A DNA stretch of 64,000 bases, taken from the NCBI GenBank assembly GCA_030149245.1, contig JASBRX010000015.1, forward strand, positions 1 through 64,000. Direction: 5' to 3'. Under the pieces are notes generated by a model. That model ran no database searches and was not told the origin of the DNA. It saw only the letters and a list, made by a program, of their open reading frames with translations. The DNA is from Sphingomonas bacterium (GTDB lineage: Bacteria; Pseudomonadota; Alphaproteobacteria; Sphingomonadales; Sphingomonadaceae). Positions 1 to 64,000 of this stretch are shown piece by piece; position 1 is the first letter of the stretch, and each line of letters begins with the position of its first letter. Both the position numbers and the translations under genes were made by a program.

Positions 1-174
<174 letters not shown>

Positions 175-192
175 TCAGAACGACCTTCATGG

Positions 193-224
193 CCCCGCCC
201 GGCACGTCCGGGCGGGGTCCTTCT
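193..224 (+). terminator. Rho-independent terminator after hppA
   Basis: A perfect 10-bp GC stem (CCCCGCCCGG at 193-202 with CCGGGCGGGG at 208-217) closes a 5-nt loop and is followed by a T-rich run (218-224). It ends hppA transcription just before the convergent gene that stops at 227. Confidence 0.85.
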
Positions 225-226
225 TT

Positions 227-1069
227 TCAGGGCCAGCGGTACTCGGCCACCACCGGAAAATGATCCGATGGAAACCGCCCGCCCCGCCCGAAATCGACCG
301 TCTCGACCGCCACCGGCGTCAGCCCCCGGGCCAAGATCCAGTCGATCCGCTTCCCCGGCGTTCCGCTAAAGCCATGGAACGTCCCCTCCGGCCCCTTCCG
401 CTCCGGCGCCGCAACCCAGGCATCGACCAGACCGGCACTGAGAATGCGATGGGCCTCGCTCTCCGGCCCGGTGTTGAAGTCCCCGGTCAGCACCACCATT
501 TCCCCAGCAGGCCGCTTGGCAACCCACTCCGCAATCGCCGCCGCACATTTGCTGCGCGCCGCCTCGTCCTCGGCGCGATACGGGAAATGCGTGTTGATCA
601 GCCAGAACCGCTGGCCCGCCACCGTCTCGAATAGCCCCCAGGTCGCCATCCGCGGATAGGGATGTCCCCAGCTGATGCTCCCCGGCACTGAGGGCGTATC
701 CGACAGCCAGAAATTGCCGAGACCGATCACCTTCATCCGGTCGCGGCGAAAGAACACCCCCATATGCTCATCGCCCCGCCCACCGCGCCGGTCGATCCCG
801 AACCAGCTGAATTGCGGCAGCCGCTCGACGACATAGTCGCCCTGAATCTTCCACAATTCCTGGGTGCCGATGATGTCCGGGTCGGCGCGGCGAAGCGTCT
901 CGACGAACAGGTCACGCCGCGCCTCCCACCGGTTCGGTCCGTCAGAGTCGAGCGGCAGGCGCACGTTAAAGCTCATCACCCGCAAGCCGGTGCGCGGCTT
1001 GGCGGCCCGCGCCAGGCCCGGCGCAAACCCCATCGCCGCCGCAGCGACCACCACTCCGCGCCGATCCAT
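227..1069 (-). CDS. Exported endonuclease/exonuclease/phosphatase (EEP) family protein
   Basis: A 280-residue member of the EEP fold (PF03372), metal-dependent phosphodiesterases that include DNase I, sphingomyelinases and inositol phosphatases. Visible motifs are MSFNVR near the start, the metal-binding Glu in IIGTQEL, NTHFPY, LTGDFNTGP, and the closing catalytic SDHFPVVAEY. The start at 1069 is chosen because it has a GGAG ribosome site and opens directly into a signal-like segment with two arginines (MDRRGVVVAAAAMGFA, possibly Tat) before an Ala-x-Ala cleavage region. It is divergent from the LacI gene at 1136, with only 66 bp between, so the two probably share a control region. The substrate is unknown. 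Given the LacI and TonB-receptor neighbours, a role in degrading an imported compound is inference. Confidence 0.85.
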   Translation of the reverse strand: MDRRGVVVAAAAMGFAPGLARAAKPRTGLRVMSFNVRLPLDSDGPNRWEARRDLFVETLRRADPDIIGTQELWKIQGDYVVERLPQFSWFGIDRRGGRGDEHMGVFFRRDRMKVIGLGNFWLSDTPSVPGSISWGHPYPRMATWGLFETVAGQRFWLINTHFPYRAEDEAARSKCAAAIAEWVAKRPAGEMVVLTGDFNTGPESEAHRILSAGLVDAWVAAPERKGPEGTFHGFSGTPGKRIDWILARGLTPVAVETVDFGRGGRFPSDHFPVVAEYRWP

Positions 1070-1135
1070 ACGCACAACTCCACTCTTGCCTGTTGCCAAC
1101 GCTGTCACCTATGCCTGACCCGTCAGGGGAGGCAA

Positions 1136-2146
1136 ATGGCGCGACGGCCCACGATCAAGGAAGTTTCGAAACTCGCGGGCGTGTCGTTCAAGACCGTCTC
1201 GCGCGTGCTGAACAACGAAAAGAACGTCAGCGAGGAAACCCGCCGCCGCGTCGAGCAGGTCGTCGCCGAGCTCAACTTCCGCCCCAGCCTCGCCGCGCGC
1301 ACGCTGGCCGGGCGCAAGTCGTTCCAGGTCGGGCTGCTCTATGACAACCCCAGCCCCTATTATGTCTATCACCTGCTCGCCGGGGCGCAGGAGGGGTGCG
1401 CGGAGCATGGCTATCGCCTGCTGACCCAGCCGGTCGATAGCGCCGCCGCCGGCCTCGTCGCCGATGTCGCGGCGTTGGTCGATGAAACCCATCTCGACGG
1501 GCTGATCCTCTCCCCGCCGGTGACCGAGAACGAAGCCTTGCTCGACGAACTCGACCGGCGCGGCCTGCCCTATGTGCGGATCGAGCCGGGTCTCCGCCGC
1601 GATGTCGGCCGGTCGGTGACCATCGACGACGCCAGCGCCGCGCAGGAAGCGACCGCGCATCTCCTGGCGCACGGTCATCGCGCAATCGCCTTCATCAAGG
1701 GGCCGGACACGCATATTTCGTCGATCGAGCGCCTGAAGGGCTATCGCGCCGCACTCGACGCGCACGGCGTTGCGTTCGACGACGCGCTGGTCGTCGCGGG
1801 CGATTACAGCATCGATTCGGGCCGCCGCGCCGCTCATCTGCTGCTCGACCGCGCAAGCCCGCCGACCGCGTTGTTCGCCGGTAACGATGACATGGCGGCG
1901 GGCGCGCTCGCGGTCGCGCATGAGCGCGGGATCACCGTTCCCGACCAGCTGTCGATCGTCGGGTTCGACGATTCGGACCTCGCCGCCGCCGTGTGGCCCC
2001 CGCTCACCACCGTCCGACAGCCGGTGTACGATCTCGCCCGCAGCGCCGCCGATTTGCTGCTCGACGCGAAGAGCCCGCGCGATCGGATGACGTTCGACAC
2101 GCGCCTGATCGCGCGCGCCAGCACCGGACCCGCGCCCAGACGCTGA
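1136..2146 (+). CDS. LacI-family transcriptional regulator
   Basis: A 336-residue LacI/GalR repressor. The N-terminal helix-turn-helix covers about residues 6-26 (TIKEVSKLAGVSFKTVSRVL), followed by the hinge helix (RPSLAARTLAG) that contacts the operator minor groove, then a periplasmic-binding-protein-like effector domain with the usual FAGNDDMAAGAL and SIVGFDDSDLAA motifs. The ATG at 1136 has an AGGGGAGG ribosome site. An imperfect palindrome (CTGAC-CC-GTCAG, 1115-1126) overlaps this leader and could serve autoregulation. Such regulators in sphingomonads and Caulobacter usually sense sugars and control an adjacent TonB-dependent receptor, here at 2314. The effector is not predictable from sequence alone. 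Confidence 0.95.
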   Translation: MARRPTIKEVSKLAGVSFKTVSRVLNNEKNVSEETRRRVEQVVAELNFRPSLAARTLAGRKSFQVGLLYDNPSPYYVYHLLAGAQEGCAEHGYRLLTQPVDSAAAGLVADVAALVDETHLDGLILSPPVTENEALLDELDRRGLPYVRIEPGLRRDVGRSVTIDDASAAQEATAHLLAHGHRAIAFIKGPDTHISSIERLKGYRAALDAHGVAFDDALVVAGDYSIDSGRRAAHLLLDRASPPTALFAGNDDMAAGALAVAHERGITVPDQLSIVGFDDSDLAAAVWPPLTTVRQPVYDLARSAADLLLDAKSPRDRMTFDTRLIARASTGPAPRR

Positions 2147-2203
2147 GCCAAGTTGTCCGACATCTTTGTTGACTCCCGAATCAGTTTGTAGGACAACCTG
2201 CGT

Positions 2204-2215
2204 GACACCGGTGTC
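2204..2215. promoter_or_regulatory. Palindromic operator candidate for the LacI regulator
   Basis: GACACCGGTGTC is a perfect 12-bp palindrome with the central CG step typical of LacI-family operators. It lies 57 bp after the regulator and 98 bp before the receptor gene, about 30 bp downstream of a TTGACT hexamer (2169-2174) that could be the -35 element. Binding here would block receptor transcription. The assignment to this regulator is inferred from position. Confidence 0.55.
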
Positions 2216-2313
2216 TTAAGCCGGGTCATTTGGTGCATGGCGCAGGAGAGGGCGTTAACGGGTGAGAGCGCACCCGACCCTGTCCGTTTCATGCGAAATG
2301 GGAGGGGACTATC

Positions 2314-4917
2314 ATGAAGTTTCGCGCATCGATCACCTGCGGCATTGCCGCCAGCGCGCTCGCCGCAGCGCTCGTCAGCACGCCCGCGTTGGCCCAGGAC
2401 GCCGCCCCGGCCGCTGAGGCTGACGACAAGGACGAAATCGTCGTGACCGGCATCCGCGCGTCGCTGGAACGCGCGGCCGATATCAAGCGTGAGGCGGACC
2501 AGGTCCTTGACGTCATCACCGCCGAAGACGTCGGCAAGCTGCCCGACGCAAATGTCGCCGAGGCGCTGCAACGTGTGACCGGCGTCCAGATCACCCGCGT
2601 GTTCGGGGAGGGCCAGTCGGTGTCGGTGCGCGGTCTGCAACAGGTCCGCGTCGAGGTCGACGGTCGCACCCTGCTCGGCTGGTCGGCGCGCCTGTCGCCG
2701 CCGGAAAATGATCAGCTTGGCCGGTCGTCGGGCCTCGACTCGGTGCCCTCCAGCCTGTTCGGCCGGCTCGAAGTGCGCAAATCCCCGCTCGCCAGCCAGG
2801 CGGAAGGCGGACTTGGCGGCACGGTCAACCTCGTCACGCCCAAGCCGCTCGACTTCCGCGACACCACCATCTCGCTGCGCGCGACCGGGGTCTATTCGGA
2901 GAATAGCGAGACGTTCGAACCGGTGCTGACCGGCTTTGCCACGACCAAGTTTGCCGATGGCAAGATCGGCGTGATGCTGGCGGCGGAGTATCAGAAGCGC
3001 ACCACCACCACCCAAGCGTTCGAGCGCAACAATTTTCTCAACCGCACCTACACCGGCACCGGTGCCGGCGTGGTCCCGACCCCGGTGCTGCTGCAATATG
3101 AGAATTTCGTGGTCGATCGATCGCGCATCGGCCTCAACGGCGCGGTGCAGGTCGAGGTGACGCCCGAATTCGTCGTGACCGCCGATGCGCTGTTCTCGCG
3201 CCTCACCACCGGCCGCCATCAGGATTTCTTCGCCTTCCGCCTGCCCACCGGCAGCAACCCGGTCAGCAACCGCGTCGTCGAAAATGGCGTGGTCGTCGCC
3301 GGCAACGCCAATGGCACCGTCACCACGGCGGGCCAGATCCGCAACGAGCCGACCGAAAGCTATCTCTACGGCCTTAACGGCAAATATGAGAGCGGCGGGC
3401 TGACGATCGAGGCCGATGCCTATTACAGCAAGGGCACGATCGACCAGACGATCCAGATCATCACGCTTCAGGGTACCGCAGCTGTTCCCGGCGCGTTCGA
3501 TTTCCGCAACACCACGATCCCCAGCCTGAACCTCGGCACCTGGGATCCGACCGCCTATTCGTCCTACAATCCTGCCAGCAACGGGGTGCGCAGCAACCGC
3601 CTGCTCGGCCTGCTTGAGGAATGGACCGGCAAGCTCGACCTGTCCTATGAATTCGACAGCGGCTTCACGCTGTCGGCGGGCGTGCGCTACACCGATCTCC
3701 ACGCGCGATCGAACGCGTATCGCAGCCAGGTCACCCCGACCCGCGCAGAAATCGAACCCTATCTGCGTCAGGTCACCTTGGGGTCGTTCCTGCCCGACAT
3801 TCCGGGCAGCTTCCCGCGCGCGTTCCTCAGCACCGCACCGACCTTCGACTATGTCTTCACCCGCGCCCAGGCGGCGCAGCCCAACCCCAATCCCAACGAC
3901 CGCTCGACGCTGCTGCCCAACTCGCAGCGCGACTATGACTTCAGCGAAAAGACGCTGGCGGGTTATGTGATGGTGGGGTTCAAGGGCGATCTGGGCAGCA
4001 TCCCCTTCTCCGCCAATGCCGGTGTGCGCATCGCGCGGACCAACCTGTCGGTCGATACCTTCCTCAATGTCGGCACCACCAGCACGCTGGTGACCGACGA
4101 GAATGACTATACCAACGTCCTGCCCAGCGCGAATATCGTGTTCAACGTCACCGACAATTTCCTGGTCCGTCTGTCGGGGTCACAGACGATGCAGCGCGCG
4201 TCGATCGCCGATCTTGCCCCGTCAACCTTCTTCAACGCGACCAATTTGTCGGTGACCGGCGGCAACGCCGCACTCGAACCGCCCGTCTCGACTCAGGCGG
4301 ACATCAGCTTCGAATATTATACCGGCAAGAGCTCGCTGATCTCGGGCGCGTTCTTCTACAAGGACGTGAAGGACTTCATCGCCAGCTTCGTCACCACCGG
4401 CATCGACACCAATCTCGATCCCGCCGGGCGCGAGCTGACCTTCTCCCGCCCCGAAAACCTCGCCAGCGCGAAGATCAAGGGGTTCGAGATCGGCGTACAG
4501 CAATTCTTCGACTTCCTCCCCGCACCGCTCGACGGGCTCGGCATCATCGCCAACTACACCTTCTCGGACTCGGAGGATAATGCCGGCTTCCCGCTGGTTG
4601 CGGTGTCGAAGCACAGCTACAACCTCGTCGGCCTGTACGAGAAGGGTCCGTTCTCGGCGCGCATCGCGTATAATTATCGCGATGAGGCGGTGTTCGAATT
4701 CTCCGAAGGGCGCCCCAGCTTCGTCGGCCCCCGCTCACAGCTGGACGCGCAGATCGGCATCGATCTGGCCAAGGGGGTCGCGCTGTCGCTCCAGGCGCAG
4801 AATCTGATCCCGGAGGACTCGGCGACGAGCGAATATAGCGCCGCCGGACCGATCGCGCTCAACAGCTATGCGCTGTCCGAACGGCGCTTCTCGATCGGCG
4901 TACGCGCGAAGTTTTAA
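2314..4917 (+). CDS. TonB-dependent outer-membrane receptor
   Basis: An 867-residue outer-membrane active transporter. A signal peptide ends around residue 27 (STPALA then Q). A TonB-box-like segment (DEIVVTGIR, about residues 40-48) is followed by the plug domain (DVGKLPDANVAEALQRVTGV, then VSVRGL, EVRKSPLASQAEGGLGGTV) to about residue 175. The rest is a 22-strand barrel ending in Phe (FSIGVRAKF), as expected for BAM insertion. The plug pattern matches the Xanthomonas/Caulobacter TonB receptor subfamily. A GGAGGGG ribosome site precedes the ATG. It probably depends on the TonB-ExbB-ExbD system at 48.9-51.4 kb and is probably controlled by the LacI protein upstream. The ligand is likely a carbohydrate-type compound (inference from LacI linkage). 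Confidence 0.95.
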   Translation: MKFRASITCGIAASALAAALVSTPALAQDAAPAAEADDKDEIVVTGIRASLERAADIKREADQVLDVITAEDVGKLPDANVAEALQRVTGVQITRVFGEGQSVSVRGLQQVRVEVDGRTLLGWSARLSPPENDQLGRSSGLDSVPSSLFGRLEVRKSPLASQAEGGLGGTVNLVTPKPLDFRDTTISLRATGVYSENSETFEPVLTGFATTKFADGKIGVMLAAEYQKRTTTTQAFERNNFLNRTYTGTGAGVVPTPVLLQYENFVVDRSRIGLNGAVQVEVTPEFVVTADALFSRLTTGRHQDFFAFRLPTGSNPVSNRVVENGVVVAGNANGTVTTAGQIRNEPTESYLYGLNGKYESGGLTIEADAYYSKGTIDQTIQIITLQGTAAVPGAFDFRNTTIPSLNLGTWDPTAYSSYNPASNGVRSNRLLGLLEEWTGKLDLSYEFDSGFTLSAGVRYTDLHARSNAYRSQVTPTRAEIEPYLRQVTLGSFLPDIPGSFPRAFLSTAPTFDYVFTRAQAAQPNPNPNDRSTLLPNSQRDYDFSEKTLAGYVMVGFKGDLGSIPFSANAGVRIARTNLSVDTFLNVGTTSTLVTDENDYTNVLPSANIVFNVTDNFLVRLSGSQTMQRASIADLAPSTFFNATNLSVTGGNAALEPPVSTQADISFEYYTGKSSLISGAFFYKDVKDFIASFVTTGIDTNLDPAGRELTFSRPENLASAKIKGFEIGVQQFFDFLPAPLDGLGIIANYTFSDSEDNAGFPLVAVSKHSYNLVGLYEKGPFSARIAYNYRDEAVFEFSEGRPSFVGPRSQLDAQIGIDLAKGVALSLQAQNLIPEDSATSEYSAAGPIALNSYALSERRFSIGVRAKF

Positions 4918-5615
4918 GCCTCGACCCGGTCGGCGCTCCCGCCGGGGAGCGCCGACCGTAGCCGCAGCAACGCGTCCGCAATCCACCGCCCCGGCTGGCG
5001 CAGCGGCCGCCGCACGCGGACGCGCAGCACGACGCGTGTGTCGCCGCTGTCGTTCCACGCTTCGTGGTCATAGGTGTCGTCGAACACCACAGTCTCGCCC
5101 TCGGCCCAGCGGACCATGCGGTCGCCGACGCGCATCCGCGCATCGCCATCGCGCGGGACGATCAGGCCGAGGTGACAGGTCAGCAACCCCCGCGTTGGTC
5201 CACGCCGCACGGGCACATGCGCACCGGGCGGCAGGATCGAAAAGCCGGCACTATCCAGCCCGGGAATCGCCGCTAACGTCGCCGTCGTCGCGGGGCAGCG
5301 CGCCGCATTTGCCGCATCATGACCGCCCCTGCGCCACAGGGTGAAGCGGCCTTCCGCGCCAGCCTGATCTTCGGCGAGTGCCGCCACCCGCGCCTCGTCG
5401 CGGATCGCGCGCCACTGGTCGCGCAGTCCCCCGGTCCAGCCAAAGGCGCGCACATCCAGCACCGGCGCAACCGGCACCAGCGAACAGCCCGCAAGGACGC
5501 GATCGGCAATTTCGGTCAGGCCGTCACGGCGGGGGCGCGGCATCGCGGCCAGCGGCGCGGCGACAGGCAGCGCCACCGGCGCGCCCTCGCTTCGAACAAT
5601 CGACCGCTGATACAC
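4914..5615 (-). CDS. Aspartyl/asparaginyl beta-hydroxylase-domain protein
   Basis: A 233-residue protein whose C-terminal half fits the Asp/Asn beta-hydroxylase fold (cupin-like Fe(II)/2-oxoglutarate oxygenases). HVPVRRGPTRGLLTCHLGL carries a first metal-ligand candidate (His), then a VGDRMVRWAEGETVVFDDT strand, then the second His in YDHEAWNDSGDTRVVLRV with the Arg that would bind 2-oxoglutarate. The stop shares the TTAA tetranucleotide with the stop of the convergent TonB receptor (4914-4917), leaving no room for a terminator. The reading frame opens with GTG at 5615; the ribosome site is weak, so an internal start is possible. The N-terminal 80 residues are unassigned. The substrate is unknown. 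Linkage to TonB receptors recurs in sphingomonads. Confidence 0.78.
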   Translation of the reverse strand: MYQRSIVRSEGAPVALPVAAPLAAMPRPRRDGLTEIADRVLAGCSLVPVAPVLDVRAFGWTGGLRDQWRAIRDEARVAALAEDQAGAEGRFTLWRRGGHDAANAARCPATTATLAAIPGLDSAGFSILPPGAHVPVRRGPTRGLLTCHLGLIVPRDGDARMRVGDRMVRWAEGETVVFDDTYDHEAWNDSGDTRVVLRVRVRRPLRQPGRWIADALLRLRSALPGGSADRVEA

Positions 5616-5784
5616 GTAACGCCCCGCCCTGCTGTCCGTCGACGATCTGGCCGTCGCGGCTTCGGCGTGTGCCTAGGGCGAGTCTGGGTCCAAAACATGG
5701 CCGAACCCGCGCCAAAGTGGCACGCGGCAAAGCGTGTGCACGGCGTCTGGCATGCCGCCGCCATCCAAGCTAAGCTTACCCGCG

Positions 5785-8694
5785 ATGGCATTGTTCTCGC
5801 GCGTAAGGCCGCTCGCCCTTCCCCTCCTGCTGATCGCCGCAGCGCTGCCCGCGCTGGGCCAGTCCAGCGCCCCAGCGGCCCGGACCACTCCAGCGCCCGC
5901 GCCGGTCACAGTCGACAAGACGCCCTGGCTCTACAAGGGCAGCGACATTGCGCACGACCCCGAATGGCGGTTCGGCACCCTGCCCAACGGCTTGCGCTAT
6001 GCGGTGCGCAAGAATGGCGTGCCCCCCGGCCAGGTCGCGGTGCGGCTGCACATTGCGGTCGGCTCGCTGATGGAACAGGACAGCGAAAAGGGCTTCGCGC
6101 ACCTGCTCGAACATCTCTCCTTCCGCGGCTCGTCCAAGATCCCCGACGGCGAATCAAAGCGGGTGTGGCAGCGGCTCGGCGTCACCTTCGGCTCCGACAG
6201 CAACGCCAGCACCACGCCGATCTCGACCACCTACAAGCTTGATCTGCCCAATGCGACCGAGGCGAGCCTCGACCAGTCGATGATGATCCTCGCCGACATG
6301 ATGGCGGCGCCGAACATTACCACCGAATCGCTGACGCTGGAACGCCCGGTGGTGCTGGCCGAGCAGCGCGAGGCGCTGGGGCCGGCGGAGCGGTTTGAAG
6401 AAGCGCAACGCCGCCTGCTCTTCGCGGGCCAGCGCTTCGCCGACCGCCCGGTGATCGGCACGGTCGAGACCCTGACCGGTGCCACCGCCGATTCGGTCCG
6501 CGCCTTTCACCAGCGCTGGTACCGCCCCGAACGCGCCACATTGGTGATCGTCGGCGACCTCGACCCCGCGTTGTTCGAGGCACAGATCGCCAAGCATTTC
6601 GCGGCATGGAAGGGCATTGGCCCCAATCCCGCAACCCCCGATTTCGGCCAGCCGAGCGACGCGCATCCCAAAAGCGCCGCTTTGGTCGAGCCGACCCTGC
6701 CCCCTGTCGTCGTGCTGGCCACGCTGCGCCCCTGGACGGTGTTTGAAGATACGGTGAAGTTCAACCAGGAACGCTGGGTGGATTTCGTTGCCGTGCGCAT
6801 CATCAACCGCCGCCTCGAACGCCGCGCGCGCGCCGGATCGAGCTATCTTCAGGCTGGCGCCGACCTGTCCGATGCGGTGCGCTCGGCCAATCTCACCACC
6901 ATTCAGGTGATCCCGATCGGCGAAGATTGGGAAGCAGCGCTCAAGGAAGTGCGCGGCGTCGTCGCCGACGCGCTCGCCACCGCCCCAACCCAGGCTGAAA
7001 TCGATCGCGAGGTGAATGAAATCGCCTCGAAAATGCGCAACGAGATCGACACCGCGCGCGTGACCGCTGGATCGATCCGCGCCGACACCCTGATCGCTGC
7101 AGTCGACATCAACGAGGTGACGACCAGCGAAGAGGCCAGCCTCGGAATCTTTCAGGGCGCGATCGATCAGAAGATGTTCACGCCCGACCGCGTCCTCGCC
7201 TCGACCCAGCGGGTGCTGCAGGGGGTCGCGACGCGCGCGATCATCAACACCCGCACCCCCGATCCGAATATCCAGGCCAAGCTGGCGGCCGCGCTGCAGG
7301 CCGATGTCACGGGTCTTGCCGGAACACGCGCCGCACTCGGCAATGTCAGCTTCGCGTCCCTGCCACCGCTCGGCACCCCTGGCACGGTCGCGTCGCGATC
7401 GATCGCGGTCGCGGATCCGAAGATCGAACAGGTCCGCTATTCGAACGGCGTCACCGCCCTATTCTACCAGAATCCGGGCGAAGTCGGGCGCGCCTATGTC
7501 TCGGTCCGGTTCGGTCGGGGCATGCAGGCGCTGCCGTCCAACCGCCAGACCCCGGCCTGGGCCGCCAACCTTGCCTTGCTGGAAAGCGGGATCGGCAAAT
7601 TGGGGCAGGAGGAAATCGATCAGATCACCGGTGACCGGCGCATCTCGATGCAGTTCGGCGTAGGTGATGACGCCTTCGTCATCGCCGGCCAGACTTCCCC
7701 CGCCGACCTCGCCGACCAGCTCCGCCTGATTGCGACCAAGCTGGAGGTGCCGGGCTGGGATCCCAAGCCGATCGCTCGGGCGCGCGCGCTTGCCATCGCC
7801 GGCAATGCGGCGCGGCGGGCGTCGCCCGATGCGGTGATCGCCGACAGTCTCGAAACATTGCTCCACGCCGGCGATCCGCGCTGGCGCACGCCGGAGCTCG
7901 CCGACATCCAGAAGCTGAACGCCAAGGATTTCCGCGCCTTTTGGGAACCTTTGCTCGCCAGCGGGCCGATCGAGGTGCAGGTGTTCGGCGATATCGATGT
8001 CGAAAAGGCGATCGAAGCGGTGCGCAACACCTTCGGCGCGATGAAGCCGCGCCGGGCGTCGCGCATCGTGTCGGCGGCGGTGCGCTTTCCGGCGCATGTC
8101 GCCAGCCCGGTCGTGCTGCGCCATACCGGCGAGCCCGGCCAGGCAGCCGCCGTGATCGCGTGGCAGGCCGGCGGCGGCGCAGCGAACATTGCCGAGGGGC
8201 GCAAGCTTGAAGTGCTGGCGGCGGTGATGCGCGACCGCATCCTCGACCGAATTCGTTCAGCCGAAGGCGTCAGCTATTCGCCCACCGTGATCAGCCAGTG
8301 GCCCGTCGGCCAGCCCGGCGGCGGGCGCGTAATCGCGCTGACGTTGCTGCCGCCCGACAAGACCGACCTGTTCCTGCGGGTCGCACGCGAAATCGCCGCA
8401 GACCTGATCGCCAAACCGATCGAGCTGGACGAACTGCGCCGCGCATTGGTGCCGACGCTGGAGATGGTCTCACGCCGGTCGAGCGGAAATCCGTTCTGGA
8501 TGCAGCAGACCGAAGGCGGCACGCTCGATCCGCGTCGGCTTGCTGCAGTCGACACGCTGGGGCCAGACTATGGCCGCACCGGTCCGACCGAGCTTCAGGC
8601 GCTAGCGGCCAAATATCTGGCGCCCGGTAAGGACTGGTCGATGGTGGTGCTGCCGGAGACAAAGGCAGCGCCTTCGGCAACCGGCGGACGCTGA
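5785..8694 (+). CDS. Exported M16-family zinc metallopeptidase (two-domain)
   Basis: A 969-residue pitrilysin/insulinase-type protein. The start at 5785 puts a signal peptide (MALFSRVRPLALPLLL, cleavage after ALGQ) at the N-terminus; upstream in-frame starts would bury it. The inverted zinc motif HxxEH is seen as HLLEH at about residues 106-110, and the distal Glu lies in the ERPVVLAEQREALG segment. A second M16 repeat starts near residue 540 and lacks HxxEH, as usual for the inactive half. Predicted to be periplasmic or outer-membrane-associated and to degrade peptides. No gene overlaps it. A GC-rich hairpin follows at 8707. Confidence 0.92.
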   Translation: MALFSRVRPLALPLLLIAAALPALGQSSAPAARTTPAPAPVTVDKTPWLYKGSDIAHDPEWRFGTLPNGLRYAVRKNGVPPGQVAVRLHIAVGSLMEQDSEKGFAHLLEHLSFRGSSKIPDGESKRVWQRLGVTFGSDSNASTTPISTTYKLDLPNATEASLDQSMMILADMMAAPNITTESLTLERPVVLAEQREALGPAERFEEAQRRLLFAGQRFADRPVIGTVETLTGATADSVRAFHQRWYRPERATLVIVGDLDPALFEAQIAKHFAAWKGIGPNPATPDFGQPSDAHPKSAALVEPTLPPVVVLATLRPWTVFEDTVKFNQERWVDFVAVRIINRRLERRARAGSSYLQAGADLSDAVRSANLTTIQVIPIGEDWEAALKEVRGVVADALATAPTQAEIDREVNEIASKMRNEIDTARVTAGSIRADTLIAAVDINEVTTSEEASLGIFQGAIDQKMFTPDRVLASTQRVLQGVATRAIINTRTPDPNIQAKLAAALQADVTGLAGTRAALGNVSFASLPPLGTPGTVASRSIAVADPKIEQVRYSNGVTALFYQNPGEVGRAYVSVRFGRGMQALPSNRQTPAWAANLALLESGIGKLGQEEIDQITGDRRISMQFGVGDDAFVIAGQTSPADLADQLRLIATKLEVPGWDPKPIARARALAIAGNAARRASPDAVIADSLETLLHAGDPRWRTPELADIQKLNAKDFRAFWEPLLASGPIEVQVFGDIDVEKAIEAVRNTFGAMKPRRASRIVSAAVRFPAHVASPVVLRHTGEPGQAAAVIAWQAGGGAANIAEGRKLEVLAAVMRDRILDRIRSAEGVSYSPTVISQWPVGQPGGGRVIALTLLPPDKTDLFLRVAREIAADLIAKPIELDELRRALVPTLEMVSRRSSGNPFWMQQTEGGTLDPRRLAAVDTLGPDYGRTGPTELQALAAKYLAPGKDWSMVVLPETKAAPSATGGR

Positions 8695-8706
8695 ACGAAT
8701 GCCATC

Positions 8707-8739
8707 GTCGCCCCGGTCCCGGGTCAGGCCCGGGGCGAC
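8707..8739. terminator. Hairpin between convergent genes, possible bidirectional terminator
   Basis: A perfect 10-bp stem, GTCGCCCCGG (8707-8716) with CCGGGGCGAC (8730-8739), and a 13-nt loop. It lies between the M16 peptidase gene and the convergent acyl-CoA ligase gene. There is no clear T-run on either side. It resembles one half of the paired palindromes found elsewhere in the window, so it may be a solo repeat acting as a terminator. Confidence 0.5.
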
Positions 8740-8746
8740 CTAGGCA

Positions 8747-10546
8747 TTACCCCTTGTACAATCCGTCCAGCCGCTCGCCATATACCCCTTTCAGGATGTG
8801 GCGGCGGATCTTCAGGCTTGGGGTCAGCTGCTGATTCTCGATCGTGAACGGTTCGTCCGCCAGGATGAAGCGGCGCACCCGCTCGATCACGGACAGATCC
8901 TTGTTCACCCGATCGACCGCCGCGCTGATCGCCGCGCGATAATCGGGGTTCTCGCGCAGTGCCTTGAGGTCGCATTTGGTCGCGGTCTTCGCGCAAAACT
9001 CCTGCGTCCATTCGGGGTCGGGCACCACCACGGCGGTCATGTACGGCTTGCGGTCGCCCGCGATCATCGCCTGCATGATTTCGGGCTGGAGGGTCAGCAT
9101 CCCCTCAACCTTTTGCGGCGCGACATTGTCGCCCTTGTCGTTGACGATGATGTCCTTCTTCCGGTCGGTGATCTTGATCCGGCCCTTCTCGTCGATCAGA
9201 CCGATATCGCCGGTATGCAGCCAGCCGTCCTTGAGAACGCGCGCGGTTTCCGCCTCGTTGCGCCAGTAACCGTGCATCACCAACTCACCACGCACCAGGA
9301 TCTCGCCATCGTCGGCAATCTTGACCTCGACGCCCTCCAACGGCGGCCCGACCGTGTCGTGCTTGAGGCCGACCTTGGGCCGGTTGCAGCTGATCACCGG
9401 TGCCGCCTCGGTCTGGCCATAGCCCTGCAGGAAGGTGATGCCGAGGCTCTCGAAGAACACCCCGACCTCCGGGTTGAGCGGCGCGCCACCCGACACCATC
9501 GCCTTGATCCGCCCACCGAACTTCTTCGACAATTTGGGCTTGAGCGTGCGGCTGAGGAACAGGCTCATCGGCAGGTCGAGCACCGAACTCTTGCCCGCCG
9601 CCTTCTTGCCGCCAATGCTGACCGCACGGTCGAGCAGGTAATTGGCGAACTTGCCCTGCTTCTCGACCTGCTTGCTGATCCGTGTGCGCAGCACCTCGAA
9701 CAGGCGCGGGACGACGACCATCAGCGTCGGGCGCACTTCCTCGATATTCGACGCCAGCTTGTCGAGACCCTCGGAATAATAGATTTGCGCACCCAGCCCG
9801 ATTGGGAAATGCTGCCCGCCAGTATGTTCATACGCATGGCTCAGCGGCAGGAACGACAGGAACACCTCGTCCTCCCAGCCGAAGTCCTCGCTGATGATCG
9901 TGCAACAACCCTCGACATTGGTGAGGATCGCGCCATGATGCTGCATCACCCCGCGCGGGCTACCGCCGGTGCCGCTGGTGTAGATGATGCACGCCAGGTC
10001 CGCGCGCTTCATCCGCGCCGCTGCCTGCTCGGCCTCGGCAACATCGACCGGGTTGGCCGCGATCAGCGCATTCCAGTCGTAAAAGTCGATCGCGCCGGGC
10101 TGACTCAGCTTCAGCTCCTCCATCCCGATCACGACATGCCCGGCGCTGCCCGCCGTGCGCAAAATCGCGGGGAGCAACGTCTTCGCCAGCTTGGCGTCGG
10201 ACACGATCGTCATCGTCGCGCCCGAATTGTCGATGATATGCTGGTGGTCGCGCTCGGTATTGGTGGTGTAGGTCGGCACGGTCACGCCGCCCGCCGCCAT
10301 GATGGCGAGGTCGCTCAGGCACCATTCGGGCCGGTTCTCGCTCACCAGCATCACGCGGTCGCCGGGCTTGAGGCCAAGCTTCTTCAGCGCGGCGGCAAGA
10401 CTCGCGACCTTGCGGGCAGACTCCGCCCAGCTGGTGGACTGCCACTTGCCGCCCGATTTCGCCCACAGAAAGGGCGCATCGCCCTTCTCCCGGGCGCGGG
10501 TAAAGAACATCGAAACCAGATTGTCGAATTTTTCGAGCTTGCGCAT
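8747..10546 (-). CDS. AMP-forming long-chain acyl-CoA synthetase (fatty acid--CoA ligase)
   Basis: A 599-residue ANL-superfamily adenylating enzyme that activates a carboxylic acid, probably a long-chain fatty acid, to its CoA thioester. Motifs in order: the phosphate loop IIYTSGTGGSPRG, the substrate-tunnel region LPLSHAYEHT, the A5 motif LQGYGQTEAAPVISCN, the A7 Asp in WLHTGDIG, and the hinge ITDRKKDIIVNDKGDNVAP. A start at 10546 is preferred over the frame opening at 10585 because a purine-rich AGGGACAGG site sits just upstream. The P-loop variant (GTGG and PRG in place of GTTG and PKG) is common in the bacterial FAA1-like branch. Convergent with the M16 peptidase gene; transcribed in the same direction as pyrD, 95 bp downstream of it. 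Confidence 0.9.
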   Translation of the reverse strand: MRKLEKFDNLVSMFFTRAREKGDAPFLWAKSGGKWQSTSWAESARKVASLAAALKKLGLKPGDRVMLVSENRPEWCLSDLAIMAAGGVTVPTYTTNTERDHQHIIDNSGATMTIVSDAKLAKTLLPAILRTAGSAGHVVIGMEELKLSQPGAIDFYDWNALIAANPVDVAEAEQAAARMKRADLACIIYTSGTGGSPRGVMQHHGAILTNVEGCCTIISEDFGWEDEVFLSFLPLSHAYEHTGGQHFPIGLGAQIYYSEGLDKLASNIEEVRPTLMVVVPRLFEVLRTRISKQVEKQGKFANYLLDRAVSIGGKKAAGKSSVLDLPMSLFLSRTLKPKLSKKFGGRIKAMVSGGAPLNPEVGVFFESLGITFLQGYGQTEAAPVISCNRPKVGLKHDTVGPPLEGVEVKIADDGEILVRGELVMHGYWRNEAETARVLKDGWLHTGDIGLIDEKGRIKITDRKKDIIVNDKGDNVAPQKVEGMLTLQPEIMQAMIAGDRKPYMTAVVVPDPEWTQEFCAKTATKCDLKALRENPDYRAAISAAVDRVNKDLSVIERVRRFILADEPFTIENQQLTPSLKIRRHILKGVYGERLDGLYKG

Positions 10547-10641
10547 CCTGTCCCTAACTCCTGCGGCGCGGGTTCGTGCCCGCACGCGATCTTTGAGCCG
10601 GGAACCCTAACGACACCGCTGGCAATCGCAATGCCGCTACG

Positions 10642-11613
10642 TCACAGCCGGTGCAGAATGCGCCGCACCAGCCCCGGCCCCTCAAACACCAAAGCCGAAT
10701 AGATCTGCACCATCGCCGCCCCGGCATCGAGCCGCGCCAGCGCCTCCTCGGGCGAATCGATCCCGCCCACCGCAATCACCGGCAGCGCACCATCGGCGAT
10801 CTCCAGCGCGAGTCCCAGCTTCTCGCGCGCGAGCGCCGCCAGGGGTTTGCCGGACAGCCCGCCCGCCTCCTGCGCCAGTGGCGAACGCAGCGTATCGGGC
10901 CGCGAGATCGTCGTATTCCCGACGATCAGCGCATCGACCGAGGCATTGGCGGCAGCCGCGACCACGCCCTCCATTCCGTCACGGTCCAGATCGGGCGCCA
11001 CTTTCAGAAACAACGGCACCCGCCGCCCCTCCAGCAGCCGCGCCGCACTCGCTGCGTTCAGCAACTCGTCGAGCGCGGGCCGCGACTGGAGGTCACGCAG
11101 GCCGGGCGTATTGGGCGAGCTGACATTGATCGTCACATAGTCGGCATGCGGCGCGACCTTCGCCACCCCCAGCGCATAGTCAGCCACGCGGTCGTCGCTA
11201 TCCTTGTTCGCGCCGACGTTGATGCCCAGCACGCCGGGCCGTTTCGCGCGCTTCACCCGCTCCAGCGCCGCATCGATCCCGCCATTGTTGAACCCCATCC
11301 GGTTCACCACCGCGCGATCCTCGACCAGCCGGAACAGCCGCGGCTTGGGATTGCCCGCCTGCGGACGCGGGGTCAGCGACCCGATCTCGACGCTGCCGAA
11401 TCCCAAGCCCATCAGCCCGTCGATCGCCTGGCCATCCTTGTCGAGCCCTGCCGCCAACCCGACCGGATTCGGGAATTCCACCCCGCCAATGGTCACCGGT
11501 CGCACGCGCGGAATGCTGCCCCCCGGCGACAGCGCGGACCCGCGGATCGCCAGGCGGTGCGCACGCTCGGCATCGAGGGTGAAGATCAGCGGCTTTAGCA
11601 GGTCGTAGAGCAT
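10642..11613 (-). CDS. pyrD: Dihydroorotate dehydrogenase (quinone), class 2
   Basis: A 323-residue FMN enzyme that oxidises dihydroorotate to orotate in pyrimidine synthesis, passing electrons to quinone at the inner membrane. The N-terminal MLYDLLKPLIFTLDAERAH matches the membrane-associating helix of class 2 enzymes and fixes the start at 11613 rather than the GTG inside the repeat at 11649. Further motifs are NPVGLAAGLDKDG, the FNN in NRMGFNNGG, the catalytic-Ser loop NVSSPNTPGLRDLQ, IVGNTTISRP and AVGGIDSPEEAL. Other pyrimidine genes (cdd, dcd) in the window are far away. Confidence 0.96.
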   Translation of the reverse strand: MLYDLLKPLIFTLDAERAHRLAIRGSALSPGGSIPRVRPVTIGGVEFPNPVGLAAGLDKDGQAIDGLMGLGFGSVEIGSLTPRPQAGNPKPRLFRLVEDRAVVNRMGFNNGGIDAALERVKRAKRPGVLGINVGANKDSDDRVADYALGVAKVAPHADYVTINVSSPNTPGLRDLQSRPALDELLNAASAARLLEGRRVPLFLKVAPDLDRDGMEGVVAAAANASVDALIVGNTTISRPDTLRSPLAQEAGGLSGKPLAALAREKLGLALEIADGALPVIAVGGIDSPEEALARLDAGAAMVQIYSALVFEGPGLVRRILHRL

Positions 11614-11643
11614 GCCCGCGCCATAGGGCCAAATCCCCCCGTT

Positions 11644-11723
11644 CGTCACCCCGGGCTTGACCCGGGGCCCAGCTTCTTCGACCCGCCCAGGCAGCCGGGC
11701 CGCGGCTCAAGGCCGGGATGACG
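11644..11723. repeat. REPIN-like pair of palindromic repeats
   Basis: Two inverted 27-bp units (11644-11670 and 11697-11723), each itself palindromic (CACCCCGGGCTTGACCCGGG type), match at about 23 of 27 positions and flank 26 bp of unrelated sequence. They lie upstream of pyrD on the suf side. The same family occurs, better preserved, at 27782-27916. Confidence 0.75.
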
Positions 11724-11773
11724 GTGGCCTTGCTGCGCTTGACACACCCCCTCCCCGCGCCCATCTGCCCAAT

Positions 11774-11810
11774 CGGAACGAATCATTCCGATTTGAGAAT
11801 GGCTCGCAAT
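11774..11810. promoter_or_regulatory. Candidate iron-responsive (Fur/Irr-like) operator for the suf operon
   Basis: Two overlapping elements lie 50-86 bp before rrf2. GAATCATTC (11780-11788) is a 9-nt palindrome like the core of Fur boxes. ATTTGAGAATGGCTCGCAAT (11791-11810), read on the other strand, has the TTGCGA-n3-ATTCTCA layout of alphaproteobacterial Fur/Irr sites. Control of SUF genes by iron regulators is known in alphaproteobacteria. Which protein binds here is inference. Confidence 0.45.
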
Positions 11811-11859
11811 CAGTTCGACAGGCCGCAGCGTTTTTGCGCGTAGGCCCAATAGGGAATCC

Positions 11860-12278
11860 ATGCGCCTTTCGGCCCAGACAGACTATGCCGTCGTGATGCT
11901 CTCCGCCGCCGCGCGCCATTGCGGCGTCAGCGGGCGGCTGAACGCGACGCTGCTGGCGGACGAAACCGGCCTGCCTCTCCCCACCGTCCAGAAGCTGGTC
12001 AGTCGCCTCTCCGCCGCCGGCCTCATCGAAAGCGCGCGCGGCACCGGTGGCGGCTTCCGCCTCGCCCGCCCGCCCGCGACGATCACGCTGGCCGACATCG
12101 TCGAGGCGATCGAAGGACCGATTGCGCTCACCGCCTGCGTCGATACCGGCAAGCATGACTGCTGCATCGAACAGAGCTGCCGCGTGAAGCCGCACTGGAA
12201 CAGTGTCAACGCATCGGTCCGCAGCGCACTCGCGGGCGTCACCCTCGCCTCCCTCTCCTCCCAGCCGGTACCCGCATA

Positions 12279-12279
<1 letters not shown>
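11860..12279 (+). CDS. Rrf2-family iron-sulfur regulator of the SUF operon
   Basis: A 139-residue winged-helix protein that opens the SUF operon. The N-terminal [19 protein letters not shown] and the recognition region [19 protein letters not shown], followed by the wing [13 protein letters not shown], are typical of IscR/Rrf2 proteins. The likely cluster ligands are Cys residues in the C-terminal half arranged C-x7-C-C-x4-C ([15 protein letters not shown]), one more Cys than in IscR. It matches the SUF-associated Rrf2 subfamily of Xanthomonas and alphaproteobacteria, which sense cluster status and repress suf genes. Its TAA overlaps the sufB ATG by one base, so the two are translationally coupled. 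Confidence 0.93.
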
Positions 12280-13738
<1,459 letters not shown>

Positions 13739-13742
<4 letters not shown>

Positions 13743-14227
13743 TCGCCGCGCTCGCCCTTCTGGTCGCTGTGCCGCAGGACGCGGTCACCACGCCCGAGCC
13801 CGAATATGAGGAAGTGGTCATCACCGCCCGCGTCGGTCGCGTCGCGCTCGTGTTCGACCGCGCGCCCGATGGTCGCCTGATCAACTGCCGTGTGTTCAAA
13901 TCGTCGGGCACCAAGCGGATCGACGATGCCGCCTGCACCGCGCTGCCCGATTGCGTCACCTCGACCAAGGGCCAGGAATTTTGCGGCGGCACCGGCGCGG
14001 GCCTGACCGCGACCGCGCCCAAGATCCTGACGACCGAACCCAAGCTCGGCCTCGGCGTCTCGCTCAAGCCCGAAGCGCCGAAAACGCCTGCCGTCGGCCC
14101 AGTCGTTGGCGGCACCAAGGAAGACGAAGACCCCAACCGCCTCGGCAAACTCCCGCCCCCGCCCAAGGACGAAAGCGGCACCCCCGCGATCACGCTGGGC
14201 ACGATGAAGCAGGAGGAGCCGCGGTGA
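13739..14227 (+). CDS. Unknown exported protein with a TonB-C-like Cys motif, inserted in the suf operon
   Basis: 162 residues, starting in an ATGA overlap with sufB and ending in a GTGA overlap with the next gene, so it is cotranslated with the SUF proteins. A short hydrophobic N-terminus ([13 protein letters not shown]) suggests export. [10 protein letters not shown] is followed by [20 protein letters not shown] and [13 protein letters not shown], a spacing like the C-terminal domain of TonB (compare GRIENCRVTDSSGSSALDSATC in the window's own TonB). The second half is Pro/Lys-rich and low-complexity. I do not recognise a named family. The gene at 15732 shows the same layout, suggesting paralogy. 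The function, and any role in Fe-S assembly, is unknown. Confidence 0.7.
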
Positions 14228-14634
14228 TCGCAGTACTGCCCCTGCTGTTCAGCCTGACCCTTGTCGCTGTGCAGACACAGGATTGTGACCGAGGAAAGTT
14301 CGAACGAAACCAGAAAGCTAAGCGGGATGAGTTAGTCGCGGAACTGCGGACATTGGTGGCAGAATTGCGATCGATATCTGATCAGCGAAGAGTGATTGCA
14401 GAGCGCCTAGCTGTAATCTCCAACGGCAGTCCGCTGAAGCGGCTAAAGGGCGTGGGAGACCCGAACTGGAACGCTACGGCACTCCGGGGGCGAGACTCCG
14501 CGTTGGAGCACCGGCAGTCGCTAATTGCCCAACGCTCAACTGTTCTCAGCGCCGAGTCCAAGCTCTTAGATTTGGACCGTCAGGCATTCAATTCAAACTG
14601 TGGAAACACTTCGACCAATGCTCCAGATCAATAA
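14224..14634 (+). CDS. Unknown exported coiled-coil protein, inserted in the suf operon
   Basis: 136 residues from a GTG that overlaps the previous TGA (GTGA). The C-terminus overlaps the start of sufC by 17 bp. The N-terminus ([19 protein letters not shown]) looks like a signal peptide. The mature part is charged and heptad-like (DELVAELRTLVAELRSISDQ), predicting a coiled coil, with one Cys near each end. Its codons are visibly less GC-rich than those of its neighbours (frequent AAA, TTA, GAT and TCA-type codons), suggesting later acquisition or relaxed selection. No family is recognised. Coupling on both sides argues that it is a real gene. Confidence 0.62.
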   Translation: MIAVLPLLFSLTLVAVQTQDCDRGKFERNQKAKRDELVAELRTLVAELRSISDQRRVIAERLAVISNGSPLKRLKGVGDPNWNATALRGRDSALEHRQSLIAQRSTVLSAESKLLDLDRQAFNSNCGNTSTNAPDQ

Positions 14635-15361
14635 CCTCCACGCCGAAATCGACGGCAAGCCGATCCTCAAGGGCCTGACCCTCAACCTCAACGCGGGTGA
14701 GGTTCATGCGATCATGGGGCCGAACGGCGCGGGCAAGTCGACGCTGGGCTATGTCCTCGGCGGCCGCCCCGGTTACGAGGTGACCGAGGGCAGCGTGACC
14801 TTCAACGGCACCGACCTGCTCGAACTCGAACCGCATGAACGCGCCGCCGCCGGCCTGTTCCTCGGCTTCCAGTATCCGGTCGAAATCCCCGGCGTGTCGA
14901 ACGTTCAGTTCCTGCGCGAAAGCCTCAACAGCCAGCGCCGCGCGCGCGACGAGGCTCCGTTGTCGGGCGGCGAATTCCTGAAGCTCGCCCGCGCCCAGGC
15001 CGCCGCGCTGGAGATGGATGCCGAGATGCTCAAGCGCCCGGTCAATGTCGGCTTTTCCGGCGGCGAGAAGAAGCGCAACGAGATGGTGCAGATGGGCATC
15101 CTGAACCCAAGCCTCGCGATCCTCGACGAGACCGATTCCGGCCTCGACATCGATGCGCTGCGCATCGTCGGCGAAGGCATCAACCGCATCATGCGCGCAC
15201 CGGACAAGGCGGTGCTGCTGATCACCCATTATCAGCGCCTGCTCGATTATGTGAAGCCGGACTTCGTCCACATCCTCGCCGATGGCCGCATCGTGAAGAC
15301 CGGCGGCCCCGAACTCGCGCTCGAGCTGGAGCGCGAAGGCTATGCGCAGGTGGCGGCATGA
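14618..15361 (+). CDS. sufC: SUF ATPase SufC
   Basis: A 247-residue ABC-type ATPase that powers conformational change in the SufBCD scaffold. Walker A is GPNGAGKST (residues 34-42), the signature is FSGGEKKRNE, and Walker B is LAILDETDSGLDIDAL followed by the switch His in LLITHYQRLL. The start at 14618 (MLQINNLHAEIDGK) is chosen from the family N-terminus; the in-frame GTG at 14600 would add six unconserved residues. It begins inside the upstream unknown gene and ends in an ATGA overlap with the next gene. Confidence 0.98.
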   Translation: MLQINNLHAEIDGKPILKGLTLNLNAGEVHAIMGPNGAGKSTLGYVLGGRPGYEVTEGSVTFNGTDLLELEPHERAAAGLFLGFQYPVEIPGVSNVQFLRESLNSQRRARDEAPLSGGEFLKLARAQAAALEMDAEMLKRPVNVGFSGGEKKRNEMVQMGILNPSLAILDETDSGLDIDALRIVGEGINRIMRAPDKAVLLITHYQRLLDYVKPDFVHILADGRIVKTGGPELALELEREGYAQVAA

Positions 15362-15735
15362 TGACGTCCCGGCAAGGCTGGATCGCGGCGCTGCTCGGCA
15401 TCAGCCTGTGGGCGTGCGGCGCGGCGATCGTCCACTTCTTCCCCGTCCTGTTCGATGGCGGGATCGCGACGGCGGCGATGTTCGGGGCCGGCGTGCTGAC
15501 CAGCCTGGTCACGGTCGAAGCCGCACGCCGCCTCGGTGGCGCGTCGGGCGGGCCGCTGGTCGCCATGATGGCGCTGGGCACCGGCGTCGCCCTGCTGCTC
15601 GATGGGATCGGCCTCGCCTTCGTATCGGATATCTATGCCGGACGCAGCTTCGCCAGCCAGGCGGGCGCGGCCTTCATCATGTGGGCGGGCGGCGCAGGGC
15701 TGCTGATCGCACTGGTGACGGAGCGCAAGCGGTGA
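15358..15735 (+). CDS. Unknown four-helix membrane protein in the suf operon
   Basis: 125 residues with about four hydrophobic helices (WIAALLGISLWACGAAIVHF, a Gly/Ala-rich second, VAMMALGTGVALLLDGIGLA, and FIMWAGGAGLLIALV) and a short basic tail (TERKR). It starts with ATG in the sufC stop (ATGA) and ends in a GTGA overlap with the next gene. It resembles small uncharacterised integral membrane proteins of sphingomonads. There is no catalytic motif. Its place between sufC and sufD gives operon context only, not function. Confidence 0.7.
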   Translation: MMTSRQGWIAALLGISLWACGAAIVHFFPVLFDGGIATAAMFGAGVLTSLVTVEAARRLGGASGGPLVAMMALGTGVALLLDGIGLAFVSDIYAGRSFASQAGAAFIMWAGGAGLLIALVTERKR

Positions 15736-16055
15736 ACCTTTTCGCTACCCTTGCCCTCTTCGCCGCCGTGCAGGAGCCGCCGCTCGACCCGTTGACCGAA
15801 GCGGAAATCGTGATCGTCGGACAGCGGCTGAACGGTGTCACCGTCAATGTCGGGCGCGATGCCAAGGGCCGCTGGCATTGCGGACTGACCGGCAGCACTG
15901 GCTATCCGAAGCTCGACGAACGCCTGTGCCGTGCGACCACGAAGTGTGTCCAGAAGGGCAAGTCCGACGACGCGGCGATCCAGGCCTGTGTCGCAAAGAC
16001 CAAGCCGGGTCTGATCGCCGAACTGCGCAAGCGCGCTAAGCGGGGTGGCAAGTGA
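15732..16055 (+). CDS. Unknown small exported Cys-rich protein in the suf operon
   Basis: 107 residues from a GTG overlapping the previous stop (GTGA) and itself ending in a GTGA overlap with sufD. The N-terminus is hydrophobic (MNLFATLALFAAVQ). EAEIVIVGQR is followed by VTVNVGRDAKGRWHCGLTG, STGYPKLDERLCRATTKC and AIQACV, giving four Cys that could form disulfides after export. The layout (E-x-VI-x-x-R, then beta-strand, Gly-Arg, Cys, STG, Asp, Cys) parallels the gene at 13739, so the two may be distant paralogs sharing a truncated TonB-C-like fold. No named family is recognised. Confidence 0.68.
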   Translation: MNLFATLALFAAVQEPPLDPLTEAEIVIVGQRLNGVTVNVGRDAKGRWHCGLTGSTGYPKLDERLCRATTKCVQKGKSDDAAIQACVAKTKPGLIAELRKRAKRGGK

Positions 16056-17149
16056 CCCAAGGTCTCATTCTCGACGCTCCCGTTGCGGAGGACTGGCGCT
16101 GGTTCGATGCCGCGCCGCTCGACGCGCTCGCCGCCACGCCGCGCGGTACCGCGCCCGATGTCGCGCATCTGTGGATCGACCTGCCCGGCCCGCGCCTGTT
16201 GTTCGTCGACGGCGCGTTCGTGACCGAAAGCAGCGCACCCTGGGCGGTGGAGATCTCCGCCGCCCCGATCATGACCCGCGCCAATAACTACAGCGAAGCG
16301 GCATGCGCCAATGCGCAGGCGGGCTATGTCCTCTATCTCAAGTCACAAGCCGCGCTCGATGGCCCGATTCAGGTGATCCACGCCACCACCGGCGGCGTTG
16401 CGCATCTGTCGAACAAGATCGTGCTGCAGCCCGACGCCGTGGCGTCGCTGGTCGAAACCCATGTCGGCCCCGGCTGGAGCAATGCGAACCTGTGGGTCGA
16501 ACTGGGCGAGGGCGCGCGCCTGATGCGCGCGGTCCGCGTGCTGAAGCATGACGGCGCGCATACCGACTATGCCGATGCGACCGTGGGCAAGGCGGCCAGC
16601 TTCGTCAGCACTGCGCTGGTCACCGGCTGCCGGACCGCGCGGGTCGAGGCGCGGATGACGCTGACCGGTGAAGGCGCCTTTGCCGAAGCGGGCGGCGCGC
16701 TCCTGACGCGCGGCGGAGAAAAGGTCGATTCCGCGACCGTCGCCGATCACGCCATGCCCGAAGGGACCAGCCGCCAGATCTGGCGCGCGGTCGCCGCCGA
16801 CACCTCGACCGCCAGCATCGCTTCGCGCGCCGAGGTCCGTCGCGACGCGCAGAAGACCGACGGCGAACAGTCGCTGCGCGGCCTGCTGCTCAAGCGGACG
16901 GCGACGGTCAATCTGAAGCCCGAGCTCGAAATCTTCGCCGATGACGTGAAATGCGCACACGGCGCGACCGTGGGCGAACTCGATGCCAAGGCGCTGTTCT
17001 ACATGCAGTCGCGCGGCATTCCCGAAGCACAGGCCAAGGCGCTGCTGACCCGCGCTTTCGTCGCCAACGCGCTCGACCGGATCGGCGACGAAGCGGTGCG
17101 CGACGCGTTCGCGGCGGATGCGGATGCCTGGCTGGAGGCGGCGCTGTGA
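16052..17149 (+). CDS. sufD: Fe-S cluster assembly protein SufD
   Basis: 365 residues, at the short end for SufD because the N-terminal helical domain is reduced. The beta-helix core and C-terminus are typical: VLKHDGAHTDYADATVG, GALLTRGGEKVDSATVADHA, then the diagnostic EIFADDVKCAHGATVGELDA and LFYMQSRGIPEAQAKALL with the conserved Cys and His at the SufB interface. It starts with GTG in a GTGA overlap with the unknown gene upstream. It forms the SufBC2D complex with the products of the same operon. Confidence 0.96.
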   Translation: MTQGLILDAPVAEDWRWFDAAPLDALAATPRGTAPDVAHLWIDLPGPRLLFVDGAFVTESSAPWAVEISAAPIMTRANNYSEAACANAQAGYVLYLKSQAALDGPIQVIHATTGGVAHLSNKIVLQPDAVASLVETHVGPGWSNANLWVELGEGARLMRAVRVLKHDGAHTDYADATVGKAASFVSTALVTGCRTARVEARMTLTGEGAFAEAGGALLTRGGEKVDSATVADHAMPEGTSRQIWRAVAADTSTASIASRAEVRRDAQKTDGEQSLRGLLLKRTATVNLKPELEIFADDVKCAHGATVGELDAKALFYMQSRGIPEAQAKALLTRAFVANALDRIGDEAVRDAFAADADAWLEAAL

Positions 17150-17167
17150 CTTATTCCAACGCCCACC

Positions 17168-17245
17168 GTTCCCCTGCGAAAGCAGGGGTCCAGGGTCAAG
17201 CAGCGCAGCCCTCGTGGCTCTGGACCCCTGCTTTCGCAGGGGAAC
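17168..17245. repeat. Perfect 26-bp inverted repeat (REPIN-like) between sufD and sufS
   Basis: Arms at 17168-17193 and 17220-17245 are exact reverse complements over 26 bp. Each arm also folds on itself (CCCCTGC-GAAA-GCAGGGG), so the RNA can form either one long hairpin or two short GAAA-tetraloop hairpins. It lies in the only sizeable spacer (115 bp) within the suf operon and could affect mRNA stability or the sufS level. Confidence 0.85.
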
Positions 17246-17264
17246 AAGACCAGAGATACTGGCT

Positions 17265-18476
17265 ATGAATACCCTCACCGCCACCGCTCCCCTCGACGTT
17301 CTCGCAGATTTCCCGGCGATCCCCGCCGGCTGGGCCTATCTCGACACCGCCGCGACCTCGCAAAAGCCGCAACCCGTGATCGATGCGATCACGCGCGGCT
17401 ATGCTCAGGATTACGCGACCGTCCATCGCGGCGTGTACCAGCGCTCGGCCGATATGACTTTGGCCTATGAAGCCGCGCGGCGCCGCGTCGCGACCTTCAT
17501 CGGCGGGCGCGAGGACGAAGTGGTCTTCGTGCGCGGCGCGACCGAGGGGATCAACCTCGTCGCGCAGAGCTGGGCGATCCCGAACCTGAAGCCCGGCGAC
17601 CGCATCCTGCTCAGCCAGTTGGAGCACCACAGCAATATCGTGCCGTGGCAGCTGGCGGCCGAGCGCACCGGCGCGATCATCGACGTGGTGCCGCTGACGC
17701 ACGACCACCGCATCGATCTCGACGCGATGGCCGCGATGCTGACCCCGGCGCACAAGCTGGTCGCGCTCGCGCATGTCTCCAACGTCCTCGGCTCGATCCT
17801 CGACGTGAAGCGCGCGACCGAACTGGCCCATAACGTCGGTGCGAAGATCCTGATCGACGGCTGTCAGGCGGTGCCACGCCTCCCCGTGAACGTCGCCGAT
17901 CTCGGCTGCGACTTCTACGTCTTCTCGGGCCACAAGCTTTACGGCCCGACCGGCATCGGCGTGCTGTGGGGCCGCCACGATCTGCTCGACGCGATGCCGC
18001 CCTGGCAGGGTGGCGGTTCGATGATCGACCGGGTGACGTTCGATAAGACCACCTACGCGCCCGCACCGGGCCGGTTCGAGGCTGGAACCCCGCACATCAT
18101 CGGCGTCACCGGCCTCCACGCCGCGATCGACTATGTCGAGGGCATCGGCCTCGACCGCATCCACGCACACGAAAGCGCGCTGGTCACACAGGCGCGCGAC
18201 GCGCTCTCCAGCCTCAACAGCGTCCGGCTGCTCGGCCCTGACGACAGCGCCGGAATTGTCAGTTTCGTCGTGGAGGGGGTGCATCCGCACGACGTCGCCA
18301 CCATCTTGGACGAGGGCAATGTCGCGATCCGCGCCGGGCATCACTGCGCCCAGCCGCTGATGGACAGCCTGGGCGTCCCGGCGACGGCGCGGGCGAGCTT
18401 CGGGGTTTACAATGGCGCGAGCGACATCGCCGCGCTGATCAAGGGAATAGAGCGAGTGACGAGGATCTTCGGATGA
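17265..18476 (+). CDS. sufS: Cysteine desulfurase SufS
   Basis: A 403-residue PLP enzyme that takes sulfur from cysteine for the SufBCD scaffold. The N-terminal AGWAYLDTAATSQKPQPVIDAI, the VHRGVYQRSADMT loop, the PLP-binding Lys in FSGHKLYGPTGIGVLWG, and the catalytic Cys in IRAGHHCAQPLMDSLGV place it in the type II (SufS) group. The start at 17265 lies after the repeat. The upstream in-frame codons run through the repeat arms and are not coding. No sufE is seen in this operon. The stop overlaps the next start (ATGA). Confidence 0.97.
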   Translation: MNTLTATAPLDVLADFPAIPAGWAYLDTAATSQKPQPVIDAITRGYAQDYATVHRGVYQRSADMTLAYEAARRRVATFIGGREDEVVFVRGATEGINLVAQSWAIPNLKPGDRILLSQLEHHSNIVPWQLAAERTGAIIDVVPLTHDHRIDLDAMAAMLTPAHKLVALAHVSNVLGSILDVKRATELAHNVGAKILIDGCQAVPRLPVNVADLGCDFYVFSGHKLYGPTGIGVLWGRHDLLDAMPPWQGGGSMIDRVTFDKTTYAPAPGRFEAGTPHIIGVTGLHAAIDYVEGIGLDRIHAHESALVTQARDALSSLNSVRLLGPDDSAGIVSFVVEGVHPHDVATILDEGNVAIRAGHHCAQPLMDSLGVPATARASFGVYNGASDIAALIKGIERVTRIFG

Positions 18477-18937
18477 ACGAAGAACGCAGGATCGAAGTCG
18501 AGGAAGTGGACGCCGTCGCCGCGCCGCCGCGCGCACGGGTGGAAGATGCGCGGGAGACGTTCGAACGCAAGCGCGACTATCTCGAAGGCTTTTTGTCCCA
18601 GAAGCCCATGGATGTCCCCAAAGGCGAACCCGGCGGCGCGACCTATGAAGCGATCATCGACGCGTTGAAGGACATTTTCGACCCCGAGATCCCGGTCAAC
18701 ATCTACGACCTTGGCCTGATCTACAATGTCGAGGTGACCGATGCCGGCCACGCGGTGGTGACGATGACCCTCACCACGCCGCACTGCCCGGTCGCCGAAT
18801 CGATGCCCGGCGAAGTCGAACTGCGCGTCGGCGCGGTGCCCGGCGTCGGCCATGCCGAGGTAAACCTCGTCTGGGACCCGCCCTGGGACCCGGCAAAGAT
18901 GAGCGACGAAGCCCGGCTCGAACTGGGGATGCTGTGA
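18473..18937 (+). CDS. SUF-associated DUF59/MIP18 protein (SufT-like)
   Basis: 154 residues with a charged N-terminal extension (about 55 residues) and a C-terminal DUF59/MIP18 domain. Motifs are DIFDPEIPVNIYDLGLIYNV and MTLTTPHCPVAESMPGEVEL, the latter with the invariant Cys, and VNLVWDPPWDPAKMSDEARL. SUF-linked members of this family act in Fe-S cluster maturation, probably in carrying or delivering clusters. It is coupled to sufS (ATGA) and to the following sufA (TGATG). Confidence 0.93.
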   Translation: MNEERRIEVEEVDAVAAPPRARVEDARETFERKRDYLEGFLSQKPMDVPKGEPGGATYEAIIDALKDIFDPEIPVNIYDLGLIYNVEVTDAGHAVVTMTLTTPHCPVAESMPGEVELRVGAVPGVGHAEVNLVWDPPWDPAKMSDEARLELGML

Positions 18938-19305
18938 TGAGCGAAGTCAAAACCCGCGCTAAAGTCCGGCAACGCCCCGCCGCGATCCTGCTGACCCCCG
19001 CATCGGAAGCGCGCATCGCCGAGCTGATGGCGAAGGCGCCGGATGGGGCGATCGGCGTCAAGCTCTCTACCCCGCGTCGCGGCTGTTCGGGCCTCGCTTA
19101 CTCGGTCGATTACGTCACCGCCGCCAACCCGATGGACGAACGGATCGACACCCCCGGCGGCACCCTGTTCGTCGATGGCGGGTCGGTGCTGTACCTGATC
19201 GGATCGACGATGGACTGGGTCGAGGACGATTTCACCGCCGGCTTCGTCTTCAACAACCCCAACGCGAAGGGCGCGTGCGGCTGCGGCGAGAGCTTCACTG
19301 TCTGA
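18937..19305 (+). CDS. sufA: A-type Fe-S carrier protein (SufA/IscA family)
   Basis: 122 residues with an IscA/HesB fold. The three ligand Cys are visible in RRGCSGLAYSVDYV and in the C-terminal GACGCGESF. It receives clusters from SufBCD and passes them to apo-proteins. The ATG at 18937 overlaps the previous TGA (TGATG); a GTG one codon earlier (18934) is an alternative. The downstream small gene begins inside its last codons. Confidence 0.95.
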   Translation: MSEVKTRAKVRQRPAAILLTPASEARIAELMAKAPDGAIGVKLSTPRRGCSGLAYSVDYVTAANPMDERIDTPGGTLFVDGGSVLYLIGSTMDWVEDDFTAGFVFNNPNAKGACGCGESFTV

Positions 19306-19450
19306 CGAAGCCCCCAAGCCGAACACCGCCCGCAACGCCGCCATCGCAGCGACGGTCCTGCTCGCGCCGGGCGGGTTCATCCTCGGCAGCATCTTGATCG
19401 CTCGCGCGCTCAAGAAACGGCGCGCGGCGAAGGCGGAAGAGTCGCGCTAA
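19298..19450 (+). CDS. 50-residue single-helix membrane protein at the end of the suf operon
   Basis: A short frame that appears to use a rare CTG start (19298-19300) overlapping the sufA stop by 8 bp. The product reads (M)SDEAPKPNTARNAAIA, one hydrophobic helix (ATVLLAPGGFILGSILIARA), then a strongly basic tail (LKKRRAAKAEESR). The N-terminus fits an MSDE-type start, and there is no in-frame ATG, GTG or TTG close by. A GCGAGAG sequence 8-9 nt before the CTG could be the ribosome site. The positive-inside layout suggests a cytoplasmic C-terminus. No family is recognised. Confidence 0.55.
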   Translation: MSDEAPKPNTARNAAIAATVLLAPGGFILGSILIARALKKRRAAKAEESR

Positions 19451-19457
19451 GTCGGCA

Positions 19458-19904
19458 CTATCTATGCACCGCCGGGGTGGTCACCCCTGCGAGCGCCGCC
19501 TTGATCGAAGCACAGGCAGGGCCGCCAAAGTCATGCACCGGCGCATAGGCAAAGCTCCCGTCCGCCTGGCGCCGAAAGCTGGCTGTGCGCACACCAGCCC
19601 ACATTGCAATTTCGAATTGAACGAACCAGTGGTCTCCAACCAGCATCGCTTGCGCGAACCGCACCCGCGCACGACCGCTATCCTCCGCACGCGGCGCATC
19701 GGTTTGCAGGAGTTCAGCGTCGCTGTCGGCCATTTGGTCACCGAACACCGGCTTGAGTCGCGCGATGTCCTCCCGGATCGAGGGCGGCAATTGCGAAAGC
19801 CGCGTCGCCACCGACGTCGCGCCGACCTCGCGCGCACAGACTTGTTGGGAAGGCGAAGGTTCCAAAGATGTTACTGCCAGCAGCATCAGCGATACGACGC
19901 TCAT
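19458..19904 (-). CDS. Unknown exported protein
   Basis: 148 residues. The ATG at 19904 has a GGGGAGG ribosome site and opens into a signal peptide (MSVVSLMLLAVTSLEP). The mature part has PPSIREDIARLKPVFGDQMA, then a beta-rich region (FAQAMLVGDHWFVQFEIAMW, FRRQADGSFAYAPVHDFGG) and one Cys near the C-terminus, which may pair with the Cys near the N-terminus. I do not recognise the family. It converges on the suf operon with an 8-bp gap. Confidence 0.65.
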   Translation of the reverse strand: MSVVSLMLLAVTSLEPSPSQQVCAREVGATSVATRLSQLPPSIREDIARLKPVFGDQMADSDAELLQTDAPRAEDSGRARVRFAQAMLVGDHWFVQFEIAMWAGVRTASFRRQADGSFAYAPVHDFGGPACASIKAALAGVTTPAVHR

Positions 19905-19932
19905 CCAATCAGCCTCCCCGCCTTGACTCCGC

Positions 19933-20352
19933 CTAAACCGCGAACAGCTGCCCGATATCCTTGAATGCCTTGAATTCCAGCGCGTTTCCGGCGGGGTCAA
20001 AGAAGAACATCGTGGCCTGCTCGCCGGGCAGACCGGCAAAGCGGATATGCGGTTCGATCACGAACTGCGTCCCCGCCGCCTTCACCCGGTCGGCCAGCGC
20101 GTGCCATTCGTCCCAGTCGAGCACGAGCCCGAAATGCGGCACCGGCACCGCGTCGCCATCGACCGCGTTGCGCAGCCGGACGCCCGCGCCCTCACCCTTG
20201 TGCAGCACCAGCTGATGCCCGCGCAGGTCGAAATCGATCCAGTGGTCCGGGTCCTCACGGCCCTGCGGACAGCCGAGCAGGTCGCCGTAAAACGCACGCC
20301 CCGCCTCCAGATCGTCGACCGGGATCGCCAGATGAAAACGCGGCATCGTCAT
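19933..20352 (-). CDS. VOC (glyoxalase/bleomycin-resistance) family protein
   Basis: 139 residues with the paired beta-alpha-beta-beta-beta modules of the vicinal oxygen chelate superfamily: [20 protein letters not shown], then [15 protein letters not shown] and [20 protein letters not shown]. Candidate metal ligands are His in the first strand, His/Glu around VPHFGLVL, and Glu in ALEFKAF. The ATG at 20352 overlaps the stop of the dehydrogenase upstream (TGATG), which argues for coupling; in-frame ATGs at 20361 and 20346 are alternatives. The reaction is unknown. Confidence 0.85.
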
Positions 20353-21347
20353 CACATCCATCCTTCCAGCACCTGATCGGGCGGACGATGGCCGTCGGCC
20401 CAGAAGCGAATATTGGCGATCACCTTTTCGCCGGTCGCCTGCCGCCCCTCGAACGTCGCCGACCCCATATGCGGCGTCATCACGACATTGGGCAGGGCAA
20501 GCAGGCGCGGATCAATCTGCGGCTCGAACCGCCAGACGTCCAGTCCTGCTCCAGCCAACCGCCCCGCTTCGAGCGCATCGACCAGCGCCGCTTCATCCAC
20601 CACCCCACCGCGCGAAGCGTTGATGAGATAAACATGCGGCCCGAGCAGCCCGATCCGCCTTGCATCGATCAGGTCGCGGCTCTCGTCATTGAGCGGGGTA
20701 TGGATCGTCAGAATGTCGATCTCGCCCAGCATCGCGTCGAGATCGGGATGGAACGTCGCGCCCAACTCCGCCTCGACCGCTTCGGGCAGGCGGTGGCGGT
20801 TGTGATAATGGATCGACAGGCCAAACGCCCGCGCCCGTCGCGCCACCGCCTGCCCGATCCGGCCCATGCCGACGATGCCGAGCTTCTTGCCGCCGATTCG
20901 GTGGCCCAGCATTCCGCCGGGCGACCAGCCCTTCCACTGCCCCGATCGGACGAGCTTCTCGCCCTCCGCGAGCCGCCGCGGCACCGCGAGAATCAGCGCC
21001 ATGGTCATGTCGGCGGTATCTTCGGTCAGCACGCCCGGCGTGTTGGTCACGACGATGCCCTGCGCCCGCGCGGCGCGCAGATCGATATGGTTCACGCCCG
21101 CGCCGAAATTGGCGATCAGCTTCAGCCGCTCCCCCGCCGCTGCGATCAGCTCGGCGTCGATCGAGTCGGTGACGCTCGGGACCAGCACGTCGCAATCCTG
21201 CACCGCCGCGACCAGTGCGGCGCGGTCGATCCCCTCCTCGACCGGGTTCAGCACCGTGTCGAACAGCTCCACCATCCGCTGCTCGACCGCATCGGGGAGC
21301 TTGCGGGTGACGATCACGCGGGGCCGGGATACGCGCGGCTGTGCCAT
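20352..21347 (-). CDS. D-2-hydroxyacid dehydrogenase (glyoxylate/hydroxypyruvate reductase type)
   Basis: 331 residues. The NAD(P)-binding motif is [20 protein letters not shown], the substrate region is [16 protein letters not shown], the catalytic Arg lies in [11 protein letters not shown], the Glu in [12 protein letters not shown], and the catalytic His in [11 protein letters not shown]. This is the 2-hydroxyacid dehydrogenase family, closest to glyoxylate reductases by the [19 protein letters not shown] signature. It reduces 2-keto acids to D-2-hydroxy acids. The start at 21347 ([17 protein letters not shown]) is chosen from the family N-terminus. It is probably in an operon with the VOC gene. 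Confidence 0.92.
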
Positions 21348-21445
21348 GCCGGTTCGCTTGGCCCCGCCGCGTGCGCCAGTCAACGGTTGATGCGGACACC
21401 CCACCGCCCCTAAGGTGATCGCGACACGTGTTCGCGGGGGAAATA

Positions 21446-21934
21446 ATGCAATTGCGGGTGGTTCTTGCCGCGCTGGTGACGATCGCGCTGGGCATCTGCG
21501 CCATCGGCGACGCTTGGGCGCAGCAGCGCAAGCCGCCCTACTTCGCGTCGATCGCCGCGAGCAAGGCGCGAATGCGCACCGGGCCGGGCCGCAATTACCC
21601 CTCCAGCTGGCTCTATGTCCGCGCCGACCTGCCGATCAAGGTGATCGAGGTCTATAACGACTGGCGCAAGGTCGAGGACCCGGATGGCACGCAAGGGTGG
21701 ATGCTCGTCTCGCTGCTCTCGAGCCAGCGTACCGCGATCGTCGTCGGATCGGTGCTGGAGATGCGCGACGAGCCGCGTTTCGGCGCACGCGTCAACTGGC
21801 GCGCGGCCCCCGGGGTCGTGGGCAAGATCAGCAAATGCCGCCGCGGCTGGTGCTGGCTCGATGTCCGCGGACGCGGCGGCTATGTCGAACAGAACCGCAT
21901 CTGGGGGACCGAACCGGGCGAGGAAGTGCCGTAG
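21446..21934 (+). CDS. Exported SH3-domain protein
   Basis: 162 residues. A GGGGGAAATA ribosome site precedes the ATG, and a signal peptide runs to about residue 26 (AIGDAWAQ). Two bacterial SH3-like repeats follow: SKARMRTGPGRNYPSSWLYV with VYNDWRKVEDPDGTQGWML, then LEMRDEPRFGARVNWRAAP with CRRGWCWLDVRGRGGYVEQ. The pattern fits the periplasmic SH3_4 family, thought to bind cell-wall or protein partners. It is divergent from the dehydrogenase, 98 bp away. Confidence 0.88.
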   Translation: MQLRVVLAALVTIALGICAIGDAWAQQRKPPYFASIAASKARMRTGPGRNYPSSWLYVRADLPIKVIEVYNDWRKVEDPDGTQGWMLVSLLSSQRTAIVVGSVLEMRDEPRFGARVNWRAAPGVVGKISKCRRGWCWLDVRGRGGYVEQNRIWGTEPGEEVP

Positions 21935-21955
21935 ATCGGTCGGCATTGGTTGAAA

Positions 21956-22028
21956 GCCGTTTGTGCTGAGCTTGTCGAAGCACCGAAGCGCGGGCTAGCG
22001 GCCCTTCGACAGGCTCAGGGCAAACGGC
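21956..22028. repeat. REPIN-like inverted repeat, GCTTGTCGAAG family
   Basis: Arms at 21956-21980 and 22004-22028 match inversely at 22 of 25 positions or better (core GCTGAGCTTGTCGAAG). A second copy of the same family is at 48127-48210. The repeat sits between convergent genes (SH3 protein and rlmE), where it may also serve as a terminator. Confidence 0.8.
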
Positions 22029-22039
22029 AATTGGGTACC

Positions 22040-22729
22040 TCAGCTCTCCACTTCTCCCGGGCTTTCCGCCCGCCCCTTGAACCCCTGCGCCACCACGAAC
22101 CATTCGACCGATCCCTTGCGGCTCGACGGTGGCTTGGCGTGTTTGACGCTGGTGAAATTGCGCTTCATCTCCGCGACCAGCGCACTATCGGCCCCGCCCG
22201 CAAACACCTTCGACACGAAAACGCCGCCCGGCGCGAGATTCTGAATCGCGAAGTCGAGCGCGGTTTCGACCAGCCCCATCGTCCGCAGCGCATCGGTCTG
22301 GGCATGGCCGACGGTATTCGCCGCCATGTCCGACAGCACCAGGTCGGGCGCGCCGCCCAGCGCTTCGACCAGCCGGTCCGGCGCCGCGTCGTCGGTAAAG
22401 TCCATCTGAAAGATGGTGACCCCTTCGATCGGATCGACCGGCAACAGGTCGATGCCGACGACCGCAGCCTTGGGCAGCTTGCGGCGGATCACCTGGGCCC
22501 ACCCACCCGGAGCGATGCCGAGATCGACGACGCGCTTGGCCCCTTTCAGCATGTCGAACTTCTCGTCGAGCTCGATCAGCTTGTACGCGGCGCGGCTGCG
22601 ATAGCCCTCCGCCTTGGCGCGCTTGACATAGGGGTCGTTGAGCTGGCGTTCGAGCCAGCGGATCGACTGGCTGGTGCGCCCGCGCCCCGTGCGCACACGG
22701 GTGTGGCCGCGCGTTCCGCCCCGGCTCAC
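22040..22729 (-). CDS. rlmE: 23S rRNA 2'-O-methyltransferase RlmE (FtsJ/RrmJ)
   Basis: 229 residues. RlmE methylates the 2'-OH of U2552 in 23S rRNA during late 50S assembly. Visible are the basic N-terminus, SAYKL-type RSRAAYKLIELDEKFDML, the SAM site VVDLGIAPGGWAQV, the catalytic Asp in LVLSDMAANTVGH, and the Lys of VSKVFAGG, with the final Glu in GSVEWFVVAQGFKG. The start is GTG at 22729 in a GTGA overlap with the Ppx/GppA stop; longer N-termini would lie inside that gene. The pair is probably cotranscribed. Confidence 0.95.
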   Translation of the reverse strand: MSRGGTRGHTRVRTGRGRTSQSIRWLERQLNDPYVKRAKAEGYRSRAAYKLIELDEKFDMLKGAKRVVDLGIAPGGWAQVIRRKLPKAAVVGIDLLPVDPIEGVTIFQMDFTDDAAPDRLVEALGGAPDLVLSDMAANTVGHAQTDALRTMGLVETALDFAIQNLAPGGVFVSKVFAGGADSALVAEMKRNFTSVKHAKPPSSRKGSVEWFVVAQGFKGRAESPGEVES

Positions 22730-23784
22730 AATGTGCGTCCGTCGATCAGGCGGCGCAGGATGCCTTCGCGAATGCCGCGATCGGCGATGCCGAGCCGCTC
22801 GGCGGGCCAGATGTCCATGATTGTCTCCAATATCGCGCAGCCCGCGACGACCAGATCGGCGCGCTCCGCACCGATACACGGGATTGCCGACCGACCCGCA
22901 AGGTCAAGTTCGGCGATGCGTCGGCTCACCGCGCGCATCGAGGCGGCCGGCACGATCAGGCCATCCACCGCGTTGCGATCATAGGATGGCAGGCCAAGAT
23001 GCACGCTGGCCAGCGTCGTCACCGTACCACTGGTGCCAAGCAGCCGGGGCGTCCCGCGCACCGCGGGTAACCGTGCGACGAACGGCGCAAAGGCTTCCTC
23101 GACCGCTGCGCGCATACGGGCATAGGAGCTCGCGCGCGTCTCCGCGTCGTGATCACCGGTAATCCCCCGCGCCTCGGTCAGCGAAACCACACCCCATGGG
23201 GCGCTGTGCCAGTCGAGGATGCGCGGGTGCACCCCGGCCGAATCGACCAGCACCAGTTCGGTCGATCCCCCGCCAATGTCGAACACCAGCGCGGGGCCAT
23301 CGCCCGGCTCCAGCAGGGCGTGACAGCCGAGCACCGCAAGCCGTGCCTCTTCCTCGGCGGTGATGATGTCGAGCACGATGCCCGTTTCGCGATAGACGCG
23401 CTGGATGAACTCCGGCCCGTTCGCCGCCTGACGGCACGCCTCGGTCGCGACCGAGCGCGACAGCGCGACATTGCGGCGACGCAGCTTGTCGGCGCAGATG
23501 CGCAGCGCCGCGATCGTCCGCTCGATCGCCGCGTCGGACAGCCGCCCGCTCGATGCCAGCCCCTCGCCCAGCCGCACGATCCGTGAAAATGCGTCCACGA
23601 CGGTGAAGCCGCCGCCGGTCGGGCGGGCGATCAGCAAACGACAATTATTGGTGCCCAGATCCAGCGCGGCATAATGGCGCGCCTCGGGCCAGCGCGCACG
23701 CCCCGCATTCGGGACAATTTCAGGGGCCGGGCGGGCCGGTTTCTTCGCCGGCGGGCGCGGCATCCTGGCGGAGCCATCCCCCAT
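22726..23784 (-). CDS. Ppx/GppA family exopolyphosphatase / pppGpp phosphatase
   Basis: 352 residues of the ASKHA fold. The two phosphate loops are ALDLGTNNCRLLIA and VFDIGGGSTELVLV. Other family signatures are FSRIVRLGEG, VATEACRQAANG, ITAEEEARLA and LLGTSGTVTTLASV. It lacks the extra C-terminal HD-like domain of long Ppx proteins, so it is the short alphaproteobacterial form. Substrate choice (polyphosphate or pppGpp) cannot be read from sequence. The N-terminal 38 residues are basic and Pro-rich. Several starts are possible (23796 GTG, 23784 ATG, 23763 ATG), none with a strong ribosome site. Confidence 0.9.
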   Translation of the reverse strand: MGDGSARMPRPPAKKPARPAPEIVPNAGRARWPEARHYAALDLGTNNCRLLIARPTGGGFTVVDAFSRIVRLGEGLASSGRLSDAAIERTIAALRICADKLRRRNVALSRSVATEACRQAANGPEFIQRVYRETGIVLDIITAEEEARLAVLGCHALLEPGDGPALVFDIGGGSTELVLVDSAGVHPRILDWHSAPWGVVSLTEARGITGDHDAETRASSYARMRAAVEEAFAPFVARLPAVRGTPRLLGTSGTVTTLASVHLGLPSYDRNAVDGLIVPAASMRAVSRRIAELDLAGRSAIPCIGAERADLVVAGCAILETIMDIWPAERLGIADRGIREGILRRLIDGRTL

Positions 23785-23954
23785 GCAACTACTCACTTAT
23801 GTTCTTCCGTCACGGCCGAACCGGGCCGCCGGTGCTTGGCAGCCAAGCTAGCGCAAGGACTTGGGGCAAGCAAGCGGCGGGCCGAGCGCATCCGCATCGT
23901 TACCCTATTGACCCGGACGCCAACCCCGCATAGATGCGCGCGCTCCAAGCGCGA

Positions 23955-24028
23955 TGCCCTGTCGTCTAATGGTAAGACCACGGACTCTGACTCCGTTAAT
24001 TGTGGTTCGAATCCACACGGGGCATCCA
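23955..24028 (+). tRNA. tRNA-Gln (anticodon CUG)
   Basis: A 74-nt cloverleaf with encoded CCA. The acceptor stem TGCCCTG pairs with CGGGGCA (one G-T), the D-arm is GTCTAATGGTAAGAC, the anticodon stem-loop is ACGGA-CTCTGAC-TCCGT with CTG at positions 34-36 (reads CAG), and the T-arm is TGTGG-TTCGAAT-CCACA. The discriminator is T. Confidence 0.96.
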
Positions 24029-24263
24029 ATTTTCCGATAGCGCCAGTCCCGATCGCGGGGATCCTGTCAGCATGGCTGCAACGGGCTACGCGCCCGCTCC
24101 ATGTGTTGCGCAAGGCGACGTCACGCCAGATTCACGGCCCGCACCACCCGTTTTCCTTGTCTTTCCGCTAGAATGGGAAGTTCCAGCCATCTGTGATCGG
24201 CTGGGCGTTCCATCCGGTCGCGTGGCGGCCCAGTTTGACGAGTGAGGCAAAGCGGGCCACCGG

Positions 24264-26234
24264 ATGAGTTTGTTGCGCATCATGAACGGATTGTGGGCGA
24301 TCGGGAGTTCCGCCGAGCTCGTTACGGCCCAATATCGCGCGCTGCGCAGCCAGGTTCCACTGATGTATGCGCTGATGATCGTCGATGCCGCATTTCTTGC
24401 GGCCGCGACCTTCCACGACGTTCCGATCGCGCTCAGCATCGGCGCGCCGACGGTCCTAACCGTGATGGCGAGCATTCGGGCGCTGATGTGGATGCGGCGA
24501 CCGGATACCACTCCAGAGACTGCCAGCATCAGCCGGTATCTACGCGGGACCGTTGTGGTCGCAGCGATCCTCAGCGCCGCGTTCGGCGGCTGGGGTTTCG
24601 TGCTCATGAACTTCGCGACCCCCGCGCAAGTCTTTTCGATCGCACTCTACATCTTCGTCGGCGCGATCGGATGCTGCTACTGCCTGCAGGCGCTGCCGGC
24701 GGCTGCGCGCCTCGTCCTCCTGCTCGGCGCTGCGCCGGTCACGGCCCGCCTCCTGCTGTCGCACGACTGGTATTTGTTCGGGATCGGGGTGAACTTCATT
24801 CTGGTCGCGGCGCTGATCGCCAAGATGCTGTCGAGCTATCACGACGGCTATATCGACATGCTCAGTTCGCGCTCGGAAATGCTGGCCGAGCAGGCGCGCG
24901 CGCAGTCGGCAGAGCGCCGGGCACAGCAACTGGCCTATCAGGACGTGCTGACCGAGCTTCCCAACCGCCGCGCGTTAAGCGAGAATCTTGCGGGCTTGCG
25001 CTTCCTCGCCCCGGAACGTGCCGTCGCGCTACTGGTGCTCGATCTCGACCATTTCAAGGCGGTGAACGACGTCCATGGCCACCATGCCGGCGACGAATTG
25101 CTGCAACGCGTCGCGGAGTGCCTGACCGAGATTGTCGACGGGACCGGCACTGCCTATCGGCTTGGCGGGGACGAGTTCGCGATCACGCTGGACCTTGATC
25201 GCGCGCAGCCCGATCTGGTCGAGGTCACCGCACAGCGCATCGTCAGCACGCTCGCCACGCCCTTCTGGATCGACGGGCTGGTTCACCATATCGGCGGGAG
25301 CATCGGGATATCGCTCTTTCCACGCGACGCGACTGACAGCGAAACGCTGATGCGCCGCGCCGATATCGCCCTGTATCAGGCCAAGGCATCCGGCCGATCG
25401 CAATATCGCCTGTTCGAACGCGCCATGGACGCCCAGATCGTCCGCCGATCGGTCCTGGAGCAGGAATTTCGCCGCGATCTGCTTCAGGGTGCCTTCCGTC
25501 CTTATTACCAGCCGATCGTCCATCTCGAGTCCGGCGACATTACCGGGTTCGAAATGCTCGCGCGGTGGGAGCGGGACGATGGCAGCGATGTCGGGCCGTG
25601 CGAGTTCATCCCCATCGCCGAGGAATGCGGTCTGGTCGGCGAGCTGATGCTCAACCTGCTCGAACAGGCTTGTGTCGACGCGACGGCGTGGGGGCCGGGC
25701 CTGACGTTGTCGATCAACGTGTCACCGACCCAGCTCAAGGACCGCTGGCTCAGCGAAAAAATCCTGCGGGTGCTGACCCAGGCCGGGTTACCGGCGCGAC
25801 GACTGAAGCTGGAAATCACCGAAAATGCGCTGATCGCAGAGCCAGCCCATGCCAAGTCGGTTGTCGAGAGTCTCAAGAACCAGGGCGTGCTGCTCGCGCT
25901 GGACGATTTCGGCACTGGCTATTCGTCGATCCAGCATCTGCGCATCCTGCCGTTCGATAATGTGAAGATCGACCGGTCGTTCATCACCGGGATCGAGCAG
26001 GATCCCGAGGCGCATCGCATGGCGGTATCGATCATCCACCTGGCCTTCAACCTCGGCCTGTCGGTGGTGGCCGAGGGCGTCGAGAGTGCCGGCGTCCTTT
26101 CCATTCTCAAGGAAATCGGATGTGCCGAGGGCCAGGGCTATTTCTTCGGCCGCGCGGTCAGCCAAGCGGGGGCGCTGGCCCTGCTCGACCGCTCGCGCGG
26201 GCTTGCCGAGGAACAGGAACGCCGCGCCGTTTGA
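24264..26234 (+). CDS. Membrane GGDEF-EAL protein (c-di-GMP synthase/phosphodiesterase)
   Basis: 656 residues. About six membrane helices occupy the first 200 residues as an uncharacterised sensor. A coiled linker (MLAEQARAQSAERRAQQL) leads to a GGDEF domain with an intact active loop (YRLGGDEFAI). An EAL domain follows in which the motif reads EML (GFEMLARW); the catalytic Glu is kept, and INVSPTQL, LEITENAL, DDFGTGYSSIQHL, KIDRSFI and EGVES are present. Both activities therefore look possible. It follows tRNA-Gln by 235 bp in the same direction. A second GGDEF-EAL protein lies at 58182. Confidence 0.93.
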   Translation: MSLLRIMNGLWAIGSSAELVTAQYRALRSQVPLMYALMIVDAAFLAAATFHDVPIALSIGAPTVLTVMASIRALMWMRRPDTTPETASISRYLRGTVVVAAILSAAFGGWGFVLMNFATPAQVFSIALYIFVGAIGCCYCLQALPAAARLVLLLGAAPVTARLLLSHDWYLFGIGVNFILVAALIAKMLSSYHDGYIDMLSSRSEMLAEQARAQSAERRAQQLAYQDVLTELPNRRALSENLAGLRFLAPERAVALLVLDLDHFKAVNDVHGHHAGDELLQRVAECLTEIVDGTGTAYRLGGDEFAITLDLDRAQPDLVEVTAQRIVSTLATPFWIDGLVHHIGGSIGISLFPRDATDSETLMRRADIALYQAKASGRSQYRLFERAMDAQIVRRSVLEQEFRRDLLQGAFRPYYQPIVHLESGDITGFEMLARWERDDGSDVGPCEFIPIAEECGLVGELMLNLLEQACVDATAWGPGLTLSINVSPTQLKDRWLSEKILRVLTQAGLPARRLKLEITENALIAEPAHAKSVVESLKNQGVLLALDDFGTGYSSIQHLRILPFDNVKIDRSFITGIEQDPEAHRMAVSIIHLAFNLGLSVVAEGVESAGVLSILKEIGCAEGQGYFFGRAVSQAGALALLDRSRGLAEEQERRAV

Positions 26235-26260
26235 CGACCGACGCGCCGTCGCGACAGCGA

Positions 26261-27448
26261 TCAGTCGAGCAGTTCCAGCGCCACCGCCGTGGCCTCGCCC
26301 CCGCCGATGCACAAAGATGCCAGCCCGCGCTTCTGCCCGTTGTTCTGGAGCGCGGCCACCAGCGTCGCCATGATCCGCGCGCCGCTCGCTCCGATGGGGT
26401 GGCCCATCGCGCACGCGCCGCCATTGATGTTGAGCACGTCGTGCGGGATCGAAAGGTCGCGCATCGCGATCATCGCGACCACCGCGAACGCCTCGTTCAC
26501 CTCGAACAGGTCGACATCGCCGATCCCCCAGCCCGCCTTGGCCAGCGCCTTCTGCATCGCGAAGACCGGCGCGGTGGTGAAGCGCGCCGGGGCATGGGCG
26601 TGGCCGGCATGTGCGACGAGCCGCGCGACCGGGGTCAGGCCCAGTCGCTCCGCCACCGACGCGCGGGTCATCACCAAAGCCGCCGCACCGTCGGAGATTG
26701 ACGAGGCATTGGCGGCGGTCACCGTGCCGTCCTTCGCAAAGGCGGGCTTTAGCGTCGGAATTTTGGCGGGATCGCCCTTGGCGGGCTGCTCGTCGAGTGC
26801 GACGGTGACCACGCCCTTGCGCGTCTTGACCTCGACCGGAACGATCTCGCGGTCGAACGCGCCCGAAGTTTGCGCCTGTTGCGCGCGGGTCAGGCTGGCG
26901 ATGGCATAGTCGTCCTGCGCCTCGCGCGTGAACTGATATTCGGTCGCGATCTCCTCGGCATAGGTGCCCATCGCGCGGCCGGGTTCATAGGCGTCCTCGA
27001 GGCCGTCTAGGAACATATGGTCGAACAGCCGGTCATGCCCGATCCGCGCCCCGTTGCGATGCTTGAGCGACAGGTACGGCGCGTTGGTCATGCTCTCCAG
27101 CCCGCCCGCGATGATCAGGTCGGCCGATCCCGCCACCAGCGCGTCCGACGCCATGATCGCGGCCTGCATCCCCGATCCGCACATCTTGTTGACCGTCGTC
27201 GCCTCGATATGCTGCGGCAGCCCCGCGCGGATCGCGGCTTGGCGCGCGGGGGCCTGTCCGAGCCCGGCAGGCAGGACGCAGCCCATATAGATGCGCTCGA
27301 TCGCCTCACCCTTCAGCCCGGCACGCTCGACCGCGGCGCCGACTGCCGTCGCGCCCAGCTCGGTTGCGGTCACATCGGCCAGCGCGCCCTGCATGCTGCC
27401 CATAGGGGTGCGGGCATAAGAGACGATGACGACGGGATCGGTGGACAT
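26261..27448 (-). CDS. Acetyl-CoA C-acetyltransferase (thiolase)
   Basis: 395 residues. Thiolase II makes or cleaves acetoacetyl-CoA. The acylated Cys lies in NKMCGSGMQA, the second pair in NEAFAVVAM and GACAMGHPIGASGAR, and the base Cys in SLCIGGGEATA. The start at 27448 has a GGAGAGG ribosome site and the family N-terminus MSTDPVVIVSYARTP. It matches AtoB/PhaA-type biosynthetic thiolases. No phaB or phaC is adjacent, so PHB synthesis is not implied. Confidence 0.95.
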   Translation of the reverse strand: MSTDPVVIVSYARTPMGSMQGALADVTATELGATAVGAAVERAGLKGEAIERIYMGCVLPAGLGQAPARQAAIRAGLPQHIEATTVNKMCGSGMQAAIMASDALVAGSADLIIAGGLESMTNAPYLSLKHRNGARIGHDRLFDHMFLDGLEDAYEPGRAMGTYAEEIATEYQFTREAQDDYAIASLTRAQQAQTSGAFDREIVPVEVKTRKGVVTVALDEQPAKGDPAKIPTLKPAFAKDGTVTAANASSISDGAAALVMTRASVAERLGLTPVARLVAHAGHAHAPARFTTAPVFAMQKALAKAGWGIGDVDLFEVNEAFAVVAMIAMRDLSIPHDVLNINGGACAMGHPIGASGARIMATLVAALQNNGQKRGLASLCIGGGEATAVALELLD

Positions 27449-27520
27449 GTTGGCCTCTCCGGGAGTTTGCATTGCGGGCGATCTAGGCTTGCGCCCCCAC
27501 AAATGCAAAAGGGAGCGACG

Positions 27521-27775
27521 ATGGAACTGCTCGACATCCTCAAATGGTTCGCCTCGATCAGCGGCATCATCGCCGCGTTCATGGTCAGCCTCGACAATGG
27601 CCGGCGCGTGACCGGATGGGGCTTTGCGCTGTTCGTCGCGTCGAGCATCGCGTGGATCAGCGGGGCGCTAATTCAGGGCGAGGAGGCGCTGCTCTCGCAG
27701 AATGCGGTGCTGTTCGGGATCAATATCTTCGGCGTCTATCGCTATCTGATCCGGAAGAAGCCGGTCGATGGCTGA
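27521..27775 (+). CDS. Small membrane protein of unknown function
   Basis: 84 residues with about three hydrophobic helices (ILKWFASISGIIAAFMVSL, GWGFALFVASSIAWISGAL, NAVLFGINIFGVYRYLI) and a basic end (RKKPVDG). The ATG at 27521 has a GGGAG ribosome site; an in-frame ATG six codons earlier overlaps that site and is less likely. It is divergent from the thiolase, 72 bp away. The helix pattern vaguely resembles YgjV-like or PnuC-like small proteins, but I cannot assign a family. Confidence 0.7.
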   Translation: MELLDILKWFASISGIIAAFMVSLDNGRRVTGWGFALFVASSIAWISGALIQGEEALLSQNAVLFGINIFGVYRYLIRKKPVDG

Positions 27776-27781
27776 CCCCTA

Positions 27782-27916
27782 CGTCACCCCGGACTTGTTC
27801 CGGGGTCCACCCCACAACTGGCGCGAAGTATGAGGCCCTTGCCGAACGGCTCCCACATGTCCCGAGATGCCAGGGACTGGATGACGAGTGGACCCCGGAA
27901 CAAGTCCGGGGTGACG
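27782..27916. repeat. Perfect 29-bp inverted repeat (REPIN-like), CACCCCGGACTTG family
   Basis: Arms at 27782-27810 and 27888-27916 are exact reverse complements over 29 bp, with a 77-bp centre. Each arm is a partial palindrome (CCCCGGA-CTTGT-TCCGGGG). It occupies nearly all of the space between the small membrane protein and the prepilin peptidase gene. It is the same family as 11644-11723. Confidence 0.88.
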
Positions 27917-27932
27917 CGAATGAGGAGCCGCT

Positions 27933-28676
27933 ATGCCTGACTCGATCTGGCCCCTCTTCCTCGGCGTCCTCGGCGCGGTGTTCGGCAGCTTCATCGCCAC
28001 CGTCGCGCTGCGCTGGCCACAGGGGCGCAGCGCGATGCGCGGACGGTCGGCGTGCGACGGGTGCGACAAGGCGCTTGGCGCGCATGAGTTGGTGCCGCTG
28101 GTCAGTTGGGTCATCCAGCGCGGTCACTGTCGCGCATGCGGCCACGCCATCCACCTCGCCCACCCCGCGACCGAGCTAGCAGGGCTGGCCATCGGCGTCG
28201 CTGCGGGCCTTGTCGCCCCGGGGTTGGAGGGGGTCGCAGGCGCCGTTTTCGGTTGGCTGTTGCTGGCGCTCGCCGCGCTCGACCTCGCCGCCTTCTGGTT
28301 GCCCAACGTCCTCACCGTCACGCTCGCAGTCACAGGACTTGTCGACGGCATCTTCTTCGAACCCGGCTGGATCGACCGCATCCTGGGTGGGCTGATCGGC
28401 TTCGGTCTGCTCTATCTGGTCGCCTTCACCTATCGCCACGTCCGCGGACGCGAGGGGCTTGGCGGGGGCGATCCCAAACTGTTCGGCGCGATCGGCCTGT
28501 GGCTCGGCGTATCGATGCTGGCGCCGGTGCTGCTCGGCGCGAGCGTCACCGGCCTTGCCGTCGCATTGGCGATGAAGCTGTCGGGACGCGAAATCGGGAT
28601 GACGAGTCGGCTTCCACTCGGCACATTGCTCGCCATCGCCGCATTCCCGGCGTGGCTCTATTCGGTTGGAGTGTGA
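27933..28676 (+). CDS. Prepilin peptidase (A24 family)
   Basis: A 247-residue integral membrane aspartic protease that cleaves and N-methylates type IV pilin-like precursors. The N-terminal cytoplasmic loop keeps the zinc Cys pairs (CDGCDKALG and CRACGHAIHLAHP). The catalytic Asp residues lie in LAALDLAAFWLPN and GREGLGGGDPKLF. About seven membrane helices. A GAGGAG ribosome site precedes the ATG. No pilin or secretion genes are adjacent, so its substrates must be encoded elsewhere. The stop lies 2 bp before the aldehyde dehydrogenase start. Confidence 0.92.
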   Translation: MPDSIWPLFLGVLGAVFGSFIATVALRWPQGRSAMRGRSACDGCDKALGAHELVPLVSWVIQRGHCRACGHAIHLAHPATELAGLAIGVAAGLVAPGLEGVAGAVFGWLLLALAALDLAAFWLPNVLTVTLAVTGLVDGIFFEPGWIDRILGGLIGFGLLYLVAFTYRHVRGREGLGGGDPKLFGAIGLWLGVSMLAPVLLGASVTGLAVALAMKLSGREIGMTSRLPLGTLLAIAAFPAWLYSVGV

Positions 28677-28678
28677 CG

Positions 28679-30085
28679 ATGCGCGAGATTCTGGAAGCCC
28701 AACGGGCGGCGTTCATGGCGGAGCTGCCGGTCGGACTGGACGTGCGCAAGGATCGCCTCAAGCGCGCCGCCGCGATGATCCGCGACAATGCCGCGCGCTT
28801 CTGCGACGCGCTGAGTGAGGACTTTGGGCATCGCAGCCGCCAGCAATCGATGATCACCGATATCGCCGCCTCGGTCTCCCCGCTCGACCATGCGCGCAAA
28901 TCGCTCGACCGCTGGGCGCGGCGGGAGAAGAAGCCGGTGATGTTCCCGCTCGGCCTGCTCGGCGCGAAGGCGTGGGTGGAGTATCAGCCCAAGGGCGTGG
29001 TCGGAATCATCTCGCCCTGGAATTTCCCGGTCAATCTGGTGATGAGCCCGCTCGCCGGGGCGTTCGCTGCGGGCAACCGCGCGATGGTCAAGACCAGCGA
29101 ATTCACCCCGGTCACCGCCGCTTTGTTCGAGGAACTGGCGCCGAACTATTTCGATCCGACCGAACTGGCGTTCGTCAGTGGCGGGCCGGATGTCGGCAAG
29201 GCGTTCGCGTCCCTGCCGTTCGACCATCTGATATTCACCGGCGCAACCGCAATCGGGCGCCATATCCTCCACGCCGCAGCGGATAATCTGACGCCGGTGA
29301 CGCTGGAGCTGGGCGGAAAGTCGCCCGCGATCCTGGGACGCTCGGCCAATCTGGCGCAGGCGACCGAGCGGGTGGCGATGGGCAAGATGCTGAACGCGGG
29401 CCAGATCTGCATCGCCCCCGACTATCTGATGGTCGCAGCCGAGCAGGAGGCGGCGGCGGTCGACGGCATCGTCGCGGCGGCGTCCGCCATGTACTCGACG
29501 TTGCTGTCCAATCCCGACTATACCTCAGTCGTCAACGACCGTCATTATGCCCGCCTGACCGCCGCCATCGCCGATGCGCGCGACAAGGGCGCGGAAGTGA
29601 TCGAGGTCAATCCGGGGAACGAAGACTTCACCGCGTCGAACAGCCGCAAGCTGCCGCTGCACATCGTGCGCAACCCGACCGACGACATGATCGTGATGCA
29701 GGAGGAGATTTTCGGCCCGATCCTCCCCGTCCGCAAATATGACAGCATCGACGGCGCGATTGCCGAGGTGAACCGCCGCGACCGACCGCTGGCGCTTTAC
29801 TATTTCGGGACGGACGAGGGCGAGCGGCGGCGGGTGCTCGACCGGACGATCTCCGGGGGTGTCAGCCTGGACGACACGATCTTCCACGTCTCGATGGAGG
29901 AGCTGCCGTTCGGCGGGATCGGCCCGTCGGGCATGGGCGCCTATCATGGCGAACCCGGTTTCCGCACCTTCAGCCATGCCAAGTCGGTGTTCAAGCAATC
30001 GAAGCTCGATGTCGCGAAGCTCGGCGGGCTCAAGCCGCCCTATGGCAAGGCGACCGACACGGCGATCAAGCGGCAGCTCGGCTAA
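28679..30085 (+). CDS. Coniferyl-aldehyde-dehydrogenase-like NAD(P)+ aldehyde dehydrogenase
   Basis: 468 residues. The oxyanion Asn lies in ISPWNFPVNL, the NAD loop is FTGATAIGRHI, the general-base Glu is in LELGGKSPAIL, and the nucleophilic Cys is in NAGQICIAPDYLMV. The short form, with QEEIFGPILPV and EELPFGGIGPSGMG, places it with the coniferyl aldehyde dehydrogenase (CalB) branch used in lignin-monomer oxidation. Other aromatic or aliphatic aldehydes are equally possible. The GTG at 28673, overlapping the upstream stop, is an alternative start. It is coupled to the prepilin peptidase gene by position only. Confidence 0.88.
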   Translation: MREILEAQRAAFMAELPVGLDVRKDRLKRAAAMIRDNAARFCDALSEDFGHRSRQQSMITDIAASVSPLDHARKSLDRWARREKKPVMFPLGLLGAKAWVEYQPKGVVGIISPWNFPVNLVMSPLAGAFAAGNRAMVKTSEFTPVTAALFEELAPNYFDPTELAFVSGGPDVGKAFASLPFDHLIFTGATAIGRHILHAAADNLTPVTLELGGKSPAILGRSANLAQATERVAMGKMLNAGQICIAPDYLMVAAEQEAAAVDGIVAAASAMYSTLLSNPDYTSVVNDRHYARLTAAIADARDKGAEVIEVNPGNEDFTASNSRKLPLHIVRNPTDDMIVMQEEIFGPILPVRKYDSIDGAIAEVNRRDRPLALYYFGTDEGERRRVLDRTISGGVSLDDTIFHVSMEELPFGGIGPSGMGAYHGEPGFRTFSHAKSVFKQSKLDVAKLGGLKPPYGKATDTAIKRQLG

Positions 30086-30777
30086 AGCCCGCGCAGCCAC
30101 TCCGCGATCATCGACCTCCCGGCAGCGACCGCACGCGAACCGTGGCGGTCATGCTGGGCGCGCAGCTCCGCCACGGTCAGCCCGGCTTGCGCGACATAGT
30201 CGTCCGCGCCGTCTAGCCAGTGGTCGAAGCGCGGGTCCTCGCCCATCTCCGCATGGAATTGCAGCGCGAGGATCTCCGGCCCGCGCCGGAACGCCTGGTG
30301 ATGATAGGCGCCGGTCGAGGCGAGCAGTTCCACGCCCTGTGGCAACGCAAACGTGTCGCCATGCCAGTGGAGCAACGGCACATCGGCGACATGGCGCAGC
30401 GCCGACTCGGCGGCGGCATGGTGCAGCTTTACCGGAGCGAAGCCGACTTCCTTGACGGGGCCGGCATGGACCCGCTCCCCCATCGCCGCAGCGATCATCT
30501 GTGCGCCGAGGCAGACGCCCAACGTCGGCAGCCCCAGCGAGACGCGGCTGGCCAGCCGGTCGATCTCGCAGTCGATCCAGGGGTGGGCGTCGCGCTCATA
30601 GACCCCCATCGGGCCGCCCATCAGGATCAGCAGGTCGGGCGAATTGAAGTTCGTCCGCGAAAAGTCGGGATCGGCGACGTCGATGCGTTCGAGTTCATAG
30701 CCCGCGGCTTCGACCGGCTCTCGGAACCCGGCAATTCCCTCGAAGGGCACGTGGCGGACGATCAGGGCGCGCTTCAT
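30082..30777 (-). CDS. Class I glutamine amidotransferase-like protein
   Basis: 231 residues with the GATase1 fold. The nucleophile Cys lies in LGVCLGAQMIA, and the His-Glu pair in ALQFHAEMGEDP. LLILMGGPMGVYERD and LLHWHGDTFALPQG are typical of the GuaA-like GATases often annotated as glutamine amidotransferases acting on small peptides or amines. There is no synthetase domain, so its partner or hydrolytic target is unknown. Its stop overlaps the stop of the convergent aldehyde dehydrogenase (30082-30085). An ATG at 30798 would add seven residues. Confidence 0.85.
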   Translation of the reverse strand: MKRALIVRHVPFEGIAGFREPVEAAGYELERIDVADPDFSRTNFNSPDLLILMGGPMGVYERDAHPWIDCEIDRLASRVSLGLPTLGVCLGAQMIAAAMGERVHAGPVKEVGFAPVKLHHAAAESALRHVADVPLLHWHGDTFALPQGVELLASTGAYHHQAFRRGPEILALQFHAEMGEDPRFDHWLDGADDYVAQAGLTVAELRAQHDRHGSRAVAAGRSMIAEWLRGL

Positions 30778-30837
30778 GCGGCCAACATAGAAACGCATGT
30801 CGCAGTTGCGAACAAGCGATGCTTCACAGCGGACAAG

Positions 30838-31200
30838 TCAGCGCCATTGCGGCCACCAGGTGATCAGCACGCCGGGCTTGTCGCCTTGCGGCATGGCAGC
30901 GCATTTCTCCGGCTCGTCGTGGATCTTGGTGATCTGATAACGACGCAGCATCCGGCGGACGGCATCAACCCGCTTTGCCCGCAGCTGCGATGGTTCGGGC
31001 GGGCCGAGGGCGCAGAGATAGGCGCTGATATCGCCGCGATGCCGCTCGGTCGCCTTCACTGCGCCCAGCACCTGCAGCCGAGCCGGGCCGGTCAGCGCGG
31101 CCGAGCCGGCAGGGAAGTCGATGAATGCGGGGGCGAGCAGCTCGCTCGCCGTCAATGGCGCCGCAACCAGCAGGGCAATGCCGGTCGCGAGCGCCCGCAT
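30838..31200 (-). CDS. Exported protein with a weak OmpA-C-like pattern
   Basis: 120 residues with a signal peptide ending near residue 18 (LVAAPLTASE). FIDFPAGSAALTGPARLQVL followed by LRAKRVDAVRRMLRRYQI resembles the first strand-helix and the RA-x-x-V-x-x-L helix of OmpA-like peptidoglycan-binding domains, but the conserved Asp/Arg pairs are not all present. The C-terminus ends in ITWWPQWR. It lies 3 bp downstream of the nitronate monooxygenase-like gene in the same direction, probably cotranscribed. The function is unknown. Confidence 0.6.
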   Translation of the reverse strand: MRALATGIALLVAAPLTASELLAPAFIDFPAGSAALTGPARLQVLGAVKATERHRGDISAYLCALGPPEPSQLRAKRVDAVRRMLRRYQITKIHDEPEKCAAMPQGDKPGVLITWWPQWR

Positions 31201-31203
31201 GGC

Positions 31204-32613
31204 TCAGTCCCCGGTCAGGATGCGGTCGACCAGCTGCTTCACCGTCGGGACAAAGCCGTTGGAGTAGAAGGGGTCGCGCTTAAAGTTGTATGCCGCGTGG
31301 CCGGCGAACATCAGATTCTGGTCGGTCGGGCCCCCATGGGCGATGTCCTGCAGCGTCTTCTGGATGCAGAAGCTGCGCGGGTCGGCGAGGCGGCCGGTCG
31401 AGTTGGTCTCGCTGTCCGCCCAGCTTGAGAAGCTGCACTGGCTGAGACAGCCCATGCAATCCTTCTGATCCTTGCGGATGATCCCCTGTTCTTCCTGAGT
31501 CACGAAAACGAGGGTGTTGTCGGGGGTCTTGAGCGCGTTGGTGAAGCCCAGGCCCACCCATTCCCGGGCCCGCAGCAGGTCGTTGCGCGTCACCCAGAAA
31601 TTCTTGCCCTTCACCCCGGCGTCAAGCTGGAACGTATGATCGCCAGCCTGCTCGGTCGAATAGGGGATCTGGCGTTCCGAGCGCGCTTCGAGATTGCGCA
31701 GAAACGGGTTCTTGACCGCCGAGGAATAGAAACCAGTCGGCGAGAACCGGTGGAGGAGGACGTCGCCCTCCTCGATCTCCATCAGCTTCGCCTTCCACTC
31801 GGCGGGAATCGGCGATTCCTGAGTCAGCAGCGGGCGGGTGCCGAACTGAAAGGCAATGGTGCCGAGTTCGGGATTGTCGATCCAGTCGGACCAGTCGCGC
31901 AGATACCAGACGCCGCCGGCCATCACGATCGGCACATCGTCCGAAATGCCGCCTTCGCGCATCACGTCGCGCAATTCCTTGACGCGCGGATAGGGGTCTT
32001 GCGGCGCGCGCGGGTCTTCGGCGTTGGACAGGCCGTTATGCCCACCGGCCAGCCAGGGGTCCTCATAGACCACCGCCGCCAACCATTCGCTCGCCTTGGA
32101 ATAAGCGCGCTTCCACAGCGCGCGGAAGGCGCGGCCGGAGCTGACGATCGGGAGATAGTTGACGCCGTAGGACGCGGTGATCTCCGACAGCTTGTAGGGC
32201 ATCCCCGCGCCACAGGTGACGCCGGCGACCATGCCGCGGGTCCGTTCCAGCACGCCGTGCAGGATACGCTGGGCGCCGCCCATTTCCCACAGCACGTTGA
32301 TGTTGATCGCGCCCTTGCCGCCCGAGATTTCGAACGCGCGCTTGACCTGCTGCACCGCGCCCTCGATCGCATAGGCGATCAGTTCTTCATGGCGTTCGCG
32401 GCGGGTCAGCGCCTTGTAGATCTGGGGGATGATCTTGCCTTCGGCGTCATAGCTGTCGGCATTGACCGCGCTGACCGTGCCGATCCCGCCTGCTGCGGCC
32501 CAGGCCCCTGCCGAAGCATGGTTGGTCGCCGCGACACCCTTGCCGCCTTCCACCAACGGCCAGACTTCATGGCCGTTATAGACGATCGGCTTCAAACCCT
32601 TGAACAACGACAT
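31204..32613 (-). CDS. Nitronate monooxygenase / 2-nitropropane dioxygenase family protein with Cys-rich C-terminus
   Basis: 469 residues, longer than typical NMO proteins (about 320-380). FMN-TIM-barrel signatures include VEGGKGVAATNHASAGAWAA, GGIGTVSAV, GAININVLWEMGG, GVTCGAGMPYKL, VPIVMAGGVWYLRDW and FQFGTRPLLTQESPIP. The C-terminal extension has a Cys set (DCMGCLSQCSFSSW, then SFCIQK) that could bind an Fe-S cluster or form disulfides. It starts at 32613 with MSLFKGLKPIVYNGH. The family oxidises nitronates or reduces quinone- and enoyl-like substrates; the true substrate here is unknown. Confidence 0.82.
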   Translation of the reverse strand: MSLFKGLKPIVYNGHEVWPLVEGGKGVAATNHASAGAWAAAGGIGTVSAVNADSYDAEGKIIPQIYKALTRRERHEELIAYAIEGAVQQVKRAFEISGGKGAININVLWEMGGAQRILHGVLERTRGMVAGVTCGAGMPYKLSEITASYGVNYLPIVSSGRAFRALWKRAYSKASEWLAAVVYEDPWLAGGHNGLSNAEDPRAPQDPYPRVKELRDVMREGGISDDVPIVMAGGVWYLRDWSDWIDNPELGTIAFQFGTRPLLTQESPIPAEWKAKLMEIEEGDVLLHRFSPTGFYSSAVKNPFLRNLEARSERQIPYSTEQAGDHTFQLDAGVKGKNFWVTRNDLLRAREWVGLGFTNALKTPDNTLVFVTQEEQGIIRKDQKDCMGCLSQCSFSSWADSETNSTGRLADPRSFCIQKTLQDIAHGGPTDQNLMFAGHAAYNFKRDPFYSNGFVPTVKQLVDRILTGD

Positions 32614-32669
32614 CCTCCGAGAAATTTCACGCTACGTTTAGCTACGATCCTTGATTTTAGCGAGGGGAA

Positions 32670-33800
32670 TCACCCCAATGCGCCCGGCCGTCCCGCCGCC
32701 TCGGCGTAAAGCCTTGCATAGGCTGCAATCATTGCCTGTTCATCGAACAACGCACGCGCGCGCGCCTGGTTCGCCTTGCCCGCGGCGCGGCGGACGTCGG
32801 GATGGGCTGCGAGCAGCTCGATCCGGTCACGCAAATGCACCGGATTCCAGTCCTTGCTGATCGTCGAGACATTTTGTGGATCGACCATCTGCGCAACATC
32901 ACCGACAGGTGTCGAGGCGATCGGCAGCCCGGCGGCCATCGCCTCCATCACCGCAATCGGCTGTTGCTCGCTCTTCGACGACAGTGCGAAGATGTCGAAC
33001 AGGCCCATGTACTTGTGCGGATCGGGCAGGAAGCCGGCGAGCAGCACCTGTTTCTCCATGCCCATATTCGCGATCGTATCCTCGATCGCTTCGCGGTCCG
33101 GGCCTTCGCCGACGATCACCAATTGCGCCTTGGTCTTCATGCCGCCGACCGCGCGGACCAGCATCGGAATGTCCTTGACCGGCCGCAGCCCGGCCAGCGT
33201 GCCGACCACGACATGGCCGGGGAGGCGCTTGAAGCCGGGGATCGCCCTGGGATCGGGCTTGCGGCCATAGGCGGCGACATCGATGCCGTTGGAGATGCGG
33301 TGGAGCCGCGCCCGGGGCTGTTTCCAGACATGGTAAGCAACGCTTTCCAACTTGTGCGACGGCACGACCAGGCCATGCGCGGCGGTCAGCGCGATGCGGC
33401 GATACATGTTGCGGACGCGGTTGAGGCGGAATGCCTCGTCCGCGTTGAAGCCGTCCTCATGGTGGATCACCGACGGCATGTTCTTACCGAACACGCGCCG
33501 CGCCATCACCCCGTCGATCGCGCCCCAGTTGTAAGTCAGGACCAGGTCGAAGCGCGCCATGAACTTCGCAATCGCCTCATAGCGGGCGACCGAGGGCTTG
33601 CCGGTCAGCGGCGGCGGGTTTTGCGCGATTTCGTAGCGGATACCCTTGGCAATCGCGTCGCGGGCACTCAGCGCGCCGTCGACCCCCGAAACGATGACAT
33701 GCTTCGCCCGGTCGCCAAAGGCGTTCATCAGCCGGACGGCACGGGCTTCCTTGCCGCCCAGGTCGAAGCTGGAGTGGAGGTGCAGGATGTTGAGCATCAT
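32670..33800 (-). CDS. GT4-family glycosyltransferase
   Basis: 376 residues of GT-B fold. N-terminal acceptor domain: ILHLHSSFDLGGKEARAVRL with the Gly-Gly motif. C-terminal nucleotide-sugar domain: VVGTLAGLRPVKDIPMLVRA, LVIVGEGPDREAIE, VLLAGFLPDPHKYM and the E-x7-E motif in SEQQPIAVMEAMAAGLPI. It most likely transfers a sugar in polysaccharide or glycolipid synthesis, but no other polysaccharide genes are next to it. The gene stands alone, with an unusual GCGAC-rich region upstream of its start. Confidence 0.92.
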   Translation of the reverse strand: MMLNILHLHSSFDLGGKEARAVRLMNAFGDRAKHVIVSGVDGALSARDAIAKGIRYEIAQNPPPLTGKPSVARYEAIAKFMARFDLVLTYNWGAIDGVMARRVFGKNMPSVIHHEDGFNADEAFRLNRVRNMYRRIALTAAHGLVVPSHKLESVAYHVWKQPRARLHRISNGIDVAAYGRKPDPRAIPGFKRLPGHVVVGTLAGLRPVKDIPMLVRAVGGMKTKAQLVIVGEGPDREAIEDTIANMGMEKQVLLAGFLPDPHKYMGLFDIFALSSKSEQQPIAVMEAMAAGLPIASTPVGDVAQMVDPQNVSTISKDWNPVHLRDRIELLAAHPDVRRAAGKANQARARALFDEQAMIAAYARLYAEAAGRPGALG

Positions 33801-34133
33801 CGGCGCTTTGCAGTTGTCATTTTCGGGGCGGAGTCAACCGGGGTGTCGGACGAAGCGGACGTAAATGCGGGGGTTTTGGGCGGACGCGACCGCGGGGCGA
33901 CTGCGAAGCGACGGGTTCTGGACTGGGACGCGACAGGTGGGCGACACGCGGACGACGGCGCGCGACAAGAGGACAACCGGGACGCGACACCTGCGCGACT
34001 GTCATCCGCCGATGACGCGACGATGTCAGGCGGGATGTTTTGCGGGAGGGGGAGTCCGATCGTGTCCACCCCAAGGGTAGATCAGAATAAATCCAACATT
34101 GGAAGAGATTAGGCGGGCAAATAGTACGCGCCG
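33801..34133. other. Gene-free stretch containing a GCGAC word cluster
   Basis: 333 bp upstream of the glycosyltransferase gene with no credible gene on either strand. From 33886 to 34021 it contains nine copies of GCGAC at irregular spacing (11, 11, 22, 11, 21, 22, 11 and 22 bp), that is, close to multiples of 11 bp. The rest (34022-34133) is AT-richer and holds nothing I recognise. Confidence 0.6.
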
Positions 34134-34656
34134 CTTCTTCTTAGCCCTCTCCCGCTTGCGGGAGAGGGTTGGGTGAGGGTCTTCTTCTTTTTCTTTCTAC
34201 TTCCCGTCGCCAGCCGCTGAACCCGCGAGCGCGGCGCTGACCACGGTCAGCACGCCGTCGAGATTCTCCAGCACCTCGTTGTTCCAGAAGCGCAGGATGC
34301 GGAACCCCTCAGACTCCAAATAGGCCGTTCGCGCTGCGTCGCTCTCGACGCTGTGCTGGCTGCCGTCGATCTCGACGATGAGCATCGCCTCAAGACAGGC
34401 GAAGTCGGCGATGTAGGGGCCGATCGAGTGCTGGAAACGGAATTTGTGGCCAGCAATCTGGCGGTTACGGGCGGCTTGCCAGAAATGGCTTTCGGCTTCG
34501 GTCCGGGCGCGGCGGAGGGGAGCGGCGTGTGGGTTTATGGTGCGGCGGACGGGCGGCATTTGGGGAAGGTAGAAAAGAAGAACAGAAGAAGAAAGGGTAG
34601 AAGAAGAAGACCCTCACCCAACCCTCTCCCGCGAGCGGGAGAGGGCTAAGAAGAAG
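34134..34656. mobile_element. Putative 523-bp element: DUF559 gene between 56-bp terminal inverted repeats
   Basis: The left end (34134-34189) and right end (34601-34656) are reverse complements at 55 of 56 positions. Each end contains a perfect hairpin (CCCTCTCCCGC at 34145-34155 with GCGGGAGAGGG at 34158-34168; likewise 34622-34632 with 34635-34645), then a TTGGGTGAGGG tail, and CTT/TTC runs extending inward. The gene at 34197 fills the interior. No transposase and no clear target duplication are seen, so mobility is inference. The hairpin-plus-tail unit resembles the repeats at 48030-48062. Confidence 0.65.
34197..34559 (-). CDS. DUF559 protein (Vsr/PD-(D/E)XK nuclease-like)
   Basis: 120 residues, a complete DUF559 domain. 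Conserved parts are RARTEAESHFWQAARNRQI, GHKFRFQHSIGPYIADFACL, MLIVEIDGSQH and LESEGFRILRFWNNEVLENL. The Asp in ADFACLE and the E-x-D in VEIDG fit a PD-(D/E)XK-like active site, related to very-short-patch repair endonucleases. The cellular role of DUF559 proteins is not established. The ATG at 34559 lacks a good ribosome site. The gene is tightly framed by 56-bp inverted repeats. Confidence 0.9.
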   Translation of the reverse strand: MPPVRRTINPHAAPLRRARTEAESHFWQAARNRQIAGHKFRFQHSIGPYIADFACLEAMLIVEIDGSQHSVESDAARTAYLESEGFRILRFWNNEVLENLDGVLTVVSAALAGSAAGDGK

Positions 34657-34671
34657 AAGTGGGCTTCGGTC

Positions 34672-35547
34672 TTAAGTGACCCGCTCCAGCAGGCGGTCGA
34701 TTGCCGCTTCTGCCTCGGGCTCGGTCAGGGTCGGGGTGTGGCCGGTGTCGGCAATCGTCAGCAATTCGCTGCCAGCGACCTGCGCGTGCATGCGATCCGC
34801 TACTGCGGCAGGCAAAATGTCCGACGTTCCCCCACGCACGATCAGCAGGGGTTTGTCCTTCAGCCCCTCGAACGCGCGCCACATGTCGGGGCCGGCTTCG
34901 TTGCCGGGGACACGGAAGGGTTCGGCGATCTTCATGTCATAGTCGAGCACGATGCGGCCTGCGCTGGTCAGGCGGTGCGTGCGCTTGGCCATGTCGAGCC
35001 ATTCGGTGATGCCCCAATTGGGGTACACATGCGCGTTCGCCTCCGCCACCGCGCGGGCGGCGTGCATCCAGGTGGGGTGCCAGGTCGATTTGCCGACATA
35101 GCCACGGATGCGCCCAAGGCCCGCAGGATCGATCTCCGGCCCCACATCGTTGAGCACCGCGCCCGCGATCCGTTCGGGATGGGTCGAGGCCATCAGCATC
35201 GTGAGAATGCCCCCCAATGATGTGCCGACCGCGACGAAACGGTCGAGCTTCAGCGCCGCGACCAGCGCCTCAAGATCCTGGAGATAGGTGAGCGGCACAT
35301 AGGTCATCGGATCCTTGGCGTACGCGCTTTCGCCACGCCCGCGCAGTTCGACCGCGATCACGCGCCACTCGCCCGCCAGCCGCTCGGCCAGCTTCTCATA
35401 ATCGCGCGCGTTGCGGGTCAGGCCGGGGATGCAGATCAGCGGCGGGGGATCCGACCGGCCCGGATAGTCGCGATAATGCAGCCGCAACCCGTCGCCGGAC
35501 CACCAATAGCCATCGGTATAACTGGGCAGGTTGCGCGCGGTCGCCAT
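34672..35547 (-). CDS. Alpha/beta-fold hydrolase
   Basis: 291 residues. The oxyanion segment ICIPGLTRNARDY, the nucleophile elbow GTSLGGILTML (Ser), the acid Asp region IVRGGTSDILP and the catalytic His in DTGHTPTLTEP form a complete triad. The start at 35547 (MATARNLPSYTDGYWWSGDG) is chosen from the family N-terminus. The substrate is unknown; the family includes esterases, haloalkane-type hydrolases and lactonases. It ends 16 bp from the DUF559 element, which may have inserted just downstream. Confidence 0.88.
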   Translation of the reverse strand: MATARNLPSYTDGYWWSGDGLRLHYRDYPGRSDPPPLICIPGLTRNARDYEKLAERLAGEWRVIAVELRGRGESAYAKDPMTYVPLTYLQDLEALVAALKLDRFVAVGTSLGGILTMLMASTHPERIAGAVLNDVGPEIDPAGLGRIRGYVGKSTWHPTWMHAARAVAEANAHVYPNWGITEWLDMAKRTHRLTSAGRIVLDYDMKIAEPFRVPGNEAGPDMWRAFEGLKDKPLLIVRGGTSDILPAAVADRMHAQVAGSELLTIADTGHTPTLTEPEAEAAIDRLLERVT

Positions 35548-35617
35548 CGCCCCCCATATCGCCGCATGGCCGATTTCCCGCAAGCTCCGTTACCGTATCG
35601 CGTTCTGCCCCGCCACT

Positions 35618-35711
35618 GTCATCCCCGGGCAGGCGGGGATCCTTTGGCACTGCCGTGGCGGTTCCATCGTGGCGGACAGCCAAAATGGATCCCCGCCTGC
35701 GCGGGGATGAC
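35618..35711. repeat. REPIN-like inverted repeat, GTCATCCCCG family
   Basis: Arms at 35618-35642 and 35687-35711 match inversely at 24 of 25 positions (core GGATCCCCGCCTG). The repeat lies between the divergent hydrolase and selO genes, immediately upstream of the selO ribosome site. Confidence 0.85.
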
Positions 35712-35726
35712 GGAGGGGGCAGGCGC

Positions 35727-37136
35727 ATGAGCGATTTCCCGCAAGCGCCCGCGTACACCCCCGATCCTGCTGTCCTGAAATTGGGGGACGCCTTCTACGA
35801 CGCGGTCGATGCCGCCGACTTTCCACGGACCATATTGCGCTTCCGCAACGATCGTGCGGCGGCGGAGGTGGGGCTGGACGTGCTGAGCGACGACCAGTGG
35901 CTGCGCCATTTCGGACGGTTTGCGCCGCTACCCGACAACCTGCCCCGGCCGCTGGCGATGCGATACCATGGCCATCAGTTCCGTGTGTACAACCCCGAGC
36001 TGGGCGACGGGCGCGGGTTCACCTTTGCGCAGATGCGGCGCGGGGCGGACGGCACGCTGATGGAGCTGGGCACCAAGGGTTCGGGCCAGACGCCGTGGAG
36101 CCGGTTCGGCGACGGGCGGCTGACGTTGAAGGGCGGCGTGCGCGAGGTGCTGGCGACCGAGATGCTGCAGGCGCTGGGGGTGACTACGTCGCGCAGTTTC
36201 TCGCTGATCGAGACCGGCGAGGCGCTGGAGCGCAACGACGAGCCCTCCCCCACCCGCTCCGCCGTGCTGGTGCGGATGAGCCTGGGGCATATTCGCATCG
36301 GCACGTTCCAGCGGCTCGCCTATCATGGGGACGCCGAGACTATGCGGCGGCTGGTCGATTGGTGCCTGGCCGAACTGTTCGGGGTGACGCCGTTCGAGGA
36401 TCCGGTCGCGCAATTCTTTGAGCTGGTGGTCGCGCGCACGGCGGCGCTGGCGGGCGAGTATATGGTCGCGGGCTTCGTCCATGGCGTGCTCAACACCGAC
36501 AACATCAACGTGACCGGCGAGAGCTTCGACTATGGCCCGTGGCGGTTCGCGCCGACGTTCGACCCCGGCTTTACCGCCGCCTATTTCGACCATGCCGGGC
36601 TATACGCTTTTGGTCGTCAGCCCGATGCGATATTGTGGAATGTCGCGCAACTGGCGGTGTCGCTGCGCATCATCAGCGAGGCACCGCCGTTGATCGAGCG
36701 GCTGGAGAAGTTCGAAAGCTATTTCAAGATGTTCTACGGCCACCCGCTACGGCGGCGGCTGGGCATTCGGATGCCGCCGGGGGCGACCGACCCCGATCAT
36801 GGCTGGGCGTTGAAGGAAGCGATCGAGGGCGCGCTGATGGCGACCGGGGTGTCGATCGACCGCTTCTTCTTCGATGCCTATGGCGGCGCGCTGCCCGACA
36901 GCTATGGCGCGGAATGGGATGCGGTGCGTGCGGCGCTGGCCGAGTATGACCCCGTTCCTGAGGCGCGCTCGCACCCCTATTTCCAGGCCGACGAACCCTG
37001 TTCGATGCTGATCGACGAGGTCGAAGCGATCTGGGCCGCGATCGACCGCGACGATGATTGGGGGCCTTTCAACGCCAAGGTCGCAGCGATCCGCGCGATG
37101 GGCGCGGCGCTCGACGCTGGCGGGCATGACTGGTGA
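35727..37136 (+). CDS. selO: Protein adenylyltransferase SelO (YdiU/UPF0061)
   Basis: 469 residues. SelO is a pseudokinase-fold enzyme that transfers AMP to Ser, Thr or Tyr of target proteins in redox stress. Family blocks are AMRYHGHQFRVYNPELGDGR, ELGTKGSGQTPWSRFGDGR, GVREVLATEMLQALGV, and the inverted catalytic region HGVLNTDNINVTGESFDYG followed by FDPGFTAAYFDHAGLY. The start at 35727 has GGAGGGGGCAGG upstream. It is slightly shorter than the E. coli protein. Confidence 0.95.
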   Translation: MSDFPQAPAYTPDPAVLKLGDAFYDAVDAADFPRTILRFRNDRAAAEVGLDVLSDDQWLRHFGRFAPLPDNLPRPLAMRYHGHQFRVYNPELGDGRGFTFAQMRRGADGTLMELGTKGSGQTPWSRFGDGRLTLKGGVREVLATEMLQALGVTTSRSFSLIETGEALERNDEPSPTRSAVLVRMSLGHIRIGTFQRLAYHGDAETMRRLVDWCLAELFGVTPFEDPVAQFFELVVARTAALAGEYMVAGFVHGVLNTDNINVTGESFDYGPWRFAPTFDPGFTAAYFDHAGLYAFGRQPDAILWNVAQLAVSLRIISEAPPLIERLEKFESYFKMFYGHPLRRRLGIRMPPGATDPDHGWALKEAIEGALMATGVSIDRFFFDAYGGALPDSYGAEWDAVRAALAEYDPVPEARSHPYFQADEPCSMLIDEVEAIWAAIDRDDDWGPFNAKVAAIRAMGAALDAGGHDW

Positions 37137-37206
37137 GGTGGCAACGCCACGAATTGCTGCTAGAGACAGGCGCATCCTCAGGGCCACAAACGCATAGAAA
37201 GACCGA

Positions 37207-38622
37207 ATGCCCGGCACGGAAATCATTTCGACCGAACCCGCCACCGGTGCCGTCCTGTGGCGCCAGAAGATCGGCGATGTCGATGGAGAGGTGGCCAAGG
37301 CCCGCGCCAGCTGGGCCGAGTGGGCCGCGCGCCCGCTCGCCTATCGGATCGAGGCGCTGCGCCGCTTCGCCAATGTCGTGCGCCAAAAGAGCGACGCCTT
37401 CACCGACCTGATCGCGCGCGAAACCGGCAAGCCGCTGTGGGAGGCGCGGACCGAGGTCGAGACGGTGATCGCCAAGGTCGACATCTCCGTCAGCGCCTTT
37501 TCGGAGCGCACCGGACAGCGGCGGATCGACGCGCCGATGAACACCCGCCTTGCGCTGCGGCACAAGCCGCATGGCGTGCTGGCGGTGCTGGGGCCGTACA
37601 ACTTTCCGGCGCATCTGCCGAACGGGCATATCGTCCCGGCACTGCTCGCGGGCAATGCGGTGGTGTTCAAGCCATCGGAAAAGACCCCGGCGACTGGGGC
37701 GTTTCTGGTCGAGTGCTTTCATGCCGCTGGCGTGCCCGAAGGGTGCATCCGGTTGCTGATCGGCGGGCCGGATGAGGGCAAGGCGCTGGCATCGCACGAT
37801 GGCATCGACGGGCTGTTGTTCACCGGCTCTGCCCGCACCGGCATTGCGCTCAACCGCGCGTTCGCGTCGAAGCCCGAGAAAATTCTGGCGCTGGAGATGG
37901 GCGGGAATAACCCGATCCTCGTCTGGGACACCCCCGATCTCTATTCCGCCGCGGTGCTGGTGGTGCAGTCGGCATTCACCAGCGCGGGGCAGCGCTGCAC
38001 CGCCGCGCGCCGCCTGATCGTCGACGAAACCCTGTTCGAGCCGCTGGTGGGTGAGGTCAACAAGCTGATCGGCCGCCTGATCATCGGCGAGCCGCATGCC
38101 GACCCGGCACCGTTCATGGGGCCGGTGATCGACAACGACACCGCCGACCTGCTGACCGAGAGCTTCCTCGAGCTGACCTTCATGGGCGGCAAGCCGCTGC
38201 GCCATATGGAGCGGCCGATACCGGGGCGGCCGTTCGTTACCCCGGCGATGATCGACATGACCGAGGCGAAGGAAAAGCCCGATGTCGAGCTGTTCGGCCC
38301 GATCCTGCAGGTGATCCGCGCCAAGACGTTCGAAGAGGCGATCGCCGAGGCGAATAACACCCGCTACGGCCTGTCGGCGAGCCTGGTGAGCCAGAATCCG
38401 CAGCTGTACGACCAGTTCTGGGCCAATATCCGCGCCGGCATCGTCAACTGGAACCGGCCGACCAATGGCGCGAGTTCGTCGGCGCCGTTTGGGGGCATTG
38501 GCTGGTCGGGCAATCATCGCCCGAGCGCCTTCTACGCCGCCGATTATTGCGCCTATCCGGTGGTGTCGTCGGAAGCGGAGCAGGCACGCGTGTCGATCGG
38601 AATCGGGCTGCGCGAGGGCTGA
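37207..38622 (+). CDS. astD: N-succinylglutamate 5-semialdehyde dehydrogenase
   Basis: A 471-residue ALDH-superfamily enzyme of the arginine succinyltransferase pathway. The AstD signature LGPYNFPAHLPNGHIVPALL, the NAD loop LFTGSARTGIALNRA, the base Glu in LALEMGGNNPIL and the Cys in TSAGQRCTAARRLI are present, with NWNRPTNGASSSAPFGGIG near the C-terminus. The other ast genes are not in the window. It is followed by a small unknown gene. Confidence 0.94.
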   Translation: MPGTEIISTEPATGAVLWRQKIGDVDGEVAKARASWAEWAARPLAYRIEALRRFANVVRQKSDAFTDLIARETGKPLWEARTEVETVIAKVDISVSAFSERTGQRRIDAPMNTRLALRHKPHGVLAVLGPYNFPAHLPNGHIVPALLAGNAVVFKPSEKTPATGAFLVECFHAAGVPEGCIRLLIGGPDEGKALASHDGIDGLLFTGSARTGIALNRAFASKPEKILALEMGGNNPILVWDTPDLYSAAVLVVQSAFTSAGQRCTAARRLIVDETLFEPLVGEVNKLIGRLIIGEPHADPAPFMGPVIDNDTADLLTESFLELTFMGGKPLRHMERPIPGRPFVTPAMIDMTEAKEKPDVELFGPILQVIRAKTFEEAIAEANNTRYGLSASLVSQNPQLYDQFWANIRAGIVNWNRPTNGASSSAPFGGIGWSGNHRPSAFYAADYCAYPVVSSEAEQARVSIGIGLREG

Positions 38623-38664
38623 CACCATCCGGCGTGGGCGGGAATCGCGAATTTATTCAGGTGG

Positions 38665-38886
38665 ATGCGACGAGTTGCGGAACGGGCGCAACGCCTGTGG
38701 ATTGAGCGCGCCGTGAAACCGATCGTCCTTGCGTCACCCGCCCCGCCCCGTGCCCAGCGCTTGGCCCAGGAAGCCCGCAACTGCCTGACCATCGCGGTCG
38801 GGCATGGCGATGTCGCGTTCACCGCCGAACTGATCGACGAGGCGGTGAAACTGGCCCAGCGCGCCCGCGAACTGTCCAAGGCATAG
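38665..38886 (+). CDS. Small conserved-looking protein of unknown function
   Basis: 73 residues, or 57 if translation begins at the GTG at 38713. The C-terminal part (QRLAQEARNCLTIAVGHGDV, AFTAELIDEAVKLAQRAREL) is helical and charged and looks like a real protein domain, whereas the first 16 residues are Arg-rich and doubtful. No family is recognised. It stands between astD and cobA. Confidence 0.5.
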   Translation: MRRVAERAQRLWIERAVKPIVLASPAPPRAQRLAQEARNCLTIAVGHGDVAFTAELIDEAVKLAQRARELSKA

Positions 38887-38952
38887 ATTCGCTAGTCGGT
38901 CCCCAAGCAACCCTCGGTTGTGGCTTGCGCGCCCGACAGCCATCTGGGTGGC

Positions 38953-39738
38953 ATGGTTTCCCTGCTCGATCCCACTGCGCGTGGCCGCGTGATTCTCGTC
39001 GGTGCCGGACCCGGCGACCCGGGCCTGCTGACCGTCCGCGCGGTCGAGGCGCTCAAGTCCGCCGATGTGCTGGTCCATGACGGGCTGGTCGATCCGCGCG
39101 TGCTCGACCTGGCGCCGAACGCGCACCGCATCTGCGTCGCCAAGAAGCGCTCCAAGCACACCGTGCCGCAGGAGGGCATCAACGCGCTGATCATCGCGCA
39201 TGTGAAGACCGGCGCGATCGTCGTGCGGCTGAAGGGCGGCGATCCGTTCATCTTTGGCCGGGGCGGCGAAGAGGTTGAGGCGGTGCGCGCGGCGGGCCTG
39301 CCGGTCGAAGTGATTCCGGGCGTCAGCGCGGCGCTGGGCGCGGCGGCCGAAGCGATGCTGCCGCTGACCCATCGCGACTGGTCGAGCGCGGTCAGCTTCG
39401 TTGCGGGCCAGTGCAAGGGGCTGAAGGATCAGGACTGGTCGGGGTTGGCCGGAAAGGGCCGCACGCTCGTCATCTATATGGGCGTCGCGACCTGCCCCGA
39501 CATCGCCGAGAAACTGATGGGCGATGGCGTCGCGCCGGACATGCCGGTCGCGGTGCTTGAGCGCGCGACGCTTCCCGGTGCCCGCGCGATCCGCACCCTG
39601 CTCGCCGATCTTGGCCCGATGGTCGAGCGCGAGGCTGTGCAGAGCCCGGCGATCATCGTCGTCGGCGAAGTGGTCGCGCTGTCGGACGCGCAGGACAGGC
39701 TCGCCAGCTGGGCGAAAGCGGCGGAGGCACTCGCATGA
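38953..39738 (+). CDS. cobA: Uroporphyrinogen-III C-methyltransferase
   Basis: A 261-residue single-domain SUMT that makes precorrin-2 for siroheme (and cobalamin). Motifs are ILVGAGPGDPGLLTVRAVEAL, VHDGLVDPRVLDLAP, VRLKGGDPFIFGRGGEEVEA, EVIPGVSAALGAAA and TLVIYMGVATC. It opens the sulfate-assimilation cluster, where siroheme is needed by the reductase at 40130. There is no fused CysG dehydrogenase/chelatase domain. The start at 38953 is chosen from the MVSLLDPTARGRVILV N-terminus. It overlaps the next gene by 4 bp (ATGA). Confidence 0.95.
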   Translation: MVSLLDPTARGRVILVGAGPGDPGLLTVRAVEALKSADVLVHDGLVDPRVLDLAPNAHRICVAKKRSKHTVPQEGINALIIAHVKTGAIVVRLKGGDPFIFGRGGEEVEAVRAAGLPVEVIPGVSAALGAAAEAMLPLTHRDWSSAVSFVAGQCKGLKDQDWSGLAGKGRTLVIYMGVATCPDIAEKLMGDGVAPDMPVAVLERATLPGARAIRTLLADLGPMVEREAVQSPAIIVVGEVVALSDAQDRLASWAKAAEALA

Positions 39739-40031
39739 AATTGCTGACCGGAAACGATCTCGCCAGCGGCGACGTAACCTGGTGGACGGGCAATGGCTGG
39801 TCGCGCCATGTCGAGGATGCGGTCGATGTCGGCGAGCAGGGCGAGGCCATCGCGCAGGCCGAGGAAGGCGCGCGGCGGGTCAACGGCCCCTATGTGATCG
39901 ACGCCACCGCGACGCCCGAGGGACCCCGACCCGCGCACATCAAGGACCGCATCCGCGCGCTCGGCCCGACCGTGCGCCCGGACCTGACGCTGAAGCCGGC
40001 GGACCCGAATGCGGGGAGCTGGGTAATATGA
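39735..40031 (+). CDS. DUF2849 protein of the sulfite-reductase cluster
   Basis: 98 residues matching DUF2849, small alphaproteobacterial proteins encoded between cobA/cysG and cysI. Recognisable parts are KLLTGNDLASGDVTWWTGNG, WSRHVEDAVDVGEQ and AHIKDRIRALGPTVRPDLTL. The function is unknown; conserved linkage implies a role in siroheme sulfite/nitrite reductase supply. It is translationally coupled to cobA (ATGA). Confidence 0.9.
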   Translation: MKLLTGNDLASGDVTWWTGNGWSRHVEDAVDVGEQGEAIAQAEEGARRVNGPYVIDATATPEGPRPAHIKDRIRALGPTVRPDLTLKPADPNAGSWVI

Positions 40032-40039
40032 CTCGATTC

Positions 40040-40120
40040 CGTCGCCCCAGCGAACGCTGGGGCCTCCCTCCTCATGCGATGCGCTCGCGGCACGAGACCC
40101 CAGCTTTCGCTGGGGTGACG
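40040..40120. repeat. REPIN-like inverted repeat, CCCCAGCGAA family
   Basis: Arms at 40040-40064 and 40096-40120 match inversely at about 22 of 25 positions. Each arm is a hairpin (CCCCAGCGAACGCTGGGG; CCCCAGCTTTCGCTGGGG). It lies inside the operon between the DUF2849 gene and cysI, 10 bp before the reductase start, and its last bases (GACGAGG) provide the cysI ribosome site. Confidence 0.82.
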
Positions 40121-40129
40121 AGGTAAGCC

Positions 40130-41761
40130 ATGTATAAGTACGACGAATATGATCACTCCATCGTCGCAGCGCGCGTCGAGGAGTTTCGCGATCAGGTGCA
40201 GCGCCGCCTGGCGGGGCAGATCACCGAGGACCAGTTCAAGCCGCTGCGGTTGATGAACGGGCTCTATCTCCAGCTGCACGCCTATATGCTGCGCGTCGCG
40301 GTGCCCTATGGCACGCTCGACAGCCGCCAGATGCGGATGCTCGCGCATATCGCGCGCAAATATGACCGCGATTACGGCCATTTCACCACGCGCCAGAACA
40401 TCCAGTATAACTGGATCAAGCTGGAGGACGCGCCCGACATCCTCGCCGAGCTGGCGACGGTCGAGATGCATGCGATCCAGACCAGCGGCAATTGCATCCG
40501 CAACATCTCATCCGACCAATATGCCGGGGCGGCGGCAGACGAGCTGACCGATCCGCGCCCCTGGGCCGAATTGCTGCGCCAGTGGAGCACCTTCCACCCC
40601 GAATTCAGCTATCTTCCGCGCAAGTTCAAGATCGCGGTGATCGCGGCGGATGAGGATCGCGCGGCGATGCGGCTGCACGATATCGGGCTGCAGATCGTCG
40701 AGCGCGACGGGAACCATGGCGTCGCCGTCTATGTCGGCGGGGGCATGGGCCGCACCCCGATGATCGCGCCGCTGATCAACGACTTCGTGCCGTTCGAGGA
40801 CTTTCTGTCCTACATGGAAGCGTGCCTGCGCGTGTACAATCGCTATGGCCGCCGCGACAATATGTACAAGGCGCGGATCAAGATCCTGGTCCACGAGATC
40901 GGCGCGGACAAGTATCGCGACGAGGTCGCGGCCGAGTTCATCGAGGTCAAGAAGCTGGGCATCGACCCGCCGCGCGCGGAGTTCGACCGGATCGCCGCGC
41001 ACTTCGCCGATCCGGCGTTCGAGAGCGGCCTGAGCGACGAACTCGACCGCAGTGATCCCGACTTTACGGTGTGGCTGGACCAGCAGGTCGTCGCGCACAA
41101 GCAACCGGGCTATGCCATCGTCAATATCAGCCTGAAGCCGGTCGGCGGCATTCCGGGCGACGCGTCCTCGGCGCAGATCGACGCGATGGCGGACCTGGCC
41201 GAGCGCTACAGTTTCGACGAGCTGCGCGTGACCCATGCCCAGAACATCGTCCTGCCGCATGTGCGCAAGGCGGACCTGTATGCGGTGTGGCAACGCCTCG
41301 TCGAAGTCGAGTTGGCCGACGCCAATCTCGACCTGATCAGCGACATCATCGCCTGCCCCGGCCTGGACTATTGCAGCCTTGCCAATGCGCGCTCGATCCC
41401 CGTGGCGCAGAAGATCGCGACGCGCTTTTCCGATCCCGGGCGGCAGCGCGAACTGGGTGAGCTCAAGCTCAAGATCAGCGGCTGCATCAACGCCTGCGGC
41501 CACCATCACGCCGGGCATATCGGCATCCTGGGCGTCGACAAGAAGGGCGTCGAAAACTACCAGCTGTCGTTCGGCGGATCGGGCGCGGAGGACGTGTCGC
41601 TCGGCCAGATCACCGGCCCCGGCTTCAGCGAGGACGGCGTAGTCGACGCGGTCGAACGCGCGACCGACGTCTATCTGCGCGAACGCGCGCAGGGCGAACG
41701 CTTCCTCGACACCTATCGCCGCATCGGCATGGCCCCGTTCAAGGAGGCGATCTATGGGTAA
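40130..41761 (+). CDS. cysI: Assimilatory sulfite reductase hemoprotein (CysI-like, nitrite/sulfite reductase family)
   Basis: A 543-residue siroheme/[4Fe-4S] enzyme reducing sulfite to sulfide. Duplicated ferredoxin-like and sulfite-reductase halves are present. The parasitic-domain start is LRVAVPYGTLDSRQMRMLA, the siroheme pocket is HFTTRQNIQYNWI, the TSGNCIRNISSDQYAG segment follows, and the cluster/siroheme Cys motif is C-x5-C (CPGLDYC) then C-x3-C (CINAC) with GHHHAGHIG. Context (cobA, DUF2849, DUF934, cysH) points to sulfite rather than nitrite. The electron donor (NADPH flavoprotein or ferredoxin) is not encoded nearby. Confidence 0.93.
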   Translation: MYKYDEYDHSIVAARVEEFRDQVQRRLAGQITEDQFKPLRLMNGLYLQLHAYMLRVAVPYGTLDSRQMRMLAHIARKYDRDYGHFTTRQNIQYNWIKLEDAPDILAELATVEMHAIQTSGNCIRNISSDQYAGAAADELTDPRPWAELLRQWSTFHPEFSYLPRKFKIAVIAADEDRAAMRLHDIGLQIVERDGNHGVAVYVGGGMGRTPMIAPLINDFVPFEDFLSYMEACLRVYNRYGRRDNMYKARIKILVHEIGADKYRDEVAAEFIEVKKLGIDPPRAEFDRIAAHFADPAFESGLSDELDRSDPDFTVWLDQQVVAHKQPGYAIVNISLKPVGGIPGDASSAQIDAMADLAERYSFDELRVTHAQNIVLPHVRKADLYAVWQRLVEVELADANLDLISDIIACPGLDYCSLANARSIPVAQKIATRFSDPGRQRELGELKLKISGCINACGHHHAGHIGILGVDKKGVENYQLSFGGSGAEDVSLGQITGPGFSEDGVVDAVERATDVYLRERAQGERFLDTYRRIGMAPFKEAIYG

Positions 41762-41766
41762 CAATC

Positions 41767-41850
41767 CCGTCGCCCCGGCGCAGGCCGGGGCCGCCCAGTT
41801 CGACGCGATCGCCCGCCTTGTGGCGGCCCCGGCCTGCGCCGGGGCGACGG
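41767..41850. repeat. Perfect 29-bp inverted repeat (REPIN-like), CGCCCCGGCGCAGGCC family
   Basis: Arms at 41767-41795 and 41822-41850 are exact reverse complements over 29 bp, each able to form its own hairpin. It lies between cysI and the DUF934 gene in an otherwise overlapping operon, as at 17168 and 40040. Confidence 0.88.
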
Positions 41851-41860
41851 AGATTGTGGC

Positions 41861-42286
41861 ATGACCGCCGCACTCCGCTTCCGCACCGACGAACCTCATG
41901 ACGAGCCTGCGGTGACGCTGGATGCGTTTCTCGGACAGTCCAACGCGACCGCCGTGCGCCTGGAATCGAGCGACGATGCGCGTGCGTTGATCCCGCACCT
42001 CGACCGCCTGTCGCTGGTCGAAGTGAGCTTCCCCAAATTCCGCGACGGGCGCGGCTATTCGGCGGGGCGCATCCTGCGCGAGGCGGGCTATACAGGCGAA
42101 TTGCGCGCGCAGGGCGATGTGCTGGTCGACCAGATCCCGCTGATGCGCCGCTGCGGCTTCGACAGCTTTGCGCCCGAAGCGCCGGTGGACGAAGCCGTGC
42201 TGGCGGCGAGCCTCGCGCGCTATGACGCGGTCTATCAGATGGCGGCGGACGGGGCGGTCCCGGTCTGGAAACGGCGGCATGGCTAG
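41861..42286 (+). CDS. DUF934 protein of the sulfate-assimilation cluster
   Basis: 141 residues of DUF934, a family found only beside cysI/cysH in proteobacteria. DARALIPHLDRLSLVEVSF, KFRDGRGYSAGRILREAGY, GELRAQGDVLVDQIPLMRRC and GFDSF are the family core. The function is unproven; an oxidoreductase-accessory role is inferred from context. It overlaps cysH by 8 bp. Confidence 0.92.
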   Translation: MTAALRFRTDEPHDEPAVTLDAFLGQSNATAVRLESSDDARALIPHLDRLSLVEVSFPKFRDGRGYSAGRILREAGYTGELRAQGDVLVDQIPLMRRCGFDSFAPEAPVDEAVLAASLARYDAVYQMAADGAVPVWKRRHG

Positions 42287-43049
42287 CGTGACCGCCCGCA
42301 AGATCGACCGCATCGATACCGGCCCGGCGTTTACCGAGCGTGATGCCCTGCGGCTCAACAATCTGTTCCGCGGCGTGCCGACGGAGGAGATGCTGCGCAC
42401 GGTGCTGACCGAGTCGATGGTCGGTGATGTTGCGTTGGTGTCGTCGTTCGGCGCGGAGAGCGCGGCGTTGTTGCACCTGGTCGCATCGATCGACCCCGCG
42501 GTGCCGGTGCTGTTCCTCGACACCGGCAAGCATTTTCCCGAGACGCTGGCCTACCGCGACACTTTGGTCGAACGGCTGGGGCTGACCGGGCTGCGCGTCC
42601 TGACGCCCGACCCCGAGTTGCTGGCGAAGAAGGACGGGAGCGGCCTGCGCTGGTCCTACGACCCCGATGGCTGTTGCGAGATCCGCAAGGTCCTTCCGCT
42701 CGACGCCGCGATGGCGGGGTTCGACGCGAGCATCACCGGGCGCAAGGCGTTTCAGGCGAGCACCCGCAACGCCCTTCCCCGGTTCGAGGTGGACGCGGCG
42801 GGCAAGCTCAAGGTCAACCCGCTCGCGGACTGGACCAAGGCGGATATCGAAGCCTATTTCGCAACCCACGACCTGCCCCGCCACCCGCTGGAGGCGCAAG
42901 GCTATCTGTCGATCGGCTGCGCGCCGTGTACCAGCAAGGTAAAGCCCGGCGAAGATCCGCGATCGGGCCGCTGGGTCGGCTGGGACAAGACCGAGTGCGG
43001 CATCCACACGCCGGTCACGGACGGCGACCCGGATCTGCCGGTGTTCTAA
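42279..43049 (+). CDS. cysH: Phosphoadenylyl/adenylyl-sulfate reductase
   Basis: 256 residues. CysH reduces APS (or PAPS) to sulfite with thioredoxin. Motifs are VSSFGAESAALLHLVASID and FLDTGKHFPETL. The Cys pairs CCEIRK and CAPC, found in [4Fe-4S] APS reductases but missing from PAPS-only enzymes, indicate APS use. The redox-active Cys lies in the C-terminal KTECGIH. It starts inside the DUF934 gene. Confidence 0.95.
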   Translation: MASVTARKIDRIDTGPAFTERDALRLNNLFRGVPTEEMLRTVLTESMVGDVALVSSFGAESAALLHLVASIDPAVPVLFLDTGKHFPETLAYRDTLVERLGLTGLRVLTPDPELLAKKDGSGLRWSYDPDGCCEIRKVLPLDAAMAGFDASITGRKAFQASTRNALPRFEVDAAGKLKVNPLADWTKADIEAYFATHDLPRHPLEAQGYLSIGCAPCTSKVKPGEDPRSGRWVGWDKTECGIHTPVTDGDPDLPVF

Positions 43050-43109
43050 GAAAAAGGGGGTGGCCTACAAGACCGCCCCACCACTTCACATTTCTAATCG
43101 CGACTCAGA

Positions 43110-43283
43110 TTATGCGGCCAACTTAATCAGCCGCCTCTGAAAATCGTCGAAGTCCCGTCGAGCGTCATCGTAATTGAAGAACGATTGCGTCGAGATACAG
43201 ATGGGATCCCCCCGATCGCTGATAATATACCAGCGCCAGTTGAAGTCCGCGTCCATATGGAACATTGGGTTGACGATTATCAT
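43110..43283 (-). CDS. 57-residue protein, possibly DUF1508/YegP-like
   Basis: Not caught by a 60-residue cutoff. A strong AAGGAG ribosome site lies 7 nt before the ATG at 43283. The product begins MIIVNPMFHMDADFNWRWYI, continues ISDRGDPICISTQSFFNYDD and ends ARRDFDDFQRRLIKLAA. A beta-strand pair with W-x-W-Y-I and I-x-x-S-x-x-F/Y plus a helix recalls the DUF1508 (YegP) fold, but the match is loose. The codon use is AT-richer than its neighbours. Confidence 0.6.
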   Translation of the reverse strand: MIIVNPMFHMDADFNWRWYIISDRGDPICISTQSFFNYDDARRDFDDFQRRLIKLAA

Positions 43284-43591
43284 TGGCCGTCTCCTTAAAG
43301 AGCGGGCGGCAAATGGTTCAGCAATCTCTGCCCGAAAGTTCGTGTTATGAGATTTGATGGAGTCTGGGTTCTTATGTTTCCGCCATCCAACAGGGAACTA
43401 GGAACGTACGAACGATGTGACTAGACGCCTTTCCATTGCGGAGCTTTGCCATAGAACTAGCTCATGCTTGCCTCCTTTCTGCCATGCGGCATCCCCGTGA
43501 AGTGGTGTAGGAGACATATCCGTTCTTATTTTGATCTCCAACAGAAAATTCAGAACAAACAATGCCCATCGCGGTATGCGATGCGCGCTGC
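43284..43591. other. AT-richer gene-free stretch beside dnaB
   Basis: About 308 bp of clearly lower GC content than the rest. On the minus strand there is a strong AAAGGAGG site followed by ATG-AGC-TAG (a two-codon frame at 43465) and then a 26-codon frame from 43452 that I do not regard as established. Near 43567-43583 a 6-bp stem (CATCGC-GGTAT-GCGATG) could be a weak dnaB terminator on the minus strand. It may be a remnant of acquired DNA. Confidence 0.4.
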
Positions 43592-45106
43592 TTATTCATA
43601 CGGCTCGGCCACCATATTGCCGGCATAGTCGCTGAAGCGCGTGAAGCTCGATTCGAAGCTCAGCAGCACCTTGCCGGTCGCGCCGTGGCGCTGCTTGGCG
43701 ATGATCAGTTCGGCGAGGCCGAAGACGCGCTCCATTTCGAGCGCCCATTTGGCGTGATCTTCGAACGTCTTGGGATCGTCGCCTTCGCGCGGGCGCTTCG
43801 GCTCACGCGCCGCGACGTAATAATCCTCGCGGAACACGAACCACACCATGTCGGCGTCCTGCTCGATCGAGCCCGATTCGCGCAGGTCCGACAGCATCGG
43901 GCGCTTGTCCTCACGGCTTTCGACCGCGCGGCTCAGCTGCGACAGCGCGATCACGGGGACGTTGATGTCCTTCGCCAGCGTCTTGAGGCCGCGGCTGATT
44001 TCCGAGATTTCCTGGACGCGGTTGCCGTCGCGATTGTTGCCGCTGCCCTGAAGCAGCTGAAGATAGTCGACGATCACGAGGCCGAGTTCGCCGTCATGCT
44101 TGGACTGAAGCCGGCGCACGCGGCTGTGCAGCGCGCTGATCGTAAGACCCGCGGTGTCATCGATATAGAGCGGCAGCTGTTCGAGATCGGCGGCCGCCTG
44201 CGCCAGCTGCGCGAACTCGGCCTTGCTGATATTGCCCATGCGCAGCGCTTCGGACGCGATGCGCGAGCTTTCCGACAAGATGCGCAACGCCAGCTGATCC
44301 GCCGACATTTCGAGGCTGAAGAACGCGACCTTGGCGCCGATCGATTCCTTGGGGCTGATCCCTAAGCGAATGTCGTCCATCATCCGCCGCGCGGCATTGT
44401 AGGCGATGTTGGTGGCGAGCGAGGTCTTCCCCATGCCGGGACGGCCGGCGAGGATGATGAGATCGCTGTGGTGCAGACCGCCGATGCGGCCGTTGACCGA
44501 ATCGAAGCCGGTGGTGACGCCCGCGACGCCGCCGCCCGCACTCTGTGCGCGCTTGGCGTTTTCGAGCGCGATCTTGGTCGCTTCGTTGAAGGATTTGACG
44601 GTGTTGGCGGTGCCGCCATCCGCCGCGACCTTGAACAACGCCTCTTCGGCGCGGTCGATCTGTTCGCGCGGGTTGACGTCCTCACTGGTGTCGAGCGCCT
44701 TCTCCACCATGTTGCGGCCGACCGTCACCAGCTCGCGCAACAGGGCGAGATCATAGATCTGGCGCGCGAATTGCCGCGCGCCGATCAGGCCCGCGCCCGA
44801 TCCGGTCAACTGGGCGAGATAGCCGGGGCCGCCCAGGCTCGCCATCCCCTCGTCCTTTTCGAACAAGGGCTTGAGCGTCACCGGGGTCGCCAGCATGTCC
44901 TGCTTGCGCAGCGTCTTGATCGCTTTGAAGATGCGACCGTGGACCGGCTCGAAGAAATGCTGGTCCTGCAGCACTTCGACGATGTCGTCGGCAAGCCGGT
45001 TGTCGATCATCATCGCGCCGAGCAGCGCCGCCTCCGCCTCCACATTCTGGGGCAGGCGCGGGGCGGCATCCGCCGGGGCGGGGGGAATCGTTGCGAGCGT
45101 GGCCAT
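43592..45106 (-). CDS. dnaB: Replicative DNA helicase
   Basis: 504 residues. DnaB is the hexameric 5'-3' helicase of the replication fork. N-terminal domain: LPQNVEAEAALLGAMMIDN. C-terminal RecA-like domain: Walker A in LAGRPGMGKTSLATNIAYNA, VAFFSLEMSADQLALRIL, Walker B VIVDYLQLL, then ALSQLSRAVESREDKRPMLS and DLRESGSIEQDADMV. The start at 45106 has a GAAAGGGGGAT site. It is divergent from the UPF0262 gene, 93 bp away. Confidence 0.98.
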   Translation of the reverse strand: MATLATIPPAPADAAPRLPQNVEAEAALLGAMMIDNRLADDIVEVLQDQHFFEPVHGRIFKAIKTLRKQDMLATPVTLKPLFEKDEGMASLGGPGYLAQLTGSGAGLIGARQFARQIYDLALLRELVTVGRNMVEKALDTSEDVNPREQIDRAEEALFKVAADGGTANTVKSFNEATKIALENAKRAQSAGGGVAGVTTGFDSVNGRIGGLHHSDLIILAGRPGMGKTSLATNIAYNAARRMMDDIRLGISPKESIGAKVAFFSLEMSADQLALRILSESSRIASEALRMGNISKAEFAQLAQAAADLEQLPLYIDDTAGLTISALHSRVRRLQSKHDGELGLVIVDYLQLLQGSGNNRDGNRVQEISEISRGLKTLAKDINVPVIALSQLSRAVESREDKRPMLSDLRESGSIEQDADMVWFVFREDYYVAAREPKRPREGDDPKTFEDHAKWALEMERVFGLAELIIAKQRHGATGKVLLSFESSFTRFSDYAGNMVAEPYE

Positions 45107-45199
45107 ATCCCCCTTTCCCACTCCAGCCGCCGCGGCTCAACCCGCCATGGCCTGTTTATCCTGTGGACGAGACACCCGCGCGCCCGGTAGTGGCACAGC

Positions 45200-45682
45200 A
45201 TGGCCGACCCGCGGATCATCGACGTCACGCTGGACGAGCGCACGATCCTGTGGCGCTCGGCGGATATCGAGCAGGAACGGCGCATCGCGATCTTCGATTT
45301 GATCGAGGAGAACAGCTTCGCGCCGCAGCGCGCCTATCCCGATGGCTATGCCGGGCCGTATCGCATCGCGCTGTCGGTGCCGGAGGGGCGGCTGCAGCTC
45401 GACATCAAGCGTGCGGATGACAGCGCGTTGGAGACGCTGATCCTCAGCCTCGCCGCATTCCGCCGCCCGATTCGCGATTATTTCGCGATCTGTGACAGCT
45501 ATTTCCAGGCGATCCGCAGCGCGACCCCGGCACAGATCGAAACGATCGACATGGCGCGGCGCGGCATCCATGACGATGCGGCGCGGTTGTTGATGGAGCG
45601 GCTCGACGGCAAGATCGCGGTCGATCACGCCACCGCGCGGCGGCTGTTCACGCTCATTTGTGTCCTCCATATCAAGGCATGA
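45200..45682 (+). CDS. UPF0262 family protein
   Basis: 160 residues of UPF0262, a family restricted to alphaproteobacteria and of unknown function. Typical parts are IIDVTLDERTILWRSADIEQ, ERRIAIFDLIEENSFAP, GPYRIALSVPEGRLQLDI, FRRPIRDYFAICDSYFQAIR and MARRGIHDDAARLLMERL. It is cytoplasmic with no signal. It heads an operon with the GH25-like and cdd genes (ATGA overlaps). Confidence 0.95.
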   Translation: MADPRIIDVTLDERTILWRSADIEQERRIAIFDLIEENSFAPQRAYPDGYAGPYRIALSVPEGRLQLDIKRADDSALETLILSLAAFRRPIRDYFAICDSYFQAIRSATPAQIETIDMARRGIHDDAARLLMERLDGKIAVDHATARRLFTLICVLHIKA

Positions 45683-46353
45683 GGGCGGTGCGCATCTCCG
45701 CCGGGGTGATCCTCGCGCTGGCGCTGGTCGGCGTGTGCGCGTGGATGTGGGCGATCGCCTGGGCCCCGGCGCGCAGCGATTATGCGCAGCAGGGCATCGA
45801 CGTGTCCGATGAAGCGGGCAAGATCGACTGGTTCACCGCGCGCAGCAGCAGCCTCGATTTCGCCTATGCCCGGGCGACCGTGGGCGCCGATGTGCGCGAC
45901 GCCTTGTTCGCGGAGAATTGGGCGGGGATTTACGAGGCCGGGATCCGGCGCGGGGCGCTGCATACCTTCTCGCTGTGCCAGCTGGCGAGCGATCAGGCGG
46001 GCAATTTCACCGCGACCGTGCCGCGCGACGCCGATGCGCTACCCGTCGCAATCGACCTGGCGTTCCGCGACGATTGCCCCGCCCGGCCCGAACGCGATGT
46101 GCTGCTGGTCGAGCTGCGCCAGCTCGCCGCGACGATCGAGACGCATAGCGGCAAGCCGGTGATCCTGCGCATCAGCCCGGACTTCGAAGCCCATTATCAG
46201 GTCAGCGGAGCGATCGACCGACCGCTGTGGAGCACCGGCATGTTCTTTCCGCCGGCCTATTCCGCGCGCCCGTGGCGGCTGTGGCAGGCCAGCACCATCC
46301 GCCGTATCGAGGGGGCCGAGCGCCCTGTGAACTGGAATGTGATCGCGCCATGA
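45679..46353 (+). CDS. GH25-fold (lysozyme M1-type) protein, probably catalytically inactive
   Basis: 224 residues with an N-terminal signal anchor (about residues 7-31, VILALALVGVCAWMWAIAWA). The GH25 pattern is visible: GIDVSDEAGKIDWF, DFAYARATVGADVRDALFAE, AGIRRGALHTF, and near the end LWQASTIRRIEG then VNWNVI. However, the D-x-E catalytic pair (normally VVDLE or similar) reads AIDLAF, so the catalytic Glu is Ala, and the usual His after DVS is Asp. It may be a binding protein for cell wall rather than a muramidase. Coupled by ATGA to UPF0262 before and to cdd after. Confidence 0.8.
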   Translation: MRAVRISAGVILALALVGVCAWMWAIAWAPARSDYAQQGIDVSDEAGKIDWFTARSSSLDFAYARATVGADVRDALFAENWAGIYEAGIRRGALHTFSLCQLASDQAGNFTATVPRDADALPVAIDLAFRDDCPARPERDVLLVELRQLAATIETHSGKPVILRISPDFEAHYQVSGAIDRPLWSTGMFFPPAYSARPWRLWQASTIRRIEGAERPVNWNVIAP

Positions 46354-46799
46354 GTGAAGCCGACGCCCCCCGCCTGATCGCCGCCGCACGCGAGGCCGCG
46401 CGCAACGCGCACGCGCCCTATTCGAACTTCGCGGTCGGCGCGGCGCTGCTGATGACCGATGGCAGCATCGTCACCGGATGCAATTTCGAGAATGCGAGCT
46501 ACGGCCTGTCGCTGTGTGCCGAGACGGTGGCGACGGCGCGCGCCAATGCCGAAGGGCGGCTGCGCGATGTGGTCGCGGTGGGCATCATCGGCGGCATGAT
46601 GACCGACGGCGTGGCGCATGGCAGCGACCCGATCCGCCCGTGCGGGCGATGCCGGCAGGTGCTGAACGAGGCGGCGCAACTGGGGGGACGTGACCTCGCT
46701 GTCTATTGCGCGGGCGCGGAGGGCGATGCCTATGAAACGCACCGGCTGAACGACCTGTTGCCGCATGCCTTCGGGCCGGGGGATCTGGGGATCAGTTGA
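46350..46799 (+). CDS. cdd: Cytidine deaminase
   Basis: 149 residues. It deaminates cytidine and deoxycytidine to uridines in salvage. The zinc ligands and the proton-shuttle Glu are in LCAETVATA and RPCGRCRQVLNEAA, with APYSNFAVGAALL and GCNFENASYGLS before them. This is the short homotetrameric type. It starts in an ATGA overlap with the GH25-like gene. Confidence 0.97.
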   Translation: MSEADAPRLIAAAREAARNAHAPYSNFAVGAALLMTDGSIVTGCNFENASYGLSLCAETVATARANAEGRLRDVVAVGIIGGMMTDGVAHGSDPIRPCGRCRQVLNEAAQLGGRDLAVYCAGAEGDAYETHRLNDLLPHAFGPGDLGIS

Positions 46800-46911
46800 A
46801 GAAGCGGTAGAGTTCCGCACCGAGATCCATCAGCTCGTCCCAAAGCAGTGCGACAAGTAGCGCCATGATGACCAGGATGGCGATGCGGATTGCGGAGTTC
46901 GATCGGGTCAC
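46792..46911 (-). CDS. 39-residue single-pass membrane protein
   Basis: Reads (M)TRSNSAIRIAILVIMALL and VALLWDELMDLGAELYRFFN, one membrane helix with basic residues before and acidic residues after. The start is GTG at 46911 in a GTGA overlap with the stop of the gene upstream (46908), and the stop overlaps the end of the convergent cdd by 8 bp. Coupling supports a real gene. The function is unknown. Confidence 0.55.
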   Translation of the reverse strand: MTRSNSAIRIAILVIMALLVALLWDELMDLGAELYRFFN

Positions 46912-47393
46912 GTTTCGTCCTCCGTGATCGTGGTTGGGGTCGGTGGGAGCGTCGTTACGCTGCGCACCGCGCTGAACAGCGCTAGACCCGCCACCGCCAC
47001 AAGGCCGAGCGCGGCGATCGCGAAGAGCGTGCTAACATCGCCGGGCGGTGACGCGGAGGTCGGTGCCTCAATGTCGAGCGCGCGGCTGAGCAGACGCCCC
47101 GCCACGAACGTACCGGCAAGGAAGATCGCGGCACCGAACAGGTTGAGCGCCGCCGTGGCGATCCGACCCAGGCGAGGACGCGCGAGATAGGCGATGACCA
47201 GCGCGAGCGCGGTCACCAGAAAGACCAGAAAGGCAGTCCGAGCGGCGATGGCGGTTAGCGCGCGCGCCTCGACCCCGAAGGCTGCCCAAGCGCTCGCCGC
47301 GAAATCGATCATCGCAAGTGCGACCAATCCAGCGCCTGCCGCCGAGACTGTCAGCGGCCGAAACCCTGCCTCAAAGCGATGTTCGTCCGTCAT
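46908..47393 (-). CDS. Membrane protein of unknown function
   Basis: 161 residues with about four membrane helices (LTVSAAGAGLVALAMIDFAA, TAFLVFLVTALALVIAYLA, ALNLFGAAIFLAGTFVAGRL, LFAIAALGLVAVAGLALFSA) and an acidic C-terminus. A GGGAGGGG site precedes the ATG at 47393. No family is recognised. It is coupled to the 39-residue gene (GTGA) and divergent from dcd. Confidence 0.7.
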   Translation of the reverse strand: MTDEHRFEAGFRPLTVSAAGAGLVALAMIDFAASAWAAFGVEARALTAIAARTAFLVFLVTALALVIAYLARPRLGRIATAALNLFGAAIFLAGTFVAGRLLSRALDIEAPTSASPPGDVSTLFAIAALGLVAVAGLALFSAVRSVTTLPPTPTTITEDET

Positions 47394-47464
47394 GACGGCC
47401 CCTCCCTCGCGCAACTATAGACTGCCCACTTGCCCCCGCCATGACAAGCGCGGCATGTAGCGGC

Positions 47465-48019
47465 ATGAGCATTCTTTCCGACATCTGGATTCGCGAACAG
47501 GCCACGCAGCACGGCATGATCGAGCCGTTCGTGGAGGCGCAGCGGCGGGAGGGGTGTATCTCCTATGGCTTGTCCTCCTATGGCTATGACGCGCGGGTGG
47601 CGGACGAGTTCAAGATCTTCACCAATATCGACAGCGCAGTGGTGGATCCGAAGGATTTTTCGTCGACCAGCTTTGTCGATCGCCAGACCGATGTGTGCAT
47701 CATCCCGCCCAACAGCTTCGCGCTGGCGCGGACGGTCGAATATTTCCGGGTGCCGCGCGACGTGCTGGTGATCTGCCTCGGCAAATCGACCTATGCGCGG
47801 TGCGGGATCATCGTCAATGTGACGCCGCTCGAGCCGGAATGGGAGGGGCATGTCACGCTGGAGTTTTCCAACACCACGCCTTTGCCCGCGAAAATCTATG
47901 CCAATGAGGGCGCGTGCCAGTTCCTGTTCCTCAAGGGGAACGAGCCGTGCGAGACCAGCTATGCCGACCGCGCCGGCAAATATATGGGCCAGCGCGGCGT
48001 AACGCTGCCGCGGCTCTGA
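47465..48019 (+). CDS. dcd: dCTP deaminase
   Basis: 184 residues. Dcd converts dCTP to dUTP, supplying dTMP synthesis. Conserved stretches are [25 protein letters not shown]-type [39 protein letters not shown], the catalytic-Glu region [18 protein letters not shown], and [10 protein letters not shown]. It lies near cdd but on a separate transcript. A GC hairpin follows 10 bp after the stop. Confidence 0.97.
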
Positions 48020-48344
48020 GGATGTCGCTCCCCTCCCGGAACGGGAGGGGTCGGGGGAGGGGCGCGCGTCTGCGCGCCGCAAAGAGTCTCACCCGTTAGA
48101 GCATCGCGCATTAAACCCGACTCACACAGCCGTTTGTGCTGAGCTTGTCGAAGCGCCGCCTACCACGCTTGTTGGGAGCGGCCCTTCGACAAGCTCAGGG
48201 CAAACGGCTGTAGAGAGATCCAGATTTAACACGCGCAGCTCTCGGCAGCAGAGCGACGGCGGAGCATCGAGCCCCGCCAGCCGCTACACCCTCCCCTAGC
48301 CCCTCCCTTTCAGGGAGGGGAATGACATGGGCTCGCGGCCAGCC
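48020..48344. repeat. Repeat-filled intergenic region with nested inverted repeats
   Basis: 325 bp without a gene. Outer pair: a hairpin CCCCTCCCG-GAA-CGGGAGGGG (48030-48050) with a GGGGGAGGGG tail, and its inverted counterpart CCCCTCCCT-TTC-AGGGAGGGG (48300-48320). Inner pair: 27-bp arms at 48127-48153 and 48184-48210 (25 of 27 match) of the GCTTGTCGAAG family also found at 21956. The first hairpin may end the dcd transcript. Confidence 0.82.
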
Positions 48345-48707
48345 TTACCGCCCCGCCATCTGGCCGGCGTCGAGCAAGCGGATGCCGCGTTGGGCGACGG
48401 CGTGCGAAGCGGTCACCTGACCATCCGCCACGTCCATCGCCACCGGCTTGAGTGCGAGCACGCGGTGATAGAGCGCGCGCGCTTCGGCCACCCGCCCGGT
48501 GCGGGCATAGACGGCAGCAAGGTTGAGCATCACTTCCGGACGCGCGGGGAAGATGCGCTGTTCGGCGAGCAGCTGGCGCTCGGCGAGATCGTAATCGCCC
48601 GCCGCGATCGCGAGATGGGCATTGGGTTGTTCGGCAGATTGGGCCTGCACCGCCGGGCTCATCGCCAGCGGTGCAGCCAGGACAATCGATGCGAGGATCT
48701 TATGCAT
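48345..48707 (-). CDS. Exported TPR-like protein
   Basis: 120 residues with a signal peptide (MHKILASIVLAAPLAM, cleavage near AVQAQS). Helical repeats follow: NAHLAIAAGDYDLAERQLLA and PEVMLNLAAVYARTGRVAEA, then ALYHRVLALKP, consistent with two tetratricopeptide units that bind a partner protein. The AGGAGAG site fixes the start at 48707. The partner is unknown; the TonB-ExbBD operon ends just upstream. Confidence 0.75.
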   Translation of the reverse strand: MHKILASIVLAAPLAMSPAVQAQSAEQPNAHLAIAAGDYDLAERQLLAEQRIFPARPEVMLNLAAVYARTGRVAEARALYHRVLALKPVAMDVADGQVTASHAVAQRGIRLLDAGQMAGR

Positions 48708-48822
48708 TGCACGCTCTCCTAATATTACATTTCGATGACACATTGGTGTCATTAATGTTTCAGGTGCGCAAATGCGTTGATTGCAATCGTCACGGTCGGC
48801 TCCAAGCGCTTGGCGCCACAAC

Positions 48823-48852
48823 AAAAAAAGGGCGACCCGAAGGCCGCCCTTT
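48823..48852 (-). terminator. Rho-independent terminator of the tonB-exbBD operon
   Basis: On the minus strand, AAAGGGCG (48852-48845) pairs with CGCCCTTT (48834-48827), enclosing CCTTC-type loop sequence, and is followed by a T-run continuing to 48823. It lies 27 bp after the last exbD stop. Confidence 0.88.
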
Positions 48853-48878
48853 GATGTTCGTTCGGTTCGCCGCAGCGA

Positions 48879-49307
48879 TCAGAACTCTTTGCGATACTGC
48901 TCATTCCCGACAAAGCCGAGCTTCGTCACGGCCGACCGCTTGATCACCGCCAGCACCTCGTCAACGCGCTCATAGCGCGCCTCGGGGTTCGGCTGGAAGT
49001 GGAGCTCGGGCTCCGGGGTGATCTGCACGCTCTGGTCGAGATACTGACGCAGCGTCACCAGATCGATCTCACTGCCGTTCCAATAGACGCGACCATCGGG
49101 TTCGATCGTGACCTTGTTCTTCTGCGGTTCGATCACGATATTCTGCGGCTGATCCGTAGGCTGAGGAAGATCGACCTTCACCGCGTGCGACTGGGGCGGG
49201 ATGGTAACGATGAGCATGATGAGGAGGACGAGCATGACGTCGATCAACGGCGTCGTGTTCATCTCCATCATCGGCTCGCCATCACTCTTACCGGCGCTCA
49301 TTCCCAT
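48879..49307 (-). CDS. exbD: Biopolymer transport protein ExbD (second copy)
   Basis: 142 residues. ExbD is the membrane stator partner of ExbB that uses the proton gradient to energise TonB. The single helix carries the essential Asp (MNTTPLIDVMLVLLIMLIV). The periplasmic domain ends with RYERVDEVLAVIKRSAVTKL and GFVGNEQYRKEF. AGGAG precedes the ATG. This copy is last in the operon and differs clearly from the copy at 49332. Confidence 0.95.
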   Translation of the reverse strand: MGMSAGKSDGEPMMEMNTTPLIDVMLVLLIMLIVTIPPQSHAVKVDLPQPTDQPQNIVIEPQKNKVTIEPDGRVYWNGSEIDLVTLRQYLDQSVQITPEPELHFQPNPEARYERVDEVLAVIKRSAVTKLGFVGNEQYRKEF

Positions 49308-49331
49308 GGTGTGTACTCCTGAACTTCGGGC

Positions 49332-49805
49332 TTACTGGGCGCCCAGTTGCGGCTGCGAGATGAAGCCGACTTTGACGAAGCCCGCGCTCTGCATGGTGTA
49401 AACGACGCCGCCGATGCACTTGTACGGCGCGTTGGCGTCGCCGCGGATATGCACTTCGGGGATATCGTCCGGCTTGAGATTGGCCTTACCAACCCGATCG
49501 ACCACCGCCTGCAGATTGTCGCTTGCACGCTTCAGCAGTTCGGCGCTGGTGATCGGCGTCATCTGCCAGAACACCTGACAGTTGCCGCTCGCATCGCCGC
49601 GCACTGCAAGCAACACGTTCTCCGGCTTGGTTTCGGTCGGTTCGAACGCCACCTTGGGCAGTTCCAGCTCGACCGACTGAATCGCGACCGGAATCGCGAT
49701 CAGGAAGATGATGAGGAGTACCAACATGACGTCCACCAGGGGCGTCGTATTGATGTCCGACATCGGTTTTTCTTCGGCGCCATCGCCGCCTACACTCATC
49801 GCCAT
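49332..49805 (-). CDS. exbD: Biopolymer transport protein ExbD (first copy)
   Basis: 157 residues. The transmembrane segment is INTTPLVDVMLVLLIIFLIA with the conserved Asp. The periplasmic region contains two Cys (GNCQVFW and NAPYKCIGG), absent from the second copy, and ends FVKVGFISQPQLGAQ. Two ExbD proteins downstream of one ExbB are known in Xanthomonas and sphingomonads, where the second ExbD can be substrate- or function-specific. Confidence 0.95.
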   Translation of the reverse strand: MAMSVGGDGAEEKPMSDINTTPLVDVMLVLLIIFLIAIPVAIQSVELELPKVAFEPTETKPENVLLAVRGDASGNCQVFWQMTPITSAELLKRASDNLQAVVDRVGKANLKPDDIPEVHIRGDANAPYKCIGGVVYTMQSAGFVKVGFISQPQLGAQ

Positions 49806-49908
49806 TGGCGCAATCCTATCTTTCGCATCCTGTCCCCGGACCCAGATGGTCCGGCGGGTGACCGTGCGGCGCGGCTGCCCGCCACCGCACGGTCAATCAG
49901 TCGAAGCT

Positions 49909-50673
49909 TCAGGCCTTGGCAGTGGTCGCGACCGGCGGCGCCTTCGGCGCAGCCTTCGCACCCTTCACGGCCGGACGGACGCGACCGTCCGACGCCAGGT
50001 GGCCAAGCACGTCGTTCGAGAACGAACCCAGCTGTTCGGCGATCCGCTTATTGCGGGCCTGCAGCCAGTTATAGGCGAGCACGGCCGGGACCGCGACGAC
50101 CAGGCCGAGTGCGGTCATGATGAGCGCTTCACCGACCGGGCCGGCAACGGTGCCGATCGACGCATCGCCCGCCGCACCGATCTTGATCAGCGCGCGGAAA
50201 ATGCCGACGACGGTACCGAACAGACCGATGAACGGCGCGGTCGAACCCACGGTCGCGAGGAACGCGAGACCGCTGCTCAGCTGCGAGTTGATCGCGTCTT
50301 CCGAACGCTTGAGCGAGCCGTGCAGCCAGTCATGCGCTTCGATCGGATCGGTCAGTTCCTTATACTGGTCCTGCGCGAGCAGCGCGTCGTCGACGATCTG
50401 GCGATAGGCCGAGTTCTTTTCGAGCTTCGCAGCGCCTTCGCGCAGGCTGGCCGACTGCCAGAAGGTGGCGCGGACGCGCTGATACTGGTTCAGCACCTTC
50501 TGCTGTTCGAACACCTTGGTGAACAGGATGAAGAGCGAGAAGAACAGCATGACGGTCAGGATGGTCGCGGTGCCCCAGGCGATCACGCCGCCTTCGTTCA
50601 TGGCGTGCAGGATGTCGAAGTTCGTGGCGGGGGCCGGTGCGGCAGCGGCTCCGGCGAGGATGGTGGTGAACAT
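49909..50673 (-). CDS. exbB: MotA/TolQ/ExbB proton channel protein
   Basis: 254 residues. ExbB forms the pentameric channel around ExbD. Three helices are visible: GGVIAWGTATILTVMLFFSL, then LAFLATVGSTAPFIGLFGTV and GEALIMTALGLVVAVPAVLA, with the conserved Thr/Gly residues of the family. The C-terminal tail is Ala/Lys/Pro-rich (VKGAKAAPKAPPVATTAKA). The start at 50673 is preferred over 50694. Confidence 0.95.
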   Translation of the reverse strand: MFTTILAGAAAAPAPATNFDILHAMNEGGVIAWGTATILTVMLFFSLFILFTKVFEQQKVLNQYQRVRATFWQSASLREGAAKLEKNSAYRQIVDDALLAQDQYKELTDPIEAHDWLHGSLKRSEDAINSQLSSGLAFLATVGSTAPFIGLFGTVVGIFRALIKIGAAGDASIGTVAGPVGEALIMTALGLVVAVPAVLAYNWLQARNKRIAEQLGSFSNDVLGHLASDGRVRPAVKGAKAAPKAPPVATTAKA

Positions 50674-50747
50674 GTGCGGTTCTTTCCCTATCAAATAACG
50701 ATTGTGATGTCGGTGTCCGGGTCAGGCGTGCGGAGCACGCCCGCCCA

Positions 50748-51428
50748 TCAGTCTTCGAGCTGCCAGCGGAAACGGAGCGACTTGGTTCCACCTGCGACCG
50801 GGTTCCCGGCCGCGTCGAGCGCGGGCGAGTAGCGACCACGACGAGTCACCAGGCTGCACGTCGCGGAGTCCAGCGCGGACGAACCCGACGAGTCGGTCAC
50901 CCGGCAATTTTCGATGCGCCCCTGGGCGTTGATCGAAAAGGTGATGCCGACCGAACCTTCGTCGCCGGCACGACGTGCGGCGGGCGGATAGTCGTCCGGC
51001 GTGACCCACGACCCCGGATTGCCACGCGCGGCAGCGGCCTTGCTGATTGCAGGCGGCGGCGGCGGTGCGGGAGGCGCCGGAGGTGCCGGCGGCGCAGGTG
51101 GCGTCGTCGGCTGGAACGGCGGCGGATTGGGCGACGTCTGCATCGGCGGCGCCTGGGTCGGCGTCTGCACGAGCGGCGGCGGCGCGACCACGGTCGTCGG
51201 CGGTGGCGGCGGGACCGGAGAATCCGGCGGCGGCGGCGGCGGAGGCACTTCCTCAGGCGGAGGTGGCGGCTCCTGGACCTCGAAGACTTCCATCTCCTCG
51301 GCCTTTTCCTTGATATATTTGTAGGCGAGCCCGGTCACGAACACGTACCCGAGAATGGCAAGGATGACCGAGACGACCACGATCGCCACGACCCGACTGC
51401 CTCCTACATCACGATCTGCGTAGGCCAT
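50748..51428 (-). CDS. tonB: Energy transducer TonB
   Basis: 226 residues. It has an N-terminal membrane anchor (VVAIVVVSVILAILGYVFVT), a long Pro-rich periplasmic spanner with Pro runs and PPAPPAPPAPPAPPPPP-type repeats, and a C-terminal TonB domain: YPPAARRAGDEGSVGITFSI, AQGRIENCRVTDSSGSSALD and a final LRFRWQLED. It contacts the TonB boxes of outer-membrane receptors. The ribosome site AAGGAG is 13 nt upstream. First gene of the tonB-exbB-exbD-exbD operon. Confidence 0.95.
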   Translation of the reverse strand: MAYADRDVGGSRVVAIVVVSVILAILGYVFVTGLAYKYIKEKAEEMEVFEVQEPPPPPEEVPPPPPPPDSPVPPPPPTTVVAPPPLVQTPTQAPPMQTSPNPPPFQPTTPPAPPAPPAPPAPPPPPAISKAAAARGNPGSWVTPDDYPPAARRAGDEGSVGITFSINAQGRIENCRVTDSSGSSALDSATCSLVTRRGRYSPALDAAGNPVAGGTKSLRFRWQLED

Positions 51429-51551
51429 TCAGCAACTAAACTCCTTCATTCGCCGCGCCGTTGCCCGGCACCCTGGCATCATTGTCGGCGTGGCTCTCCC
51501 GGTCGGGCAATCGTAAGACCGACCGGCGGCGGCGCGAGTCCTATCGCGGCG

Positions 51552-51568
51552 GTTTGCGCGACGCAAAC
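51552..51568. promoter_or_regulatory. Perfect 7-3-7 palindrome in the tonB upstream region
   Basis: GTTTGCG-CGA-CGCAAAC, perfectly symmetric over 17 bp, lies 124 bp before tonB and 87 bp before the divergent exported protein. A TATAAT hexamer is at 51591-51596. The palindrome may be an operator of one or both genes. Its binding protein is unknown; it does not match the usual Fur box. Confidence 0.45.
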
Positions 51569-51654
51569 GCTTTGTCGGACGTAATAAACGTATAATCCGC
51601 ACGTGGCAGAAATATTTCTGTATGCTGCTGGGACATTGCCTTAGAATGAATGGC

Positions 51655-52494
51655 ATGTTTCGTCCCCGTATCGTATCGCTTTGTGCCGCATTTTTCGCGG
51701 CTTCCCCGGCGCTGTTGCCGCCCGCCGCGGCGCAGCTCGTCGCCGAATCCGGGGTGGTGCTGCCACCCTATGCACAAATTGCGGATCGGGTGGTCGGCGC
51801 GCCGGCGATCCTCGACGTGCGGATTCGCAGTGCGACGCGAATCAAGGGGCCGGAGGCCGCAAACGTCGCCGCAGGGCACCAGCGATTCTATGTCGAGGCG
51901 GATGTGCTGGCGCTGATTCGCGCCGATGCGCCGTTGCCGGCGCGGGTCGGCTATGTCGTCGATGTCCCGCTCGATGCGCGCGGGCGGGCGCCGAAGCTCA
52001 ACAAGCGCCGCGTGCTGCTGTTCGCGCGCCCGGTCGCGGGTCAGCCGACGATGATTCAGCTCACCACGCTCGACGGACAGCGCGACTGGAGCGCCGAGCT
52101 CGACGCGCTGATCCGGCGGATCGCGCGCGAAGTGGTCGCCCCCGATGCGCCGCCGGCGATCACCGGGCTCGGCAACGCCTTTCATGTGCCGGGATCGCTG
52201 CCGGGCGAAGGCGAAACCCAGATTTTCGTGCAGACCGCCAATGGCGCGCCGATCTCGCTGTCGATCCTGCGCCGCCCGGGCGAACAGAAGCGCTGGGCAG
52301 TGGCGCTGGGCGAGATCGTTGACGATGCCGCCGCCGCGCCGGCGCGCGACACATTGCTCTGGTATCGCCTCGCCTGCGGCCTGCCACGCGCGCTGCCCGC
52401 GACCAGCCTGGCGGATGCGGAACCGGAAAATGCGGCGGCCGCGCGGGAGGATTATCGCTTCGTGCTGGAGCAGCTGGGGCCGTGCAAGCGGTAG
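51655..52494 (+). CDS. Exported protein of unknown function
   Basis: 279 residues with a signal peptide (MFRPRIVSLCAAFFAASPAL, cleavage near PAAAQL). The mature protein is beta-rich: AQIADRVVGAPAILDVRIRS, FYVEADVLALIRADAPLPAR, VDVPLDARGRAPKLNKRRVL and TQIFVQTANGAPISLSILRR. Two Cys near the C-terminus (RLACGLPRAL and QLGPCKR) may be disulfide-linked. ATGs at 51646 and 51622 are alternatives. I do not recognise the family; it looks like a conserved sphingomonad exported protein. Confidence 0.65.
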   Translation: MFRPRIVSLCAAFFAASPALLPPAAAQLVAESGVVLPPYAQIADRVVGAPAILDVRIRSATRIKGPEAANVAAGHQRFYVEADVLALIRADAPLPARVGYVVDVPLDARGRAPKLNKRRVLLFARPVAGQPTMIQLTTLDGQRDWSAELDALIRRIAREVVAPDAPPAITGLGNAFHVPGSLPGEGETQIFVQTANGAPISLSILRRPGEQKRWAVALGEIVDDAAAAPARDTLLWYRLACGLPRALPATSLADAEPENAAAAREDYRFVLEQLGPCKR

Positions 52495-52548
52495 GGTGGC
52501 TTGCTTAATCCTCCCCGGCACGGGGAGGAATTTTGAATGGCCTGCCCG

Positions 52549-52956
52549 CTACTTCCGATACCGTACCAACGTGATGCCGATCCGCTCGTCCGCCTCGGCG
52601 ATGGCGAGCTTGACGATCTCGACCTCGACCCGCTGGATGCGTGCGTCGCCGGTCATCAGCGTTTCGACGATATGATCCGCCACCCCCTCGATCAGAGTGA
52701 AATGCACCCCCTGCGGCAGCGCGCCGGTCGCGGCATGCTTGAGATCGAGATAGGATTTCGATGCGTCGAGCGGCGTGTCCGGCCGGAACGGGTCGCCCGG
52801 CGCCATGTCGACGGTGATCGAGATGCGCAGCGGCTGAGGCAAATGCGTCTCTTCGGAATAGACGCCGGTGAGGACTTGAACCTCGAGATCGCGAACCTGA
52901 AGCTGAAGAAGGTCGTGCAACGAAAAACCCCTCGGGGAAACTGATCGCGCGCCCAT
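52549..52956 (-). CDS. folB: Dihydroneopterin aldolase
   Basis: A 135-residue FolB-type protein of the tunnelling fold, cleaving dihydroneopterin in folate synthesis. LLQLQVRDLEVQVLTGVYSE, EETHLPQPLRISITVDM, the SYLDLKHAA segment, HFTLIEGVADHIVETLM and VEIVKLAIAEADERIGITLV are the family pattern; the catalytic Lys corresponds to VKLAI. A start at 52956 is chosen; upstream in-frame residues overlap the GST gene. It is possibly cotranscribed with the GST gene (31 bp). Confidence 0.85.
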   Translation of the reverse strand: MGARSVSPRGFSLHDLLQLQVRDLEVQVLTGVYSEETHLPQPLRISITVDMAPGDPFRPDTPLDASKSYLDLKHAATGALPQGVHFTLIEGVADHIVETLMTGDARIQRVEVEIVKLAIAEADERIGITLVRYRK

Positions 52957-52987
52957 AGGCCCGGCCCCCGCAAACGGCAATGGCCGT

Positions 52988-53620
52988 TCAGGCCGACGCG
53001 CTGGGCCGGGCGCTTGCGTCGCCATGCCAGCGGCGCAGGTTGCCCAGATGCTCCGGCACCGCCAGCTTCGCCGCGCGGGCGAAGTCGATGGTCACCAGTG
53101 CAGTGATGTCGGCAAAGCTATACGCCTCGCCCGCGATCCACGGCCGCTCGGCCAGCCGCGCGTCGAGCGCTTCGACAAAGCCGTCCCACATGATCGCGCC
53201 GCGCGCGGCGAGTTCGGGGATCTGCGCGACGCTGAGGCCGGCGTTGGGGATCGCATGATCCTTGAACGCGCTGGTGGTGTTGCGCAGGACATAGACGGCC
53301 GCGGCATAGCCATCGCCCTCGATCCGCCGGGTCCAGCTTTCGATCCGGCCAATCTCGATCGGGGTGCGTCCGAACAGCGGCGGCTCCGGGTGCAGCGCCT
53401 CGAAATAGCGGCAGATCGCGGCCGATTCGCACAGCACTTCGCCATCGTCGAACTTCAGCGCAGGCACCGCGCCGCGCGGGTTGATGCGCAGATAGGCGTC
53501 GGCAAGATGCTCGCCCGAGCGCAGATCGACCGCCTCGCGCGGCACCTCCACGCCCTTTTCGGCCAGGAAGATGCGGACCCGGCGCGGGCTGGGTGCCCAG
53601 GGTGCGTCATAGAGCTTCAC
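52988..53620 (-). CDS. Glutathione S-transferase family protein
   Basis: 210 residues. A thioredoxin-like N-terminal domain (MKLYDAPWAPSPRRVRIFLA, the cis-Pro in NPRGAVPALKF, and the glutathione-binding ESAAICRYFE) is followed by an all-helical C-terminal domain (PWIAGEAYSFADITALVTID, containing the N-capping box S-x-x-D). It conjugates or reduces substrates with glutathione; the substrate class is not predictable. Confidence 0.93.
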   Translation of the reverse strand: MKLYDAPWAPSPRRVRIFLAEKGVEVPREAVDLRSGEHLADAYLRINPRGAVPALKFDDGEVLCESAAICRYFEALHPEPPLFGRTPIEIGRIESWTRRIEGDGYAAAVYVLRNTTSAFKDHAIPNAGLSVAQIPELAARGAIMWDGFVEALDARLAERPWIAGEAYSFADITALVTIDFARAAKLAVPEHLGNLRRWHGDASARPSASA

Positions 53621-53642
53621 CGATGTGTCCCCTTATTCCGCT

Positions 53643-54197
53643 ATGCCTCAGGAGCGTTCGGGGCTAAAGGCGCGCGCCCCCGGCGTCCATCCCCCGGGCT
53701 GCTGGAGATTGCCCCTGTTCGAACTGGTGCCTTTGAGCGAGGTCTATCGCGACGCGGTCGAGCAGCTGCTCGATCGGGTGTTCGGTGCCGACCGCCATGG
53801 CCGCACCGCCTATCGCCTGCGCGACGGCGTGGCAGCGGTGCCGGACCTCAGCTTTGCGGCGGTCGAGGCGGGGACATTGGTCGGATCGATCCAGTGCTGG
53901 CCGGTCGAACTGGCGGGCGACGATGGCAGCGTGACGCCGATGGTGCTGGTCGGCCCGGTCGCGGTGTCGCCCGAGCGGCAGAATGTCGGCATCGGCCGCG
54001 CGCTGATGTGGAAAGCGATCGCGGGCGCAGGCGACGCGGTGCTGATGCTGATCGGCGACCATGATTATTACGCGCAGTTCGGGTTCGACGCAGCGCGGAC
54101 GGGTGCGTGGCGGCTGCCGGGGCCGTTCCAGCGGGAGCGACTGCTGGCGCGCGGGGCTGCGCCGGAGACGCCGGGGATGGTGGGTCCGCGGCGGTAG
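53643..54197 (+). CDS. GNAT-family N-acetyltransferase
   Basis: 184 residues from the ATG at 53643; the true start may be later (a TTG before LPLFELVPLSEVYRDAVEQL). The acetyl-CoA fold is visible as LVGSIQCWPVEL, MVLVGPVAVSPERQNVGIGR (motif A, with Q-x-x-GIGR), ALMWKAI, and LIGDHDYYAQFGFDAA. This layout matches the YhbS-like predicted acetyltransferases. The substrate is unknown. It is divergent from the GST gene. Confidence 0.83.
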   Translation: MPQERSGLKARAPGVHPPGCWRLPLFELVPLSEVYRDAVEQLLDRVFGADRHGRTAYRLRDGVAAVPDLSFAAVEAGTLVGSIQCWPVELAGDDGSVTPMVLVGPVAVSPERQNVGIGRALMWKAIAGAGDAVLMLIGDHDYYAQFGFDAARTGAWRLPGPFQRERLLARGAAPETPGMVGPRR

Positions 54198-54684
54198 GCC
54201 GAACCTCTTGAAATGGCCACTGTCAGGATGGCGGTTGAACGGCTGCAGTTGTGTGGACAACTGTCATCCCTGCCGATGCGCTGAAAGTCGGAACTTGGGC
54301 CGATCGCCGCTGGGCCGCTTTCGAGTAGAATGGCTTGGAAGCCGACGTCGAACGCCAGGTGAAGCAGGCGGCTGTGCCAGATCAGGATTAGTGGCCCCGG
54401 CCACAGAAAGCGGGACGGGTGGATTCCTGACCGCTGTTCATGCCGATCCGCAGTGGCCTCAGTTCGTCCGTATCATTTGAGCGCACAGCAACCTTGTGTG
54501 AAATCGAGCAAGGCAGTTGGGAAGTACGCTGCCAGGCAAATCAGCGGCCGCGTGCGGGGAACCGACGTCGCAACCGCTGGTTTGGCGGCGCAAATCGTCA
54601 TTGCGGAATTCGAGCGGGTGTCGTCTCTTGGTCGGAGGGGATCGCGGTGCTAACCGGCATCGTCCCTCCGCAGCACGGATACAC
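54198..54684. other. Gene-free stretch of unclear origin
   Basis: 487 bp with no frame I can support. It contains CAGTTG-TGTGGA-CAACTG (54246-54263), an inverted repeat. The composition is somewhat less GC-rich than its surroundings and shows no codon-like periodicity in any frame. It may be gene decay or the upstream control region of the JmjC-like gene. Confidence 0.4.
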
Positions 54685-55536
54685 ATGATTTCAGACCTGT
54701 CCGGATTGGTCGCGCCACTCTCGGTCGCCGAATTTCAGAAGCTGCTCTGCGCGCGGCAGCCGAAGCTGGTGCGGGGTAACGGCGATGGCGGGCGTTACGC
54801 CGAATTGCTCGACTGGCGGGGCCTGATGAATCTGGTGTTAAATGGGGATTACCCCCGCAAAAGGCTTCGGCTTACCCAGCGCGGCGTGCCGCTGCCAAGC
54901 ATCTTCTACCAGGACGACAATGGGCCGAAGGCAGCCATCATCACGCAGGTGATGGAGACCGTCGGCAGCTTGATCTTTTATGGTATTGACCCTTATGTCC
55001 CGGCCATGTCGCGTCTGTGCGCTGCCATCGCGGACGAAATCGGTGAATTGATCCTGGGATCGGCGATAGCCAGCACGGGTGCGGGCGGGGCGCTGCCGGT
55101 TCATTACGACGATACGGACCTCATCGTCCTGCAGGTGGAAGGGTCCAAGCGCTGGCTCATTGAGGACGATCCGGTCATCAATCCCGCCGCGGGCATGCCG
55201 TTTGTGGCCGGTGGGGCGGATCCCGCCTTAATCCTCGACGAGGTGCTTGAGCCCGGGGACCTGCTGTTGGTGCCCGGCGGTTATCGCCATCGTTGTGAAA
55301 CGCTGGGCGACCGATCGATGCATATCGGGTTCTTCTTCTACCCGCTGACCGCGCCGCGAGCGCTCGATTTGCTGAAACGCCGCATGCTGGCCGATGTTGC
55401 GGATCGAAAGCCGATCCGGTTTACCTGGGCCGAGCGCGCCGAAGTGGAGGCGAGCCTGAAGCGCACGCTGATGGAGCGGATCGATCAGATGTCGCTTTCG
55501 GACTTGCTGGCGGACCATCGGTTGGCTGGGATGTAA
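54685..55536 (+). CDS. JmjC/cupin-like 2-oxoglutarate oxygenase
   Basis: 283 residues. The Fe(II) facial triad is recognisable: H-x-D in LPVHYDDTDLIVLQVEGSKR and the distal His in YRHRCETLGDRSMHIGFFFY, with LEPGDLLLVPGGYRH between. This is the JmjC-like (cupin_4) family, which contains ribosomal-protein hydroxylases such as RoxA, but the N- and C-terminal winged-helix regions are divergent, so the target is open. The ATG at 54685 is selected because the upstream residues have no protein-like pattern. It is flanked by unusually long non-coding stretches on both sides. Confidence 0.83.
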   Translation: MISDLSGLVAPLSVAEFQKLLCARQPKLVRGNGDGGRYAELLDWRGLMNLVLNGDYPRKRLRLTQRGVPLPSIFYQDDNGPKAAIITQVMETVGSLIFYGIDPYVPAMSRLCAAIADEIGELILGSAIASTGAGGALPVHYDDTDLIVLQVEGSKRWLIEDDPVINPAAGMPFVAGGADPALILDEVLEPGDLLLVPGGYRHRCETLGDRSMHIGFFFYPLTAPRALDLLKRRMLADVADRKPIRFTWAERAEVEASLKRTLMERIDQMSLSDLLADHRLAGM

Positions 55537-55856
55537 GGGCTTCGCAGGCAGCGGGAAGCGACCAGCGTCGCAAAGCAACTCTATGGCGCCGCCAGCTACG
55601 AGAGCTGCGCATCCGCGGCGCGCGCATGAAGGGCAGCTTTCAGGGAAGGGCTCACCAGTCTTGAACGGCGACAATTGGGGCGCAATGCAGACACGACCCG
55701 AGTGTTCGTTTCGCGGTCGAAAGCCGACCGGCCGGTTTACAGCGCCGGGTTAGATCCACCTTCGGTCGACGACCCTCCCGGTGCTCCCGCCGCCAGGGAG
55801 AGGATCGTTGCCCGGACCCTTTACCCCAACGCCCAAAAGCGCCTAACGGCAATGCA
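55537..55856. other. Gene-free stretch
   Basis: 320 bp between the JmjC-like and DUF1285 genes, with no coding frame, hairpin or promoter-like element that I can support. Together with 54198-54684 it makes the JmjC-like gene an island. Confidence 0.5.
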
Positions 55857-56420
55857 ATGCCGATGACCCCGCCCCCCGACCTCGCCAGCCTGTCGCTCGC
55901 CGAGATTGCGCGGCTGGCGGACGAGCAGAAGCTGCCCCCGGTCGACAGCTGGAATCCCGACCATTGCGGGCATAGCGACATGCGCATCGCGCGCGACGGG
56001 ACGTGGTTCCATCAGGGGTCGCCGATCGGTCGCCCGGCAATGGTGCGGCTGTTCGCGTCGATCCTGCGGCGCGAGCCCGATGGCCGCCATGTGCTGGTCA
56101 CCCCGGTCGAAAAGCTCGACATCGATGTCGAGGATGCGCCGTTCGTTGCGGTCGAGATGAAGGTCGAGGGTGCGGGTGAAACCTCGCGGATCGCGTTCCG
56201 GCTGAACACCGGTGATCTGATCCCGGCCGGGCCGGAGCACGCGCTGCGCTTTGAAGAGCATGACGACGGCCCCCACCCCTATCTGCACGTGCGGCGCGGG
56301 CTTGAGGCTTTGGTCGCGCGGCCGGTCTATTATGAGCTGGCGGCGCTGGCGCTGAACAATGGGTCGAACCCGCCGGGGGTGTGGAGCAACGGCGCGTTTT
56401 TCGCGATGACCCCGGCATGA
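55857..56420 (+). CDS. DUF1285 protein
   Basis: 187 residues of DUF1285, a proteobacterial family of unknown function with a known double-lobed fold. Typical parts are PPVDSWNPDHCGHSDMRIAR, DGTWFHQGSPIGRPAMVRLF, ILRREPDGRHVLVTPVEKLD and PYLHVRRGLEALVARPVYYE. An ATG two codons later is an alternative start. First gene of a coupled set with a NUDIX hydrolase and cca (ATGA overlap). Confidence 0.92.
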   Translation: MPMTPPPDLASLSLAEIARLADEQKLPPVDSWNPDHCGHSDMRIARDGTWFHQGSPIGRPAMVRLFASILRREPDGRHVLVTPVEKLDIDVEDAPFVAVEMKVEGAGETSRIAFRLNTGDLIPAGPEHALRFEEHDDGPHPYLHVRRGLEALVARPVYYELAALALNNGSNPPGVWSNGAFFAMTPA

Positions 56421-57019
56421 CGCTGGCGGAGCGGTTGCGCGCCGCGCTCGATGCCGAGCATGACGATGCGCCGGAGCTGATCGTCGGCGATGTGCTGGAC
56501 GAGGCGATCGCGGCGGATGGCGTGCCGATGCCGGCTGCGGTGCTGGTCGCGGTGACCGATCGCCCCCGCCCCGGCCTGATCCTGACCCAGCGCACCGATA
56601 CGCTGCGCCGCCATGCCGGGCAGGTCGCCTTTCCGGGCGGGCGGATTGACGCGGGTGACGCCGACGCGACCGCCGCCGCGCTGCGTGAGGCGTGCGAGGA
56701 AATCGGGCTGGCGCCGGATGCGGCGCAGGTCGTTGGCCTCGCCGATCGCTATCGCACCGTCACCGGGTTCGAAGTGCAGCCGGTGGTCGCGGTGATCCCG
56801 CCCGATCTAGTGCTGACGCCGCAGCCGGGCGAGGTGGCCGCGATCTTTGAAGCGCCGCTCGACTATGTGCTCGATCCCGCCAATCAGCTGCAATCCAGCG
56901 TGGAGTGGCAGGGGCGCGACCGGCATTATTTCGAGATATTGTGGCAGGACTTTCGGATCTGGGGCGCGACGGCGGCGATGCTGGTCAATCTGTCGCGGCG
57001 GCTCAAATGGACAGCGTGA
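56417..57019 (+). CDS. NUDIX hydrolase, probable CoA pyrophosphatase
   Basis: 200 residues. The CoA-specific Nudix motif (LTQRTDTLRRHAGQVAFPGG, then the Nudix box ending ALREACEEIGL) matches the NudL/YeaB branch that hydrolyses CoA and acyl-CoA to 4'-phosphopantetheine and 3',5'-ADP. The first acidic position of the box is Asp, as is usual in that branch. It starts at ATGA and overlaps cca by 13 bp. Confidence 0.9.
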   Translation: MTLAERLRAALDAEHDDAPELIVGDVLDEAIAADGVPMPAAVLVAVTDRPRPGLILTQRTDTLRRHAGQVAFPGGRIDAGDADATAAALREACEEIGLAPDAAQVVGLADRYRTVTGFEVQPVVAVIPPDLVLTPQPGEVAAIFEAPLDYVLDPANQLQSSVEWQGRDRHYFEILWQDFRIWGATAAMLVNLSRRLKWTA

Positions 57020-58212
57020 AGCTCCCCGATGCGCCGTGGCGGCACTGGCCGGGGCTGGACCGGCTGACCGCTGCGCTGGGGCCGGGCAATGCCCGCGTGG
57101 TCGGCGGCGCGGTGCGCGATACGCTACTCGGCATCCCCGTGTCGGACGTGGACATCGCCACGCCGCTCGACCCGCAGGACGTGATCGAGCGGCTGGAGCG
57201 CGCGGAGATCAAGGTCATTCCGACCGGCCTTGCCCATGGCACGGTGACCGCGGTGAGCAGCGGGACGGTGGTCGAGGTGACGACGCTGCGCCGCGACCTC
57301 GAAACCGATGGCCGCCACGCCACCGTCGCATTCACCGACGACTGGAAGGAAGACGCGGCGCGCCGCGATTTCACGATCAACGCGCTCTACGCTGATCCGG
57401 CGACTGGCGAAGTGTTCGATTATTTCGACGGCCTTGCCGATCTGGAGGCGCGGCATGTGCGCTTCATCGGCGATCCGCTGCTCCGCATCGCCGAGGATCA
57501 TCTGCGCATCCTGCGCTTCTTCCGCTTCCTTGCGCGCTTCGGCGACGCCCCCGACCCCGCATCGCTCGACGCCTGCACCGCGCGCGCCAACGACCTGATG
57601 GCCTTGTCGCGCGAACGTATCGCCGACGAGCTGCTCAAGCTGGTGGTGGCAAAAGACGCGGTGCGGGTGATCGCGCTGATGCTGGAGCGCGGGATTTTCC
57701 GCCCGGTCATCCCGGAAATCGTTGCGGTAGAACGACTTGCGCGGGTCGCGGCGCTGGAAACGGAAGCAGGTCTGGAGCCGGACCCGATCCGCCGCCTCGC
57801 CGCGCTGCTGCCCGCCGATGCAGCTGTCGCCGAATCGGTTGGAGCCCGACTCAAACTCTCCAACGTTCAGCGCAAGCGCCTGATCGCGGCGACCGAGGCC
57901 GAGCTGTTCGGCACCCCGCGCGCCGCCGCCTATCGGCTGGGCCGGGACGAGGCGATCGACCGATTGTTCCTGTTCGATCGCCCGACCGCTGTGGCAGACG
58001 CACGCGACCTCACGGGATGGGAGATTCCCCGGCTGCCGATCAGCGGCGGCGCATTGATCCAGCGCGGCCTGTCAAAGGGTCCCGATGTCGCGCGCGCGTT
58101 GCGGGCCGTTGAGACTCAGTGGGTATCGGAGGACTTTCCCGGTGACGACCGGGTCGCGCAGATCGCCGACGCGGTGGCGGATCAGGCGTTGCGTTCGAGC
58201 AGCAGCGAATAG
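57007..58212 (+). CDS. cca: CCA tRNA nucleotidyltransferase (class II poly(A) polymerase family)
   Basis: 401 residues. It adds or repairs the CCA end of tRNAs. The nucleotidyltransferase signature VVGGAVRDTLLGIPVSDVDI contains G-G-x-x-R-D and the D-x-D metal pair, followed by RRDFTINALYADPATGEV and the ribose-recognising LRIAEDHLRILRFFRFLARF. The C-terminal region is helical. It starts within the end of the NUDIX gene and overlaps the convergent GGDEF-EAL gene by 31 bp. Confidence 0.94.
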   Translation: MDSVKLPDAPWRHWPGLDRLTAALGPGNARVVGGAVRDTLLGIPVSDVDIATPLDPQDVIERLERAEIKVIPTGLAHGTVTAVSSGTVVEVTTLRRDLETDGRHATVAFTDDWKEDAARRDFTINALYADPATGEVFDYFDGLADLEARHVRFIGDPLLRIAEDHLRILRFFRFLARFGDAPDPASLDACTARANDLMALSRERIADELLKLVVAKDAVRVIALMLERGIFRPVIPEIVAVERLARVAALETEAGLEPDPIRRLAALLPADAAVAESVGARLKLSNVQRKRLIAATEAELFGTPRAAAYRLGRDEAIDRLFLFDRPTAVADARDLTGWEIPRLPISGGALIQRGLSKGPDVARALRAVETQWVSEDFPGDDRVAQIADAVADQALRSSSSE

Positions 58213-59897
58213 GCCTGATCGATGCAGAGCGGGCGCGAATAGAGGAAGCCCTGCCCGTAATTGCAGCCGAGCGCCGCAAGTGTCTGGGCGAGTTCGTTGG
58301 TTTCGATCCCCTCCGCCGTGGTCTGCATCCCCAGCGCCTGAGCGAGGCTGAGGATCGCGCGGACGATCGCCACTTTGTCGCGGTCGGCGAGCATGCCGGA
58401 GACGAAGCTGCGATCGATCTTGAGCACGTCGATCGGCAGCTTCTGCAGATAGGCAAGGTTGGAATAGCCCGTTCCGAAATCGTCCATGGCCAGCGTGGTG
58501 CCGAGGTCCTTGAGCGCCTGCATCGTCTGGGCGATGCGGTCGGGATCGGTGACCAGTGCGCTTTCGGTGAGTTCGAGCGTGATCTTGCGGCCATCGACGC
58601 CATTGGCCTCTAGCGCGGCCTGAACCATCGGCGCGATCTGGTCGCGCTGCAGCTGGATCGCCGAAAGGTTGACCGCAACCTTGACCCCGCAATCACCGCC
58701 CGCGCGCGCGTCCCACACCGCCATCGCCCGCGCCGCTTCGTGCATTGCCCAGCGGCCGAGCGGAACGATCAGCCCCGACTCCTCGGCGACCGGGATGAAT
58801 TCGACCGGTGACAGCGCGATGCCGCTTTCGGTGGTCCAGCGCGCCAGCGCCTCGAACGACACGATCTTGCCCGAGGCCAGGTCGCAGATCGGCTGGAAAT
58901 TGAGGGCCAGCGCGCCATTGTCGATCGCACGGCGCAGCTCGGTCTCGATGCTGAACTCCTGCCGCACCACGTCGAATGCGCGGGTCTGATAGACTTCGGT
59001 GCGGCCCGATTTCTTGGCGCGCTTCATCGCAAATTGTGCGTGGCGAATCAGCTCTTCGGCATCGCCGCGCTCGCCTTCACCGATCGCGATGCCGATCGCG
59101 CAATCGACGCGGATCTCGAAATCGGACAGGCGGAACGGGCTCGTCAACGCGTTCTGAATGCGCTTGGCGACGTGCAGCGCGTCCTGCAGCCCCTCATCGA
59201 GCTCAAGCCGGATCGCGAATTCGTCGCCGCCAGTGCGCGCGAGCACGTCATGGCCGCGCAGCGCGCCCTTGACCCGACGCGCGACCGAGATCAGCAGCTC
59301 GTCGCCGGCCAAGCCGCCCATGCACGCGTTGATGCGGCTGAACCGGTCGAGATTGATGACCAGGATCGCGAATCGCTCGATCCCGCCCTGCTCGATCTCT
59401 GCCTCCAGATCCTCGCCAAAGCCGGCGCGGTTGGGCAGGCCGGTGAGGCTGTCGGTCAGCATTTCGCGGCGCAGACTGCGCTGGGTACGCAGTTCGGAGG
59501 TATGGTCGATCAGCGTGACGAGACAGCGGCCATTGTCGCGGTCGGTGCTGCGCCGTGCGAAGCGGACGCGGAAGAAGCGTGCATCGACCGCATCGCCCAA
59601 TTCCCAGTCGAACTCGCAATCATTGGTGTCCGAATCGAGGAAATTGCCGATTCGCGCGCCCAGCTGGCGAATCACCGGCGACAGATCCGCGGTGGTGCCA
59701 AGTCCGGCGAGTCGGAAGGGCCGATTGACCGATTCGAAGACGAGGCCGTGCGCGCCGCGTTCGACCACTGCCGCAGGAATCGGCAGCAAATTCAGGGTTT
59801 GCGCGGTGCTGGACGGGCCGAGGACGCGCGGATCCGGCCCCGTCAAGGGGACGGGCACGGGGACTGGCTTGTCCTTCCGGCGGCGCGATAACAACAT
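58182..59897 (-). CDS. GGDEF-EAL protein with a PAS-like sensor
   Basis: 571 residues without membrane segments. The N-terminal region (residues about 25-135; LNLLPIPAAVVERGAHGLVF, FFRVRFARRSTDRDNGRCLV) looks like a PAS fold. GGDEF domain: DSLTGLPNRAGF with the intact loop RTGGDEFAIRL. EAL domain: FEALARW, VNLSAIQLQRD, ELTESALV, MDDFGTGYSNLAYL, KIDRSFV and EGIET, all catalytic residues present. It probably makes and/or breaks c-di-GMP. ATG at 59897 is preferred over the TTG at 59903. The end overlaps cca. Confidence 0.93.
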   Translation of the reverse strand: MLLSRRRKDKPVPVPVPLTGPDPRVLGPSSTAQTLNLLPIPAAVVERGAHGLVFESVNRPFRLAGLGTTADLSPVIRQLGARIGNFLDSDTNDCEFDWELGDAVDARFFRVRFARRSTDRDNGRCLVTLIDHTSELRTQRSLRREMLTDSLTGLPNRAGFGEDLEAEIEQGGIERFAILVINLDRFSRINACMGGLAGDELLISVARRVKGALRGHDVLARTGGDEFAIRLELDEGLQDALHVAKRIQNALTSPFRLSDFEIRVDCAIGIAIGEGERGDAEELIRHAQFAMKRAKKSGRTEVYQTRAFDVVRQEFSIETELRRAIDNGALALNFQPICDLASGKIVSFEALARWTTESGIALSPVEFIPVAEESGLIVPLGRWAMHEAARAMAVWDARAGGDCGVKVAVNLSAIQLQRDQIAPMVQAALEANGVDGRKITLELTESALVTDPDRIAQTMQALKDLGTTLAMDDFGTGYSNLAYLQKLPIDVLKIDRSFVSGMLADRDKVAIVRAILSLAQALGMQTTAEGIETNELAQTLAALGCNYGQGFLYSRPLCIDQAYSLLLERNA

Positions 59898-59982
59898 CAC
59901 CAAAGCGGGTTAGGGGCATTTGGTTAAGCGGTGCTGAAGACCCGCCGCTGTGACGCCCGCTGCCGGAAACGACTTGCCCTGA

Positions 59983-62229
59983 TTAGAAGCGGTTATCGCG
60001 GGGAAACCCGACCGGGGGCATCCGTCCCGCCGCCCCGCGCGCGGCGCGCCACGGGGCAAGGTCGGCCTCGGTTCGCGTCCGCCCCTGTTCCCCACCCATC
60101 CGCCAGCTCAAGCCCTCGGCAAAGCGGAACGTGACCGCGTCGGAGAGACCGCCATCGCGATAGCGCTGGAGCTGAACCCCCTGCCCGCGCGCCAGCTCGG
60201 CCAGTTCGGTCATCGGGAAGACGAGCAATTTGCGGTTGTCGCCGATCACCGCGACATAATCGTCCTCTGCCCCCACCGGGCGCACCAGCTTCAGCGTCGC
60301 GCCGGTGCGGGGGGTCACGACCTGCTTCCCCTTGCGCGTTTCCGCGACCACGTCCTCGGCCTTGACCAGAAAACCGCGGCCGTCGGTGGCGGCGACCAGC
60401 AGCTTGGGCGCGACACTCGCCGGGAACAGGCCGACAATGCCGGTCCCGCCATCCAGATCGATCATCAGCCGCACCGGCTCGCCAAAGCCGCGCCCGCCGG
60501 GCAGCTTGTCGGCGGCGAGCGTGTAGAAACGGCCATTTTCGGCGGCGAGCAGCAATTTGTCGGTCGTCTGCGCGTGGAAGGCGATGAACGGACCGTCGCC
60601 TTCCTTGAACTTCGCGGTCTCGGCGCTCGCCAGTTCGGCATGCCCCTTCAGCGCGCGGATCCAGCCGCGCTGCGACAGGATCACGGTAATCGGCTCACGC
60701 TCGATCATCGCCTCCAGCGGGATTTCGCGCGCGGGGGCGGCCTCCGCCACCACCGTCCGGCGCGCACCGAGCGCGGTTTGCGGGCCATAGCGGTCGCGCA
60801 CCTTGGTCAGGTCGCGCTTCATCCGCGTGCGCTGGCGCGCCTCGCTCGACAATAGTGCCTGGAGCTCGGCCTGTTCCTTGGCCAGCGCCTCGCGCTCCTT
60901 GCGCAGCTCCATTTCCTCGAGCTTGCGCAGCGCGCGCAGCCGCATGTTGAGGATCGCCTCGGCCTGGCGGTCGGTCAGCTCGAACTCGGCCATCATCACC
61001 GGCTTGGGCTCATCCTCGGTGCGGATGATCGCGATCACCCGGTCGAGGTTGAGGAAGGCGATGATATAGCCGTCGAGCAGCTCCATCCGGTCCGCGATCT
61101 TCTGCAACCGGTGTTCGCTGCGGCGGCGCAGGACGATGAACTGGTGATCGACCCAGGCGGCGATCGCCTGTTTGAGGCTCATCACGCGCGGGGTGCGCGT
61201 GTGGTCGAGCACGTTGAGGTTGAGCGACACGCGCACCTCAAGGTCGGACAGGCGGAACAGGCTTTCGATCAGCGTGTCGGGATCGACGGTGCGCGCGCGC
61301 GGTTCCAGCACGATGCGGATTTCGGCATCCGATTCGTCGCGGACATCGGCGAGGATCGGCAGCTTCTTGTCGTTGATCAGCGCCGCGATCTGTTCGATCA
61401 GCTTGCCCTTTTGCACCCCGTACGGGATTTCGGTGACGACGATTTGCCAGGTGCCGCGCCCCTGATCCTCCAGCGCCCATTTGGCGCGGACGCGGAAAGA
61501 CCCGCGCCCGGTGGCATAGGAGTCGGCGATCGACGCCGGGCTGTCGACAACGATGCCGCCGGTGGGGAAGTCGGGCCCGCGGACATGTTCCAGCACCTGC
61601 GCGTCGCTGGCGTTGGGCTGATCGATCAGCAGGATCGCGGCGTCGATCAGCTCGGCGGCATTGTGCGGCGGGATGCTGGTCGCCATGCCGACCGCGATGC
61701 CGCTGGCACCATTGGCGAGCAGGTTCGGGAACAGGCCAGGGAACAGCTCGGGCTCATGATCCTCGCCATTATAGGTCGGGCGGAAATCGACCGAATCTTC
61801 GTCCAGCCCGTCCATCAGGTCGATCGCGACCTGGGTCAGCCGGGCTTCGGTGTAGCGATAGGCGGCGGCGTTATCGCCATCGATATTGCCGAAATTCCCC
61901 TGACCGTCGACCAACGGATACCGCAGCGCAAAGGTCTGGGCGAGGCGGACCATCGCGTCATAGACCGACTGGTCGCCATGCGGGTGGTATTTGCCGATCA
62001 CGTCGCCGACGACGCGTGCACATTTCTTGTACGCTTCGTTCGGGTTGAGCCGCAGGCCGCGCATCGCCCAGAGCAGGCGGCGATGCACCGGCTTCAGCCC
62101 GTCGCGCACATCGGGGAGCGAGCGCGCGGTGATGGTCGACATCGCATACACAAGGTAGCGTTCGGACAGGGCGCTATCGAAGGGGGCGTCGACGATCGCG
62201 TTGAAGGGGTCGGTAAGGTCGGTGGCCAT
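59983..62229 (-). CDS. parC: DNA topoisomerase IV subunit A
   Basis: 748 residues. ParC decatenates daughter chromosomes with ParE. The start region is [20 protein letters not shown] and [19 protein letters not shown]. The catalytic Tyr lies in [11 protein letters not shown]. The C-terminus has the beta-propeller repeats and the typical ending VGFPRDNRF. In the quinolone-interaction segment it reads [12 protein letters not shown], so the positions equivalent to E. coli ParC Ser80 and Glu84 are Gln and Asp. The start at 62229 ([13 protein letters not shown]) is chosen from the family N-terminus. Confidence 0.96.
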
Positions 62230-62379
62230 CCCGATGGCGATAGCAACGCTGCCCCGCCGGGACAAATCAGAAACGCGGCGCAGGTGCGCTTCCCGATTCG
62301 GCACAGCGGCGCAGACTCGCCCTTCCGGCGGTTAACCATCTCGCCTATCGTTCCGGCCACGGACCGCAGGGGGACTCGA

Positions 62380-63252
62380 ATGCGAATCGTGGCGGCATTG
62401 CTGGCAATCGTGGCGCTGGCCGGGTGCGAGAGCGCGCCCAAGAAGGATCAGGACAAGATCAGCACCGAGGCCGTCGCCGCGCTGACCGCGACCGGCGGGG
62501 CGTTCGACTATCGCTATGCGTATAAGGTGCCGGGCAACCATGTGAAGGCGGTGGTCGAATCGCATGCGGCCGGCTGCGACAAGCTCGGCCCGGCGCGGTG
62601 CCGCATCCTGTCGCTGCGCTATCGCGTGGACGAAGCGAACCGGATCGCGGCGACGCTGACCTTCCGCATCGACCCGTCGGTCGCGCGCAGTTTCGGCGAG
62701 GCCGCGACCAAGGTCGTGGTCGGCGGCGGCGGCGCGCTGGTCGAGACCGAGATTGCCGGTGCGGATGCCACCGCTGGCGCGCGATCGAACGCGCTGGTTG
62801 GACGGCTGCGCGAACAGCTCGCCAATGCCAAGGCGAGCAACGATCCGATCCAGCAGGATCGCGCCCGCCGGTTGCAGACCGCGCTCGACGTGATCGCCGA
62901 ATCGGAGGCCGATAGCGGCGAGACGATGGCGACCGCGCCGGTGCTGATCACCTATGCCTCCGGCACGCCCGCACCGGGTCTGAACGGATCGGCGGATGCG
63001 AGCTTCCGCGACGCGGGGAACAAGCTGGTGACATCGGCTGCGGGAATCGCGCAGGTGCTGGCTTCGGTCGGCCCGTGGCTGTTGCTGATGGTCGTCGCGG
63101 TGCTGGTGCTGCGGCTGTTGATCCACGGCACGGGCGGCGCGCCCGCGCCGGCCACCGGTCAGGACGAAGACGACGCCTATCGCGAGCCGGGCGAACCCGA
63201 ACGGCGCAACGCGATCCAGCGCTGGTTCAACCGGGACGATAATCCGGGCTGA
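62380..63252 (+). CDS. Lipoprotein, DUF4349-like
   Basis: 290 residues. A lipobox (LAIVALAGC) marks a lipoprotein signal of about 16 residues; AGGGGGA precedes the ATG. The mature part reads FDYRYAYKVPGNHVKAVVES, HAAGCDKLGPARCRILSLRY, then a helical stretch (SNALVGRLREQLANAKASND). Near the C-terminus is a membrane helix (WLLLMVVAVLVLRLLIHG) and a charged cytoplasmic-like tail. This is the DUF4349 layout. The function is unknown. It is a tandem relative of the gene at 63361. Confidence 0.8.
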   Translation: MRIVAALLAIVALAGCESAPKKDQDKISTEAVAALTATGGAFDYRYAYKVPGNHVKAVVESHAAGCDKLGPARCRILSLRYRVDEANRIAATLTFRIDPSVARSFGEAATKVVVGGGGALVETEIAGADATAGARSNALVGRLREQLANAKASNDPIQQDRARRLQTALDVIAESEADSGETMATAPVLITYASGTPAPGLNGSADASFRDAGNKLVTSAAGIAQVLASVGPWLLLMVVAVLVLRLLIHGTGGAPAPATGQDEDDAYREPGEPERRNAIQRWFNRDDNPG

Positions 63253-63253
63253 A

Positions 63254-63277
63254 TCCGCCACGTCAGATTGTGGCGGA
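63254..63277 (+). terminator. Stem-loop after the first DUF4349-like gene
   Basis: TCCGCCAC (63254-63261) pairs perfectly with GTGGCGGA (63270-63277) across an 8-nt loop, 2 bp after the stop codon. There is no long T-run, so termination strength is uncertain. Confidence 0.5.
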
Positions 63278-63360
63278 AATGCGGCATTGTTTAATGCCCT
63301 CCAATGTGATGTATTATCATCGGCGCGGATGAAGCGCTGAATCACGGGAGGCATACCGAT

Positions 63361-64000
63361 GCGCCGAACCTTGTCGCGATCAACGCTGATACTGGCATTG
63401 GCCATGCTCGCCGCCTGCGGCCAACCGACCCAATCGGGCGTGGCTGAAGAGCAAATGGTTGCGCTCGACGCCGCTGAGCCAGCTGGAGGCAAACCCGCTG
63501 CCGAGCCCACTGCGGCGCCGATTGCCGTGACGCTGCCCCGCATCGCCTATATCTACCGCGTCGGCTATCGCCTGCCGGGCGACGCGATCCCTGCGCTGCA
63601 ACAGGCGCATGTCGCGCTATGCGACCAGATGGGGCCCACGCGTTGCCAACTCGGCGGCTTGAACCGCTCGGGCGGCGAGGCCGAATATGGCAATGGCACG
63701 CTCAAGCTCCGCGTCGAGAGCAAGAGCGCGCGCGCGTTTCTCGATTCGCTCAATAAAGCAGCATCGGACAAAGGCGGTCGGCCCGTCGAAACGGCAATCG
63801 AGGCCGAAGACGTATCCAAGCAGATGGTCGATGCCGAGGTCCGCATCCGCCAGCGCGAGCTACTGGTCAGCCGCCTGACCGAAATCCTGCGCACGCGTCA
63901 GGGCAGCGTCGCCGATCTGGTCGCCGCCGAACGTGCCGTCGCCGAGGCACAGGAAGAGCTGGATCAGGGCAAGGCGTGGCTCGCCGAACTCAAGGGACGG
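63361..64000 (+). CDS. Lipoprotein, DUF4349-like, C-terminus cut by the window
   Basis: 213 codons visible. A GGGAGG site precedes the ATG. Lipobox LAMLAACG, then a Pro/Ala linker and the same core as the upstream gene: IYRVGYRLPGDAIPALQQAH, VALCDQMGPTRCQLGGLNRS. A long charged coiled region follows (DAEVRIRQRELLVSRLTEIL, VADLVAAERAVAEAQEELDQ). The two Cys flanking MGPTR match those around LGPAR in the preceding gene, so the pair probably arose by duplication. Confidence 0.82.

What the first reader, a model, noticed from the sequence alone, without database searches (positions are those of the whole stretch)
34134..34656. DUF559 nuclease-like gene enclosed by 56-bp inverted repeats: candidate minimal mobile or REP-spreading element
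Seen: the two ends match as reverse complements at 55 of 56 positions; each contains a perfect 11-bp hairpin plus a GGGTGAGGG tail; the only content is an intact 120-residue DUF559 gene whose ends sit within about 45 bp of the repeats; it lies 16 bp from the end of a hydrolase gene. Known: RAYT transposases are linked to REP/REPIN hairpins in other bacteria; DUF559 has a Vsr/PD-(D/E)XK-like fold. Inference: the DUF559 protein could move or maintain this repeat family, like a RAYT but with a different nuclease. The near-identity of the two arms implies recent generation or active conversion.
Basis: partly seen in the sequence, partly recalled or inferred. Interest (0 to 1): 0.78.

Follow-up and report, generated by a model that had tools for sequence, protein, structure and literature searches.

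The report
Nuclease gene that spreads hairpin repeats
A small gene of a DNA-cutting enzyme family sits between two mirror-image hairpin repeats, the same gene-and-repeat pairing recurs in several bacterial phyla, and the enzyme likely moves these repeats around genomes, which would name the missing mover of the old BoxC repeat family.

Summary
DUF559 genes are enclosed by inverted hairpin-plus-G-tail arms of the BoxC / intrastrand-triplex design. In 80 sampled Pseudomonadota regions, 57 of 80 DUF559 genes have such a hairpin on both sides, against 0 of 1090 other ORFs. A motif-blind score gives 61 of 80 against 5 of 1007; related Vsr genes give 0 of 27. The pairing appears in Cyanobacteria, Deinococcus, Bacteroidota and others, and one-sided at E. 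coli ycjD. Arm subtype tracks DUF559 lineage; hairpin number tracks DUF559 copies. Six of the seven DUF559 units of this genome are absent from the matching sites of a close relative, so units come and go. The window arm also occurs in gene-less inverted pairs; no RAYT match was found in this incomplete assembly. Best reading: a RAYT/REPIN-like system with an unrelated, homing-endonuclease-like nuclease. Cutting and transposition are inferred, not shown. My paper searches, judged mostly by listings, showed no link of DUF559 to these repeats.

The parts
34134..34189 (+). left arm (56 bp): CTTCTTCTTAG + hairpin + TT + GGGTGAGGG tail + TCTTCTTCTT, tail pointing at the gene
   Evidence: (55 of 56 with the other arm)
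34145..34168 (.). 11-bp hairpin CCCTCTCCCGC-TT-GCGGGAGAGGG of the left arm
34171..34179 (+). G-rich tail GGGTGAGGG, able on paper to lie antiparallel on GGGAGAGGG as third strand of a purine triplex
   Evidence: triplex class from PMC4666352; triplex formation here is inferred
34197..34559 (-). DUF559 (PF04480) gene, 120 aa, with the conserved residues E23, D52, E63, D65, H69
34601..34656 (-). right arm (56 bp), inverted copy of the left arm
34622..34645 (.). hairpin CCCTCTCCCGC-GA-GCGGGAGAGGG of the right arm
34611..34619 (-). G-rich tail of the right arm (CCCTCACCC on the + strand), pointing at the gene
34672..35583 (-). alpha/beta hydrolase gene, neighbour of the insertion; used to find the empty site
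32670..33800 (-). glycosyltransferase gene on the other side of the insertion; near the hydrolase without DUF559 in 14 relatives' loci

Best explanation
The feature is a unit of about 520 bp in which a DUF559 endonuclease-family gene lies between two inverted hairpin-plus-G-tail arms, and its protein likely cuts at such arms and thereby moves both the unit and gene-less arm pairs around the genome, as RAYT transposases are thought to do for REP repeats. SHOWN: in the samples examined the arms enclose DUF559 genes and almost no others; their tails mostly point inward; arm subtype follows protein lineage; arms also occur as gene-less inverted pairs; genomes with DUF559 tend to carry many more hairpins; whole units are present or absent between close relatives. 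INFERRED: the DUF559 protein recognises the folded arm (hairpin plus third-strand tail) when DNA is single-stranded, for example at the replication fork; it nicks or cuts there; and host repair or replication completes the copying into intergenic sites. The gene-less pairs would be MITE-like offspring. The arms are of the BoxC / PIT / TM triplex design, so the system would supply the missing mover of that repeat family.
For: Enclosure: inverted-repeat score of 18 or more in 33 of 40 (window's family; 3 of 510 control ORFs), 16 of 20 (same class; 1 of 260) and 12 of 20 (other classes of the phylum; 1 of 237). Pyrimidine hairpins on both sides in 57 of 80, on one side in 20, on neither in 3; control ORFs 0, 74 and 1016 of 1090. 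Related Vsr genes 0 of 27. Loci mostly of other phyla: 38 of 80 against 3 of 682 ORFs. Tails inward in 94 of 100 resolved arms, 34 more unresolved. Linked history: protein identity against arm similarity, Mantel rho 0.25 (0 of 300 permutations); within-genome label permutation over three genomes 0 of 2000. Dose: Spearman 0.68 between DUF559 copies and hairpins in 99 genomes; outside the family 53 of 67 genomes with strong DUF559 have 10 or more hairpins against 15 of 191 without a match. Turnover: 6 of the 7 DUF559 units of this genome are absent at the matching sites in relative G414; one is shared. Gene-less pairs: 41 places, its own two arms included, match the left arm in its own genome, among them seven close inverted pairs without the gene. 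No PF01797 (RAYT) match in this assembly. Fold: after another DUF559 protein, the best structural match is homing endonuclease I-Bth0305I. Putative catalytic residues 97-100% conserved in 136 copies.
Against: No cutting, binding or transposition was shown. Gene and arms that travel together would also share lineage, so one search shows linkage, not recognition. No target-site duplication or exact junction could be read. Genomes with one DUF559 copy have a median of 2 hairpins, as have genomes with none, and the reversed-pattern control also correlates weakly with copies (rho 0.30). 14 of 67 genomes outside the family with strong DUF559 have fewer than 10 hairpins, and 15 of 191 without a match have 10 or more. 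In one search close pairs of hairpins away from DUF559 show no clear inward orientation (11 inward, 11 same-direction and 10 with tails on both sides among 49), and the reversed-sequence control of that scan finds 55 hairpins in the whole regions against 119 away from DUF559. The pairing is weaker in Bacteroidota (7 of 25) and not significant in Chloroflexi (2 of 7, p = 0.14); at least two scoring loci (L276, L280) have arms of another kind. The one Bacillota locus has none. E. coli ycjD has the element on one side, with the tail pointing away from the gene. A Caulobacter DUF559 protein (VsrA) is proposed to act in 5mC-linked repair (PMC12907096, passages). Gain and loss of units are not separated except at the window site. 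The assembly is 82.7% complete, so a RAYT could be missed.
Confidence: 0.66

Rival explanations
1. Homing variant: DUF559 is a homing-type endonuclease that cuts resident solo hairpins, and the unit copies itself into them by gene conversion rather than transposing to new sites.
For: Best structural match beyond DUF559 itself is the homing endonuclease I-Bth0305I. At the window site the close relative G414 holds a solo tail-less hairpin with the same CTTCTTAG outer end. At the site of L020, G414 holds a solo window-type arm, and at the site of L022 one hairpin within other DNA.
Against: Three matching sites in G414 (those of L016, L019, L021) hold no such hairpin. The G414 solo hairpin can equally be a deletion scar between the CCCTCTCCCGC direct repeats of the two arms.
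Confidence: 0.15
2. Passenger: the hairpin arms are spread by another enzyme or by replication slippage, and DUF559 is a selected cargo caught between them.
For: Hairpins far outnumber DUF559 genes (255 against 7 in this assembly); 15 of 191 DUF559-free genomes outside the family still hold 10 or more hairpins; linked history of arm and gene would also hold for a cargo.
Against: No sampled control ORF is enclosed on both sides (0 of 1090); the same gene is used in several phyla; no RAYT match in this assembly.
Confidence: 0.1
3. Housekeeping: DUF559 is a Vsr-like repair or hairpin-processing nuclease, and the arms act on its expression (terminator or attenuator) or are its maintenance substrate.
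For: Vsr-related fold (weak match); a Caulobacter DUF559 protein (VsrA) is required for the SOS response seen without a cytosine methyltransferase (PMC12907096, passages); purifying selection in the one in-place orthologue pair, dN/dS 0.14.
Against: Vsr genes themselves lack the arms (0 of 27); units differ between close relatives; up to 10 copies per genome; the arms occur elsewhere without the gene.
Confidence: 0.08

Closest known systems
RAYT / TnpA-REP with REP and REPIN repeats (REPtrons)
   Same: small single gene enclosed by inverted palindromic repeats; repeats dispersed as inverted doublets; repeat class tied to the enzyme lineage; non-autonomous doublets (PMC3116915 and PMC3733652, passages)
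   Different: enzyme is a DUF559 nuclease, not a Y1 tyrosine transposase; no GTAG or CGTC tag at the window arms; several units per genome that differ in place between close relatives
BoxC / PIT / TM intrastrand-triplex repeats of E. coli, cyanobacteria and Neisseria
   Same: C-block, G-block hairpin, short loop, G-rich third block; inverted pairs; intergenic; variable between strains (PMC4666352, abstract, sections 15 and 18 and the first part of 20)
   Different: that paper reports no remnants of transposases or integrases around the E. coli sites, and DUF559 does not occur in its main text; here the motif encloses DUF559 genes, and one lies beside E. coli ycjD
I-Bth0305I homing endonuclease (3r3p) and Vsr (1vsr)
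   Same: catalytic-domain fold (3r3p E 5e-5; 1vsr E 0.11, rank 10)
   Different: I-Bth0305I is a mobile-intron protein (name); Vsr genes have no such arms
IS elements and MITEs
   Same: inverted terminal repeats, gene-less short derivatives
   Different: the one enclosed protein is a DUF559 nuclease and no known transposase; no target-site duplication readable

Membership tests
RAYT / REPtron | Y1 tyrosine transposase domain (PF01797) | tested here: not met
   enclosed protein is PF04480; no PF01797 match in the window's assembly (assembly 82.7% complete)
RAYT / REPtron | gene flanked by inverted palindromic repeats | tested here: met
RAYT / REPtron | repeats dispersed elsewhere as inverted doublets (REPINs) | tested here: met
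   seven close inverted pairs of the window arm; 49 of 81 successive hairpin distances under 150 bp, but orientation there not clearly inward
RAYT / REPtron | GTAG (or CGTC) tag at the palindrome | tested here: not met
   window arms only
BoxC / TM intrastrand-triplex repeat | three blocks of 6-15 nt, loops of 1-6 nt, purine third strand | tested here: met
   9-9-9 blocks with loops of 6 and 2 nt against the definition in PMC4666352 section 15
BoxC / TM intrastrand-triplex repeat | actually folds as a triplex | not testable with these tools
   only hairpin energy computed
DUF559 (PF04480) | profile match over the curated cut-off | tested here: met
   118.2 bits against 20.6
Vsr repair endonuclease (PF03852) | Vsr profile match | tested here: not met
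   no PF03852 match for the protein at E <= 0.001, none in this assembly
Homing endonuclease | cuts the unoccupied cognate site and is copied into it | not testable with these tools
   fold similarity only; solo hairpin at the matching site in G414
IS / transposon | inverted ends plus target-site duplication | tested here: inconclusive
   ends met; no duplication readable at the empty sites

The most novel reading that the evidence does not exclude
DUF559 nucleases are the dedicated movers of a bacteria-wide class of mobile DNA whose ends are hairpin-plus-third-strand (triplex) arms: a transposable-element class built on a Vsr / homing-endonuclease fold instead of a DDE, HUH, serine or tyrosine enzyme, with BoxC, PIT and the cyanobacterial and sphingomonad G/C triplex repeats as its gene-less offspring.
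Probability: 0.6. Interest if true: 0.94.

Novelty: new variant of a known kind. Interest (0 to 1): 0.88.

Why it matters
BoxC-type repeats are widespread: PMC4666352 reports the motif in more than 260 genomes and found no mobility gene near the E. coli copies. A one-gene partner that encloses itself in the same motif in several phyla would make the question of their origin testable, would give a function to a 'domain of unknown function' family now often named after a repair endonuclease, and would suggest that the REP/RAYT way of life arose more than once with unrelated enzymes.

Tried and rejected
Chance pairing: rejected. Arms as general gene-end hairpins or terminators: rejected for the samples examined, because no control ORF has them on both sides. 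RAYT in the same genome as mover: no PF01797 match (assembly incomplete). Structured RNA: no Rfam match at E <= 1 in 33800-34900. Defence system: no PADLOC match for the window protein; one of the two other copies tested (L020) matched two models weakly. Phage origin: only weak PHROG matches of unknown function. Target-site duplication: looked for by eye at the empty sites, none readable. E. coli site: 3364 of 5426 genomes hold the ycjD stretch to 80% or more; the one ycjD-less genome that I read (ATCC 25922) has an efflux cluster there, so it is no clean empty site. A Legionella evolution study names segments with a transposase and DUF559 as recombination hotspots (PMC12308824, passages); its context differs and I did not use it as evidence.

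Limits of sampling: the 80 regions of up to 20 kb were picked by hand from the listed (best-scoring) rows from each, spread over genomes and not by their flanks; 8 come from one genome (G091). The 42 extra loci gave 29 with score 18 or more; 4 loci were skipped there (L041, L050, L053, L095), and 12 others (L049, L097, L099, L101, L102, L105, L109, L110, L113, L118-L120) were left out because a 20-kb region covers the same place. Of the 7 DUF559 genes of this genome I left L021 out of the within-genome test because its hairpins lie on one side. 3 of 30 Vsr loci were dropped as cut short by contig ends. 28 genomes outside the family with only weak PF04480 matches (E 1e-8 to 1e-3) were set aside; 2 of them have 10 or more hairpins. 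Of 43 plasmid-collection records with a match I read 14. Of 38 genomes with the hydrolase (own included) I held 30 loci. Most listed papers were judged by title and start of abstract only; one search held 4,471 papers of which 15 were listed.

Full report
THE OBSERVATION. The window holds a gene of 363 bp (34197-34559, minus strand, 120 aa) that matches DUF559 (PF04480, E = 2e-34) and lies between two 56-bp arms that are reverse complements at 55 of 56 positions. Each arm reads outward to inward: CTTCTTCTTAG, an 11-bp hairpin CCCTCTCCCGC..GCGGGAGAGGG, TT, the tail GGGTGAGGG, and TCTTCTTCTT. The tail points at the gene. The hairpin pattern occurs only twice in the window, with none in 100 shuffles; a looser pattern adds one at 52510. 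Gene ends lie 8 and 42 bp from the arms; the right arm ends 15 bp before the hydrolase gene.

IS IT A RULE? The window's own assembly (3.11 Mb, 57 contigs, 82.7% complete) has 7 DUF559 genes. All seven have hairpins of this design beside them; six have an inverted pair around the gene with score 18 or more, and one (L021) has them on one side. I fetched 40 regions of up to 20 kb around DUF559 genes in the window's family and scored inverted repeats between the 300 bp upstream and the 300 bp downstream, without any motif: 33 of 40 DUF559 genes score 18 or more, against 3 of 510 other ORFs of the same regions, Mann-Whitney p = 1.2e-20. In the rest of the class 16 of 20 against 1 of 260, and in other classes of the phylum 12 of 20 against 1 of 237. 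A second test looked for pyrimidine-stem hairpins within 260 bp: both sides 57 of 80, one side 20, neither 3; control ORFs 0, 74 and 1016 of 1090. Where the tail could be resolved it points inward in 94 of 100 arms, with 34 unresolved. The fold relative Vsr gives 0 of 27.

OTHER PHYLA. Of 80 named loci found with a Pseudanabaena DUF559, 38 score 18 or more against 3 of 682 control ORFs: Cyanobacteria 18 of 33 (controls 2 of 269), Bacteroidota 7 of 25 (1 of 239), Chloroflexi 2 of 7 (0 of 57, p = 0.14), a mixed set of other taxa 8 of 12 (0 of 97), Pseudomonadota 3 of 3 (0 of 20). The score is blind to motif; at least two of the 38 (L276, L280) have arms of another kind. Of 14 loci read from the 43 plasmid-collection records with a match, 6 score 18 or more (three Deinococcus, Pseudanabaena, Sinorhizobium meliloti pSymB, Sphingomonas parapaucimobilis). 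Seven show the motif by eye on one side or in diverged form (Picosynechococcus, Neisseria gonorrhoeae, Azospirillum, Klebsiella, two Synechocystis, Photobacterium). Thermoactinomyces shows none.

THE BOXC LINK. In E. coli K-12 the DUF559 gene ycjD is followed by CCCCTCACCCTAACCCTCTCCCCAGAGGGGCGAGGGG about 165 bp downstream, with the tail pointing away from the gene, and by eye has a second, decayed hairpin at its stop codon; there is none upstream. This is the BoxC design, studied as PIT element or TM triplex motif. PMC4666352 (abstract, sections 15 and 18 and the first part of 20 read) counts 23 such motifs in MG1655, reports the motif in more than 260 genomes, notes that its five inverted pairs always join type A with type B, finds TM loci variable between strains, and states that no remnants of transposases or integrases were found around them. 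In the window's genome the three gene-less pairs that I printed likewise join a CCCTCTCC arm with a CCCCTCCC arm.

LINKED HISTORY AND DOSE. Over 102 of 136 loci (those with score 18 or more), protein identity correlates with arm similarity (rho 0.25, 0 of 300 permutations; 0.21 for pairs under 50% identity). Shuffling labels within each of three related genomes never reached the observed between-genome correlations of 0.54-0.64 (0 of 2000). This shows that gene and arm stay together over time; it does not by itself show recognition. In 99 genomes of the family the general hairpin pattern occurs 4395 times against 160 for the reversed control. Copies of DUF559 and hairpins correlate at rho 0.68 (reversed control 0.30); the 11 genomes without DUF559 hold at most 9, but the 31 with one copy also have a median of only 2. 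The pattern misses some arm subtypes, such as CCCCTCCC with GC-closed loops. Outside the family, 53 of 67 genomes with strong DUF559 hold 10 or more hairpins, against 15 of 191 without a match.

MOBILITY. The hydrolase was found in 38 of 41 genomes of the genus set, own included. Of the 29 relatives' loci that I held, none has DUF559 within the 1.5-kb flanks, and 14 hold both hydrolase and glycosyltransferase. The nearest relative, G414 (hydrolase 93% identical), has at the site a solo tail-less hairpin made of the outer halves of both arms, either a deletion scar or the state before insertion. For five other units the flanks were found close together in G414 (85-96% identical), without DUF559 there: three of these sites (of L016, L019, L021) have no such hairpin, one (of L020) holds a solo window-type arm, and one (of L022, flanks only partly matched) holds 1.1 kb of other DNA with one hairpin. 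Only L018 is shared in place. So 6 of 7 units differ. In its own genome the left arm matches 41 places, its own two arms included, with seven close inverted pairs without the gene. In one search, hairpins away from DUF559 also cluster (49 of 81 successive distances under 150 bp), but their orientation is not clearly inward (11 of 49), and the reversed-sequence control of that scan is not negligible (55 in the whole regions against 119 away from DUF559). No PF01797 (RAYT) match was found in this assembly.

THE PROTEIN. AlphaFold2 gives a confident core (mean pLDDT 81.8). The best solved matches are a Neisseria DUF559 protein (3hrl), then the catalytic domain of homing endonuclease I-Bth0305I (E 5e-5); Vsr comes at rank 10 (E 0.11). 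Residues E23, D52, E63, D65 and H69 are 97-100% conserved in 136 copies. The in-place orthologue pair L018/L196 has dN/dS 0.14. That DUF559 proteins can damage DNA in cells is suggested by Caulobacter VsrA, on which an SOS response depends (PMC12907096, passages); its authors read it as mismatch repair.

READING. The anatomy and the statistics are those of a REP/RAYT-like system with an unrelated nuclease. Recognition, cutting and copying are inferred. A homing variant, a passenger and a repair role are kept as rivals. In the library searched I saw no paper that links DUF559 to these repeats: DUF559 with 'repetitive extragenic palindromic' 0 papers, with 'inverted repeat' 0, with 'REP' 14 listed and unrelated by title, with ycjD, BoxC, intrastrand triplex or REPIN none; further searches. 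Preprints and most subscription papers are not held.

Noticed in passing
window 27782-27916, 17168-17245, 35610-35719, 41767-41850: Other inverted hairpin pairs (such as TCATCCCCG / GTCACCCCGG), one starting CGTC; they recall the CGTC-tagged REPs said to lack a dedicated transposase (PMC3733652, passages). Mover unknown.
   Followed up: no
window 21955-22028 and 48126-48211: A second repeat family, around CCTTCGACAAGCTCAGGGCAAACGG, in inverted pairs.
   Followed up: no
window 52510-52528: A third BoxC-like hairpin in the window, CCTCCCCGGCACGGGGAGG, of the other arm subtype.
   Followed up: no
L200, L206, L210: In three cyanobacterial plasmid loci DUF559 sits beside DUF1156 or BREX pglX genes; a defence-linked subgroup is possible.
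   Followed up: no
L203, L208, L209: In Deinococcus plasmids DUF559 units lie inside hpa and paa catabolic gene clusters, between their genes.
   Followed up: partly
L023:6180-6780 (E. coli ycjD): The ycjD stretch is covered to 80% or more in 3364 of 5426 complete E. coli genomes; ATCC 25922 has an RND efflux cluster in that place.
   Followed up: partly
L171:2400-2545 (G091): A gene-less hairpin pair of another subtype sits between the same hydrolase and glycosyltransferase genes in a relative.
   Followed up: no
G246, G151, G235, G293 and 11 others: Genomes with 10 or more hairpins but no DUF559 match: lost enzyme or another mover.
   Followed up: no
model m50e910d276b3: The DUF559 model also weakly matches proteins of Toxoplasma and Tetrahymena mitochondrial ribosomes.
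   Followed up: no
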